Shown one piece after another: positions 1 through 64,000 of a stretch of DNA of 64,000 nt; positions within the stretch are counted from its first letter, which is position 1, and the number at the start of each line of letters is the position of its first letter. Below the pieces are notes generated by a model. That model saw nothing but the letters and a program-made list of their open reading frames with translations. It did no database searches and was not told where the DNA came from. The stretch is from Blumeriella jaapii (taxonomy: Eukaryota; Ascomycota; Leotiomycetes; Helotiales; Drepanopezizaceae), in the NCBI GenBank assembly GCA_009599575.1, contig VWND01000001.1, positions 1,364,001-1,428,000 of the forward strand. Direction: 5' to 3'. The position numbers and the translations under genes were made by a program.

Positions 1-3000
1 GCATGTACTCTTCGGCACTGGGACCAAATACAAGGAAGGCGTGCAAGACTCGCTCAGACGGTAGACGTCTCGTTGTGCCGTCCTTCTGCAGAATACCCAG
101 CATGAGTGGCAGGATCCCGGCGAGGTAGATTTTGAATTCTCCTTCCAAGGAGCGTGAAATGGCCTCGACCAGTTGCAGAATATTGGCCTGTAGCGTTGGG
201 CTACTATCCCAAAATTCCTGCAGCACTGTCACGATCTCGGGCAGATAGCCCCGAATATGCTGACGAACGATCGTAACGAGAAGGCTGAGTTGGCTGAAAT
301 AGGATTCTAGCCGGGATGGCGAAGCGGCTCGAATGACACCCATAAAAGCAGGAATGACCTTGTCAAGGAACGGAACACATTCCAACTGTAAGGTTCTGAA
401 AATGGTCATGATAGCCTCAACGACAAGCGCATGATGCTGCGAAAGGGACTGATCTTTGAGGATTTGGAGTAGAGCGTTTATTACAACCGTAGGAAAGTAC
501 TCCTTGTTGGAAGGTGTAAGGCCACTCATCATAAGCGAGATATCGGTCATCTGGGTCGACTCGAGACGTAGCTGAGTTTCCGGTGATTTTTCCTCGACTT
601 GTTGATGTTTGTACGGATCCAGAGCTCCAAGAATGCCCAGAAGCTTGATGGTCTCCTGACGCAACGGGCCTCGATTTGGCTCGGAGCGGATTATTGTTTG
701 TAGGATCTCAAGAAGGGGGTAGTCCAGATAAGGCTGGATTACATAGCCTGAATTGCTTGCCAGTTGCCCAAGAGTTTTCAGAGCAGCCTCACGCTTGGAA
801 ACGGAGCTTTGGTCTTGCAAAGCCTGAACGATAATCGGCATGAGCTGGTCGAGATATGGAATCATGTCCTCTCCGCCGACCGTTGAGAGGTCACCGATTG
901 CCTTCAGGACTGTCCCAGCGACATCGGGATTGGGATCTGAAGCCTTGGGAAGTAAGACTGTAATCATTGGATCAACATAAGGCTTGATCAGCTTCTGTGC
1001 GTTCTGGACGAGAAGGCTCAGCAGCTTGGCGCTCTCTTCCTTGTTTTTCGCAACGTCGGAGAACTCTAGCTCCGTGAGCATCTGGATGAGTATCTTGCGC
1101 AATGAAGGAATAACGTAGGCAGGATTGACTCGTGTCAGACGACCGATTATGGCAATTGCCACCTCTCTGATGCCGAATACCTCATCGTTCAAGGCAAAGA
1201 AGAGAGTTCTGATGTTTTCGGCTTTGGCTAGGTGACGATCAAAACGTTCATCCAGCGCAGCAAGAACGGTTCGGCGAATACTGGGATCTGGGTCGGCCAC
1301 TCCAACCGTGAGCAGCTTCTCAATGACCTCGCTAACGACCTGGATGGCATGATAGCTTGTCTGGTTGACTACGGGGTCCCGCACATAAAGTTGACAGCAC
1401 GTCAATGCAGCTGCCTCTCGGATCTCTACATTCTCGTCTTCGACATACTTGATAGCGACATCACGGACGAACTCATTCAGAACGTGGCCCGAGAAGTCGA
1501 AGCTGCCTAGTGTGTTCAGAGCAAGCTTTATTTCGGTCTGGCGATGTTCGTAGGCAAGTGGATCCTTCGAGTCTTTTGTAATGACAGGTGCTGCAGCAAT
1601 GCTATTGGGCGTGGGAGCCCCGAGTGGTTTGAAGGGCTCGCCACAGAGAACCTTGCTGAGCATATCAAGTAGCCGCTCTTGAATTGTAGACTTGACAGGT
1701 GGGATATAGAAGGCCATATCAACCAAGGCTTGTGTAAGCTTTGGGGTAAGCTCGCAAGCAAAGATTGGGTCTAGCAAAGCCTCCATGTATTTGCTTAAGG
1801 TCTGGCCAACTGCGACTGCAAGTCTGCTGATGCAGTCGAATACAGGATCCACTGTTCCGCTGCGTCTCCTGATTTTTATTAGTTACTGATTTCCACTTAA
1901 GAAGAATAACTCACGATTTCAGGCTCAATCCTTCTCTAACATATATCAAAACGCCATCCAAATAAGGCGCGATTGCACTCTTGACAGCATTTGCAATATT
2001 GCCAATAGCCAGGAAAGCATCATTGCGGTCCTTGTCCTTCTTCAGCATCCCAGACAGGAAAATCATGTACTTGTGCAAATAGCTTTGTGCAAACTCCGTA
2101 GGGGAGTAGTTTGCTAGCTCGGGGATCAGTGTGACAACGGTCTTTCGGACTTGCACATCTCGGTGGTCCTTCTGCCGGTATACGATCTCGCAAACCTCCT
2201 GGTAGTGTTCATGCATAAACATGCCTCCTTGTTGAAGCAATTCTTTGATAACCAACAGCGAACCGTGGATAAATTCGAGTGAACCTTGTCTGACACCAAT
2301 CACGGCTTCTTCGTAGATCTTTGCTTGCCATGCTTGTCGTAGTCCTTGATCTCTCTCCCGTATGATTTGGAAGCAGGCGCTGATGGCCTCTGAGGCAGTC
2401 TGGCGAATGAGAAGTCGGATATCTCTCAACCCAACCCAGATCTGGTCAAAGACCAAGCCTACGAAGGCGTACATGAGCGTCGGCGCATTTCGGGCCAACT
2501 CTCGTAGGACAAGGACAGCGCTGTATCGTCTCTCTTCCACGCGATCTGATTGTAGCCATTCCAGCGCGGTCTTGACTTCAGCTTCGACCAGCTCCGAGAC
2601 CAATGATCCGCCAGGTCTGCATATTTTGCCGAGTACTATCGCTGCATGTTGCATAGGAACTATATCCTTGCCTCTCAGTATGGTGCGCAGAGACTGCGTG
2701 AAGCGTGTTGTCTTTGTTCCATTGTCGATGCCGTCGAAGTCGAGCAGCGCATCGAGCGCATAAACTCCCCCAATCTTGTCCGCGGAGTCACTCGAGTGCG
2801 AGATGAGTTGGTTGATCCTAGTATTGACCACGGCATAGAACTCCGTGAATCGCTCGCTGGTAAGGTCTGTGACGCACGTTAGATGGAGGCTCGTGTAATT
2901 AGAAGTTTCCCTCGAAAGATGAACTCACCCCTGTACGCAACGACGACGAGATCTTTCAGCTCCGCCGCTCCGCGCTTTCTGGTGTCATCGCTGGTTCTGT

Positions 3001-3118
3001 GGCAAAGGCTCGTTAGATCTAGTGCTGCGACTCCTCTGTCTCAACCTTGAGGGGTTCCATACCTGCAGCGCAAGTCATTTACGATGCGGGCCAGAGCTTC
3101 GTTGGCGAGCTGGGACAT
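1..3118 (-). CDS. tor: TOR serine/threonine kinase, N-terminal HEAT-repeat part (gene runs off the left edge)
   Basis: Phosphatidylinositol-kinase-like protein kinase of TORC1/TORC2 that couples nutrients to growth. Exons by hand: 3118-3063, 2996-2929, 2866-1915, then 1868 past base 1; introns have GT..AG ends and the phases fit. About 980 residues are visible, all helical HEAT repeats. The stretch with GGVYALDALLDFDG, KTTRFTQSLR, ALEWLQSDRVEERRYSAVLV and LRELARNAPTLMYAF follows the mTOR/Tor2 N-terminus closely. The ATG at 3118 (MSQLANEAL) opens the first exon. The FAT, FRB, kinase and FATC domains must lie left of the window. Divergent from RTF2 across 302 bp. Family assignment is firm; the exact first exon is inferred from splicing alone. 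Confidence 0.93.
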
Positions 3119-3420
3119 CTTGCTCTCTCGCTCGCTCGCTCTTTAATTGCGCGCCATCTTGGCCTCTCTCACGCGATGTAGGTTCGAGGTTGGAGTGGTT
3201 GTGGAAATAAGGTGTACAAGAACAAGTTCGAGGGAGTGCTCAGGTTTTGGGGGGTTCACCTACCGGTCCGGAGGTGTTGACGCAGAGACACTTCAAGCTC
3301 CCGCTGACTAGCGTTTTAGGTCGGCTAAGGTTCTTATCGCTATCATATCGCCGTCACCAAAGCACGATTGAGAGACACATACAGAACACGAGAAACCTCT
3401 ATCAGGACACTACCGCGATC
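3119..3420. promoter_or_regulatory. Shared divergent promoter region of TOR and RTF2
   Basis: These 302 bp separate the two start codons and must hold both 5' leaders and promoters. There is a CTCGCTCGCTCGCTC run just upstream of the TOR start at about 3124-3140. I see no clear TATA box. This is inferred from gene orientation. Confidence 0.5.
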
Positions 3421-4287
3421 ATGGGTAATGATGGAGGTTCCATTCCCACCCGGCGCGAACTGGTCAAGAACGCCGCCCGCGCGCTCAATACTACCGAGTT
3501 GAAAGCTTCCCAGCAGGAGGCGCAAACGCACGCCTGGACTTGGTGTCCTCTCTCGAACCGCCCCCTCACTACGCCCGTAGTCTCTGACGGCGCTGGGATA
3601 CTCTACAACAAGGATGCGGTCATCGAACACCTGTTACCCAAAGACCCGGACACCCCCGCCTCCCTCATCAAGGAGAAAGAGGACGTTCTACAAGGGAGGG
3701 TGAAGGGATTGAGAGATGTGGTCGAGGTCAAGTTCAGCGCGGTGACGGCGAACAAAGAGAATCAGTGGATTTGCCCGGTGACAAGCAAGGAGCTGGGGCC
3801 GAATACCAAGTCCGTGTATCTGGTGCCCTGTGGGCATGCCTTCTCAGAGGCGGCCATCAAGGAGGTCAAGGGCGATGTGTGTGTAGAGTGCAATGAAGCC
3901 TACAAGGAAAGCGACATCATCCCAATCATCCCGCTGGCCAAGGAGGACATTGCCAAATTACTTGAGAGGATGGCAAAGCTGAAGGAAATGGGATTGACGC
4001 ACTCACTGAAGAAGGCGCCGGGGAGCAAGAAGAGGAAAAAGGGAGAGCCAGCTGCCGAAGCCAAGGAGGTTGCGCAGAAGCCTGCTCCTTCGTCGGGGAT
4101 CAAGAACTCGGCTACTGCTTCTCTTACGGCGAAGGTACTTGACGAGCAAGAGGAACGGAACAAGAGGCGCAAGATGGGCTTGAACGACAACCTCAAGAGC
4201 CTGTTCTCGAATACAGGGTATAGCGCTCAAACGCACAAGAGCGGCGATTTCATGACAAGAGGGTTCTCGATACCAAAGAAGAGCTAG
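3421..4287 (+). CDS. rtf2: Rtf2-domain protein (replication termination factor 2 family)
   Basis: A 288-residue intronless gene. Rtf2 was named for pausing forks at the S. pombe RTS1 barrier; family members are also linked to replisome turnover and pre-mRNA splicing. The start at 3421 gives MGNDGGSIPTRRELVK, the conserved Rtf2 N-terminus, so I prefer it to the in-frame ATG at 3247. A first zinc-like module WTWCPLSNRPL is followed by the C2HC2 RING-like motif: WICPVTSKELG, then CGHAF, then CVEC. The C-terminus is Lys-rich (KKAPGSKKRKKGE) with a basic KRRKMGL stretch, a plausible nuclear signal. It converges with glucosidase II beta, 227 bp apart. Confidence 0.92.
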   Translation: MGNDGGSIPTRRELVKNAARALNTTELKASQQEAQTHAWTWCPLSNRPLTTPVVSDGAGILYNKDAVIEHLLPKDPDTPASLIKEKEDVLQGRVKGLRDVVEVKFSAVTANKENQWICPVTSKELGPNTKSVYLVPCGHAFSEAAIKEVKGDVCVECNEAYKESDIIPIIPLAKEDIAKLLERMAKLKEMGLTHSLKKAPGSKKRKKGEPAAEAKEVAQKPAPSSGIKNSATASLTAKVLDEQEERNKRRKMGLNDNLKSLFSNTGYSAQTHKSGDFMTRGFSIPKKS

Positions 4288-4514
4288 AGCAGTGGCAGGC
4301 ATTAAGTTATGGCGTTTGGGAGGCTTTTCAGGGCGGGCGTACTTTGGAAGAATGGTGAGTGGATAAGTGCTGCACTTTAGCTGCACTTTACAGCACACGA
4401 AATAGAGAATGACAAGTGGAGTCGATGCTATCCAGAACAGAAATATTAAAGATCAACATATATGCTCTCCCGGAAATATCTTATATACTTGACATTTCCC
4501 ATTTCCCTCATGAA

Positions 4515-6335
4515 TTACAACTCATCTTTCTTCCTTTCAGACTTCTTCCCGTCCTTCGCGTCACAGGCAGCCGGAGTGCCAACTTCCATCTTGTACAGGC
4601 ACTTCTCCTCTTCTACCACCTTCCAGATCTCATCCTTCTCGGCACAGGCCAGGACGACCGTGGTCTGTCTGTTCGGTCCGTTCCAGCAATTCTGCCCATT
4701 TTCGTACCTCAAAACAATTCTCTCGCCCTTCCCGAGTCCTTTGCCTTCAGCACTGACCTCTTCATCAACCACCATCTTGTCGAATCTGACGAAGTTACCC
4801 ATTCCAGTATGCCCACCGCCTTTCTTGCTCTTCTGCTTGGTGCCGCTCAACCAACAGAGCTCATATTCGTATTCACCCGAGTCCTTGGACACGCACTTAT
4901 CCTTGAGAGCGCGGAAAATATCGTCGGTGCCGTAGTCTGTCTCCAGATCTCTCCTGAGGTCATTGAGGTTGGCATTTTTGTTTGATAAATCGTCGCTAGC
5001 TTCTTGAGAGGCAGAGCGTGCGTCAGACACGGCTTTGGATTCAGTGCCGGATTTGGCGTTGTCGGCTAGGATTCCATTCTGGATAAGCATTACGCGGAAG
5101 TCAACAAGCTTCTGGTGCACCCAGTCGCGTATTGGTCCAGGGAGGTATTCTTCAATTTTATAAACTACGCTCTGTCAGCAAGCATTCGTATCATGGAAGG
5201 GAAGTACGGACGAGCTTCGACATCGCTTTCCTCCTCCGTTTCAAATTCGGCCCAGTTGATGCCTTCACTGTCCGAGTCTTCTTTCATGATCTCAGCAAAG
5301 TCTCTGTCCTCAACATCGTTACTCGCGTCCCCAGCTACAAGCTTCTGGGCAGCATAGTCCTCCCAAGCGTGCACAGCCCGCTTGACACCTTCATCGTTGA
5401 AATTGGGATTGTACTCCTCCTTGAAGGTGGTCATGATTTTCTCCAACTCTGCGAGCCTCTCCTTCATCATATCTCTCTTGCTCACGGCCTTGATAAGAGC
5501 CTCTCTCAGCTCGTTGACCCGCGTCTTTGCCAGTCCAGCCAGGATAGTGACCTTGCTACCCTTCCCACCCGAGGTGACCACCCGGCCCCGCTCACTTCTC
5601 TCAACCTCCTGGTATCTCTTCTTCAGTTCCTCCGCCTTTTGCTCAGCGGCCTTGATCTCAGCTTCTAGTCGGCCAATACTGATCTGCACGCCAGCTCTCA
5701 AGGCTTGCGCCTCGTTCGCGAGATCGAGTCTCTTCTTCGCCGCCGTCCTCGCACTCTTCAGGCGTATCTCGTCGGCTCTCTTCCACTCTTTGCCAATCTC
5801 CTTGCATTTGTCCTCGCACTTCACACCTCCAACGCCCGCGTACTCGTCACTACCATCGCAACAGAGTTCGTAGTCGCACACCCCATCATTTACATACATA
5901 TGCGGCACGTAGCCCGGAATATGTCCTTTGTTCTTGCAGTAGTATCCAGGAAGCGCGAATGAGGTGTTTATCTTGCCGGTCACAGGCTGCGGGGGGGAGA
6001 GATTAGAGATGTAAGTGCAGGCTGCGGTACCAGGCTCGTCCGAGCCGTCTGGACAGTCGCAATAATCATCGTTGACCAGCGAGGCAGAGATCTTGATCTC
6101 GGGATTGGAGATGCAAGAGAATGTGTCCGCGGACTTGTAAAACGTCGCAACTACATTTGAAAATGGTAAGCAATGTTTTGGTGTCCAATTGCTAGCATTG
6201 AGCTGATGGTAGTGAGGAGCGGGGAGCTTGGTGGAACATACAATCTGGACCTACACCTCTAGGGCGAGTCGGTTCTGACGCAAGAATCGAAGTCGAGAGC
6301 GTGCCTAGCACTACGAGGGCATCAAGTCTCCCCAT
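4515..6335 (-). CDS. gtb1: Glucosidase II beta subunit (ER N-glycan processing)
   Basis: Non-catalytic partner of glucosidase II; it holds the alpha subunit in the ER and binds mannose to direct trimming of the inner glucoses of N-glycans. Exon 1 (6335-6242) encodes a signal peptide. Exon 2 starts at 6150 with FATFYKSADTFSC and carries two LDL-receptor-A-like modules ending CPDGSDE and CCDGSDE, then a long charged coiled coil. The C-terminal exon has an MRH (mannose-6-phosphate receptor homology) domain with CVSKDSGEYEYELC, ENGQNCWNGPNRQT and CAEKDEIWKVVEEEKC, and ends in the ER-retrieval signal KDEL. A second intron lies near 5140-5215, but no perfectly canonical donor fits the reading frame, so its borders are unresolved. 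Confidence 0.92.
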
Positions 6336-6795
6336 GGTTGTATTGGTGTAGTGTTGATGCCGATAGCTGGCTTCGGGATCAGCTTGAAGCTTGAAGATGC
6401 CAGCTTTCGAGCCACAGGTGCAGCCGCAGCCGTCTAGATCCTTGGCCAGGCCAAGGCTGAGAACTCGCTAAAAACCCCTCAACCGTTGTTTACTCGACAG
6501 ACGTCGTCGGGTTGTTTTCTTTTCTCCTTGAAAAGCTTGCAAGCTCTTGCTTAAATTGATGCATTCAGACTATGCTCTTCACTCTAGACATGTACTGTAA
6601 CAGTAGGGAATACACAAGCCTTGCCGAACTTTTGCGGAGTTAGCTCAAGTCTGCAATGCAAAAAACGTGCAAGTAACTTCCCACAATCACGTCATAATTT
6701 GTACATTCCCAACAAAGATTACAAGTGTCCAAGACTCGGCATTCGAGTAGCAAGCAGAACCAGGAGAAAAAAAAAGGCAAGAAAAAAATAGTGGA
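6336..6795. other. Intergenic: glucosidase II beta promoter side and tRNA-Tyr 3' flank
   Basis: No gene seen. It contains the upstream region of glucosidase II beta and, at its right end, A-rich runs that form the Pol III terminator of the minus-strand tRNA-Tyr. Confidence 0.5.
6782..6788 (-). terminator. Pol III terminator of tRNA-Tyr
   Basis: Seven consecutive T on the minus strand, starting 8 nt after the tRNA 3' end; a standard RNA polymerase III stop signal. Confidence 0.8.
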
Positions 6796-6883
6796 TCCCC
6801 CAGGCGCGAGTCGAACGCGCGACATTCGGATGATACTGAGCAAATTACAGTCCGACGCCATAAACCAACTAGACGACCGGGGG
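6796..6883 (-). tRNA. tRNA-Tyr(GUA) with a 13-nt anticodon-loop intron
   Basis: The minus strand folds as a complete tRNA. The acceptor arm pairs CCCCCGG with CTGGGGG; the anticodon stem pairs TCGGA with TCCGA; the T arm is GCGCG-TTCGACT-CGCGC. The anticodon GTA is at 6848-6846. An intron of 13 nt (6844-6832) follows position 37, the canonical place, and every fungal tRNA-Tyr has an intron there. Mature length is about 75 nt. The intron would be cut by the Sen endonuclease and joined by Trl1, which is encoded at 44.4-47.1 kb. Internal A and B boxes are present. Confidence 0.93.
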
Positions 6884-7741
6884 AATTCGTAAAAGATTGG
6901 CCGGCACCGAGTCTTATAACCGAGGTGGGTTTTTTTTTAACCGGGGAATGTCTGTCGTCCTTGGCATCCAATGCGATATTTATTGATTCTCAGGCCAGTA
7001 AATTTAACGGAGGACACTTGCCCCAGGTTCCCAACACAGCTAAGCAATGGGAGGAGAAGATTTAAATGGCCGGTTGTTCGAGAGATCAGCAAGGCGACTG
7101 TGGCCCGTTACGTATTTCCAATGAACAAAAACGTTCGAAGCACAGATCGAGGACACAGATTTTATCTCAACTGCATAAGAATGCAAGAGAAACCACTTTC
7201 CATTGCGTCGCGGAGAGTTTAAGCGTGCATCTCAAGTCAATGTTGGGTTGAGGGAGTGAATGGTTTTAAGCCGGAATGAAAGTGCTTTCTATTGGTATTA
7301 AGCTCCTTAATTCTTCGTCCGGTAGTCCCAACCTGAAGAGATATTATCATTGGTCTTGGAAGTTCGTTTAGCTCCCAGAGGTCACAAAATCGGTTAAAGT
7401 AAAAGCCGCGATAGGAATGGTAATCCTGCACAAGGCGGAAATACTCTCGCGTTGAGCAACAGAAAAAGAGGGCGCAGAGCACACACGAAATCCTTAGTGT
7501 CTTCATCAGGGAGCTGGCTGAGCTTGATATCTGCTGCGTACCTAAGGTTGGGACAGAGACGCTTGCATTGAAGGGCTCTCTACCAACCCCATAACCGTTC
7601 TACAGCAGAACCGCTTCGGTCATCATCGATACGGCGAATCCGGACGTGTGACCTACACACGCTCTCCCATCTCAAATACCCAACCCCTACTCAGCCAGCA
7701 AGTCTCCCGCCATCTCCACCCCCCCTCCCACACACAGCCCT
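6884..7741. other. Intergenic, no gene recognised
   Basis: 858 bp between tRNA-Tyr and the DUF1304 stop codon. There are only short, unconserved open frames. A T8 run lies at about 6930-6938. Confidence 0.4.
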
Positions 7742-8107
7742 TCAAGCAAAGACCAGCACCGTCGCAATAGCCACCACAGCGGGCACAGCCTGCACCAAAA
7801 CGATCTTCCTCCCCACGGTCGCGCCTCCATAGAGTCCAGCGACCAGGACGCAGTTCAGGAAGAACAGACACACCTGCTTGCCGACCTCGGGATCCGGGTG
7901 CCCCAGACCCCAGATCAAGCCGGCGGCCAGGAAGCCGTTGTAGAGGCCCTGGTTGGCGGCGAGGGTTTGCGTCTGCAGGGCGAAGGCGGGCGTGAGGCTG
8001 AAAGCGCGATGGGCGCGGGGGGTCGTCCAGAGGAACATCTCGAGGATCATGATGTAGATGTGGAGGGCGGCGAGGAGGGAGACGGCGATGGATGATGGGA
8101 GAGACAT
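7742..8107 (-). CDS. DUF1304-family integral membrane protein
   Basis: A 121-residue intronless protein with four hydrophobic segments (about residues 5-27, 47-66, 75-95 and 98-119). The signature HIYIMILEMFLWTTPRAHRAF near the N-terminus matches the DUF1304 family of small membrane proteins found in bacteria and fungi. The function is unknown; the conserved His and Glu in the first helix are typical. Length is normal for the family. It stands alone, with no operon-like partner. Confidence 0.85.
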   Translation of the reverse strand: MSLPSSIAVSLLAALHIYIMILEMFLWTTPRAHRAFSLTPAFALQTQTLAANQGLYNGFLAAGLIWGLGHPDPEVGKQVCLFFLNCVLVAGLYGGATVGRKIVLVQAVPAVVAIATVLVFA

Positions 8108-9329
8108 GTTTGGGTCGTGGGTGATTGTGGCTTGGGAGGGTGCTTCGGCGTGTCGTTGAATGGGCTCGTGGGTTTTAGTTGTGGTATGAGAATGGAAGGG
8201 TTGGCACGCGATGTTGCTAAAGTTTAGATTGCGAGGGTGTTGGTATCACTAAGGTGTGCATACAGGGGGTGGAGACTTGCAATATTGGTTGTTTTGCTGG
8301 TGTTTAACCTTCTACTAACTACCTCCACGAGTTCCTGGGATATATGGGCGCCTAATGTGCTGCCCCGTGCAGCAAGCACGTAACAACGTGACTACTCCAC
8401 GTTGCCACGTGACCCATGTCCCAACAGATGGCCACACCGCGATCCCCTTCCTCACATGGAGAGGGAGGAGGTCGGGACACGAGCGTTAGTAAGTTGATTT
8501 GGGTGGGGGAAACGTTTAGTGTGGTAATTTTTCTGTGATCTGTAGCTTCCGTGGCTGTGGTGTGTAGATAGACTTTCTCCACAAGAGCATTGCAGCCTCT
8601 CACATTAAGCTTGCTAGAAAGGCATCCTGCCTCCCAAAAAAGAGAGCGTGAAGCATGGCCAGCTGTACGGTAGCTTTGGTGACGATATGAGTAGCACTGC
8701 TACTTGACATCCAGATTCTGAGTAGTACAGTACAGTACTGTACATAGGACCACGAGACGAGCATCAGTAAAACAGTTTAAAGAGCAGATCAAACACAAGG
8801 TCCTTGACAACCTCGCGTATCAGCGGTAAACGCATATTTCGAGGGTCTCTTGATCACGCCAGACGTGCGTGTGCCATGCTCTCCGTGGCCTGAAGGATCA
8901 CAATCTGACCATGGTCTGCACTTCCCATAAAGACCGGCCGCCGATTTCCTGCACGTACGCAGGTTGTTTGGGATTCTCAAATGTATGACGACACTTCGTT
9001 CTTCAAAGGGAAGCTCTAAGCTCCCTCCTCTCAGCCCTAGGGGTCAAAAGGGGCTATGGGTAGAGTTGGTAGGAACGTTAGGCTAACCGAACCCTCAGGG
9101 GCATGCATACGGGGCTTGAGAGGCTGAGACTCGAAGGAGCGTTTGGATGCGAATGTGCTAGCAGTTTTGAGTACATGACTGAATATGGTTCTACATACAA
9201 CGTCTGACTTCGACGCCGAGTAGTCACTCTCTACTGTAATAGAGAACCGTATCCGTATCGCAAGACCCGAGGGCAATATAATCCAGCGCTTAAGCTGCAT
9301 GCGCATAAAACGTAGAATGCTCAGGACCA
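8108..9329. other. Intergenic with CACGTG-type boxes and a GTAC palindrome
   Basis: No gene seen. At 8378-8412 there are closely spaced CACGTAA, AACGTGA, CCACGTT and CCACGTGA elements, like bHLH/bZIP binding sites. The 14-bp palindrome GTACAGTACTGTAC lies at 8730-8743. Confidence 0.45.
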
Positions 9330-10010
9330 GGACCAGAGAAAAAGTAAAATAGACTCCAAATATGACGTTACATTACTTCGTACAAGTACTTGGTGAAATA
9401 AAGTTAGTATGATATCTGTGCGTAGGCCCCAGTTTTTGCCGATGCCGATCAGATACTCGGCAACGCTGCTTTTATTGAATTTTCTAGTATTTTGTATGAC
9501 CTTCTTTTGTTGCAATCACTGCTCTACGTCTTTCTGGCATTTCTCGAACAAGCTCTCGGATTCGGGCTGTTCTGTTGGCTTTTCCACGCTTCCAAAACCA
9601 TTTCCAGAAGCATTTTGTACGACGTATGCACCTTCGGATGACTGTTTTCAATATAATTCTCTAGTTCATCCCATATCGTTTCAATAGAACTCAATCGGGA
9701 CCATTCGCAGTCCAAGGAATCGGTGAATTTTGATAGCTGCAAACTTTTTTTTACGTAAAGGCAGCTGCTGCATGACCTGTGGCAGTTTTTTTGTGGAAGT
9801 TGAAAATTTGAGTACTCTCCGAGAATTTCTCAGATCTTCGGAACAAGAATTCCTGAATGAAAACCAGCGTTTATTGTTTCCTGATCTTTTTCTCAAAAGA
9901 ACCCTTTGTGTTATCCGTATCGGCATGATCTTTTTTTCCTGAATAATTTATCCAACTTTTCGTTGATATCCATCAGCTACGCAATCGTCATGATTTAATT
10001 ATTGTTCACC
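9330..10010 (-). mobile_element. Decayed Tc1/mariner-type DNA transposon (3' transposase half)
   Basis: Reading the minus strand across frameshifts gives a transposase C-terminus. A DDE-like block SSIETIWDELENYI is followed by a block ending REMPERR and then RAVIATKEGHTKY-stop at about 9478-9540, the classic end of Tc1-family transposases. The upstream half is present only as frame fragments with stops, and the segment is AT-rich compared with its surroundings, as expected after RIP (repeat-induced point mutation). I could not find a pair of terminal inverted repeats, so the 5' end is uncertain. The element is dead. Confidence 0.78.
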
Positions 10011-12050
10011 GATTTTTTCAAGAATCCAATCTTTCGTATGTCTTCCAGGTTGAAGTCAAGTTTTGTTACTTTAAGAAAGTGAAAACCATTGATCTTCGGT
10101 CTAATGTTTGTGTTCGATAGCCTATTGTACTGTAATAGTTGAGCTTTGTTTGCGATCTAAGAAATGGGTTTTGGCGGTTCCAAAATAGAGTCGTGGACTC
10201 TGGTTGAAAAAGCGGCAAGTAGGTATGAATTAAAAGATTGGCTAATGCCTTTGTAAAAACCCTCTTTGCAACAGAACCCTCTGGAAAATTAGCCCCAACG
10301 ACGCACGGATGTAAATTAACATTATTTCGCGCAGGTACCGTAGTATCAACTACATGGATCCCAGTCTCGTGTAATAAATTTCAAACAAAAGAAATCAATA
10401 TATGTACCTATGCATGGCATAAAGTCTGTCTTATTGTAGAGTTTCGTTGTTGAATCTGGCAAAAAAACCGAACAGCAGCATGATGATGCACTTATCGGTC
10501 TGGCGTTCAAGACCATTCACTCGAGGTACTCCTGATGATCGCTCCCGAGATCATGATTGCTGAGATGTCTGCTAGCTTACCGTGGAGGTTTTCACGAATG
10601 GGTTTAGTAGAACCCGATCTCTTAATCTCTGAAATGCTAAGCCCAGATCGACGTTTGGCATGCAACGTCATCGCGAAATGAACAGGGGGATGAAGCTTCT
10701 GATTTTTCTCCTAACCCTGATTCGCGGAACATGGATACGGTTTCCGGAATTGTGATTTGTTGGGATCGAAGCTTACGAGGGCCAATGAAGAGAAGAAGCA
10801 GAAAGTGAAAGATGGAAAGTCCCGGGCCGTGAACAAGCATTCGACGGGAAAGCATGTTTCGTATAGAAAATTGGGAGATGACGAACGGTGCATGCAAGGG
10901 TGCAAAGGGGAAAAGTTGAGGAGGTCGGCGGAGGACGGGAATGCTGGCTGGCCCCATTCGGTGACAGCGACTTGTGGGTTCGTGGAGATGTTATTCGGTC
11001 CAAACAGTCTGGGGCAAGAGAGAGCCCGCACGTAGCAAGAAAACCATCCTGAGCTTTGGTAAGAACAAAACCGGAGGGCATGAGTGTATCGCCACGAGAT
11101 ACAGGGCAAAGAGATAGTGCTGCCATGCTTTACCGTATCGTTGGGTTCTCTGGCTGAATGGTCGACGGAGTGTGGGTTTAATTTCACTATTGGAAACGCA
11201 GTTTCAGACGATCAGATGCATTACATTTTGGAATACTTGTCATCGAAGCATACCCGTATCTGTCCCTGGTTTGATTTGACAGATCAACAGTTAATATCCG
11301 AAGCCTTGAAACAGCCATGGGCAGTGACTCCGATCTATCAGACTGGGAGAGATTGGACTCTTTTGCCGACCACGCATGTATGATTAGGAAGAGACATGGT
11401 GGCGGCAGGTATGTCAGTACATCGTACCGTATAGCCAAACTCAACGTCGTCGTTTCTCCCCCCCAAAAAATTTGCGAACGATGAAAGCTTGGATCTTACT
11501 GCATCCCACGTTATCCTTGTTGGAAAGATGTGCGCTTCTTCGACTGCTCGTGAAGACTTCTAGAGCTTTCAAATTGAGCTCCATGCGACGGAGTCGTCTG
11601 TAGGGATCTCCAGCCATACCAGGGCCATTGGTTCTCCCGGGATCTAGGACGCAGTCACCGCTGGATTCAGACAAGCGCCAGGCACGAAGAAGCCTCTTGT
11701 ACCGGTTCGCGGCACCTTTCCTGCGGCTGGTCAGCGTAGCGTCGGAGATGCCGCAAGGAGGAGGATCCGATTAACGGTGCCGGCGGAATGTGTTCTGGAC
11801 GGAACTGTGCTGTACTGCACCGTACACAGTATGATCATGATCTCGCGTCATTGCAGTTGTGATCAACATGCGCAGAGGCAACACAACGAGGCAGCGGAAG
11901 GGAATGTCGAGACTCCACGAGCCGCTTGCTGCTAGAAATGCAGCATCGAAATTGTGAAACGTAGCACGCTCTGCAACAGGTCGGCTCGGACCCCGAAAGC
12001 ACATTGCGCCCGGACTCGCAGTCCGCAGACTTATGGCAGACAGCTCTCAT

Positions 12051-12486
12051 ACCGTACCGTACCGGGACCGCACAGTACTGTACCTGTACCGTAGATTCCT
12101 ATGCAGTGCAGCACCGTGCTAGTTAGTACTTACAGTAGAAGCGGCTCTCCCGCCAAGGTAGTTCGCAAATGAAAGCATCAGCTTGTATGTACTGTACTGT
12201 ATGTACCGTACCGTACTGCACTGTACGGTGCAGTACATAGTAAGATGGGCTGTCAAAGCCCTCTTTTCGTCCCCACTTTCTGATGGGGCCAAGAGGGTGG
12301 TATCGACGCGAGATCTAGAGCACTTGGCTCAAGTCGTTGTTGACGGCAGCTGCAGCAAGGAAGGGGTCCGGGGTCCGGGGTGCATCCCCCAAACGCCGGC
12401 ACACGAAAAGTAAACAAAGTCCATAGGCGAGCGGTACGGTACCGTACGGTAGGTATGTACACAGACAGTAGGTATGTACAGTAGGT
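12051..12486. repeat. Cluster of GTAC-rich palindromic short repeats
   Basis: Three dense blocks (12051-12092, 12189-12236 and 12433-12486) are built from overlapping GTACC, GTACT and GTACGG units. The perfect 14-bp palindrome GTACGGTACCGTAC occupies 12434-12447. Related blocks occur elsewhere in the window (8.7, 18.6, 25.5-25.8, 40.26 and 61.2-61.5 kb). Origin unknown. Confidence 0.8.
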
Positions 12487-12800
12487 ATGGATGTATGGAC
12501 ACAGCTTGTCCTGTATTCGGGGCATCAGTCGACCAAGTCAGCAAGCAGCAGGAGAAAAGCACTGAAGAGACGGACGAGACCTGGTTTTCATCTACCGTAT
12601 GCTACCATTGGAGCTTCGAAAGAGAATCCTCCCAAGAAGCATGGCAGCACCAGACAAGGCCATGTTGTGCTCTGTCTGCATAGCTTGTATTTGTTAACCT
12701 CGCCCGAGCCGAGTCGAGGATCTGGGGTCCAAAGTAAACAGTGGGTTTGGCGTGGCGCACAGAACTGGCCGGGCAGCGTTGGCCTCGACGGCCTCGATTG

Positions 12801-12827
12801 TGCTGCTGCTGCTGCTGCTGCTGCTTC
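12801..12827. repeat. (CTG)n microsatellite
   Basis: About nine tandem CTG/TGC triplets in non-coding sequence. Confidence 0.85.
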
Positions 12828-13144
12828 TCGGGCCTGTCCGTCTGTCGAATGATCGATCCCTATTGTCTGATCACCTTCCGAGCCTTTTGACGTGCGGTCA
12901 AGTTTGTCAAGATTGCGGAGGTCGGTGCTGTGCCTGGCCGTCGACGCCCGACTCGGTTTATTTAGTCGTACACCAGCGACCTTAGGGAGCCTGCTATAGG
13001 CGCTCAACCTCACACTCTTTCCACTGTCTCCGGCCTGCCTGCTCGCCCTTTTCCCTTCGTCCTCGCCCGCCTCTCCTCCCTCCCCTCCCTCCTGCTGAGC
13101 AGAGTCGATGGTGACTGTAGGCAGCCAGCCCGCCATCATCACCA

Positions 13145-13918
13145 GTGTCGAAGGAAAAACAAAAACCAAAACACAACAAAAACACAACAAAAACACAACA
13201 AAAACACAACCCCCCCCCCAAAAATAACACAGGCCGCCCTCGGCATTGGGGTGCTAAGGCTCAGCAGAGACGTGCCATCCTTCCCACCACCGAGCTATCG
13301 ACGCCCTCCGCTTCCTCGGAGCTCAACCGGCTCGCACGCCCTCATCCAGTGCCAGTAGACTCTCCGAGCTATCTGCGGTCAGGTTCCTCGCCTTCTATCC
13401 TTCCAAGGCTGCGTCGACGCGCCCTCCTCGCCATCGCGGGCGACATCCTGGGACAGGCACCTCACGAAGAACCTTTTCATCCTTGCACCAACACGCCGAT
13501 CGGTCGTCGGCTTGTACGTCTATCACGTCGGCTCGAACATCCAACCGACAACACTCATTTTCTGTCCTCGTTCTTCCGCCTGGAGCCCGTCTCGTTGATC
13601 CTATCCCCAGGAGTAAGTCACATCAACCCGAACGCTCACGTCCTTCCCGGCTTCCTTCGATGGGAATTCGTCGACGCTAACTGCGGAGCAGAGCCTAACT
13701 GCCGTCACCCCTTGCGTCCGTCGTATCTGCCAGGCTATCTATCCACTTCCGCGTTTGAGTTCCTTGTCGAAAACTTTACAACCTGCTGAAGAACCTCGGG
13801 TCAATTCTGCGAATACCCTCTTCTTGCTCGCCGTCCGTCCGTCGCAGTCGTTCCTCTCGACCCCGATATCCCCGGTCTCGGACCCCTAGACGGCGGTCTT
13901 GGGAGCATAAAATCCAAG
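13145..13918 (+). other. Probable long 5' leader of the 1271-aa gene, with a leader intron
   Basis: Tandem AACACAACAAA units at 13160-13208 are followed by pyrimidine-rich sequence up to the ATG at 13919. A perfect GTAAGT donor at 13613, a GCTAAC branch at about 13676-13681 and a CAG ending at 13691 outline a 79-bp leader intron. Several upstream ATGs are present. Inferred from sequence only. Confidence 0.5.
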
Positions 13919-16900
13919 ATGAATCGTTTTCGGGCGAAGAAGAAGGCCAGAGACGCAGTGCCCGACGGGCCCCTGAGGGCTTCCACGGATTCAGAGGGAC
14001 CGCCGCCCGCTAGCAAGGCCCCGAAGACGTTTCGACTTGGGGGAAAGAAACCACAAGAACCAGAACCCAAACCAGAGATCGATCTTTCGACCGCGTTGCC
14101 TTCGTCGGATGACTTTCGGACAAGTTTGTTAATGAGTGGTCTCTCGGCACGGTTTTCCATGCTTCGCGAACAAGACGATCCCACGTCGAAAATTGGAAAA
14201 GCCAGCGACGACAGTGTCTTGTTTCCCAAACATCAATCGAGATTTAACGATTTCAACTTCTCCTCGCAAGGCCTCTCAGATATTGCGGAGGTTGCCTCCA
14301 TCAATGACTCGATACGACCCCCATTCGCATGCGGCAGGAAAGATTCCTTCGTTGGATCAGAGGAATATGCGTCAGATGCTGATTCGATGCATGGGAGTAT
14401 AATGAGCAGGGGGAAGCCTGGAGAAGGGAACAATTTGTTTGGAGGTCGGCAAAAGATCATGATGGGAAACAGGGCGTTGTACGACAACGATGTCAGTCAA
14501 TCGACGTTCCGAAAGATCCGCGAGCGGGAAAAGGAACACAAGGAGCAAGAGAGATTGCGGGAAGAGCTGGAGGCGGAATCTTCACGGCCCAGCTCACCAC
14601 CACTTTCCGGATACAATCGGAATAGAGAAACCTCATCCACGACGTCCTCTGCAGGACCGTCTACAACGAGAAGCTCCACAGCCGCAACCTCGTTCACGTC
14701 GCAACGAACGCCTTCGTTGAGCGGCAGCCAAGCTCCCATCACGCCTGCTATACCTAGCAACTCTGCTCCGGAGAAACCAGCAACCAAAACTCGACGGTTA
14801 TATGAGACTGGACTCGACAACCACTTGCACGAACAGCAGTTTTCTGCGATGAGCAGAATCGATTCGCTGACGAGACAACGCACCCTGGGTGCCAATACCC
14901 CACCTCGCGGACACTCACCAACACATGGCCAGGCCCCGGCAGACAAGTGGGAGCGGCCTCTCAATAGGAAACAGAGCCTCACAAGTTTTCACACCATGAG
15001 CCCCCCACTGTCTGGTGCTGCACTGGGCAAATTTGACTTTGGAGTCCGCAAAAACAGCAACGCTGATACAAGGCCGTACGGATTTGCTGCGCCTCCACTC
15101 AGTCCTCCTATGACGGAGTTCGATGAGCAGGGAGTCCTGTCGGTCGAGCCAAACGACAAGGGGAAAGCCACAGCGTCGGGTGCCTTCTCGAGACCAGCTC
15201 CATTTGATGACCTCAAGTACTCCGAAAGACAACTTCAAATGCAACATGGCCGAGCGACATCACCTCCAAGAAAGAACTCGCTTCCTCAAACCTTTGTCTT
15301 CCGGCAACAAGAACAACAGCAGGCAGAGAACAGGACTCGAGCAGAGCCCAGCTATGCGTATGCCACTGGAAGATCCAGGTCCAACTCATCGGCGCAAGGA
15401 GCATTGATTTCTCACGATCACAACCGGGAGTCGCCAACGAACGAGCCCTCGCTCTCTGAATATCAAACAGACAACTCAGCAACTTCCTTGGCATCTCCCC
15501 GTGACATGGAAACGGATCATCATTCGAGACCCACCCACCACCCTGAACCACTGGATTTGTCTAGAACCTTTCGTCAGGATCAAGGGACTAGAATCGAACG
15601 CCCTGATGAGTCTCAACATCCTGCAAACCGGCAGCAAAGCAATGATGGCGCTGCGGACTCTAGCTCTGCATTCTCCAGTGATCTACAGTCGGAGACTGCG
15701 CATGCAACCCAATCAACACAACAACCTGCCGAGTCACCCCTTTTTCCCGAAACAGGCTTGAGTGGTTTAGTCCGCTCGCATTTGAGGTCTGATAGTAATA
15801 CTTCGTTTGCATACGACGGTAGGGAGCCTTTGCCGCACAATGAGTACAGGGCGGGGAATCTTTCATGGGAAAATGAGCACTGGGACCAAGATTTCAATCA
15901 GCCACCACCTTTTTCTACGCGTTCGCCAAGCCTTGAAAGAGCCGGCAAAGCCTCCTGGGGAAGAGAAATGCAGAGCCACCACACTCGGGATGGAAGCTCG
16001 GAGACGCAGAAGGAAGCAGAGGAGTTTGCGAACGAACTTGCTTCGCGGAAACGTCGAGTTCAAGAAAAGATGCAAAGCTTCCATGAGGGCGAAAGTCGAT
16101 CGACAAGTCCCATGCCACCGCATCCTACAGACTTCCCCAAGGAAGCCCATCAAGCTAAGAACAATGCGTTGGGGCTTTTGAAAACGAAAACAAGCATAGG
16201 GTCTTTGGTCGGCAGATCGAAGGACGTAGGCTCGTTCAAGCCTATGAAAATGCTAGGTCTTGGCAACACATCCAATATTCATGAATCGACGTCTTCAAGA
16301 AAGCCTCGCTTCGAAAACAGCCCGTCAAGCCACGATAGGGAAGAGTGGGAGCCGGCCCGTGGCCCTGATTCGGCAGCGCTCCAAGCCGGAGCGTTCCGGG
16401 AAGCACGGAGAGCGGCTCAACGCGATCGGGAACGGGCAATGGCTACGAGACATCAACAAAGGTCAGCCCTAGAAGGTGACCAGCAATGGCCAGGCCATCG
16501 AAACGAGATGGAGAGATCGAGGTTGCCATACCAACGAAAGGACAATTCATGGGTCGATAACACAAAGATGAACAACCCTCACATGGAGAACCCACGAGCG
16601 GAAAACTCTCGTTCGAACAATCCAATGGGAGATCCACGGATGGACCATCGATACCGTCATCAGGAACAGGGCGGGAGAGTTGCCCCTCACATGAAACCTC
16701 GACATCGTACTCCCAGCCGAGAGAGGAAACACCCCCCAGTGGCGTACAACCATCGAAACGGTAACTATACTCAAGAGAATGGGGACAGTAATGGCACGAG
16801 CTATTCCGGATCGCGACCCCCATCTAATGCTCCATCGAATACTTCTCGAGATAGATCCGAATCCGACACCTCTGGCGGGTACACCAGGGGCCCAAATGGC

Positions 16901-17734
16901 TCATACAGAGATGATTTGTCAAATGCCATGACCCAAAGCACTAGCCAAGGTGATTCTGAGGATCGGGGATTTCATCCTTCAACACGTATCGTTACCACAG
17001 CCCCCAATGCTACTGGCGCGGGATTTTCCGCGTCGCGCTCGCCCTTGCCATCTTCAAAAGCAGATACCAACCGCCCTCGAAGTAATAGCAAGCCAATATC
17101 TTCGGGGTACTTGGAGGATTCATCTCTGCAGAAGACTACGGAAGGTTTTGAGATTGGTTCTTTTCGGAGGCCGTCCCCCCCGGCACCTTTTGTCCTACAT
17201 GCCACCCCAGCTCTAGTGCAGCCTTCACCGTCTCTATCAGGAACAAGCACACCGTCATCTCAGGGGTCTCAAGGTCTGCCAGGAACCTTGATGCACAAGA
17301 AGTCGATTTACAAATCAGACATTTCCGAGCCAAAGTTCCTCTCGTCAACATCAAATATGTCAGCGGCCAACATGCCTCCTCTTCAGAATGGGACCGAGCT
17401 CAATGTACCCCCTATTCCTCCCGTCAATCCTAAACGTCGTCAAACTCGCAATATTTTCGGAGAGTTCAGAGGGAGAAGGGACGACGACGAGATTCATTCA
17501 ATGCCCGCCGCTGCCCATTCTACGGAAGAGATGTCTAATTTCTCTGCCGACGAGGGCGACTCAAAGGCAAAGCCAACGATCCGTACGAAACTTCGCAAGA
17601 GCATCAGTGAAAAGGGAAGCCTCAACACTCGCGCTCGACAAGTTGCCAACGCTCCCCCGAGTCCGGCTTTGCCAACAGCGTTCTCGCATGGCCCAAGCCC
17701 TTCTACCCGCCCCTGTGAGGGCGCCATGTTTTAG
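13919..17734 (+). CDS. Conserved Pezizomycotina protein, 1271 aa, mostly disordered; function unknown
   Basis: A single open exon of 1271 residues. I know no domain in it. The N-terminal ~130 residues look most constrained: a basic start (MNRFRAKKKARDA), then DDFRTSLLMSGLSARFSMLR and DDPTSKIGKASDDSVLFPK, which I recall from related ascomycete proteins. Next comes a charged coiled-coil patch (about 195-215, REREKEHKEQERLREELE). The rest is Ser/Pro/Gln/Asn-rich low complexity, with an Arg/Asn/Met-rich stretch around residues 865-910 (PHMENPRAENSR) and a basic tail. The composition suggests a scaffold or regulatory protein. Upstream lies a long leader with a likely intron. That it is a real gene is firm; its role is unknown. 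Confidence 0.85.
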   Translation: MNRFRAKKKARDAVPDGPLRASTDSEGPPPASKAPKTFRLGGKKPQEPEPKPEIDLSTALPSSDDFRTSLLMSGLSARFSMLREQDDPTSKIGKASDDSVLFPKHQSRFNDFNFSSQGLSDIAEVASINDSIRPPFACGRKDSFVGSEEYASDADSMHGSIMSRGKPGEGNNLFGGRQKIMMGNRALYDNDVSQSTFRKIREREKEHKEQERLREELEAESSRPSSPPLSGYNRNRETSSTTSSAGPSTTRSSTAATSFTSQRTPSLSGSQAPITPAIPSNSAPEKPATKTRRLYETGLDNHLHEQQFSAMSRIDSLTRQRTLGANTPPRGHSPTHGQAPADKWERPLNRKQSLTSFHTMSPPLSGAALGKFDFGVRKNSNADTRPYGFAAPPLSPPMTEFDEQGVLSVEPNDKGKATASGAFSRPAPFDDLKYSERQLQMQHGRATSPPRKNSLPQTFVFRQQEQQQAENRTRAEPSYAYATGRSRSNSSAQGALISHDHNRESPTNEPSLSEYQTDNSATSLASPRDMETDHHSRPTHHPEPLDLSRTFRQDQGTRIERPDESQHPANRQQSNDGAADSSSAFSSDLQSETAHATQSTQQPAESPLFPETGLSGLVRSHLRSDSNTSFAYDGREPLPHNEYRAGNLSWENEHWDQDFNQPPPFSTRSPSLERAGKASWGREMQSHHTRDGSSETQKEAEEFANELASRKRRVQEKMQSFHEGESRSTSPMPPHPTDFPKEAHQAKNNALGLLKTKTSIGSLVGRSKDVGSFKPMKMLGLGNTSNIHESTSSRKPRFENSPSSHDREEWEPARGPDSAALQAGAFREARRAAQRDRERAMATRHQQRSALEGDQQWPGHRNEMERSRLPYQRKDNSWVDNTKMNNPHMENPRAENSRSNNPMGDPRMDHRYRHQEQGGRVAPHMKPRHRTPSRERKHPPVAYNHRNGNYTQENGDSNGTSYSGSRPPSNAPSNTSRDRSESDTSGGYTRGPNGSYRDDLSNAMTQSTSQGDSEDRGFHPSTRIVTTAPNATGAGFSASRSPLPSSKADTNRPRSNSKPISSGYLEDSSLQKTTEGFEIGSFRRPSPPAPFVLHATPALVQPSPSLSGTSTPSSQGSQGLPGTLMHKKSIYKSDISEPKFLSSTSNMSAANMPPLQNGTELNVPPIPPVNPKRRQTRNIFGEFRGRRDDDEIHSMPAAAHSTEEMSNFSADEGDSKAKPTIRTKLRKSISEKGSLNTRARQVANAPPSPALPTAFSHGPSPSTRPCEGAMF

Positions 17735-19428
17735 TTTCTTTGCTTCTTTCTCGAGAAAATGTTTGCTCAAATACTCATATACCCATTGCCATGTTTGTAA
17801 CGTACCGCGTTGCGTTGCTTCGTGAGCCTCTAGATAATGTTGACATGAAATAGCTATAAAAATTCAATGTTTCTCAAATATATTTTTTGCCTTTTTAAAT
17901 GCAAATGTGTGCGTTTTCGTCGAAGAAAGTAAAAGACGAGCGAAGGATGCTGGGTGACTTGAGACTTACTTTCAAACTTCAGGTGTATATATTCATGTGT
18001 GTGTCTCGTCCCGCGGTCCGGCGTGGGATTAGTATTTGAACTCAGGGTCAACCCCGCACTGGTCGGATGTGGAACTCATTACGTGCAGGTAGATATGGCA
18101 TTCGAAAAGTAGCAAACGCGAACAAGTTTAATTGAAATGTAGTGGCCTGTATCAGGGCACTCAGTTGGATCATTGGAGCTGCTGGTTTCTGATGCGGCTA
18201 CCAAAGGGCTGGGCAAGGCTGAGAGCGGAGCAAGGTATTTTGAAGTAACTCTGGACGGATCGCTCGGGTAACTGGAGATGTATTATGAAAGCTTGTGGTG
18301 GATAGGGAGAGACTTGTACGATGGAAATCCAAACGAACGATTCATGTGAAATATCACTGGCCTCTAGTTCTCGCTCTCGAAGTATCGGCATGGATTGGAC
18401 TCGAACACGAGGATGACGCCGAATCAACGACCGAGAAATTCACTTGCGTTGCTCGGGGCGTTGAGGAAGACGTCTCGATCTGTTCCCCTTGGAACCCTTG
18501 GAAAGGGGCTCCTGCGATGGGAAATGCAGGAGGAATAGGATGGACGAGGTTGGTGGTTTTGCTCGATTGTGGCGATTGGTTTAGGTAGTTGCGTTGAGGT
18601 ACTGTACTGTACCTTCGTAAGCGTGGTTGGTCGTCAACGTTCAGAGCGTTCATTTGACCAGCACTACGTTTCTCACTTGAGGAAATGGTACTGGAAGTCA
18701 AACTGTCAAGTTGAAAGTCAGCAAACACCGCGGAGCAGGGCAAAATATCATTGTCGTATTTCACGTATATGACAGGCTTTGTTTTGCATATTGATAGAAT
18801 ATGTATGGTCTAGACGCCTAAGGGCAGAGTCGCTACTGAGAAAGAACGTTGCTCCTGGTCAGCACGATGTGTCGTCCAAATTCGCACCCTTGCCCTACTC
18901 GCATTCCTTCCCCGAGCGTTTGGCTGAACCTCTCTCTGTGTTTGCACCGGATCTACGTATCCACTAACCGCAAGCGATATGATCGAGACCGACCCAAAAA
19001 CGCAAGGCAGGCGAAGATGTCGATGTTTGGGTCGGAGAAACTAGCTACAATGAGCTGGATGTCGAGATTGCCCCGAAGAGGAGAATTGGTAGCAAGAAGG
19101 AAAAGGAGAAGGAGGGGAGAGAGAGAGAGGAAGAGGAGAAGAGAAGCTGGTGGTGACAAAAGCCAGCAGGACATGCAGTTCAAATATACAATCCTAAGTG
19201 CCAGACTGCTGCCGATTCTTTTTGAATTACAACGCTTTCACCGGCCACGGGATTCAATCCGAAGGTGGATCTCCTTAGGCAAGGAGGTGGTTTACCAGAA
19301 TTAAGCAAAATTGGTAGTCCTGGTCTCTTGAGTCCCCGCTCCGGATAACCTTCGGCTACTCGCTTATATGGGTTCACTTGAATCGAACATATTTTTTATC
19401 GCCATCATCTGAGTCATCAAATGACACT
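17735..19428. other. Intergenic, no gene recognised
   Basis: 1.7 kb after the 1271-aa gene, up to the tRNA-Glu. A short GTACTGTACTGTACC block lies at about 18599-18613 and a purine-rich GGAGAGAGAGAGAGG tract near 19115-19135. A 136-codon open frame on the minus strand (18354-18764) has no recognisable features. Confidence 0.4.
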
Positions 19429-19578
19429 TCCGCTATGGTGGTAAGTGCACTTCACACCTTTCGCTACAGATCTTGCACTAACAGGGTCCCCAGTAACGGT
19501 CAGCATACTGCCTTTTCATAAACCGTCCTGTACGGCATGATATCGGCGGAGACCGGGGTTCGATTCCCCGTAGCGGAG
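19429..19578 (+). tRNA. tRNA-Glu(UUC) interrupted twice: 53-bp spliceosomal-type insert in the D arm plus 25-bp anticodon intron
   Basis: Segments 19429-19440, 19494-19518 and 19544-19578 join into a regular 72-nt tRNA. The acceptor arm pairs TCCGCTA with TAGCGGA; the anticodon arm is CTGCC-TTTTCAC-GGCGG with anticodon TTC (19515-19517); the T arm is CGGGG-TTCGATT-CCCCG. The 25-bp insert (19519-19543) follows position 37, the normal tRNA intron site. The other insert (19441-19493) splits the D stem after position 12, inside the A box. It begins GTAAGT, has CACTAAC at 19476-19482 and ends CCCCAG, like a spliceosomal intron. The B box GGTTCGATTCC is intact and a T7 terminator follows. It could be a live gene spliced twice or a pseudogene; the perfect arms favour a live gene. 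Confidence 0.85.
19441..19493 (+). other. Spliceosomal-like intron inside the tRNA-Glu D arm
   Basis: 53 bp with a perfect GTAAGT donor, a CTAAC branch site whose A (19481) is 12 nt before the terminal AG, and a C-rich run before the acceptor. This matches the mRNA introns of neighbouring genes. Removing exactly these bases restores the D arm and A box. Confidence 0.75.
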
Positions 19579-19583
19579 AATAA

Positions 19584-19590
19584 TTTTTTT
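19584..19590 (+). terminator. Pol III terminator of tRNA-Glu
   Basis: Seven T starting 6 nt past the discriminator base, supporting transcription of the interrupted tRNA gene. Confidence 0.8.
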
Positions 19591-20948
19591 CTTTATCACT
19601 ATTTTCTTTTTTCTTTCTTTATTCTTTCCAGATAAAAAAGTTACACACTTTTTAGCACGTGCGATCTTGAATTTGTCTTAAGCTGTGTAATTCTTAAATT
19701 GTTTTTAAATAAAAATTTAAACCATATCCTACAACTCGTGCGCTTTTGTTTTTGCTTCATTCAGGCCGTCACGTCAGGCCTTTTTTCTTCAAATGGGTTT
19801 CGCACTTTCACAGCAGCTCATGTGCCTTTGTTTTCGCCTCAGGCCGTCAGTCCCTACATCCCCCCCCTTATGCCAAGAAGAAAAATGGGGGCCCACAGCC
19901 CCGGGAATAAATGCGACTGGTATTAACCAGATTTGAGATGTCAAAACTAAAACTGTTCGGTGATTCGCATAAAAAATCCTCTAGCTTGATACGGATTCAA
20001 TTGACGTATCCTACATACGTCTCATTCACCGTCTGTGCATAAACTTGCCCATCGGCTTCTACGTATATGATTAGTTTACATGTTGCCTTATTGGATTCAA
20101 TAGAAATAGCTAACGCTATGTACTTTCGTGATGATGTTGTAACTAGCTCGATTTTGCTTACCTCAAACCCTAGAGATGCAATTCATCCCTTGATCGGGGA
20201 TAGAAGACCACCCTTTTCAGGCCCATTTACACCCTCCGACAAACACTTTTCGTCGACTATGGCATTGCATTTCTAAGTCCCAGCTCTACGTAACAGGAAA
20301 GCGGAAACAGACACTAGGATTTCCATCAGTAAGAAAGAAACATTGAACTTCGACTTGTCCGTGAATAGGATGCATATCCACTTGCGACTCAGTGGGCATT
20401 CGCTGGTATTTCTAACGTCCTTCTCAGAAACAAGCAAGCTGTCCGCCCACGCCCAGATTGTTGTGCTTTCCCATACCTTAAATGATACAACATTTGGCGC
20501 GTATGATAGCTTAGGAGCCCGAAGTATCTGCGCAATGTCATACAGTAGCTTTAGCAATTTCCGACTAACAATTCCGATAGCGTTTGATATCAACTCCGAA
20601 GCCAAGGGTGAGCGTGGGTAAGGTGAGTAACGCCGCTGTTGCACGCGATACCCAAAACAGATTAGCGCCTGAAGCTTTTCGCGGGGATGAGATAATTTGT
20701 AGCCTCCTCCCCCAGCCGACTTTGTTTCTCCTCCTCGACAAGGCCCGCACATTTGGACCATCGTGCTTTGCTCTGCACATCGACTCCCCAGAGGAATACA
20801 TGTCCAGCTTCTTGGTCGATGTTCATCTTGGGGACGTCTCAAAGTCAAAGTCACAGTAATACAGTCAAAGTGACCGTGTACTGCTACCAAACCTCCTTCC
20901 CTCACAATCCCTTCTATCTTGTTGTTTCCGACAGTCCAATCACCAATT
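19591..20948. other. Intergenic, AT-rich left half, no gene recognised
   Basis: 19600-20280 is AT-rich and repeats the phrase CAGGCCGTCA (about 19763 and 19840), possibly an old decayed insert. The right half is the upstream region of the 731-aa gene. A 232-codon minus-strand frame (20273-20971) overlaps that gene's start and is not convincing. Confidence 0.4.
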
Positions 20949-23208
20949 ATGGCTCCCGCAGCTGCAGCCACGAAAGCTCTTCAGCAGAATCGCCCTCGTC
21001 CTAGATCAGTCGTACCTGTCATCCCGCTGCTTTACGTTCAGAAGCGCCAGCAACAGGAGGCAGCTCGTGCCAAAGCCAGAGAGGAAGCTATTGTGCCTAC
21101 GCCTACTCCCGCTCCCGTCGTCGAACTACCACGCTCTCCAACACCACCCTCCAGCGACAGCTCCCCGACTGCTGCCAATGCCTCATCCGATGACCAAATT
21201 TCAGAGAAGATAGAGGCGGTAGTCGAGCCTACGCCTCTCTCTTCAGCTACCATTCCGGATGTGTCGCTGGAGGAAGAACATAATGCTGCTCCTGAGGAGT
21301 CGGAGGTCTTTGTCCAAGAAAAGATGTCTGGTAAGCAGATTCCTTCTGTTCGGTAAACAGACCTTATACTGAAATCCACTAACTCTTGTTACAGAAGGTG
21401 TGCAAGAGATTCCAACCCCAAAATCAATCCCATCCGAAGGTCGATCCTCTACATCTCGGTCCACTTACCACATGCCTCCACCGTTCGTTCCTGCAACCAA
21501 CAACCAGCCAAACGGTAATAATACGGCCCCGCCCATCAACGCGACCAACGGCCATTATTCACTGCACCACCCCCATCCCAGTGTCGCAAATGTCATGTTT
21601 GGTGGCTTCCCTGATTCAGCGAGATCTTCTCCAGCACCTCCCCCACTCAACCCCCAACAATACCCTCAGATGGCTCCTGCTACAGATGGAGGATACCGCC
21701 CTCGATTCCCACCTAACGGCCATGCTCAAAGCATGTCTATTGGTTACCCTGTTAATGGTACACCTGCAGCTCCTCCAGGGTTCTTTCCGCGTGAAGACGG
21801 CCACGCTGGTTTTCGTCAACCCCCATATGCTGGTCCGGACGGCTATTCTTCCTCTACAACTGCTATGGGTGACCAGCTGCGGATGAGCCAGGACCCCTTA
21901 TCTCCACACAGCTTCCACGGATCCCAGTCGTCGATCGTCAATGAACAAGAGGCCGCCGGTCCTGCCTTTTGTAGCCAATACCCCACCGCTGTCATCTCGA
22001 ACGGCAGCAATGGCCACATCGAAGATGTTCGCCTTCTCCACAACACGCGTCCAAATTACATCCCTCCTCCTGCCCATCCTTTCGGTTCATACCTGCCTGA
22101 TGAACTTGATGGCTGGCACATGTACCTGCAAACTCAATTTAGCAGACCTGAGTACGCAAACTACATTTTTGAGCTTCGGTATTTGGATGACCGTGCTCCG
22201 CCACTTCGCATCCCTGGGCACGGTATTCTGTTTGCTCAAAGCGGTGTTTTGCGGGCTCTTATGTTGGCTTGTGATGGTCGTGATGGTCACGATGGTCAGG
22301 CAGTCCCAACTCTCCTCGTAGAGTCAGATGATCGCTTCCTACGATCCGATTCGATGTGGTTGTTGCTTCAACGGCTCTACGGAGCACCACTCATAGAGCA
22401 CGGTCCCAGTAGAGCCTACCCATCTTCTCCGTTCCAGAACCCACCTGCTGATCCTTTCGGGTTTGCTCTTGGCTATGCAGCAGCAGCTAAACTTCTTGCT
22501 ATGAGAACCGCTTCCGACCGTGGAATGGAGGTTGCCGCTCAACTGCTCAACTGGGACAATATTGAGAGGGCACTAGATTTTGCGACGGACGGTGGTCTCG
22601 CTCCTAATTGGTCACTTGGGTTTTCGTCCCCCAACTTCCCAGACAACGTCCCTACTTATGGACCGGGCGCTAATATCCTCCTTCACCACATTATGCGATT
22701 CATCATTGCGAGCTTCCCCGCTGGATTCGTTTTGGACAATTCTGTTGAAGACCTAACGATCCTTCGCCGACTTCCGGTAATTTCCCAGGCAGGCCAAAAC
22801 TCCCGCCTCAGCTCTATCAAATTTGGGGATCACGCGTCCGAGGAGTATGTTCGGTCTACCCCCGAAAACTCTATTACTGCATCGCTCTCCAGGCTATTGA
22901 TCAGCCTACCATACGATCTTCTTCGATATGTGCTTGAATCTCCCAACCTTGGCAATGTTCAGGGCTGGGCTACCACCGGCCTCCGGCACAAGGTTATGAG
23001 CGCCGTCGTCGAGGAGCGTGAGAAGCGCCGTATCAAGGCTCTGGAGTCTCCACACGTATCCAACGAAGAGCGGAAGTCTAATGGCAAGGATTGGGAAGTT
23101 GTTGGGTGGATGGAGAAGGTCGAACAGGTCTCGAAGCTACCCAGCAAGGATCCTGTTCCAGCCATCACGAGAAGTTGGGTCGATTTTACGCTACTCGATC
23201 AAGACTGA
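20949..23208 (+). CDS. Fungal protein of 731 aa with a possible BTB-like region; function unknown
   Basis: Two exons, 20949-21330 and 21395-23208; the intron has a GTAAGC donor and an ACTAAC branch. The N-terminal ~330 residues are Pro/Ser/Asn-rich and disordered, opening with an Ala/Gln/Arg segment that includes a coiled-coil patch RQQQEAARAKAREE. The C-terminal half is globular. It starts LDGWHMYLQTQFSRPEYANY, then has a segment with RIPGHGILFAQSGVLRALML, which resembles BTB/POZ folds (substrate-adaptor or dimerisation modules), and a WEVVGWMEKVEQ tail. The repeat GRDGHDG sits in a loop. I recognise it only as a conserved ascomycete hypothetical protein; the BTB comparison is tentative. Confidence 0.8.
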
Positions 23209-26200
23209 GATGCGTGATGGTTTTGCCAAACGAATATAATGAATCTGGGGCGGGGTTGGCTTTTGCAAATATTTGGTGATGGTGCAATGGCGTTACGTAC
23301 GGGGTCAATCATAAGCGAACGTTTTTCGAACCAAAATTTAGCAGCCAAGGATGCTTTGCATACAAAAATGGGGAGGATGGTCGCCGCCAGTGGTCTGGAC
23401 GTTGTTTTCGCTGTTCGTCTCATTTCTTCGGTTACCCGGCTACGGCCCTGCCTTACGGACGCTGCTCTGCATTGCTTGCGGTCATTGGGTTTGGGATTTT
23501 CTGGCTGGTTGGAGTGGTGGGTCTGGAATAAAATGGAGGTGGTGACGGCAGTCGAGGAAACATATCCGAGCAGGAAGGGATGTGTTATCCTTCTGGTGAA
23601 GAGCATGGTCATAGCTAATCGCAAAGAAATACTATGCAATGAATTCAAACACTCATGTTTCACGATGAGTGGCTTTCGTCTACTTTCAAGCAGGCGAAGA
23701 TAGCACGACTGAGCATGGACAACTCTCCAAATTCCAATCTTTTGATGGTAAGGTCAAGGTGGGCCGATTGTATAAGCCGCCCACCTCCAGCCAGGCTCGA
23801 GAATCGAAACCAGTGATGGCTTCTTGATATGCGGCACCAAGCTTATCTACACCCTCTTTCAATGGTCCCATCCATCGCTGTCGACCCCCCTGCCATCGGG
23901 GTGGCTCGAACGTCGTTTCGTCCTTGAATTGCTCTCCCTTTCTCATTTCTTCGCTCCTTCTCCCCTGTTCCGAGTCACCTGTTGTAGACGCCACTCTACA
24001 GTAGCTTAAAGGATACTTAATCTACATACCGATTTGCACTTCTTTCAGATACAGAGCATCTTATACATAGACTCCCCCTTGCAGTTAGTTGCCTTTGCTA
24101 TTAGCTCGCCAACCGGATTCACTAAAGAACCGGCTTCCGATATCTTTCTCTCTCTTACCAAGTTCAGTGCATACGTAGAGTTCCCGCCCTGTCCTTGTGT
24201 TTTCTTCTGCCTCTATGTACATTCCCGATCCAAATTACGTGGTGTTGGCTTGGTTCCTGAACCGTGACTAGCAATAATCAGTCTGTCTGTTCCAACGTCG
24301 TTTGCATACCCACCCACGCACAGCGATTGATTGCCTTCTTCCGTCTCGAACTTGTTCTCACCTTTACAAATATTTCAAAGCCTGCTCGAGATGAGTTCAG
24401 AAGAGTAACATATTTAGGTGATTGAACATGCCAACTGTATTTTTTCTCATACTACGTGTTGTTTTCCTCTACTCGGATCATGGTTCGTTTCTAGCGGAGG
24501 AAAATCCGAAGATCTACAGGAGAAAAGCGCAGTCGGGCTACATACGTGGTACCTGTGTATGTCAAGCCTGTTCGTATCACGACGGGTGATAAACGAAAAC
24601 CAGGCTCAATCGTTAAGTTAGATGGACTCTGTATGCTTTCTATCTAAAGTGCACAGTGCAAAAATGTAGCATGCCCCCAGAGTGTAATCACGTGATCCCG
24701 CGTGAACTACCGCATCTGGGTTATTCCCATAGAGATTAGAAAAATGATTTGACGGTGACAAAAGAAAAGCACATGATCATTGGAAGAAATATTTAACAAT
24801 AAGCGGGATATTTTTCAAACCACGCAGAGAAAAGTACATGAGAAATGAATGTTGTTGGTTTCTTCAATTCCACCTCGGAATTGCCCACGATTGGCCGGCT
24901 TATTCACAGTTTTCTGTAGAGAATTGCTCATCCGATTCTCCTCTTCAGAAAGTCCAGGGATTGGTAAAAGCTGACTTGCCCTTACAATTACTGGGATTGA
25001 GTCCTCCTGTACGTAGACGATAAGAACTTTTCAACTAGGGTAGAACGGAAACTTTGAATATCGACCGCAGAGCTCGCCAGGAGTAAGAGACTGTTTGTCG
25101 ATCTGACGGCCATCTGTAATCCAAAGTCTGGTGCCTTACAAATTCATCTACTCCTCTGATAGAGCATAGGAGACATACCGCTAGGCCTTCAAAGCACCAT
25201 TTCATGCCAAAGTACGACAGGGTCTTGCACTCGAACTCCCCAATGTTCGAGGGGAAGCTCTGGAGAATAGCGAGCCATTGAGATGAAACAAGAATGGGAA
25301 TTAAAAAGCATAAACAAACATCAGTAGCATTCAGGAAGGCAACTGACAGCTTGCTTCACTAGCTCCACCGCTCCCTCTCCAAGAAAACCCAGAAATACCA
25401 GATCCAAGCTCCGTCCAATTGTGTCTATCGATCGCCAGATCCACTGAAGCTGCGCGAGCATCCACTGCCAGGGAAGTTACCCATGTTAAGCAGCCCCAGT
25501 ATTGATATTCTACTGTACTGTACTGTATTAGTGCCAATAGTCCGATCGAGCTTTCAATTCAATAAGTGATTCGGCCCAACCATTCCGCAGCAGTCAAACA
25601 TTCAACCCCGTACTAATACATTACACTCGTAAACGTTACAGTATAGTACAGTATGTTCCCATCTAGCCGAGAATGTACTGACTCGTTCGATACTGTTTAC
25701 ATAATTTGGGTTTCGAGGCCAAGAATTTGACAGAACCCCATACCGGAATTTGAATGTCACTTGGATGTGCAGGTACAGTACAGTACATACATACTGTAGA
25801 GTATACACTTCGTACTGTACAGTACTGTACTGCACAGTCAGTACAGTATTGCCATCGCCTCTGGACGACACTAGTGCTCGATTGCATCTCGGTTCCGGAC
25901 CCAATCAGGGCTCTCCGGAATATCCTCGGACCGGCTCAAGGCCAATCTTCAAACGACAGCTTCTTGGAGGCAGTCGGCGGGGTCTTTGACGGAATTCTAG
26001 GCTCAGGCTCAGGCTCAGCTATCAACCACGATCCAAATATCCCCTCTGTCTACAGTCCAACCCGCGATACAAATCGATCAGTCGCTACAGACTACCCAGG
26101 TTCTTAGCCACAAGACGAGCGCGTTTGCGAAGCCAGAAGACACTGCCGTCAAACCCTCCATCGGCAGCCTCGCTCCCTATTCACGCGCGCCTAGGTCCCA

Positions 26201-26455
26201 ACGTCGCAACGAAAACCCCTCGGAGAGACACGACTTCGTGTGAGCTCGGGCAATCAAAACCATCGAGCAGACTCTACAATACGCGGTATTCGAGCCAGAG
26301 ACTTCGTCTGCTCCCGCTCTCTTCCACCTCGTCGCGTCGGCATATCACACCTGCAAAGCTCTTCGCTGCCCGAATCGTGCTGGTAATTCTGGCTTCTTTG
26401 GGAAAATTAGAGAACGGCAACTCATACGCGCCTCCATCGCATTTTCCATGCAAAG
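23209..26455. other. 3.2 kb gene-poor interval
   Basis: No supportable gene in either strand, including spliced reading. It holds GTAC-type blocks at 25510-25527 and 25773-25848 (with GTACAGTACTGTAC at 25817-25830). The last 500 bp is probably the promoter and leader of CK2 beta. Confidence 0.45.
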
Positions 26456-27515
26456 ATGTCTACCTCATCAGGAACGCCCGAGTCGTGGATCTCCTCCTTC
26501 TGCTCGCTGCTTGGCCATGAGTACTTCGCAGAGATATCGGAGGACTTTATCGAAGATGATTTCAACTTGACTGGCCTACAAACACAAGTCGCGATGTATA
26601 AGGAAGCATTAGAGGTAGGGATTGCGAGCCCCTCCGCGGGACCAGGCTAACGCGCCCCAGATGATATTAGATGTCGAGCCAGAAGATGACGAAGAAGAAG
26701 AAGAAGAGGACGAGGAGGACGAGGGTGACGATTCTGTAGAGGGAGAGGACCGCTCGAATCGCAGAGCAGCCGCAGAACGCCGCCACCATCGTATGGCCTC
26801 CGACCTTTCCATCATTGAATCATCCGCCGAGATGCTCTATGGTCTGATTCACCAGCGTTTCATCTGTTCTCGCGCCGGTATCCAACAAATGTCCGAGAAA
26901 TACGAGCTTACACACTTCGGCGTCTGCCCACGCACCTACTGCGGAGGAACGCGCACGCTGCCCGTAGGCTTGTCCGATGTACCGGGTGAAGATACCGTAA
27001 AGCTGTTCTGCCCCTCATGCTTGGATGTCTACGTCCCGCCCAACTCGCGATTTCAGACGGTCGATGGGGCTTTCTTTGGTCGGACTTTTGGTGCTCTATT
27101 TCTCATGACATTCCCGGATTACGATCTATCCAAGAAGGGCGAGGCTGTTGGTGGATCTCACAGCAGCAGAGTTTTGCAAGCTGCCGACAATGACGACAAG
27201 GAGAAGATCAATGGAATGACCGCTTCTAATCTGGCACCAGGTCTGGGGCCAGGCAACATGTACGAGCCCAAGATTTACGGATTCAGAGTTTCGGAACGTG
27301 CTCGTAGTGGCCCAAGAATGGGCTGGCTGAGAGATCGTCCTACGGATGTCACGGAGTTAGATGAGGCCGCGATCTTCCATGCCGACCACGAGAGCGAAGA
27401 GGAGGATACCAACGGCGCACCAACGCAATCTCCACAAGAAGTACTAAAGGCCCGACGGTCGAACGGCGGTGGGAGTCCTATGAGTGTCGAGGCCAACGGC
27501 GCTGCTTTTGAGTAA
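26456..27515 (+). CDS. ckb1: Casein kinase II regulatory subunit beta
   Basis: 337 residues from exons 26456-26614 and 26661-27515 (intron branch GCTAAC). CK2 beta dimerises through a zinc finger and tunes the CK2 catalytic subunits. The N-terminus has SWISSFCSLLGHEYFAEI and DFIEDDFNLTGL, diagnostic of the family. After the intron comes an acidic run (about residues 57-76, nearly all D/E), then the zinc ribbon CPRTYC ... FCPSC and the dimer and alpha-contact region with FGALFLMTFPDY. The C-terminal tail (about 100 residues with SEEED and SPQE) is longer than in animals, as usual in filamentous fungi. Confidence 0.96.
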
Positions 27516-28334
27516 GAAGCCGGGCTGGTCATGGGTTTAGATCTTCATTCGAGGCGTTTGCTAGCACGGGGTTCGGTCACAGATGGAATGCCTTTTATGT
27601 TGATGAATGATAGCGACTGTAAATGGGTAGGGTCCCAACTGGGTGGGTAATTGCCCATAAAATGGAGGGAACTTTGCGTAGAGGGCAGTGTAATACCCAT
27701 TGCGATTTGTAGAGCCAGTTTATCTACGTTTTCCTAATCAGCCCACACATGCCGCTCGACGTCTACACGACTCCACCAGTCACTCTCTAGCATGGAAAGA
27801 TTACTAAAAAAAGTCATCAATTTCGGGTCGTATATTCCTCACACCTTTCTTTCTTAATTCCTTTCTCTATTCATCAGCTTCATTCAAGAGAGAAAATAAG
27901 AAGAGAAAAAACAAGGTTAAAGCTCACAAAAAGGCTTTTAAAAAACATCCAAACTCCAGTAGAACCCCAGGTTCTAGTTTACAAGCGTAATTGAATACGT
28001 TTCCGTTTCCCGTCCAAATCGCCCTAAAGATGACTCGCCTACTGAGTGGATGATATTGGAGTTTGGTGTTGAGGCATAGGAAGGAGACACTGATTGTCAT
28101 CAGCAGGGTGTGAGGTGGAGGAGTTCGGATTGTGCGAAAACAGATCACCAACAGCATTTCCCACGCTGTCGCAACGCCGACGTCGACGCCTTCTCCATTG
28201 TCTACGTCCTCCGAAGAGCACAACCCTCCGGAGACAATCACATACTATTCTCCCGCCATCGCACAGCCAAGACTCCCCGCTGCCTTCACTGTTCCTACTC
28301 CTTCTTCCCCAGCTCGAGCGTCGCGCTCCCCCCT
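27516..28334. other. Intergenic between CK2 beta and the DOPA-dioxygenase-family gene (convergent)
   Basis: 819 bp holding both 3' ends. The left 450 bp is AT-rich with pyrimidine and purine runs. No gene seen. Confidence 0.45.
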
Positions 28335-29197
28335 CTACCCAGCCGCCACCTCCCGCTTCTCCCTCTCCCGAAACAGACTCAAGTCCAGCAGCACCGGCGT
28401 CCCCAACCACGTCGCCCGTTGGGTATGGTCCCGATACTCATCCAGCGGCTTGCCGTCGCCGTCAACGGTGTTGGGGTGCACGAGCGCGCTCAGCGGGCCG
28501 CGGTGGATCACCAACCAGGGGATGAACGCGCCGAACTGCGGGCGTGAAGAGGTTCACCTCGAACATGGCTATGGGGTGCGGCCCGATGGGCTTCTCCCAG
28601 AAGGCGTAGATGCGGAGTTCGGGGACTGCCGGGGCGTGGTTAGTACCTTGCCTTTGGTACAGTCGTAGAAAGGGAGGAGGAGGAGGAGGAGGAGAGGAAG
28701 AGGAAGAGGAGAGGAGGTAATGCGGCTCGGGGATGGGTACATTCGAGACGGATGCGTGTCCAGAGGTCTTTGGCGAATTGGAGCTGTGTGGGGTTGGCTT
28801 GAAAGTAGTAGACATGGACGTCACTGTCACCCTGCGTAAGCTTCTGCTGCCCTCCTTTTCCCTCGACCGAAGTCTGGTCGAAGGGAGAGATGGGGCGCGT
28901 ACAACGCGCCTCTGATGCCGTTATCTAGAGGCTCCGTGAAGCGTTCGTAGCTTTTGCTTATCACGCCGGTCGAAGGGTTCTTGATACCTAGCGTGGGCTC
29001 AGGGTCAGCGCCTTTCAAGCTTTGGAGACAAGCATCGAGAGAGGAGAGCTGAGCGACATTGTCTGGGGTAGGAGTGTGGCATGAGCGTTTGTTTACTTAC
29101 TCTTGCCGTCCTCGGCCTTTTCGGTAGGCAGAGGAGGGGCATTCTCGTACCCACCCGCGAGGGGTGAGGGATAGGTGTAGAGTGACGGATCGGCCAT
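28335..29197 (-). pseudogene. DOPA 4,5-dioxygenase-family gene with a frameshift in a conserved motif
   Basis: Exons 29197-29101, 28987-28903, 28823-28741 and 28625-28335 give a DOPA-dioxygenase-family protein (extradiol ring cleavage; small vicinal-oxygen-chelate-like enzymes). Landmarks are MADPSLYTYPSPLAG, SYERFTEPLDNG, DVHVYYFQANPTQ, PELRIYAFWEKPIGPHPIAM, WLVIHRGPLSALVHPNT and DHTQRATWLG. At about 28539, inside the conserved FEVNLFTPxQFGAFIPWLV run, two bases appear to be missing. The frame changes and all downstream homology lies in the next frame. An intron cannot explain this because the motif is continuous. Either the gene is broken or the assembly is wrong here. Intron 3 holds a long CCT/TCC pyrimidine tract. 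Confidence 0.85.
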
Positions 29198-29979
29198 TGC
29201 TGTTGCAGTCTCTTCTACTGTAACTTTGCTATCTCAAGATCGACGAACGTTGTTCTCGAAGCTAAATAATGTGTTGGATAAGTCTGGAGACGACCCCAAG
29301 ATGCCTCTTCCAAGTGTTGACAAGGCTGACGAATGCTCGCTAATCCCGGGGTCGTACCCGTCATCTCGACAATGTGCGATTCGTCGGTTCTGAAGGGTCG
29401 AGAAACAGCTCGAAGTCCATTTGTAATGCGTGGGCAGTATACTTCGGATGGCACGGATGACGTACAATGTCAGGGTGTGATACTTTTCGAAAAGTTTGAT
29501 TATCCCCAGCATCGTGCGCAATCGACGTCAGAGCCGAAAAGAAAAGTCAAGAGCGCTGTGTACACTGACTAGCAATGAATCGTCACCCTGGCCCTGCTCG
29601 ATAGAGCGGTTCGTTGCCAACAACTTGTCAAACAATCGAAAATGCTCTGATTTCCCCTTCCGCTATTCTTAGGACGATCGGTACTATAAGTACATCGTAC
29701 TGTAGAGTGACTGCCGGCGTGGCGCGGACCGCCCTGCCACCTCCCCCCTCATCTCACTCACCATGTCATCGACAATGCAAAGAGCCATGGACAACAATTG
29801 CTACATCCAGTGTTTTTGCGCAACATCCATTGTTTCGGCATAGATCCACAGACTCGTTGTTCAGCTGCACAAGCACCTCTTCGGTTGTATTTCATTCTTT
29901 TGCTATTCCACTTCCGGGCTGGTATGATTATCTGAGCAACACTCGCCCACGTCTCGGTATTCCGTCCAGCGCTCTAGCC
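29198..29979. other. Divergent intergenic region, no gene recognised
   Basis: 782 bp between the DOPA-dioxygenase-family gene and the UBTD-like gene. Both promoters must lie here. No conserved open frame. Confidence 0.4.
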
Positions 29980-31284
29980 ATGGTAAGAAGCATCTTGGCC
30001 CTTTGACGGAGATGTAGGCGCCGTGCACTCAGGCCCTAAGACGTCAAGAGACGGATGGGGTTCGCGGTGGAAATACAGGAAGTAGTAGTAGCTGATGTCG
30101 CATAGGGAACCTGCTGCTCCGTCCCTCGCGCCGGCGAGCATTCTCAGCAATCAAATGACCCTAACGCCTCCTCCCACGCCATCAACGCCCAAGATGCCCA
30201 GGACATGGAAGCGGCTCGATCGTCGATAAATGCTGCGAATCCTACCGCCTTAGCCTCTTCGATTGGGGACCCGCACGGTCGCCGTCCTCACATCCCTCCC
30301 AAGCATCTGGTGATATATCCTTGGAAGAGCACCTCCAGGACCTGGAGCCGGAAGGAGATAGACAGGGAACGCAGGATCTTCTTCGAGACGCAAGTCAGTG
30401 GCAACCCACAGGCGTGGCAGGGTTTGCGGTCGATCGTCGAGCTCTTGTGGGCTGGTGGAGGTCCAGAAGACACCGATGGGGGCATCAAAACGGCAGAAGC
30501 AATGTTGGCGGGGATGGGAATGATTTGTGAGAAAGGCGATCTCACCCAACGTATTTTTGACGTCACTGGTGAAGTGTATCGTCTGCCTCGAGTCATCGTC
30601 TCCGACCCTTTGAACATCGTGGAGGACAGTGTGAGCAGTGGAGAAGACAGTGAGGAGGAGCTACAGAAAGTTAGAGAGGACAAGGGCAAAGGAGTGTTCG
30701 ATCCTAAAGATGAGATTGTGGTCAGAGTCAGGTATGGAACGCCTTTCTTTTCCCGACACTCGCCGAAGTATTAAATTCATCCTCCCCTACAATGACAAGC
30801 CTAGAGCGGCTCTGCGACATTCGAGAAGGAATTTCCTGTGCAAGAATTGAAACGCACACTGACTGTCGGCATATAGGTTCCACGATCGTACCGAGACTCA
30901 ATTCGCCGTTACTATCCTGCAACAAGATGTAAGTCACGCAATGCCGCGTTACATCCTGTGTTTCTCCCAGATTGAGAGCTTGTGGTTGAGCAATTAATAA
31001 CGTCAATTCCCAGTCGGTGCGGTTGGTCATCAAGAAAATTGAGGAGCAGCTCGAGGTAAACCTATCTATGCCCTGCGTTTCTTCTATCCATAGTAGCTTG
31101 AGCTAACACCACCAACTAGATATCACCTTCGAAACAAGTCAAGCTGTTCTACCTGGGGAGACAACTGAAGAAATCCCGAAAGACGCTGACAGAGCAAGGG
31201 TGGAACGGCACAAACCCTCTCCAAGCATTCATCGCTGACCGCGTGCGACCCGAGACCGAACAGAGTCACGAAAGCGAGAGTTAA
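29980..31284 (+). CDS. UBTD/DC-UbP-like ubiquitin-domain protein, first exon only ATG
   Basis: Five exons: 29980-29982 (ATG), 30106-30731, 30877-30928, 31014-31055 and 31120-31284; 295 residues. UBTD proteins bind E2 enzymes and shape ubiquitination. The N-terminal domain has PHIPPKHLVIYPWKSTSRTW, ERRIFFETQVSGNPQAWQGL and EVYRLPRVIVSDPLNIVED, matching the family's DC-UbP/UBTD2 N-terminal domain. A ubiquitin-like fold follows (RFHDRTETQFAVTILQQD ... QVKLFYLGRQLKKSRKTLTE). Joining ATG to 30106 gives MGTCCSVPR, the MGxxC myristoylation/palmitoylation start typical of the family. An internal start at 30205 would omit it. Confidence 0.86.
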
Positions 31285-32101
31285 GGATCCCGACGTGTGG
31301 AAAAGACCGGAAGCCATTCCATCCAGGCGTGGGCGTGTTGGGACCGGATGGAAAGAAGGATGAGGCACGCGGCTGCGTGCTTGTGGCTAAGGGAGAAAAA
31401 TGGTCAATACCCCGGCGTTCATAAGGATTTAAAAGGGCTATGGGAATGATACCATGGTTACTGGGCTGCGAGTCGATTGCTTGGGTGTGCTTGTAGGTAT
31501 AAGGATACATAAGCTCGGGTTTCTTCGCATCAATGTTTAATCACAGACCATGCCTTTGTTTGCCTCATTTGCACTGGGCGATTCTTACGCTACCGGTACC
31601 CAGTTCGTATAGTGAACACTGAATATTCAAGGTCCCCGTGGACTTAAGATTGCAAGACATATGATTTCGTCCTTGAGGCAAATAAACCTAGTCCAGCCAC
31701 GCCTAAGTTGCTAACAGAATCAAAACTCAAATTCCTCTAAGCGAGGAGATATTGTGGAATAAGGAGGCTATATCACTTCGAGTACGGTATGTTCGCTACA
31801 CTCATTCTGTAGGTTATGAAACCTTCAGTTCGGGCCAGGGCTAGGGCCGCCCGGCAGATAACAAAGAGAGTATGGGTAACTCTGGCCAAAGAATTTTCCT
31901 CTTTGCCTCGCACAATCACGGGAGCGGAAAATAAGAGGCACATGTTCATCAAAATAATGCATTGGTTCCTAGTATGTCTTACCCCGCTCATCTGCACATG
32001 CAGTTTTCCAATGTGACCTTGCATAGTCTGTGTCCTAAGCAGAGTTAGCCAACAGCTCATACTGGATGAGTTGGAGCACAAGGGACAGGGTCTTGAGCAA
32101 C
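31285..32101. other. Intergenic, possible 3' part of the snoRNA host transcript
   Basis: No protein gene recognised on either strand. It lies downstream of the minus-strand snoRNA cluster and may belong to its host RNA; that is inference. Confidence 0.35.
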
Positions 32102-32182
32102 TGCTTCAGTTCTCCAAGGTAAATGAATGTCTCGTCAAAGATTGACTCGGTAAAACAGCAATAGAGGTTTTCATCATAGCTT
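32102..32182 (-). ncRNA. Box C/D snoRNA, probable LSU rRNA guide
   Basis: On the minus strand, box C ATGATGA (32177-32171) and box D CTGA (32109-32106) are 61 nt apart, with a short GCT/AGC terminal stem. The bases just upstream of box D (32123-32111) can pair with the LSU rRNA segment TCTCCAAGGTGAA: ten Watson-Crick pairs, one G-U, then two more. The fifth base rule would place 2'-O-methylation on the C in TCTC*C. Modest certainty. Confidence 0.6.
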
Positions 32183-32281
32183 AGAGGAAGTACGACAGAA
32201 GCAACTGGGTAAAGGGAGAGCTCACACTTGACATATGACTGACACTGGATACTGGACTGTGGGGTGCGAACCTAGGCGAGG

Positions 32282-32405
32282 CCAACACATCAGCGGAGTT
32301 CTCGTCTCAATATGTGAAGCTCTCATAGATGAATTGCAAAGAACCAATGCATTTTTTCAGGCTGATAAGAAGTTAGCTCGTTCATCATGTTAGACGGCAG
32401 AGGAA
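32282..32405 (-). ncRNA. Possible box C/D snoRNA
   Basis: Box C ATGATGA (32398-32392), a CTGA after 31 nt (D'-like, 32360-32357) and another CTGA at 32293-32290. CTAAC upstream and GTTGG downstream could form the terminal stem. No rRNA match recognised, so this is the weakest of the series. Confidence 0.4.
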
Positions 32406-32415
32406 TCATACCTCA

Positions 32416-32497
32416 TTAAATCAGAATTTTGTGAGTACGTTCATCTGCAAACAGAATTTGCTCAAACAGTGTGAATAACATTTTCATCATTTGATGC
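32416..32497 (-). ncRNA. Box C/D snoRNA, possible SSU rRNA guide
   Basis: Box C ATGATGA (32490-32484) and box D CTGA (32424-32421), 59 nt apart. A C'-like AGATGAA lies between them. The sequence upstream of box D can pair with the 18S segment ATTTTGTGGGTG over 12 nt, including two G-U pairs. Confidence 0.55.
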
Positions 32498-32846
32498 ATG
32501 GTCTTGAGGATAAGAAAAAATATTTTGTTTATGTGTACCTAGAACAAGTTGTTAGCATCGACGTTCTAGGTCCCAGCAGTACTCAGAGATCCCGTAGTCG
32601 TCGTGCAAAAATCAGGTGACGAGTTCTCAACAAGCACTTCCAAACATCTGCCCACACAAGGTTTGTACGCCCTGTTTTTGATGAGAGCAGCGCAGGAGTG
32701 CGCAGTCTGTCCGCCCGTTCGTTCAAAGTTCATCATGGTATGTAGTGTAGGGATACATTCGAGGAGGATGATATAATTACCTGATGGTGATTGATGGTTA
32801 GCAAAGTTCGTTCAATTTATGTGCATCATGTTGAGAAGAAATAGGT

Positions 32847-32945
32847 GAAGGGTCAGACAAGGCTGAAACTTAGTTTGACAGTATCTAACATGCATATCTT
32901 CAGAATGAGGAATTCCTATTTTGTCGAGTGATCATCACCCCCTTC
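32847..32945 (-). ncRNA. Box C/D snoRNA with two 18S rRNA guides (snR41-type)
   Basis: Box C GTGATGA (32938-32932), D' CTGA (32903-32900) and D CTGA (32856-32853). The ends pair (GGGGA with CCCTT, one G-U). Upstream of D, 15 nt are complementary to 18S CAAGGCTGAAACTTA; the fifth-base rule selects the first G of AAGG, the site methylated by yeast snR41 (Gm1126) and animal U32. Upstream of D', 12 nt are complementary to 18S GAGGAATTCCTA near the 3' domain. The methyl group would be added by the fibrillarin/Nop56/Nop58/Snu13 RNP in the nucleolus. rRNA sequences are from memory of S. cerevisiae. Confidence 0.85.
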
Positions 32946-33107
32946 GAGGAGACTGAAAAGTAAATGAGAAGAGGGAACATGTGTCACGAACCTTTGAAAT
33001 GAAGAGACTAGTGTCGAGAATGTGTGCCCAGTGCAGTGCAATATCTGTAGAATGATTAGTCCATGTTCATAGCAAATGTGCAGTTGGTGAAGGCTGCTGT
33101 GCTGCGT

Positions 33108-33192
33108 ATCCTGTTCAGAATGGTATTTGGATATCCCCGTGGTGTAATGTAAGAGTTGGATTGTTCAAAATGTATAACTCTCATCATCGGAT
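33108..33192 (-). ncRNA. Box C/D snoRNA, orphan guide
   Basis: Box C ATGATGA (33187-33181) and box D CTGA (33118-33115), 62 nt apart, with ATCC/GGAT able to form a terminal stem around a small internal loop. I did not find a matching rRNA segment for its guide. Confidence 0.55.
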
Positions 33193-33608
33193 GGATTGGC
33201 AGCGGACCCAAGAAGGAGGCGACGCAGGGCAAGAGGAATGAAGCTCACCATTGTGTAAGTGGACAGATGCTTTTGATTTAGGAAGGCAAGCATAGGAACA
33301 TCTCGATTGACATTAGAGCGTTCAGAAGCGCGTTGATGGGAATTTCACTGGTGGTAGTGATGGCGAGGAAAAAAAAGCTGTCGAGCAACAGCAAAAGATT
33401 TTCTACGTGGAAAAATTATTAGCGTGGAAGCTTGGGCCAGGCCCTAAGCTACATACGATTACGGGGCGACACAGCCACATGAGCGAGCACCTTCCTAGAT
33501 TCGCCACAGTCTGAAGTTATAAACGCCACAGCCTCCCTCTCTCACCTTTCTCACAGTCCAACTGCTTCTGCAGGACACGAAACTGTCCTGCAAGACATCA
33601 ACACCATC
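33193..33608. other. Intergenic: promoter of the next gene and upstream part of the snoRNA transcript
   Basis: No open frame of note. GTATGT and GTGAGC donor-like sites occur on the minus strand near 33455 and 33247, consistent with a spliced non-coding host, but unproven. Confidence 0.35.
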
Positions 33609-34965
33609 ATGGCGCCGGCAGGAGGCATATTTGCTCCTATTGCCGTGAAGGCATTCAAGTAAGTTTACCCTTGTTCAGGAAACTACGTATAGACCCTACG
33701 TGCTCATGTTTCCCCGCTCTTGCTGACGACTCTGTAGACATGCCTTCAAAAAGACCTCAAATCTGATAAAGTCTCGCCTGGCGGCGATCTCGCGCCCAGG
33801 CGATCTTCAACCTGTTCTCGTCCGAGCCTCTCCCCGCCATCCTCTGCATCCAACAGCAGCGCTTCGTCAGAACAAGGGGAGATGGTACACGACTCATAGC
33901 AATATCAATGCAGTTGTCCGTCGATTTATGAGTACTGGCCCGACATCCAGCTCCAAGATCAACCGAGCGACCTTTCCCAAATCCGCTACGGCAACGGCTG
34001 TCTCAAGACTAACAACTCGAGCTCCATTCTCCTCTACTTTGCGTCCGAATCTAACGGGAGGAGCGCTGCCTCGTACTTCTGGTGGGTACAGCTTAGGCGG
34101 TAGTCGAGCCGGCGGAGCACGCTATTTCTCGCATACTCCGGCAGCACCAGCTCAAGTCGTGAACAATGTATCAGCTGCTGTCCGAGCTTTCTGGCTCTCT
34201 GGCCACAAAGCCCAGTTTGACGGTGTGACTCCAAATGGTGAGAAGAAATATCGAAGTATCAGCAATCTCCAGGAGGAGACTACCCGAAAATTGCAATCTG
34301 TTCCCAGAGCCACACCTGGATCTTTCGTCGACTTCCACATCAACCCGACCGTGACTGCACTCTCACCCCTGCGTGCCGCTCCCAGCTCTACTTTGGCCTA
34401 CGCCGATACAAACCTCAACACCGAGGGCTTCTTAGACGTTCTCTCAGTTGACTTTGCCCGGGCTTTGCAAGACCTCGCCGCTACCATGAACGACTTCAAA
34501 CGCCTATCCAGCCTGGGTGATCTCCCGATCACGCTAGAACAAAAATCCACCCTCCGAGTTCGCTTCCCAGGATGCGATGCCGAGACCGTAGAGCGATTGT
34601 GCGACGACTTAGGCGTCCGGCGAGGAATCATCCACCAAGATGAGGATTTCGACGCCAACGCCGGTGTCCAGATGGCTCTGCTGTTCCCGTATGCACCGAC
34701 TTCCAAATATGCTCTGTCGTCGCCAGGCGGATCCATGCGATCCCAGACTGGCCACGAGCTTGAAAATGAATACGAGTTCGAGGATTTGCGGGAAGAAAAC
34801 ATTGGCAACCCGTGGCTCGAAGGCTACGACAGCCTTGAGGGGTCTAGTGACGGCGAATCTGTCTATTTCAGCAAACCGGATTCGCCACAGGGCTCGTCTG
34901 AATACGAGGGCTTGGAGGGAATCTACCGATTTTTGGAACAGTGCGATAGAAATCGACGAATTTGA
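33609..34965 (+). CDS. Conserved ascomycete protein with mitochondrial-type presequence, 425 aa; function unknown
   Basis: Exons 33609-33658 and 33738-34965. The first ~130 residues are rich in Arg, Ser, Thr and Ala with few acids, and an RYFSHT motif at the end resembles a mitochondrial presequence cleavage zone. The body has APAQVVNNVSAAVRAFWLSG, TPGSFVDFHINPTVTALSPL, FLDVLSVDFARALQDLA, LPITLEQ and LRVRFPGCDAETVERLCDDL, which I recall as strongly conserved in Pezizomycotina. Such proteins are often labelled 'casein kinase II beta 2 subunit', but there is no CK2-beta zinc ribbon here, so that label looks wrong. The C-terminal tail is acidic. Confidence 0.85.
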
Positions 34966-35524
34966 TCCCCGGATTACTCACTCATGATCTTGTTCTTTTG
35001 TCACTTGCTCAATTTTTCATGGAAGCAAATCGGCCTATCTCGGGATGAGGCGACATTCGGAAGGGATGCGATTGATACCAGTTGGTTGTTTAGTCAATGA
35101 TAACAAGTCGAAAACAACAATTTCCATCATCTTCTATATCTACTGTGTTTGCCTTCTGCGTACAATGACTCACATGTACCTTTCCCGTGAACTACTTCCC
35201 AGGCAAGTATTAGGCGCAAGCTGAGCCAAAAAGATGCCGAGATGATGTGCTAAATATCAGCTTATGTGATTATCCCGTTTCAGATACTTCTAGATTTTCG
35301 CTTAACTTAAGTTAAAGCCACTTAAAGCCACTCCAGTAAGTGGATCAATCTCGCGCTGCTTATGATCATCAAGCCAGGTTCCCGACTTCCCCAACTGCGT
35401 GGGAATGTAGATGATTGATGCAAAGAAAATCAATTGCCCGCTTCATCCCTTATCAAGATTTTCAATCGTAATATTCGTGGTATAACTTCTATGTTAGCTA
35501 TCCTAGCCTCGTGCTGCCAAACCT
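34966..35524. other. Intergenic between convergent genes
   Basis: 559 bp, AT-rich. An ACTTAAGTTAAAGCCACTTAAAGCC segment (35305-35329) carries a small tandem repeat (AAAGCCACTT). No gene. Confidence 0.45.
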
Positions 35525-36737
35525 CTACTCGTCATCCCCAAAGAAAACCTTAATCGGCAACCACGCATCTCCACAGACCTTGAAGCGATCCTTCAGCCCA
35601 TCCAACTCCTTGACCTCCTCCGGTGTCAGCTCCCAGCCATCAAGCTCAAAGTTGGCCTCGATACGCTCCTTGTTGACCGATTTGGGGATCACAGACCACC
35701 CCTTCTGCAGACCCCACGTGAGGAGCACCTGCTGGGGGGTCTTGCTCTTGGCCTGGGCGAGGCTGAGCAGCGTCTTGTCTTTGTAGAGCGGGGAGTCAGT
35801 GGAGCCAAGGCAGGAGTAGCCGGTGCTGTGGATGCCCTTGGAGGTGTTGTAGGCGACGAGCTTGGGGGAGGGGTTGTTGGGGTGGAGCTCGATTTGGTTG
35901 ACTGCTGGCACGATCTGTTGAAGTCGGTTCAGTTACATGTCCTGTAGTAAATGCAGGATGAGAGAAGGGGAAACGAGACAAACCTTGGTCGAAGGGTCGT
36001 TGAGCAGGATTTCCAGGTTCTTGATGCCGAAGTTGGAGACGCCTATGTTTTTGACCTTGCCGGTCCCAACCAACTTCTGCATCTCTTGCCATGTCTTGAT
36101 AAAGTCCCAGTCTGGCAAGTGCTTCTTCAAATCGGTCGGGTCGGTAGAGCACGGCCAGTGCATGACTGCAGGACGCCGGGGGTTAGTAAGATGCATTCTG
36201 ACATGAGGCAAGTAAGGGTTTGGTCACGAACGGTAGAGGTCGACATAGTCGGTCCCAAGGGACTTCAGCGAGGAGTCAATGCCCTCTTGGACTCGCTTGT
36301 GCCACGGGTTGTCGAGCTTGGTTGTCAACCAAATGTCCCCGCGGGGCACGCCGGAGTTCTTGATTCCCAGTCCAACTTCGGCTTCATTGCCATAGGCTAG
36401 CTTTTCTCTGATCAGATCTTGTTCAATCTTTCGAGGGTGATTTGACGCACAGCAGTGTCTATGTGCCTGTAACCCTTCTTGAGAGCATATTCAACCGCCT
36501 TCTCGACTTCATGGGGCTTCGATTGCCACGTCCCAAGTCCAACAGCTGGGATCTTGTCCCCAGTGTTCAGTGTATACGTCTTTCTGGTAGAGAAGTATTG
36601 TGAGCTAAATGACCATGCTGGCGATGAGGATGTGAAGACAAAGTAGCCAGTCTGTACAGACTTCTGGTCCCAAAAATGAAACGAGTCCTCTGAAGGAACA
36701 CGGGATCAACTCACTGTGTGACCTTGGTAGTAGCCAT
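35525..36737 (-). CDS. Aldo-keto reductase (NADPH-dependent)
   Basis: Exons 36737-36715, 36583-36451, 36400-36232, 36165-35984 and 35914-35525; 298 residues, the normal family length. The fold is a TIM barrel reducing aldehydes and ketones with NADPH. All four catalytic positions are visible: Asp in HIDTA, Tyr in AYGNE, Lys in LTTKLDN and His in [13 protein letters not shown] and VNQIELHP are standard AKR motifs. The nucleotide loop has [14 protein letters not shown], with the K-S-x-N-x-x-R pattern that binds the NADPH 2'-phosphate. The C-terminus is short. Substrate unknown; GCY1/YPR1-like reductases are nearest in appearance. Confidence 0.93.
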
Positions 36738-37318
36738 TTTTCTTTTTTTTTTCTTTTTTGGAATAAGGGTACGCGAGAAAGGTTTGCGAAAGGAAGAGAG
36801 AAGATATAGGAAAGATGAAGAGTGGGAAAAGCGCTTGGTACTTATGCCAAACGCTGGAAAGGTAAAAGCTGTCACTTCTTCCCAACCATTCAACCATTGG
36901 ACGTGTAGAAAAACGTAGAATGTACCTTCGTAAGGTGGGGTTGCATGTGGCACTTCAGGCTAAAGAGAAGTTAAGGTAGAAAGAAGTAAGTTATATCAGT
37001 TGAGCCACGCGCACCAATAGATGAGCATCCTTGAGAGCAGCGGCTGATGCTAGAAGCAAACGGTACTACTGCTTCGTATCTGATCCTGGCGGGATACGTA
37101 ACTATACAGTACTTCTCTAGCCCTCGAAATCTAATTCGAGCGCATGGAGGGTGGTGGTTTGTTAGGAATTCTGTATCAATCTCAGATGCGTAAACAAAAA
37201 TGCCCCGCGTTACGCTACGGTGGCCAGTCTCAAGCTCGGTTTCCGTACAATGACCGCGATGAATGACCCACGGACACGCAACGGTCTGCAAGCACTCTTG
37301 CTGTGCAAAAAAGTAACA
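36738..37318. other. Divergent intergenic region, no gene seen
   Basis: 581 bp upstream of both the aldo-keto reductase and the FAM192A-like gene. T-rich and A-rich runs lie at 36739-36760. An in-frame ATG at 37220 would extend the next gene, but the added residues look unconserved. Confidence 0.4.
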
Positions 37319-38057
37319 ATGTCTTCTGGCTTCATATCCGGCGGTACCACTGAAGCTCCACTCGAGCGCAGTGATGAGTGGCTAGCTGCCCAGAAAGACA
37401 TCGAGGCCAATGCCTTGCGCAGAGCAGAGCTGGCTCGACAACAAGGAGGCAAGAGCTTGTTCGAGACGCTCGAAGCCAACAAAGGTATCTCGAGCTTGCC
37501 AGAAGGCCCGATGTCTCGGCTCCATTGGCTGATCACGTAGGGGTGCTTGAAATGGAATAGCCGCCAAACAAGAAGCATTCGAAGAAGCAAACCGACTCAA
37601 GAACCAGTTCCGCGGCGTTGACGAAGACGAGGCAGAATGGCTTGACTCTGTACTTGAGAGTACACGAGCAGAGGAGGATCGCATCAAGAAGGAGACGGCC
37701 GAGGGCCTTGCGCTATTTCGCCAGCAGCAGGAGGAAGAGGACAAGAGAGCTCGGAGGGAAAGTGATGGCGCTGCTGCCGAAGAAGGGGTGTCGGTTGTCG
37801 AGGAGGGATCATGGGCTACCGGCAAGAAACGGAAGAGGACGAAAGAGAAGGAGGTTCTCAAAGGTGTGAAGCTGCGAAAAGCCTCCTCGACATCTGCCGG
37901 AGCAAAGGAGGAAGAGAAGTCAAAGGAGCCAGTAGTTCAGGCCAAAACCGCTACGAAGCTAGAGGAGCTTCCAGCCACGGATGAGACGAAGAAGTCGCCA
38001 AAGACAAAGTCAGCAGGGTTGGTCAGCTATGGCTCGGATGAAGACGACGACTGGTAA
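37319..38057 (+). CDS. FAM192A/Fyv6-like protein (NIP30 domain)
   Basis: Exons 37319-37484 and 37561-38057; 220 residues. The N-terminus has MSSGFISGGT and KSLFETLEANKAAKQEAFEE, then NRLKNQFRGVDEDEAEWLDS, which is the NIP30 domain. In yeast the homologue Fyv6 is a second-step spliceosome factor that affects 3' splice-site choice; in animals FAM192A/PIP30 binds the proteasome activator PA28-gamma after CK2 phosphorylation. The remainder is Lys/Glu-rich with a basic KKRKRTKEKE patch. It ends GLVSYGSDEDDDW, a strong CK2 consensus like that of PIP30. CK2 beta is encoded 10 kb away. Confidence 0.88.
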
Positions 38058-38434
38058 CTAGGAGGTGTCTTAGCTAAGTGGCGCTGGAGGCATGGTAAGG
38101 TGTTCATGGTTATTGAATCCTGGACCAACGGATTTGGTTCATTGATGGGGACTCGATCAGTTGAACTTTTAAATCGGCACTTGAAGCTTGAGTTTGTAAA
38201 GCTGGGAGGTTTCAGAGTTCCATGATGGACAAGATGTGAGTACCTCGAGTACAACAATTTCCTTGTACCTCGGGGTCGCAAGAAATCAAGCTCAGGACTT
38301 CCTTTCCAGCCTCGGCTCGCTTTTTTTTACCCGTCAACCACTCAACACCTCAACCTCGCGATGATGCGCCCACCCAAACTCGCCAACGCCAGGTAAAACA
38401 ACCACGATTCCTCGACTTCCAGCCGACAGTCATC
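38058..38434. other. Short intergenic region before the HIT gene
   Basis: 377 bp; 3' end of the FAM192A-like gene and promoter of the HIT gene. A TTTTTTTT run lies at about 38321-38328. Nothing else seen. Confidence 0.45.
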
Positions 38435-38959
38435 ATGAGTTCCCACGACCCCGACTGTCCCTTCTGCAACATCGCGACCTCCTACCCGCCCTCGCCCTCC
38501 CCATCCTCAGACCACGACCAAACCACACCCGCCTCCTTCGTCGTCCTCTCCACGCCCCTCTGCCTCGCCTTCCTCGACATCATGCCCCTCTCTCCCGGGC
38601 ACCTCCTCATAACGACGCGCTCGCACCGCGAGAAGATCTCCGACGTCATGACGACCGAAGCCGCCGAGCTCGGCGTCTGGATCTCGCGGCTCAGCAAGGT
38701 GATGGCGCAGGTGACGGGCGTCTGGGACTGGAACATCGTGCAGAACAACGGGGCCGCGGCGAGCCAGGTGGTGCCGCATGTGCATTACCATTTGGTGCCG
38801 CGGCCGAACCTGGATAGCGAGGCGCGGAATAGGAGTTTCACCATGTTTGGGAAGGGCCAGAGGAGCGAACTCGAGGATGGGGAGGCGGCGGAGTTGGTGG
38901 CGAGAGTGAAAGAAGCGCTGGAGAAGGAATTGGAAAGGGTGGAGAGGGAGAAGTTGTAA
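38435..38959 (+). CDS. HIT-family protein (histidine-triad nucleotide hydrolase or transferase)
   Basis: 174 residues, intronless. The catalytic triad motif HVHYHLVPR is at about residues 116-124, preceded by NIVQNNGAAASQVVPH. The upstream DIMPLSPGHLLITTRSH is the usual HIT nucleotide-binding strand-loop, and CPFCNI near the N-terminus could hold zinc with a later His. Members cleave nucleotide phosphoramidates or dinucleoside polyphosphates (Hint/Hnt2 type). The C-terminal ~35 residues form a charged helix (KEALEKELERVEREK). The codon bias towards C/G in the third position is strong. Confidence 0.92.
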   Translation: MSSHDPDCPFCNIATSYPPSPSPSSDHDQTTPASFVVLSTPLCLAFLDIMPLSPGHLLITTRSHREKISDVMTTEAAELGVWISRLSKVMAQVTGVWDWNIVQNNGAAASQVVPHVHYHLVPRPNLDSEARNRSFTMFGKGQRSELEDGEAAELVARVKEALEKELERVEREKL

Positions 38960-40281
38960 TGTATAAGATTTCAAGGATTTGGGGGTTGGTTTATGAGGTC
39001 TGCGAAAGAAGAGTGTATGGGCGAGATACGTTGAGTGGATGGGTTGGGTTGTAAGATCTAGAAATGCCCGGCAGGCCATGGAGCGTAGAAGGCGTTATGG
39101 TTGCAAATTGTGCTGGATAGCTTGAATACAGGAAACGGAGAGTGTAGATACAAAGAGCATCTCGGACTACGGATAGGCCTAGAGAAGGCCTTGGGTGAAA
39201 AGGGTATTGTTTGTTGGTCATAAGTTGACTGTTGCTGGGGGACGGGCATGTACCAGCATCTACAGAGTAAAAAAAGGAGAGGTGATGTGCTCTTGAGTCG
39301 CCAACTGAGGCAGGTCCGGTGTTATGACTTCGACCCAACAAGTCATTGTATACATTGATGGGAAACCGCTTGGGTACGAAACTTTCTTTTGCTACCGTGA
39401 GTGGTGCTCTTTTGCTCTAACTCCCTCTCGCTCTCTGTACCTTACAACTGCCGCTACTGCTTAGAGTGATAGAAGTGCTGGTGTTTGAGACTGCTAGTTG
39501 AGAGAGTCCTAAAACTCATCTCCAACTGGCATTTGACGTTATTTCCACTAACATCATAAACCATATTGACACCTGAAAAAAGAGCGTGGGACAGGTTGAG
39601 ATGAATCTATAACAGAATCAGAATGCCGGATTTTAGCCGCCATTACAGTTTCCACTGAGCAGCCCCAACGCCCTCTGAACACTCACTTCCGGAGTATCAG
39701 GTCACTGCTTCCTCTTTCAAAACAAACACCACAGGCGTTGGCGTCGCTTACCCCGAACTAAGCGAGACGATTGGGGATTGGGGATTCTCTTGGAGTATGT
39801 GAAAGGTCCACCCTTGACTCTACGTAATCCAGTAGATGTCGCCAAGTCCCCATTTGATGGGATGTGGATGGCAATGACTGTGATTAAGCCGATGGAACAA
39901 TCTTGGGACGCAAAAGCAGGCGGGAGGGCGATCAAGTGACGGTTTAAAGGATTGCGTAAGATTGAGTGGACTGAATAGCCAATAAGACGAAGTTAGTAGG
40001 AAGGGAAAATGAATGACAGCAGTAAATATCTTGACAGTACTCAGACTTTGTAAACGGAAGAAGGTGGGAGGAAATCAAAAGATTAGGTCTAGCCCTCTCT
40101 GTATCATGTGGGAGGTTAAGCAAGCTTCTTTTGCAGAGACGAGAGCGACCATGACTATTTTAGAGTCTACGGCAAGTATGTTGCTTATATCTGTGGATAT
40201 GTCCGTGGATAAAGATTCGGATCAGCCCTTTCGTGCGGAAGTACATCAAGTTCATATGTACAGTACTGTACTTCAGCAAAA
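38960..40281. other. Intergenic 1.3 kb, no gene recognised
   Basis: Convergent 3' region of the HIT gene and TRM11. No conserved frame. GTACAGTACTGTAC lies at 40258-40271, only 10 bp beyond the TRM11 stop codon. Confidence 0.45.
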
Positions 40282-41741
40282 TTATGCTTTGAACCCCTTG
40301 AAGTACCCTTTTCGGAACGGATTCAGATCATCAGCATGTACGCCGTCCTCCTTAGCTCTTCGCTCCTGGGCAGGGACTTTCGTTAATTCCGAGTCAGGGA
40401 TTCGGCGGTATGTGATAAGTCTTCTGGACCCTTGCACGATGTCAGATCCAACAGTGGGTGCTTGAGACGTGGGAACTCACATTTGTTGAAGGCTTGGGTA
40501 CAAACACTGGTAATTGCTAGGCTTGGATGTTCTGGCACTTTGATCTCTTGATCCTGATCGTTTGCAGTTGGCATCCAGAAAGATAGTCGGCCATTGTCAA
40601 CCAAAGTTTGTGAGGAGAACTCGAGGATGTCATCCAGCATGGTCAGGAAACTGTAGGGTTTCTTCGGCGGCACATAATCAGGAGACCTACACAACATCAG
40701 CTATACTGTGCCAAGGACGGATATCCTGAATCATACAGATGATGTGCCATGCCATCTAAATACTTAACATCTTTCCCTTTCGCGGGGTTCTTATTCCCAA
40801 GAACTTTCAATCCCTCTCGCACACCGTACGGTGGATCGCAAACAATCCCATCAAATATCCTCGCGCTTCTCAGGGGCGAGTGAGTAAGATCCGCAACAAA
40901 GCTATCACCGAATTTGTCCATGATTCCGTATTGGAAGAAATTTGAATGTAAGCTGACCTCACCTTTCCCTCTGATACTCCTACCGTCGATATCACTCCCA
41001 AAAGCAAGAGCGCCGAAGTGAGCACAGGCCACTGGGAAGCTACCCGAGCCAACAAAAGGATCATAGAAGAGCTTACCAGGGGCAGCCAAGGTGATGTTGG
41101 CCGTTATCAAAGAAAGCTCCGCGTCCATAGAGGTAGTGCAGATGTATTTCCGCTTCTTGAGATCATATTTCAGTATCGAGTCTCTGTCGGTACCACCGAG
41201 GTAACGTCCTAGGTAAACTGCTTGCGGCTGATTCACATGGTGACCAGGAGGGGCGAGTTCCCAGTCTTCAAAGATGTGGAATTCTTGTTCCGCACCTTTC
41301 ATCCTGATCGGTCCCTCTAACCCCATGAATTTGAAGCTCTCGATTAAATTTCTCTGCTCGGTAGTAGTTCTAGATCCTTGAAACGAGTCGAAAGTGAACT
41401 TGAAAGTGGACTGCTTGTAGACAGGCCACAGATGCTGCGAGACAGTCCGTACGTTTTCGTGGAGATCGTCGTAGGTAGATCCGCGTCCCCAGACTTCGTA
41501 GATGGCCTTCGCTAGAATGCTTCTCCGGACCAGTCTGATGGCCGTCTCAGCACAAGGCAACTTGACAAAGCAGTATGGTGACTACATAGCGTGAGTACGA
41601 AATAAAAATCTGTATTCGGAGACTCACGTCTGGACTGTACGACAGCACTTCTAGATCGATGTCTTCAAGCACTGCCAAGGCTTGTATTTCTGCGAGGCGG
41701 AACGTCTCATGTACCTGTGTGAACCTGATCATGTAATCCAT
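40282..41741 (-). CDS. trm11: tRNA (guanine-10-N2) methyltransferase catalytic subunit Trm11
   Basis: Exons 41741-41629, 41582-40737, 40686-40481 and 40430-40282; 437 residues. With Trm112 it makes m2G10 in tRNA. The N-terminus (MDYMIRFTQVHETFRLAEI) is the Trm11 THUMP-like domain. The Rossmann methyltransferase part has FYDPFVGSGSFPVACAHFGA (SAM loop), GSDIDGRSIRG and the catalytic FDGIVCDPPYGVREG (DPPY motif IV, base-amino methylation). The next exon continues SPDYVPPKKPYSFLTMLDDI and the last ends FRKGYFKGF. It diverges from RPP40 across 258 bp, so two tRNA-maturation genes share a promoter region. Confidence 0.94.
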
Positions 41742-41999
41742 TGTAAAGTTTGGCAGTTTAATCTCTCGTTGGATTATTAGAATCCGCGAGTTTTCAAACC
41801 GGGTGTGGATTTGTGATGATTTCGTGCTAAGAAGCCTCAAGGCTTTTGAATGTTCGGAGCTCGCTAGTGTGGACCCTGGCTCGAAAAACAGGCGTTTTCG
41901 GCTAGCACCAAACGTCGCTCTGTATTACTTTACTTCTCCCGGCTGTCATTTGTACATCAACACCAACGGCAATAGGGTAGCTTTGAGGAGCCAACCAAC
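41742..41999. promoter_or_regulatory. Shared TRM11/RPP40 divergent promoter
   Basis: 258 bp between the two start codons. It must hold both leaders and promoters, so the two genes may be co-expressed. No clear known motif. Inference from layout. Confidence 0.55.
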
Positions 42000-43322
42000 A
42001 TGTTAGACTTTCCTTCCGGAACCAAGCATGAGCCGAAATGCGAAGTTACTCACGGTGTCATCGGGCATGTCGATCCCAAACAGCCCCCGGTGAAGAGAAA
42101 ACCTTTCGCCGCGATCCTGAGTCAGAGGTTCATACAAAAGGTAAGCAATTCTTAAACAGCTCTTTCTCTCTTGGAAATGCAATTGACAATTCTTGAAGGT
42201 TGAACTCATACTCCCCGAAGAGTTGTATGAAATCATCAAGAAAGATCTCGCGGCAGATCTTGCCAAGCCGGTTTACAGCCGAGTCATCCTTCCACTCAGT
42301 GCTCTGCTGGAAGGAGAATTCTTTAACGAATACATCAAGAGAGGTATGTGCTAAGCTCACTACTGCCTGGATGAGTAATGTCTAAAATTTTACAGGCAAC
42401 GTTCTGATGTTATCAGAGGGCAGATCTGATGTCGATAATGTGTTCTACTTGAGAGAAGGTAAATTCTCCCGGCAGGGGATAGCAATTCTTCACGTCGCTA
42501 ACGACACATAGGAATATTGAATTTACACCTGGACAAGGAAAGCTACGAGCGAGCGGGTTTGGTGGGAAAGCCAGATGGTGTCAAAGGTAAACGTGGATCA
42601 AAACCTCGATGGGGTATGTCACCCGCCTCCTTTTTTTCAGGATCGCACTGATGTCAATCTAAAATAGTGGTCGAGATAGAACTGCGATCGCCATCAATGT
42701 TGCATGGCAAGAAAGGTTTCGACAGGATCGTATACGCATTCAAGAACGTCCTCAAGACACCTGTGACTTGGCTCTTCGTGGATTTAGGGGAACACAGTAG
42801 GCCATGATGGTTCTTGCCATTGGAACTATACTAACACGCAAGCTAGCACCCTCACCCAGCCCGATGCAAGCCCATTTTCCAGTTGAAAAAACAGTGTCAC
42901 TGGCCATTCAACATTTGAAAGTAAATGTACCTTCGCTCCATCCACCGACGGAGGTAGACAAGTCGTACGGGGCTGATTTTGAGGATTATGCCGTTGAGAC
43001 TCAAGAATGGCTATCCCTTGTTTTGCTCAACAGTCCGAGAATCGATCCAGGCGACCAAATTGACCCCGTTCTGTCCAGATATGTTCCTCCAGGCGATACA
43101 CTCTCGTCCTCTAAGCTGGTGAAGATCACATGGCGGGGTTTCCTGTCTCCCAGCTGGGCACACAAGATGTTCGTTGAGCTGCTGCTAGCTACACCTCGAA
43201 CAGGGTGGTTCACGTATTGCGTTGATGGATTCGGCGAGGATTCATCGGGAAATGGCAAGCACTGTATGATATTGAAATTGCCCGATACTCCGAGAGAGTA
43301 TGTCTTATGGGATATAGCGTAG
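42000..43322 (+). CDS. rpp40: RNase P/MRP subunit p40 (Rpp40 family)
   Basis: Six exons: 42000-42140, 42199-42343, 42396-42458, 42512-42613, 42668-42796 and 42847-43322; 351 residues, all phases consistent. Rpp40 is a protein of RNase P (5' maturation of tRNA) and RNase MRP (rRNA) in animals and filamentous fungi. The N-terminus MLDFPSGTKH fits the family start. Characteristic stretches are VELILPEELYEII, LLEGEFFNEYIKRGN, DKESYERAGLVGKPDGVKG, VVEIELRSPSMLHGKKGFDR, ETQEWLSLVLLNSPRI and DPVLSRYVPPGD. It ends EYVLWDIA. No other start fits. Its stop lies 14 bp from the stop of the ankyrin gene. Confidence 0.9.
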
Positions 43323-43336
43323 AATAGTAGCAAAAA

Positions 43337-44014
43337 TCATCTTGTGCGCTGGCGTACATCCCTTTCTGCTCCGAGGTCACCCCTCAGGGCCTCCGAGATA
43401 AGATTTCGTAACGCTTCTTGGCCTTGCTCTCCTTCAAAGTCTGGCTGCGCTGCTAATTCCTCGATTCTGCGTCTGAAGGCCGGGTCAACCACCTCTCCAG
43501 CATCTTCGGGCGCCATGGTTCCGAAATCCACCGAGATTCCTTCTGGGAGCGGTGGAGGTGGTAGTCGTTCTGAACCGTTAACAGTAGCAGCATCGGCAGA
43601 ACTTTTTCCATTACTGGGGTGACTCTCGAGCTCCTTCATTCGCAGGTATACCGCCACATCTGGATACTCCTCGTCGTCCGCTATTCTTTCCCTTGCGTTC
43701 TGACCCTCGGCTCCAACGACTTTGATATCGGCGTTCAATTCTTCAACCAGTACCTTCGCAGCATCAACGCTTTCAACAAAGAAGAGCGCCGTCTCCCCGT
43801 CCTCGTCCTTCAAGTCGACGTTGACGTGATATTTGTTGACGAGACACCGGAGCAGATCAAAGTGGCCATATGAGGCTGCGGCGTGGACGAGCGAGTAGCC
43901 GTGCTCATCTTGGGCGGAGGCAAGTGATGGATCTGCTTCGAGGAGTCGGAGAACGCGAGCGGGATTGTCTGAAGCTAGGACGAAGATATTATTTGGGCCT
44001 GGCATGGAATCCAT
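43337..44014 (-). CDS. Small ankyrin-repeat protein (Yar1-like?)
   Basis: 225 residues, intronless. There are two to three ankyrin repeats over residues ~20-100: DEHGYSLVHAAASYGHFDLL (consensus TALHxAA-type helix), then DLKDEDGETALFFVESVDAA, then a degenerate third. The C-terminal half is Pro-rich (RLPPPPLPEG) and charged. Size and architecture resemble yeast Yar1, the chaperone that shields ribosomal protein Rps3, but the similarity is not close enough to name it. Tail-to-tail with RPP40 (14 bp) and divergent from the tRNA ligase (371 bp). Confidence 0.85.
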   Translation of the reverse strand: MDSMPGPNNIFVLASDNPARVLRLLEADPSLASAQDEHGYSLVHAAASYGHFDLLRCLVNKYHVNVDLKDEDGETALFFVESVDAAKVLVEELNADIKVVGAEGQNARERIADDEEYPDVAVYLRMKELESHPSNGKSSADAATVNGSERLPPPPLPEGISVDFGTMAPEDAGEVVDPAFRRRIEELAAQPDFEGEQGQEALRNLISEALRGDLGAERDVRQRTR

Positions 44015-44385
44015 CTCGGACTCGAAGTGTAGGAGAGTGTGGTTTTCGGGGAGGAAGGAAAGCGGAAAAAAGAAAGGCTAGCCGCGCTATGCTGCCCCGC
44101 CACAAGGCTGAAAGATTGGGAATCTGGATTGCCTTATCGTTGCTATCAAAAATCGAACATTTGTGCTGTACAGTACAATACATCCTGAAAACCTCGATTA
44201 TTGTACAGAACCAGCCAAGGATTCAAGTTGCAGCTGTGACTAACAAAATCAAACCAATAACACCCACTACGTACCGTACTGCTAAAACCCCGATGCTGCA
44301 AACACGTCCCGAAGAGGCAACAACGGCGTGACTAACATTCAGACTCATTCCTTCACCGAAGCAAGAAGGGCGCTAGTGCATACAA
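44015..44385. promoter_or_regulatory. Divergent promoter region of the ankyrin gene and TRL1
   Basis: 371 bp. Contains a CTGTACAGTACAATAC element at about 44165-44180 and a CACCCACTACGTACCGTACTGC element. No gene. Confidence 0.4.
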
Positions 44386-47113
44386 TTGATGTCGCGACTG
44401 TTAAAACCAACGTTGACGGTTCCATCATCTCGACTCTTCAGCCTTCTTTCTTCCCCTTCTGTTCCTTCTACTTCCAAGCCCTTGACTGTCTTTCGGCCGG
44501 TCCCATCAGGCAACACCACTCGTGTCGTTGGGCAAAGACTTCTTGCAACGATGGCCGACCTGGGCAAAGTCCCCTACCAGGCACAAGACGTCGAGGAAAA
44601 CCAGGCCCTTCTTAGAAACCTTCAAAGCGGCCTCAAGAAAGACCCCAGAGCGGCCGGTAAGAAAAGCTACAGTTGCAAGAAAACCAGCTTCGAGGTCGTC
44701 CGCTCTCCCGACAAGCTTCTTGTTGACTCATGGCGCTTTCAAGACTGGGATTACAAGCGAAGTGACCTCCCGACCTACGCCCGTGGGCTCTTCACCGGCA
44801 CGAACGCAAAGGGTCAACCCGAGATATGTATCAGAGGCTATGACAAGTTCTTCAACACCGACGAAGTCCATGCTACCAGATGGCAAGCTATTCGGGACGC
44901 CACTAAAGGCCCATACGAGTTGAGTCTCAAAGAGAACGGCTGCATCATCTTCATTAGTGGTCTTCATGATGGCTCCCTACTTGTCTGTAGCAAGCATTCC
45001 ACCGGTCCCAGAAATGGCGAGGTCAGCCATGCTATGGCTGGTGAGAGATGGGTCGACAAACATCTTGCGTCAGTTGGCAAGACACGAGAGGCCCTTTCCA
45101 AGGAGCTACGAAGCAGAAACGCCACAGCTGTCTTCGAACTCTGTGACGATGAGTTTGAGGAGCACATTCTGGCTTACGACGAGAACGAAGCTGGACTGTA
45201 TCTCCACGGTCTCAATATCAACGTCCCGGAATTCATGACATATCCAGGCGAGCAGGTTCAGGCCTTTGCCGAGGATTGGGGCTTTAGAAAGACTGACTTC
45301 CTGGTCTACGATACTATTGATGATACCAAGACGTTCCTTGACGGAGTTGCCGAGACTGGTCATTACAATGGCAGAGATATTGAAGGCTTCGTCATTCGTT
45401 GCAAGGCCCGTCATGGCTCCGGTCGTTACATTGACTGGTTCTTCAAGTACAAGTTTGAAGAACCATATCTGATGTATCGCCAATGGCGCGAGTGCACGAA
45501 GGCTGTCATTAGTGGCAAGACACCTCGATACAAAAAACATGCCAGAATTACGGAGGAGTATCTGCTCTACGTTCGCAAGCGACTGTCAGAGGACTCGAGT
45601 CTCGGTGATGCTTATCAACAGAACCACGGCATTATCAAGTTGCGGAATGACTTTTTGAAGGAGAAAAATCTGAAAGGCTCGGATATCATTCGACAGGAGT
45701 ATGCTGAGCTTGGAGGTGCACCAGAGGACGTATCTGGAAACATCATCCTGGTACCCATAGCAACACTGGGCTGCGGCAAGACGACCATCGCCGTTGCCCT
45801 CACACACCTCTTCAACTGGGGACATGTACAGAACGACAACATCACTGGCAAAGGTCGGCCGCCTCGTTTCACGAAGGAAGTCTTGGGCCAGTTGCGGGAT
45901 ATACCAGTCGTCTTTGCGGATCGAAACAACGCGTCGAAGCATGAGCGTGAGCAGATCATTGGCGACGTCCACTTAACGCACCCCCATGTTCGGCTCGTGG
46001 CACTTAACTTCATCCATTCGCCGGACACCCTTAACAATATCAGATCAGTTACCCAAAGTAGAGTTCTTGCACGCGGCGACAACCATCAGACCATCCAAGC
46101 AGCTTCTGAGTCAAAGAAGGTCATTGGTATCATGGAAAGTTTCATCCACCGCTTCGAGCCTCTGAACTCGGAATCACGCCCAGACGATGGGTTTGACGCT
46201 GTTATCGATCTTGATCCCACTCTAGAGTCCCGCGAGAACTTGGAGACTGTTATTGGGCAACTGCACAACCTGTACCCAAAGCTCATTCCCGAGATGCCAT
46301 CTAGCGAAGATCTCGATGAGGCTATCAAGTACTCCCTCAGCGAGTATAAGCCTGAGATGAGACATGTCGTTGGGGGTAGTGGACCCAGGAATGGGCCAGG
46401 TAGCAGCAACAACAACAAGGCTCAGACGCAGAACCAGAATCAGAATCGGAACCAGAATCAGCCGAAGCAGAACAAGGTAAGTGCAACTGAGCCCTCTGAT
46501 ACTAACCGTCGCAGTCGCTGACCCTGCCAAGAAGCCGAAGCCTCTAGAATATGTTTCGGTAAACCTGCCCAATCCCCAGATCCTCGAGGCCCTCGAAAGC
46601 ACTTTCGCATCTGTCTCGACGACCAAGGCTCGGTTCTTCAGACAGCTCCAGCAGACGCACCGAGTCCAGTCTGAATTCCATGTCACTCTGATCCACCGTG
46701 CGTCTTCGAAGCAAAACCCAGAGCTTTGGCAAAAATACAGCGATCTCCATTCCCTCAATAGTGATCCATTGAGTACGGAGTCCAAGATGGGCACCTGCAA
46801 AGTCTTGTTAGAGAAGGTGAGACTCCTCTGCGGCGAACTCGTACGTTGTCTGTTAACTCGCTCTTAGGTCGTCTGGGATAATCGCATCATGGCCATCGTT
46901 GCGAGACTTGTTGATGAGGGTTGGGAGTGTACTAACCAAGTCGCCCACCTCACTGTTGGTACCAGAGGAAATGATGTCAAGCCGAAGGAGAGTAACGATC
47001 TTCTGAAGCAATGGATGGAGGTTGGCAGCGGCGATGCATCTGGTATCGGAGAAGCTGCCATCGGTGGTCGTCTAGTCCTTGAGGGTACTGTCAAGGGCAT
47101 TCTTTCACGTTAA
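44386..47113 (+). CDS. trl1: Fungal tRNA ligase (ligase-kinase-cyclic phosphodiesterase)
   Basis: Exons 44386-46476, 46532-46816 and 46868-47113; 873 residues. It heals and seals exons after Sen cleavage of pre-tRNA and of HAC1-type mRNA. N-terminal adenylyltransferase: nucleophile Lys182 in SLKENGCIIF, then EGFVIRCK and WFFKYKF. Central polynucleotide kinase: P-loop ATLGCGKTTIAVAL near residue 460. C-terminal cyclic phosphodiesterase: HVTLIHR and HLTVGT, the two HxT motifs. An Asn/Gln-rich linker precedes intron 1. The next in-frame ATG at 44551 (MADLGKVPYQ) has a good context and may be the cytosolic start; the extra 55 residues look like a mitochondrial presequence. Intron 1 has two competing acceptors. 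Confidence 0.92.
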
Positions 47114-47681
47114 AGCATTGGTCGGATGGGAGTCTGTATTTGATGGGAGCTGGCATTTTCAGAGAGCTCAAAAGTCATGGTCATCGACGGCGTGTGCGGT
47201 TATAGATTTTAGCGATGCTCTCTCTACACGGTGGAATAGACACCGAAATGAACCATCATAAAGTGACACAAGCAGTGAGCAACGGCCTTCTCGGTACACA
47301 TGCGAGAGTCTCCTTAGCAATGCTCAGAGGACGAGTCCCCCTTCAATAGCCTCGAGGATAGACAGCCCCGAAAGGCGCAAGTGACGGGGAATAGCAAGAG
47401 CTTGAGCCAGAAGTGGGACGTATCAAGACGAGAAGCTGTCACATATTTTCCATGAACCACTTTAAGATACAGGTACTTCTTACTTACACAACACACGAGT
47501 ACGAAATGCCATGGATCAACACATCGCCTGCTCTGTTCCCACGGATCACCGTTCTCGCAATACAAGCGTAACTCATCTGCGCCAGAGAAAAAAAGGTGCC
47601 CCCAACGCCGCAGCCATGCAGTTCCAACGCTCAATCAATCCCCATCTCAACACGACTCCAACGACAACCACATCCACGCCC
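47114..47681. other. Convergent intergenic region, no gene seen
   Basis: 568 bp between the tRNA ligase and the GPI-protein stop codons. Nothing recognisable. Confidence 0.45.
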
Positions 47682-48521
47682 TCAGAGAAGCTGCCCAGCG
47701 AGGCCCAATCCCAGGCCCGCCACGACCGCATAGCACGCCGCAGCCGTCTGCCTCGGCGCGGCGTTCCCCGTGCCCGCGCCCGTCCCAAACTGGGCACAGT
47801 TCGTGCTCACGATGTTGTAGCAGCCGGCCGCGCTCAAGCTGCTGCAGATGCTCGTCGCGCTCGCGGGGCCCAGGTTCAGCGGCGTCGCCGTCGCCGTCGC
47901 CGTGACGCCCCCGTTCGGCGCCACGATCGTCACGCCGAAGCCGCCATTCCCGGCTCCCATGCCACTCCCGTCGAGGGCGGCCGTGCAGGCGGCGTAGTTC
48001 GTCTGGCACGCCTGGTACGCCGCGTTGCACGCCGCGCTGTTTGCGTACGTGGTCGCGATGTACGGGAATGGGAAGTAGGCGTTCGCCACGTACGAGACCG
48101 GGCCCGCGTACGCGGCTCGCGTCGTGCTTGTCGTCGTCGCCGTCACCGTCGTGGGGGCTCCGAAGACCGGCGCCGGCGTCGTCGTCGGTGCGGCCGTGCC
48201 GCCCAGAACAGCCCCTCCGCCCGCCTCCAGCGAGCCCGTACATCGCGCGCCTGTGGGACAGCAGGCTATGTTGTGCGCTCTGTCGGTGGTGCAGAAGGAG
48301 CCCGCGGTGCAGCAGGCGCCGCCATAGGAGTCTTTGTAGGTGGCGCAGGAGTTGAAGTTGATGGGACAGTTGCCGTCTCGTTTGAGGAGCTCATGGTGAG
48401 GGCGGGAAGAGAGGGACTCGTTTGTCGAGAGCACGGAGTAGGGCTCGTCGAAGGGGGTGAGGTCGAGGGCGGAGATCGGGAGGAGGAGGAATGGTATGAG
48501 AAGGGAGCTGCTGGACCGCAT
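47682..48521 (-). CDS. Secreted cysteine-rich GPI-anchored cell-wall/membrane protein
   Basis: 279 residues, intronless and strongly GC-biased. A signal peptide covers about residues 1-18 (MRSSSSLLIPFLLLPISA). A compact Cys block at ~51-95 has the pattern NCPINFNSC, ACC, FC, ACC, RC, which looks disulphide-bonded. It is followed by a Thr/Ala/Pro/Gly-rich stalk suited to O-mannosylation. More cysteines occur in AACNAAYQACQTNYAAC. The C-terminus is hydrophobic (AVVAGLGLGLAGQLL), as in GPI-attachment signals. Widely distributed in filamentous ascomycetes; no enzyme domain. Likely a wall or surface structural protein; its role is not known. Confidence 0.85.
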   Translation of the reverse strand: MRSSSSLLIPFLLLPISALDLTPFDEPYSVLSTNESLSSRPHHELLKRDGNCPINFNSCATYKDSYGGACCTAGSFCTTDRAHNIACCPTGARCTGSLEAGGGAVLGGTAAPTTTPAPVFGAPTTVTATTTSTTRAAYAGPVSYVANAYFPFPYIATTYANSAACNAAYQACQTNYAACTAALDGSGMGAGNGGFGVTIVAPNGGVTATATATPLNLGPASATSICSSLSAAGCYNIVSTNCAQFGTGAGTGNAAPRQTAAACYAVVAGLGLGLAGQLL

Positions 48522-49566
48522 TCTGATAGAGCCCAGGGTTTCGCAGGAATGCAGCAGTACTTTACTTGGATGCGACGGATATATCTAGGCGAGAGATAGC
48601 TGGGTTCAAGAGTTTTTTGGCAGGATCAGATCCAAATGTATTCCCTGACGCTTGCTGGATGGATCAATTGGCCTAAAATCGAGATTCTACCATGTTGTTT
48701 ACTTTCTTTTTTTTGGCAAGGGTGCGCCTGGGTGGCATGGCAACGCAGAGCTTAGTGTGAATGAAGCACTACAGAACCACAAGTTCAGATACAACCCGTA
48801 CGTCTGAGAATACAACTTCTTTTTCCATGGAACCACCAAGCCGTTGAGAGTGGTGCTCAGTTCGACCGGATGCTCCCGTTGAATCCCGATCTCGGTGAAG
48901 CTCAGCTACAACCATGTAAGGAAGAATTCAGCGATAGCAATTGCTTGGGACAAGTCGACTCTACTCTCAAAAAAACCCATTCGGCTTTTACATATCCGGG
49001 GAAGCTGGAGAAGGATGTAAGGTAGCAGTAAGTATCAGTAGAGCAAGAAGAATCCTCTACGAAGCGTGGGGAGCTGCCGCTGTAACCGCAGTATTGTGCT
49101 CAACAATCGTTGCATATATCTCGTGCGATCTTAGAGTGCGAAAAGACGAGACGCGTCAAACGTACGAGCCACAGCACCGAAATACGGGAAAAGAGCAATT
49201 GATTCTTTAGACTTGTCCTCTAGCTACTATCGTCGTATTGATCTCCCCATCTCCAGATGCCAACGGCGAATGTAGCAGATGCCTTGCTCCTGGTGCCATA
49301 TTGTAGTCATACACACAATCCTGATGATCTCTCCATCTCCAGATGCCAACGGCGAATGTAGAAGATGCCTTGCTCCTGGCGCCATATCGTAGTCATACAC
49401 ACACACGCGATCCTGGTGAATTCTCCCATATCCATGCACCATGCACTATGCCCAGAAAACACCCAACACAAACGGCTGATGTAGAGCAAGTAGTCCCTTT
49501 CTCCTGTCGCCCAAGTAGATGCTCCTCGAACGCCGTCGTCTCGGCCTCACTCTTGGTGACTGCGAC
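48522..49566. other. Intergenic with an 86-bp tandem duplication
   Basis: Promoter of the GPI protein at the left and 3' flank of the FtsJ-like gene at the right. No gene seen. Confidence 0.45.
49241..49414. repeat. Tandem direct repeat, 86-bp unit, two copies
   Basis: The segment from CTCCAGATGCCAACGGCG (49251) recurs 86 bp later (49337) with few changes. Both copies contain GATGCCTTGCTCCTGG and AGTCATACACACA. A recent local duplication in non-coding sequence. Confidence 0.85.
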
Positions 49567-51617
49567 TCACAAGGTAAAGACCTCGCCACGTCGTCTTCGG
49601 CGAACGTTATTGAAACAATCCAAGTAGATGTTCGAGTCGCTTCCGGTAGGTCGGCCTCTCCCACTCAGACAGTAGCCACGACCGCCATCGTCCGCGTCCG
49701 GGAAAGCCTGCTTGACCACATCTGACATGCTGAGTCTCTTCGCCTCCTGCTTTTTCTTGTCCTTGGCCTCCTGTTCGGCGGGGGTGATCCAGCTAGAAGT
49801 ATCGGTGCCGTGCGATTGGCGGTATTCGCGGTACTCGCCAGCGGTCATGTTCGGCTTCCATTCCATCGGCTTCAGAGGCTTGGGTTTGCGGACCGGCTTC
49901 TTGTAGGGGACATGACCGGGCTGCAAGGTGACATCTCTGAGCTTGCGATCCCACATCTCCTCGAACGACGACTTGTCGACATCCGCCGGATCACGTCCAG
50001 CGCACTCGTACATGAAGGCCTTGTTATCCGGGGTCAGATGGTACTTCTCGGCCGTGGTAGCACCATCAGCGTGTAGCTTTGCCATCGCGTCCGCCTGAAG
50101 CTTCCAGATGTCCTTGCCCAGAAAGGCCAGGCGGCCGCCGAACTCGTCGAGGACTTGGTGAACTAATTTGATGGGTGGTTGTGGCTGATCTGCACCGACT
50201 TGCTTGGGTCCTCCATAGGTCGCGCGGAGATAGTCGCTTGTCCATATGTCAACGGCAGCGTGACAAGCCTCGCTTCGGATGTCCACTTTGGTGGCGATCA
50301 GATAGAAAGACGACCGGGCTTGGTCCTTTCGCTCTGGCTTGAAGGTTCTCACCGTGGCAAACTTCTCCATCAGATACCTGTCCGGCCGATTAGACTCACT
50401 CGTAGGAGCAGGTAGGGAAACTGTCTTACATGATGTACAGCGATGCCCAGTCATGGATCTTGTCCAAAAGAATGACTAGTGTGCCCTTCCCGTCTCTGCG
50501 TAGGCGAAAGATTCCGAGAATCAATTGCGATGTAATCAGACTACACAGAGAGTATTAGCCAACTGCCAGAGCAGAGAAGTGCCAACCGAGAAGCGGCATA
50601 ACCAGAGGCAATGGGCGCTGGACCTCGAGATTCATGCAAAGTCTGTGAAACGACGAAAGAACATTTGACTTACCGAATGTTTGCAAAATCCTCTCGGTAA
50701 TGTGCATACTCCACCCGCAATAAATCACGGGGGACGACTGGAGGAGGCAAGCCGCCGCAAATGACAAGATCCATTTGGAACTGGGCGAATGGTGTCATGT
50801 CAAGGAAACTGCCACTGTAGGGATGATGCTCTGGAGGAGGGATACCACCAATCTCCACCGCAAGCATAGTAACGTCTAAAAATTCGATGCCAACCAGATC
50901 ATTCCTCTTCATCAGAACTTCATGCCCACCAAGCTCGGATGGCTGCGCGATAGCGAACATCTTCGCCCTAGGGTTGTGACCTTTGATGTAATAAGAAAAA
51001 CCCCCCGGGCCCATGCAGAGATCAAGGACTTTGGGCTGAAAACCTGCGGGACCACGGAGCTCGAGGACACCGGTTCTTTCGTTGATCTGGCGAGCAATCG
51101 ATCTCTGCATTGTGAAGACTGATTCCGTATCTCCTACGAATAATTCATCACCAAGATGAGTGTTGGCCCATCGCTAAAAAAAAGGTCAGTTTTGTCACAC
51201 AGGTAAGTGAAAAGCATAGAGTAGATGTACCTGATATCGATAGGAAGCATATCGGACAAACTCGGGCTCATGCTGCATCAGAAACTTCATAAAGACACGG
51301 GAAGCCGTATCAAGACTGGCATCGAGAAATGATGCGATCGTGTAAAGAGTTCCAAGGCGTTGCTGCAGTGGATCTCTGCCTTCCGAATCAAGTTCGGCAT
51401 CATCAAGGTCCATTGAGTTGAAATATCGATCAAAGAGAGTAGCAGGCTTCTCTAGCTTCTCTGACTCCGCTGAGTCCTCTGACGGGGTGTGTGCGCCATC
51501 TCCGTTGAAATCCGTGGACTCGGAATATGTTTCAAAGGATTCTGGGTACACGGTATTGATGCCGGCTTCGTGGAGATCCAAGGACTCAAGATATTGGTGA
51601 ACCAATGACGTATCCAT
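49567..51617 (-). CDS. FtsJ/RrmJ-like SAM-dependent methyltransferase, fungal
   Basis: Exons 51617-51231, 51173-50674, 50540-50430 and 50377-49567; 602 residues. An N-terminal ~130-residue acidic region precedes the methyltransferase. Motif I is VLDLCMGPGGFSYYI; an acidic strand ends FQMDLVICGGLPPP (motif IV position; the usual D-L-V-x-S/C-D lacks its second Asp). LVILLDKIHDW and FKPERKDQARSSFYLIA fit the FtsJ C-terminal strands with the catalytic-type Lys. The last ~200 residues are basic and Pro/Lys-rich (KKPVRKPKPLKPMEWKP). FtsJ enzymes 2'-O-methylate RNA; the target is unknown. Confidence 0.82.
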
Positions 51618-53741
51618 GATGACTTTGTGTTGTGCTTTTCGTTAAACCCAAGGTGATCTGAGAGCCTACTCAACACATTAGTGCTTGAGATAGAAAGACC
51701 AAGATATGTATATGCATACTCGCTCAATTCGGTTATCAAGCTGATTGATTTCTGAGATTCAGCGCAACAACTCTCACAAACGCGCGATCGCGGAGGTACG
51801 AGAACACGCTTTCTGTTGTGGAGTAGACAATCAGTATAAGGCATAGAAGAAGAAGGAAGTTACAGTCGCAGACTTGCCTGGAGATTTGCACGGCTTGAAG
51901 GTGCTAGGTCGCGTGCGCGTCCAAAGACGAGTGCGAAGATCTGTGCGGGAGTACTACCACAAGAACACTGTGGTGGTACTGTTATTGGCAGTGGACTTGT
52001 GGGTAAGTAGTTAGCAAGGGTCGCAGATGCAAGGGAACAAACATGAGAGAACAGTTGGCGACGTACCTTTCAAGGTCAGAAGACTTGTAGTGACAAAGCG
52101 TGCGCGCAAAGCTGAGCGCGTCAATCTTCGCGTCAATCTTCGCGCGGGGAAGTTGACAGTACAGAAAATGTACTGGAGAAGGTACTACAGAAGAGTACTG
52201 AAGGGTTGCGTACGGAAGAGAGTAGAGGAGGTAGGGGATAGCGGAGGAGGTAGGGGATAGCGGAGGAGAACTTTTCAAATGCACGCTAGAAAATCACGGT
52301 TGTGGGGCACGTGCACAAAGACAACAAGAGGGGAAGGAAGGGAAAGGAAGAGTCTGTCGCTTTCGAAAAGCTCTTCCAAATAGAATCAAAGGGCGGCAGA
52401 CTATATCATCGAAGTCGTCGAGATATGTGAAAATTGGTGGTGTTTTGGTCGAAGCGAGATCTTACCGTCGAAGCGAGCCTTTACCAAGCGTCGAAGCGAG
52501 AAAAGTCTTTGTGCAAAAGAGAAAAGATAATAGAAGGATCTGCCGCCATCGAAAAACAATTTATAGTTAAATCAAAAAGTGGTCAACGCATTACAGCACT
52601 GAAGTCATCGAGATACACAAAAGATGGTAGTGCTTTGATCGAAGCGAGCTCTCGCCAACTCGAAGCGAAAATAAACAACAGCCGACCCACATCCCGGCTC
52701 AGTGCGCTCCATTACGCCTTGACATATCTATCCCAGCAAAAGATACACATAATGCAAGCTTGTTTCCAAGAGGCGGTAGTGCAAGTATTGCTAAAAGATC
52801 AGGGACCGACCTATTTTCCACAGATGCTAGGCTTGCAAGCACACTTGGAATCAAAAGGGCGCGATTGCGACCCCCAAAATCAGGATTTACCCCATTTAAG
52901 GTAAGATATTAAGTTGGTGTAGGAAAAGGCTTTCCAGGTCACTTGGCAAAAGCATAATCACAGCTCCGTAATCAACAGTATGATAGAAAGGTTTCGCCCA
53001 GCTTTGCCGGATAAAGGGTGGTCTACGATCCCCTAATTAAAAGGAAGCGAGCACATGAGAGCACAACTAATTCCATACACATGGCATTAAAATGCATTAT
53101 AAAGCAATCACACCTTCTGTCGAAACGCTTTTATAATATGCTGGCTTCATTTTTGCTTGCTAATTGTACAGTCCAGCAATTTTCCGGAGCTCTTTCATTA
53201 TCTAACACAAAGCAGCTACGCATCTAAGGTGCTTGCAAAGTTCAAGAAAGATGCAGTTTTGTTTTAATTTTGAGAAAACTCCCATTGATCACATGGAAGC
53301 CAATTCAGCGACGCTAATTGAGCGACGAAATAGCATTACGCCTTGGTGCCTGGACTTTTTTTTTCGGCGGAACAGACGAGGCTATGCAAGAAAATCAACA
53401 AGGCAAGCAAACAAGAATGAATGAAAAGCAATTGACGTCCACACCCTCCTTGAAAGAGAGTAGACCAGATCGAAGATACCATAAGATCTCCAACCTTCCG
53501 TGAGCTCCTAACAAACGCCGTGATACCATCAAACAAAACTCGTAGATCAATCATTGTCGAGAGGGTGCCCAAATAACAAACCACCACTAAAAAGCAGGGA
53601 GCCTGAGCGACAGTTGGTATACCATACCGCTAGAAGATGGCTATCCTGAGCGGGTAGCTGGAGGGATCTATGTGGGCGATTCCAGATGTCAGGAAAGAAC
53701 ATCGTCGAAATCATTCAGCAAGCCGAGAAGGTCAAATTTGA
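51618..53741. other. Gene-poor 2.1 kb with a diverged direct repeat
   Basis: No supportable gene. A 156-codon frame at 52434-52904 runs through the direct repeat and is probably spurious. 53000-53600 is AT-rich and may be an old decayed element, but nothing can be named. Confidence 0.45.
52350..52668. repeat. Diverged direct repeat (190-bp offset) carrying TCGAAGCGA motifs
   Basis: Copy 1 at ~52350-52480 and copy 2 at ~52540-52668 share GAAGTCRTCGAGATA, then GGTRGTGYTTTGRTCGAAGCGAG. The 9-mer TCGAAGCGA occurs five times in the interval (also once between the copies). Origin unknown. Confidence 0.75.
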
Positions 53742-56700
53742 TTAAAGCGGGTCGGCCTTTGGATGTGGTGCTCGGTCGAGCTCATCCTTCAGCTTTTTGT
53801 CTATCAGGTTGCCAATTTTCTTCCGGCTCTTCATGTCCAGGGCTCCGTCACGCCATGCGACACGAAGCTTCTCAAGTGCTGGTCGGGGACCTGCAACATC
53901 CTCACTCTTCACCAACTCCACATAGTGCAAGGCTAGTACGTCAGGGATGACCTTCTTCTTGCTGCCAAGAATCTCAGCGTAGTAGCTAATGAGACTATTG
54001 GTTCCGTCCATAGCAGTGTTTTGGGCATCCTCGAAGGCATACTGTCTGAATTCGGTGTACATCTTGGCGTTGAAATTTCTGCACAAGAAATGCGACCAGA
54101 ATTCGTAGAGAAGCTTCATATCAGAATGAGTCTCGCCAGGTGTGGAATTGACTCGATGACGCAGGGCTCGGGAACGAAACGTGGTGTATAACTCCTCGGA
54201 GTTGCCTGACGCCACAAATGACTGCTGTCCCTGGCCCTTCACCCACATGACAGGAGGTCCATTGCTCGAGGTAGACTGAACAGGCGTGGGGGAGGCAAAT
54301 GGGCTTCCTGAACGTAGAAGATTCTCAGGGGAACTGCTTTGTCAAGTTAGAATTGTGAAGCACACGATATCTTGAATGAGTCTTACGCTTCAGAGGCGTG
54401 TGAGCCATTAGTCAAACTCCGACCCTGACGTTGATCATCATAGAGCTCCTCGACGACCGATCTCCCATCAATTGAGCCGTTGGAGAAAGTTCTAGCAGGA
54501 CCGGCCAGGAATGGAGACTTTGGCTTGATATCCTCACCGCTTCGGGGAGTTTTGAAAACGAGTGTCAATTTGGCAACCTCTTCATCGTTGAATGTTGTGG
54601 CGGCTTCAAGAGGATCCTGGAAACCGTTGAGAGATAGCATTCCCGGTGCAAAATCGGGCACAGCAGCCGACAGAGGAGTCTCGGGGTAGTAGGCGCTTCC
54701 ATTGCTATTTGAAAGAGGGTCTGGTCCATTTGATTCTGGGCGGAAACTAGCCTCAGTGTTATGGGGCGAGAATGCACCAGGCGACATGACCTGCTGGTTT
54801 GGCACGGCCATAGACCCCATCTGCTGGGAGGTTTGCGATTGTGGCGAACGATGTTGGAGACCGGAAGGTCCCGGGTTTCTTACCGTGTCATCACGTTCCT
54901 CCATCGGCAAGACGAACTTCTCCCAGCCATCCTTTCGTCGCAATCGATCGTGACCATCATCGCCTCTGACAAGCTCAATGGTGTTTGATTCGTGGCACGC
55001 GAAACGTAAAAGCTCAAACTCGTGGGTGAGAGCTTGGATGCGCTTGAAGCTGGCAATGAAGGCTAGGAAAACAAAACCTTGAGAGTCCATGTGCTTTCGT
55101 AGAAAGACATCCTTGCAGAGATTGTCAATAGAAAAGTAATACTCCAGCTGCATCGAGACCATTGCCAGCACCGAAACCTGATCCATGTAAGGTTGGTATG
55201 GCGTAGCACTCAGAGGTCCCTGTATGTGTTGATAATCATACATTGGACCGCTCGTCTGAATTGGCTGCATATGCTGCGAGGGACCATTGGGAGGATAGCG
55301 TCCAAACATGGCGTTGTTGGGAATGGATTGTGATCGACCTCCTCCTCCACGACCACCTCTGGAAGGCGGCGGGGCATATTGGTTGCCGAATGGAACTGGC
55401 TGAAGGGGGGGACTATATGGACCAGAACCCTGACGATACCCATTCGGCGCTGTTTGGCCACTAGCGAAAGCATTTTGGGGGTGAGGTTGGCCACTAGTAT
55501 AACCAGGATGGGCGGCTCTAGTGCGGAAACCTCCACGACCGCGATCAGCTCGCGCATCACTGCGATCGCGGTTTTGGTTGGCGCTGTCTTTGCCAAAGAC
55601 ATTGTCCTTGAGCTGCTCAGGTCCCTTCTGATCGCCTTTGCGAACACCTGGACTTTGATATGTATGGTTGTCATAGAAGCTCCCCTGCATCTGATCATGT
55701 TTCGAATGCTTGTTGTTTTCGCCTCGGAGAAGCTGTTGCTCTTGTGTGAGCTCGAGTTGGTCTGGCTGGCCGACTTGAGAGGTATGCCGAACATCACCGT
55801 TGGAAAATGACTCAGGTTTTGGCGGAGCTGATTTACCCTTCTCCCCAACCTGCGCCACAGAAGGCTTTCGCGCACCGGATTGCTCAGTAGAGGGTCGGCT
55901 CTTGGTCGTGGGAGGAACAGAACTTGATCTCGCATCCCCATCTGCTGGCGCAGAACCATTTTGTTGCTTTTCTCCCGTACCGTTTGTTGCATGACTTGAT
56001 CGTCCACCACCCTCCGTGCGGCCACCACGAGCCCCGCCTCGTCCTCGGCCACCTCTGGTTGGTAGTGGGGTGTTGAACGTGACTGATGGGATATAAGGAA
56101 CAGGAACCCACTTCTCCTTTGGTCGTGGCTTGTTGGAAGTATTCTCTTCCTTCTCGTCCTTATCTGCCTTGTCCTGGACCTTGCGCTTCTCTTCCTCGAT
56201 TACGGTGTCGGGAGTTGGCCAAGACGTAGCATCCTCTACTGGTGGAGGCAGCGGAGAATGCAACTGCTTCTCATCCTTCTCGCTCGATCTACTACCTCGA
56301 ACCCCTGCTCGCTTGGGAGTGTCTTCCCTCTTGTTTGCACCCTCACTTCCCTTCTTCTGACTCTTGATAGGGCTTTGTGCATCCTTTGCGAATGGCAGTG
56401 TTTTATCCCCCTCGTCGCCCACAGTTGACTTGACTCGCTTTTTGGTATCAATAGACTTGGTGCTTGGTGTAGAGACATCATTAGAGCCCTCCGACATCTG
56501 TCCAGCCACAGGACTCGGCTTCGACTTAGCCGCATCTTCCTTTCGTTGTTGCCAGAAGTTCACAGTTGGTAACGGAGCTGGCACGAATACTTCGGGTTTG
56601 ACCTCCTCCTTTTCCTTCTCCTTTTCGCCATCCTTTTCTACGTTCTTCTTCTCTTTCTTACCCTTCTTGCCTCTGCGCCCCTCGCCGTCAGCATGCCTAT

Positions 56701-57136
56701 CTCCAGCACCGTGAGAAGGTCGATCACGATTTGGCTCAGAACCTCCGACCAATGTGAAGTCGTCCTCCTTTTCCACTTTCGGTAAAGTCGAGGTCGAAGC
56801 TGTGCCGAAACTTGGAGAGGTGGCCGAGGAACCGGCTTTCAGCGACGCCGAAGTCTTGTTATCTGAATTCCTGCTGGATTCTGGGTTTCCGACCTTACTC
56901 GACAGTTCGTAGCTCCCATTGACGCTCTGGTCGCCTTTTTCCGAACCAACAAAAGGCGTCTCAACCGTGGTACCCACATCCTTTGCCGTGGTACTGATGC
57001 CAGACGCAGTTGCCTGGTGTGATTGAATGGCGGAGGCCGTTGTGGCGGTAGCGCGGCCTTTAGCAGCTTGTGCGTAAGAAAACACCGGTGGAGCCGGAGC
57101 GGCCTCGCCGTTCGGTCTAGGGTTCGTAGAGCTCAT
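53742..57136 (-). CDS. LARP1-type La-motif protein with C-terminal DM15 region
   Basis: Exons 57136-54387 and 54336-53742; 1114 residues. LARP1 proteins bind TOP-mRNA 5' ends and poly(A) and act downstream of TORC1. The first ~600 residues are disordered, Ser/Lys-rich, with a KKGKKEKKNVEKDGEKEKEK tract and RGG-like GGRGRGGARGGR patches. The La motif is near residues 655-740 (QLEYYFSIDNLCKDVFLRKH, then GFVFLAFIASFKRIQALT). The second exon carries the DM15 helices (ELYTTFRSRALRHR ... LYEFWSHFLCRNFNAKMYTE), diagnostic of LARP1 rather than Sro9/Slf1, which lack DM15. The start at 57136 (MSSTNPRPNGEA) is preferred to an ATG eight codons upstream. Confidence 0.9.
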
Positions 57137-59269
57137 TGTGAGATACAGAAGAGAGATCAATCGAGAGCTCTCGGTGTCTCTTCGTAGATAAAGATGGGCT
57201 GATTTTCACCAACTACCACAATATCTCAACACTGGAGGCGATTCTGAATCACCTCAGATGTGGATGTCCGGAGAGGTTTTAATGACCTCCCCGCACGAAT
57301 ATCAACTGCACTAAGATCACCGGCTAGAGACCCGGTAAGGTGTAGGTGGTGCAGTTGAGCAAAGACGCGGGCTTCAAAGTTCGACTGTGCTGTTGGGTGG
57401 AGGGGTAGCTTGGTCTGGGTCGGTGTTCGTGCTTCGGTCGTGTGTGACGCGGAGAGACCGATATTGGTCTCGAAAAAAATCCTTCAAGAGGGTTTGGGTA
57501 TGGCAAAGCTTTCGTGGAGAGCGTTGGAGGTCGACCGGTCAGCCCGCGTGAGAAGAGGCCGTAGAGTTTGCTCGATGACGCCGAAGGTGCTGGCAGGACC
57601 CAGGGGACCACACGATTCCTGCAAGAAAAACGAACGTCAGCTTGATCGCCTCAGGTGTCGATGCCTATGATGGTGGTTGGAGCGAGCGAGCGAGCGCTGT
57701 GTTGTGTTGTGTTGCGTTGTGTTGTGCTGTACTGTGCTGGAGTGGAAAGTGAGAGAAGGCTGGCCCGACTGCGCGAATAGCCGGGCGGGAAACGCACACA
57801 AGCTCTCGAAAAGTCGCAGAGAAAGAGTCCGAAAGGCTCAGAAGACGGCAGTCACCCGCAAGCCGGGTCGCAGCGAGACGCTTCGTGAGCCCCGGTGGAG
57901 GGCGAGCAGGTCGGCAACACAGCCAAAATCTGTGTCTCGGGCGTTTGGCAACGGCACCAGAGAAGTGCGTACGGCACGCGCGAGAGGGCACTTGCGAATG
58001 CGGGAATGGAGGCAATGGACGAGGACATCAGCAGTCCGAAGGGTCTGCTTACCTCGAGAACTTTGGCCGCGGTGGGGGGGAGGTTGAGCGACAGTGGTGG
58101 GTGGGTTAGGGCAAGAATTGGTGAGGGATCATGAATATTTGATGGAAGTCGTTCGGTAGCCCAGAAAAAGTGCCACTAGCGCGTTTTTTTTCAATCTCAG
58201 CAGCATTGGCAGGAGGGAGGAAGGTGCCGGTCTGTCCGTCGCTCCGTCACGCCTTCCACGCCGATTCTTCATTCGCACGAGTGTCGATTTCATACGTGTC
58301 GCATCAATTGTTGCTCCTGATGTTCCCATCCCACCGGGGCGAGCCAGCCGCGCACCAATATCTAATGTGTACATAGTTGTGTGTCGTTGGTACAGAGGCA
58401 GCTCGTTCTGCATCACTTCTTTGCCTCACGGACGCCGCCGGTGATCGTCTCCCCGCCTTTGTTCCTGGTCAACCAACCTCTCCTCGGCTCCTGGCCGGCT
58501 TCACCCGCTGAAACATGTGCCTGGAGAAAATGGAAATTGGCCCGGCAATGCGCGTTACACAGTGGTAGTAGTCATACGAGCCGGATATGGGGAAGGTTAA
58601 GCAGATACAAGGTAAAAATAATTAAACAAAAGCAAGTCCTTGGGTGCATTGAAATCCGAGCACGGGACTTCTGGAGCCACGGGAGGAGATGGTGGGACGG
58701 AACTGAAGGTACCACTTACTGAAGGTACAACTTACCTAAGTACCTACTGAAGTGAACGCAAAACTCTTGCCCATTTCTAGTCTTATGGGTTATCTGTGAT
58801 GACCATGGTGGAGGGATCGCCTCATCTGAACACAGGCAGGCACTGGTAGACTTTAACTCTTGACTCGTCGACATGCATCGCTGCATCCCAAGTGCTTTGT
58901 GTGTCACGTCAGATGGGCAACAGTACGACGATTACTTGGATGATCTTCTTCGATCGGATCCTCCACAGCTTGTGGCCGTGCAACTGTAAAATCTACGGTC
59001 GTGATGACCGGAAAACATTTTTCTGTGCTGCAGCATTGCCACGGCCGTCTCCGTTACACAGGGATCTGTTTTTGCGGTCCGTGTAGTTCCTCTAACGAAG
59101 GACCTTACAATTAAGGCAGCCTTACGCAGCCATCTTGTCGTTGAATCGCACACTCTCACCAGACCGTCAATTGATCAGGCAAGAAAGATGTGATCAAATC
59201 CGCTCAGTCCGATCCAAATGATGCCGTAGGCCCGTCGCTACATGCCGCAAACACCGTCTTTATTCTACT
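57137..59269. other. 2.1 kb gene-poor interval
   Basis: The right-hand neighbour SFT2 and the left-hand LARP1 gene are both on the minus strand, so this is the LARP1 promoter and the SFT2 3' flank. A GTTGTGTTGTGTTGCGTTGTG tract lies at 57699-57727. No gene recognised. Confidence 0.45.
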
Positions 59270-60522
59270 TCACCCTGTCATCCAAGCAGCCGCTCTTGAT
59301 GCCCCGAAGCTGGTTGCAAGTCGTAATCTGCAAGAGGGTCAGCACTTGGACTCTCTTGATGAACTGTCGAGTCAAAGGCCTCCGAAATATGTTGGCTACC
59401 ACAGGCAACGGAGAGGACAACCAAGGGCGTCTTACCCGCTAGAACCCATGGGGAAGTAGCTGACCAAGTACCATATCAAGCACGCCAACTGGATCACAGC
59501 CGAGATCAGGGTAAGGATAGTGCTTTGGAGCTGCGCAAGATTTTAGACTCAACAACGAGAAATCGGCCATACTGGACTGGGATGGAGCTTACACCGAGAC
59601 TGAAATATAATGTGAGGGCTATGGACCCAAAATATGTCGCAGTGAATGGGAGGCGTTGCGAGGACATCAGGTGCGTAGCGTATGCCCATGGGCCCATCAT
59701 TGCGGCCCATGATGCGAGAAACAAGGCTGATCCTAAGGACCATCTGGTGTGTCACAAGATCGAATCAGCGTCCGAAAAACAAAGAGAATGAATCATGGAC
59801 CATCAGACCATGCCAGGAGAATTAAGAGACATTTCTTGAAACCCGGGCTTGGGAGCATCGTCTTCTTGACAGCTTCAGAGATGGCATGCTGCTGGGGGCT
59901 GCATCCATGCACGGCGGACACCTGCAGCAGCCGAGCTTGCAGAGCAAAAGGCACAACTCAACAGCGATCGGCATCAACGTATTCCGCCGCATGTATACAT
60001 GAACGATTTGATGAGCAGTGCAACTTACAGGAGAGCAAACTTCCGAGGCTTAGCCATCATGATTGGCCAGAGAGCAAATACCAGGACGAAGCAGGCGAGA
60101 GCCCCCAGGTTGCATCCACCAAAAATCAAGAGCCGGTCCCATCTACTCACTAACGGTGATCTGAGTTAGCCTCTCGACCTTTCCCCAGTAGGACGAACGA
60201 GATCCAAACGCCACGGCTACAAGCCGCACATGGCCCTATAAAGCAGGTTGATGCAGGGACAGCGGAAGATGGAGGGAAGCGTAGTAGACTCTGACTCACA
60301 GGCAAACCAAGCCTCCTCTTCTTCGCGCCGGTTTCGAGCAGGAAGAGGCGCCCCGGGTCCTTCTACTGTGGGAAGTCTGACATAGCCACTATCTCCGAAA
60401 GGGTTCAGCGACCTAATCGACGATAAAAGACCGGTCTGCTGAGCAGTGCTAACGGGGAGGTCCGGCTCGCGGCGTGACCACCCTAAGGAGTTCATAGATT
60501 CTCTGAAGGATGTGGATGCCAT
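59270..60522 (-). CDS. sft2: Sft2 vesicle-transport membrane protein
   Basis: Five exons: 60522-60300, 60149-60029, 59743-59593, 59530-59436 and 59327-59270; 215 residues, the same length as yeast Sft2. Sft2 is a Golgi tetraspan protein involved in endosome-to-Golgi fusion, found with Got1. The N-terminus has MASTSFRESMNSLGWSRRE and GYVRLPTVEGPGAPLPA. Four hydrophobic segments follow: LIFGGCNLGALACFVLVFAL; LWSLGSALFLASWAAMMGP; YFGSIALTLYFSLG; and LISAVIQLACLIWYLVSYF. It ends with AAAWMTG. The gene is broken into short exons and is easy to miss. Junction phases are all consistent. Confidence 0.93.
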
Positions 60523-62636
60523 GTCTGGGTTCGCGGTCGCCGCAGGGGACCTGCGGTTGTGGATTTAAGGTTGCAGCAGCCCGTGTTGCTTGAGAGGGAG
60601 GATCCGTCTTGCAGAACGATCGACGGAGAATATAGCAGGCGGGGTAGCTGGCCGAGAAAGGAGCGGCTGTACCGGTCGTACTGCCGAATCTGAAGGGCAG
60701 ATTATGTTATGCTTCGCTCGAGCGTACGGACTCGTCGTGACTGGTGCGAAGCTGGTCGAGGGGGCCCAATGACCAAGAAAGCCGGAAGTGTGGCAGGATT
60801 CAGGGTCGCTGCGGGCTCGTGATTGGAATAGTGCGCGGAGGGTCGGGTCGCAAGAGGGTGTGAGGTTGGGGATTTGGGGTTTGGGGTGAGCGTCTTATTG
60901 GATGGCGTCGAGAATGCCAGAGTCTGAGGAGGGGCTGGCAATGGGGGCAGGAAAGCCGATATTCGCAGCAGCTTGCTCGAGTCGGCAGCAGTGCGAGAGG
61001 CCGCGTATCTCGGGCTGCGTAAGGGCGTGCGTAAGGTAGCGTCGTGGTGAGGTTGTTGAGGAGGGGGAGGCGGAGGCGGAGGTGGTGGTGGTGGTGGTGT
61101 GAATACAATTTCGTATTACTGACCTGGTCAGAGGAAGGTAGGGGGTACGTTGATGGGACACTACATATGTAGATTATGACATACCTTGGTTTACAGGTAT
61201 CTTGTAGCCGCCACCTGTGGCGCATGTAAAAGGTTATTGGCCCATGTATGTACAGTACTGTACTGTACTGTACATACTTACTTGCCAGCCGAGAGCTTTT
61301 CCTCAGCTGGACCCCTAGAGGCGTATTGGACCCCAAGCCCCAAGTACTGAATGTACTGTAGGTGCTCTCGACTCCTTCGTATTGCTCTCAACGTACAGTA
61401 CATACTGTACCTACAGTAGGAATCGGTCTATTTCGAGAGTAAGGTACCTTCTATCTGACGGATGAATGGTCGCGTACGTTACCGTCAGTTGCCCTCCCGT
61501 TCCCGACCTGTCCTGTGCAGATACAGTACATACAGTAGATGGTGTTTTTCTCGATCTCTCCCCGGTACTTCTGCTGCACTGGGAATGCAGATGGGGAATC
61601 GGACTGGTGAGACATCTTGACCAGAGGGATGACTTGCGCTGGCTGGTGACTGGCTCCGCGCGCGAGACGAACTTCTGAGGGTGTGGTGAGAGAGCCGCTT
61701 CGACGAATGGGACTTTGGGACGAATCTGCATGGCCCATGGGTGGCGGCCGCGAAGCATGAAGCGACACCCAGGTGTTCCTAGTTCGACTTAGACTGGCAT
61801 CTCTCACGCCCCACAAGCATCGAAACCCTCCCTCCTCCTCCAGACATCAGACCCCATGGCCCGGATTGTGAGATTGTAATCCGAGATAAACAGGAACCGG
61901 ATCCAGAGTCGTGATCAGGAGAGCTCCACCGAGGCGGGATGAGAGCAGGAACATAAAAGAAGTACATGCCCTCCATCTCTTCTCGGCTCGGAATCTCGCC
62001 ATCCATCTATGCCCAACCGTTGCCACTGCCCACAGCATCCTCTTTTCGCCCGTGCCGATCGACGCCTGTCCATAGCAAGTGGCAAGCAACACCTACAGCT
62101 AGGCTACCTACTGTATCTCCATCAGGTCTCGGCTGTTGTCTCTCGCCGAATCTCACCCAAGCCGATAGGAAGCGGCTGCCTCCATCGATCCGGCTTTCAC
62201 TGGAGATCTCGCAGCTAAGCAAGCGGCGACGCACTCGATATAAGGCTGTGTCGGTCGTGCATCGCCGACCTGCCTACCTCGCCAGAGGAATCGAATCATC
62301 TATCTAGTTTTCGGAATCCGGCCAAGGCAGCACAGCCGAGCCGTCAGACCGCCTCGTCCCCAAGCAGGAGGTAGGTACAGGAGCGTACGGGACGGTAGGA
62401 TTAAGCTTCGCGATCAAGCTCGGAAGATTGCTGATTTGGTGGCCGGGAGAAGAATAATCGCGATAACCGCGCTTCCTCACCGACCTCGGTACCCGCCGCC
62501 ATCCGCGCCATCCACCACCTGCGACAGCGACGCGACCGCGACTGCGAGCATCCGGAGAACCGCAGACAACCGCCACCACCCGGGCCAGGGTGCGACGGGC
62601 ACGATCGACCCGCTCGTTCCTCTTGCTGTTGCAAGC

Positions 62637-62707
<71 letters not shown>

Positions 62708-62763
62708 GAATAGATACGCGATCTTGACATCGGAGCTTCGTTCTGTCCGCTCCGGCTCCTCGC
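60523..62763. other. Gene-poor interval with GTAC repeats and microsatellites
   Basis: No supportable gene. GTAC-type blocks occur at 61250-61273 (includes GTACAGTACTGTAC at 61250-61263), 61391-61413 and 61521-61537. A GGT/GGC tract lies at 61066-61099. Confidence 0.45.
62636..62703. repeat. Compound (GA)n(GT)n(GA)n microsatellite
   Basis: Runs of GAGAGA interrupted by an AAAG, then GTGTGTGTGTGT, then GAGAGA again. Confidence 0.9.
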
Positions 62764-64000
62764 TTGCGTAGGACTAGCGAATCGGTCGGCGCGGCATTAC
62801 TCAACCCACACCTCCTCTCGCCCCGCGCTGCCACCGACCCTCGATCTTCGTTCGACCCTCGACCCTCGACCCTCTCGACCCCCCGACCACCCACGACCAC
62901 TCACGACCACTCACGACCACCCATCATCGTCTTCTCCGTCTTCTCCGTCTTCTGCTCCAACCAAACACTCCCCTCGTCTTCGCCGAATTCGAAAACTCTA
63001 CGCAAATCCAAAACGAACGCCCCCCCCCCCCCCCCCGAGCCGGCCATACTTTCTCCCTCCCCACAAATCATCCCTGAGCCCATCCTCCTCTGTCTCAGTC
63101 TTGCGATTTTCCCCATTACTCGATCACTCTACATATCCACCTTTCCCGCCTTTCCCACCTCCGCACTCTGCTGCTGGCCCGCGCTCCTCTATTACTCACC
63201 CACAAACGAAACTGTATCACCACACCGGTATCGCCAGCCCAACCCGACCCGAGCGAGAGGGACAGCGCTCCTCTTCACCGTCGTTTCTTCCTCCGCCTCT
63301 CAGGCGCGGCTGCAGAGCTTCGTGGAGATTCTTCGTCGCATCACCACTGGGCTTTGGCCGTCCACTCCGCCATTTCACCGCGCACATCGTAGAGGTGACC
63401 ATCTCCCTCTGTCACCGCTGCCCTGGCGCTGCCCCCCACCCCCGCCGAAACTTGTCACTGCTGTCCTCGAAGGCGCGACATAATCAATCTTTGTTAGACA
63501 AGAACGACTCATCGAAAGTCGTCGTCCTCGGTGCCAAGACGGGACATTCCTCGTGGCAGCATAAGAACTTGCCCAACGGACCCCAAAATTCCCAAGTGCT
63601 GCTTGTGGTATTCTGCACCTCCTGCACCGCAGGATAGAATTCAACTTCGGTTCCAATCGTTGCGGTACTATTGGGCGCTGTAAGTGCCGTTCTCTTTCGA
63701 GTACTATGCGCATACCATTCCAAGTCTGTCGCCGCTAGGAAGCCCGCAGGCAGGCTCGCGCAACAATCGCGGTCTGGAATTTTTGGTCTCTTTCATGCTC
63801 TTTGCGTGGATAGGCTAGTCTGAATTTCTCTTTGATTGCTTTGATCCTCTCTCGCGGTCTGCTGGCGCGCTTGGATTTGTAACGAAGACTAATGTTTGTC
63901 ACACAATCCAGTTATAGCGATTGTTCCTACATCGACCTCGACAAACATAAACCCGCCTTGTACTGATAGCTGCATAATCCCCTGCAAGATCCAGTCAAGG
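62764..64000 (+). other. Probable 5' leader/promoter of a plus-strand gene beyond the right edge
   Basis: Strongly pyrimidine-rich on the plus strand, with a CGACCCTCGACC repeat (about 62850-62882), a C14 run near 63020-63035 and a GTAAGT donor-like site near 63679. This resembles the leader of the 1271-aa gene. No initiating frame can be chosen. Inference. Confidence 0.35.

Follow-up and report, generated by a model that had tools for sequence, protein, structure and literature searches.

Fungal U6 snRNA and U3 snoRNA genes carry GT-AG introns of the mRNA type inside small structured RNAs; the sections of PMC5832005 drawn on here place the U3 introns mostly in the 5' half (133 of 138), report intron-plus and intron-minus U3 copies within one genome in eight genomes, and describe U3 and U6 as the sole small structured RNAs that were, until then, known for frequent interruption. 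The genes described below resemble them in the mRNA-type intron and in the coexistence of copies with and without it, but here the interrupted gene encodes a tRNA, has its promoter inside the gene and bears a further intron of the Sen type. In the placing of its introns the tRNA-Glu gene reported here resembles nuclear tRNA genes of Cyanidioschyzon merolae, where a D-arm intron at 12/13 occurs together with a 37/38 intron and where, in the cited part of PMC9602550, the D and T introns are presumed to be removed before the anticodon intron. Those introns are of the BHB type and, in the passages used of PMC3978253, are assigned to the tRNA endonuclease, whereas here mRNA splice signals are found and a strict BHB is absent. 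As exceptions to the usual reading of short D- and T-arm insertions in eukaryotic tRNA genes as marks of pseudogenes, the relevant passages of a 2014 review give nucleomorphs and a red alga (PMC4090602), and a 2026 review states, in the portion cited, that tRNA splicing relies on protein enzymes rather than the spliceosome (PMC13149111). The five genes reported below also have canonical 37/38 introns, from which the D-arm insert is distinct, lying elsewhere and bearing other signals. Ascomycete rDNA carries spliceosomal introns as well, likewise of the mRNA type in a structural gene that does not encode mRNA, but there the host is a Pol I rRNA and not a tRNA. The original prediction knew of no described fungal case of a spliceosomal intron in a tRNA gene; our searches of an open-licence library turned up none, fungal or other, a scope outside which most subscription papers lie.

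The window, a stretch of 64,000 nucleotides of Blumeriella jaapii DNA (G000:C1:1364001-1428000, within an assembly of 47.4 Mb and 91 contigs that served as search space), contains a tRNA-Glu(UUC) gene in which a 53-nt insert and a 25-nt anticodon-loop intron had been predicted, and the coordinates of both are confirmed (Table 1): with the insert present ARAGORN reports no tRNA, and with it removed tRNA-Glu(ttc) with a 25-nt intron is obtained. The program is unable to fix the border of the insert, since 53-nt removals shifted by one or two bases to either side or by three to the right also yield tRNA-Glu, only a shift of three to the left giving none; taken over all shift controls, which are non-discriminating, the right tRNA was returned after 27 of 30 shifted removals. 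The border was set by base pairing and by a second gene copy, and it can slide by one base, since G12 and the last letter of the insert are both G. Within this slide the insert does lie after position 12 and split the D stem and the A box, as had been proposed, and the T7 run read as a terminator is present. A search with Rfam returned nothing at this gene at Rfam cut-offs, JPX_2 being the sole weak match nearby, below its gathering score.

Table 1. Features of the window and split tRNA genes elsewhere in the assembly. Positions given without a contig are those of the window; splice signals are listed as 5' splice site / branch site / acceptor, with the distance from branch A to acceptor.
Feature	Position	Strand	Remarks
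tRNA-Glu(UUC) 5' exon, nt 1-12 (acceptor 5' strand, first half of D stem / A box)	19429..19440	+	12/12 identical in C13 copy
D-arm insert, 53 nt, spliceosomal-type intron	19441..19493	+	position and length shared with C13 copy; GT, CTAAC and AG kept
Insert 5' splice site, GTAAGT	19441-19446	+	from sequence
Insert branch site CACTAAC and 3' splice site CAG	CAG at 19491-19493	+	from sequence
Conserved 3' core of insert	19459..19493	+	contains predicted branch-point hairpin GATCTTG-CACTAA-CAGGGTC
tRNA-Glu exon 2 (remainder of D arm to position 37, anticodon TTC)	19494..19518	+	25/25 identical in C13 copy
Canonical anticodon-loop intron, 25 nt, Sen-type	19519..19543	+	ARAGORN: 25-nt intron in anticodon loop
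tRNA-Glu exon 3, B box GGTTCGATTCC	19544..19578	+	35/35 identical in C13 copy
T7 run, presumed Pol III terminator	19584..19590	+	from sequence
tRNA-Tyr(gta)	6792-6884	-	13-nt anticodon intron (ARAGORN, introns allowed); anticodon unreadable without this option
Two box C/D snoRNAs	32103-32181 and 32851-32942	-	Aspergillus families Afu_294, Afu_455; about 700 nt apart
tRNA ligase gene (Trl1)	44386-46521	+	RNA_lig_T4_1, tRNA_lig_kinase and tRNA_lig_CPD domains
Glu_C1 insert (window gene), signals			GTAAGT / ACTAAC / CAG; 12 nt; consensus exact
Glu_C13, second split tRNA-Glu(UUC)	G000:C13:345195-345355	-	GTAGGT / ACTAAC / TAG; 12 nt; one 5'-site mismatch
Gln_C1 (L099), tRNA-Gln(CUG) with D-loop insert	C1:2439061-2439291		GTATGT / GCTAAC / AAG; 12 nt; AAG not YAG at tRNA-restoring AG
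Gln_C13 (L119), tRNA-Gln(CUG) with D-loop insert	C13:823111-823341		GTATGT / GCTGAC / AAG; 12 nt; AAG not YAG at tRNA-restoring AG
Split Leu (L126), tRNA-Leu(CAA) with insert	C18:271819-272049	-	GTAAGC / ACTAAC / CAG; 9 nt; one 5'-site mismatch
Unsplit Leu (L169), tRNA-Leu(CAA) without insert	C10:521105-521260

A query of 221 bases matched one other place in the assembly, on contig C13 (86% identical over query bases 30-192), and there the whole split structure recurs. The exons of this copy are identical to those of the window gene (72/72 nt), and its insert, of 53 nt (GTAGGT...GAACTAACAAGGTCCCTAG), occupies the same site. When the 78 positions of insert and anticodon intron are taken together, 23 are found to differ (12/53 and 11/25), against 0 of 72 in the exons (Fisher p 5e-8), and despite this divergence GT, CTAAC and AG are kept in both inserts. 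Nine of the differences within the insert fall in its first 18 nt and three in its last 35; this core differs at 3/35 positions versus 20/43 for the other non-exon nucleotides (p 3e-4). A search for the core (TTTCGCTACAGATCTTGNACTAAC) with up to 3 mismatches returned the two Glu genes and nothing else (2 matches, control 0), on which ground an origin of the insert from an introner or a repeat was rejected. Two other candidates were set aside, namely a match of the insert's inner part to the viral contig L092, where ARAGORN finds no tRNA and which was taken as chance, and a pairing of the core TTCGCTAC with the acceptor 3' strand, about one such match being expected by chance according to our estimate. 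No match was found in GTDB contigs, and none in viral contigs for exon sequence, results that are uninformative on related fungi because these collections are prokaryotic and viral.

According to the original prediction, intact tRNA-Glu(UUC) genes elsewhere, combined with a lack of reads joining the exons, would mark the split gene as a pseudogene. An intact gene was indeed recovered from the genome: besides the split copy on C13, there is a third nuclear tRNA-Glu(UUC) gene (C1:211217-211304, minus) which has a different body and a 16-nt anticodon intron and is intact, without a D insert. A search with the D-arm/anticodon stretch (up to 3 mismatches) gave 37 matches, perfect only in the three Glu(UUC) genes and with two mismatches in the next best; the weak matches are noise, since the reversed control gave 108. 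The D insert is also absent from three tRNA-Glu(CUC) genes. Because of the unsplit third gene, Glu alone is no proof of spliceosome dependence.

The genome was surveyed for further split genes starting from the B box. Exact GGTTCGANTCC B boxes number 90 (66 in the reversed control), or 84 once six on contig C36, which holds the mitochondrial tRNA set, are left aside. Full-length RF00005 matches, from a scan that scored only 63 of 2167 candidates, coincide with 16 of them, two belong to the split Glu genes, and the other 66 sites were fetched as 231-nt pieces, which comprise 11 unsplit tRNA genes (ARAGORN), three split ones and 52 pieces without a tRNA by these tests. Altogether 32 tRNA genes were recognised at this B box, 5 of them with a D-arm insert. 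Among 20 places that have TTTT after one of two other B-box types, two were read, and these held one unsplit tRNA and none, respectively. Over the fetched sequence ARAGORN made 55 distinct predictions outside C36, two of which are miscalled split genes; this set is biased to unsplit genes because the program requires a normal D arm. On the five split genes it gave the right isotype in none before removal of the insert and in all five afterwards, with anticodon introns of 25 nt (Glu_C1 and Glu_C13), 20 nt (Gln_C1), 18 nt (Gln_C13) and 39 nt (Leu). All five are followed by T runs downstream, and the A box is split by the insert in Glu and Leu and intact in Gln. The inserts are found in three tRNA families (Glu, Gln and Leu), at three positions, with lengths of 51-61 nt and the order GT..CTRAC..AG.

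Some other sites were met in these searches. Contig G000:C36 carries the mitochondrial tRNA set twice, the two sets about 61.4 kb apart; this looks as though a circular genome had been assembled over more than one round. At G000:C91:1026652-1026680 (plus), CTAACCATTTACAG is followed by CCTAATGGTTAAGGC, which resembles the end of an intron running into the D arm of a tRNA; this may be a split tRNA of a fourth family, or a chance match, given that the reversed-pattern control had 7 matches versus 2. Another position, C1:698626, is the third match in one search for further split genes. The piece L094 (G000:C1:746532-746762), one of the 52 in which the above tests show no tRNA, has a perfect T arm, B box and T run, with no acceptor partner within the 190 nt examined; its left edge (CTAATGGCAAGGCG) is similar to the D arm seen in tRNA-Arg genes L166 and L168 (CCAATGGCAAGGCG). 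It is perhaps a tRNA whose insert is longer, or else a chance resemblance. Finally, AAATGGTTAGCGTTCTGCCTTTTCC is present in three copies (G000:C8:1137828, C10:566148 and C21:12445), perhaps a tRNA-derived repeat; the two copies examined sit in T-rich sequence.

In both tRNA-Gln(CUG) genes found, GGTTGCTTGGTGTAATGGT is followed by the insert (54 nt in one, 61 nt in the other; GTATGT...AGTGAAG) and then by TAGCACATCAGATTCTGA, after which come the anticodon intron (20 nt or 18 nt) and a 3' exon of 35 nt. Their exons are the same (72/72) and fold as a cloverleaf when spliced, and their inserts share GTATGT, CGCT(A/G)AC, AGTGAAG and a few shorter runs, being elsewhere widely different, with gaps. 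When the whole assembly was searched for TAGCACATCAGATTCTGA with up to 2 mismatches, two matches were obtained (control 0), both perfect and both in the split genes; no unsplit tRNA-Gln(CUG) was found and, within the reach of this search, all tRNA-Gln(CUG) genes found are split. One unsplit tRNA with a D arm of the Gln(CUG) type (L162), named Ser by ARAGORN, is read as tRNA-Gln(UUG). In the split tRNA-Leu(CAA), GGACAGATG is followed by a 51-nt insert (GTAAGC...CAGTAACTAACAAATCCAG) after nucleotide 9 and then by GCCGAGTGG. A 29-nt stretch of its D arm and anticodon occurs, at up to 3 mismatches, only in this gene and in the unsplit tRNA-Leu(CAA) (control 0); the two agree fully in the 38-nt 5' exon and in their last 45 nt, and their anticodon introns differ. 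They form a clean empty-site pair, in which the exons of the unsplit gene match the spliced product of the other.

These comparisons bear on the question of whether the split genes are pseudogenes, the tRNA being supplied from intact genes. Such is the usual interpretation of eukaryotic D- and T-arm insertions in the passages cited of PMC4090602, and intact genes do exist here for Glu(UUC) and Leu(CAA). We nevertheless hold it unlikely, as the exons, short 5' exons included, are fully conserved between copies in Glu and in Gln while introns and flanks have diverged, as T runs follow every one of the five genes, and as Gln(CUG) is found only in split form.

The fungal consensus in the cited sections of PMC5832005 is GTRWGT, RCTRAY and YAG, with 6-36 nt from branch to acceptor. 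All five inserts have GT..AG at the exon borders, which slide by one base in Glu and by one base either way in Leu and were chosen within the D loop in Gln, and all five have RCTRAY 6-36 nt before the acceptor. The 5' site fits GTRWGT exactly in three inserts, GTAGGT and GTAAGC having one mismatch each, and the acceptor is YAG in three (Glu and Leu); both Gln inserts end in AAG, with TAG/CAG 5 nt earlier, 7 nt from branch A. Among single-base shuffles with composition kept, the signal rule (for Glu_C1 a GT(A/G)NG start, CTRAC near the end and a final AG) was satisfied by 4, 3, 2, 1 and 4 of 400,000 for Glu_C1, Glu_C13, Leu, Gln_C1 and Gln_C13, a figure that flatters Gln because its borders were picked partly by these signals.

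Ectopic tRNA introns cut by Sen or a relative at a BHB-like fold, as in C. merolae and crenarchaea, are another reading of the D-arm inserts. It has a precedent in the introns at 12/13 beside an anticodon intron described in the part used of PMC9602550, the fungus encodes Trl1, and the intron-side helix of Gln_C1 pairs in 4 of 4 positions. A strict BHB, with 3-nt bulges flanking a 4-bp central helix at the junctions, is however absent, the central helix having 2, 3, 1, 0 and 0 of 4 pairs and the intron-side helix 0, 0, 1, 4 and 2 of 4 (Glu_C1, Glu_C13, Leu, Gln_C1 and Gln_C13), with alternative registers no better. Moreover, cutting by Sen would leave GT, CTRAC and AG at every insert unexplained, and the D arm is itself recognised by human TSEN in the sections cited of PMC10539383. 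We consider this reading improbable. The candidate mRNA introns of the window carry signals similar to those of the inserts; removal of the one found at position 21331 (64 nt, GTAAGC...CACTAAC...CAG) gives an open frame that resembles, by eye, a Drepanopeziza brunnea protein on both sides. The protein of 21400-23205 is 71% identical to a D. brunnea protein and 56-58% to Diplocarpon and Rhexocercosporidium proteins, which places the fungus among the helotialean ascomycetes, close to Drepanopezizaceae. The normal substrate of the spliceosome being Pol II RNA, the inserts could in principle be Pol II introns, in transcripts that happen to include tRNA sequence, or the signals could be due to chance; the window gene, however, lies between the nearest open reading frames of at least 250 aa (13919-17734 and 21400-23208) and has its own B box and T run, and the signals recur in five genes, which makes this highly improbable.

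The spliceosomal-type intron originally proposed from one tRNA gene is thus supported by five genes in three families and by the plus/minus Leu pair. Judging from sequence, several nuclear tRNA genes of this fungus likely contain, in addition to the anticodon intron, a D-arm intron of the U2 spliceosomal type, 51-61 nt long, which the spliceosome is proposed to remove.

Folding predictions point to a further feature shared by two of the families. In both Glu inserts GATCTTG pairs with CA(G/A)GGTC, leaving the branch site in the loop, and in both Gln inserts TCGCT(A/G) pairs with (T/C)AGTGA, so that branch A opens the loop. A nearer AG lies inside the predicted stem, 3-4 nt from branch A in Glu and 7 in Gln, with the tRNA-restoring AG downstream of it. 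In whole-precursor ensembles the pair probabilities are 0.82-1.0 for Glu and 0.92-0.99 for Gln_C1, and for Gln_C13 five of seven hairpin pairs reach 0.9, the other two 0.56 and 0. In one pair the Gln copies differ by a double change, A-U to G-C, and another pair is U-G in one Glu copy and U-A in the other, a change that may have gone in either direction. Taken alone, the hairpin energies are modestly low in Glu and Gln (z -1.19, -2.54, -2.48 and -1.70), and the Leu insert has no real hairpin by this energy test (z +0.34) and no nearer AG either. The expected number of pairs near branch A is 3.72 (Glu_C1), 6.93 (Glu_C13), 1.69 (Leu), 7.82 (Gln_C1) and 5.89 (Gln_C13), compared with 1.25, 0.07, 0, 3.41, 0.93 and 0 in six candidate mRNA introns, a small and selected control picked by eye from 109 groups, one member of which (3.41) comes close to the weakest Glu insert (3.72). 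We propose that the hairpin may select the exact acceptor, which would account for the conserved core of Glu and the two AGs of Gln.

From the structures, signals, copy comparison and plus/minus pair observed we infer the following course. The split genes would be transcribed by Pol III, as their B boxes and T runs suggest; the split A box in Glu and Leu might weaken such transcription, which counts against this step. The spliceosome would then excise the D-arm intron first, restoring the D stem, after which Sen endonuclease and Trl1, reading the D arm as that of a mature body, would excise the anticodon intron. In the cited sections of PMC10539383, human TSEN is in contact with the D arm and TSEN54 is termed a ruler; because of this contact the D intron should be the first to go. 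In Glu and Gln the hairpin loop would present the branch site and its stem bury the nearer AG, and the AG just beyond the hairpin, 12 nt from branch A, would be used to give the exact tRNA. Counter-evidence comes from Gln, where the AG that gives a normal D loop is preceded by A and a better YAG is located 5 nt upstream. The Trl1 gene lies 25 kb from the split tRNA-Glu gene.

The earlier claim that the pre-tRNA needs the spliceosome as well as Sen and Trl1 is supported by the signals of five genes, from which cutting by the spliceosome is deduced, with a correction for Glu, of which an intact Glu(UUC) gene exists. Since intact Glu(UUC) and Leu(CAA) genes exist, only Gln(CUG) among the three families would be dependent. 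Part of the tRNA of this fungus, apparently including all tRNA-Gln(CUG), is probably made via the spliceosome and then Sen and Trl1, with a hairpin selecting the 3' site in two families.

In the part cited of PMC8450103, tRNAscan-SE 2.0 seeks noncanonical introns in its archaeal mode, and ARAGORN missed three of the five split genes and miscalled two; such genes may for these reasons be absent from annotation or misnamed in it, and, as gene finders miss them, the state may be wider in helotialean fungi. The introns of tRNAs and mRNAs are treated as separate worlds with separate enzymes, a division that would be broken if the present reading is true. The supply of tRNA would then be tied to the activity of the spliceosome, and intron gain in small RNAs would extend from U6 and U3 to tRNAs, with a pair of paralogues, one with and one without the insert, at hand for its study.
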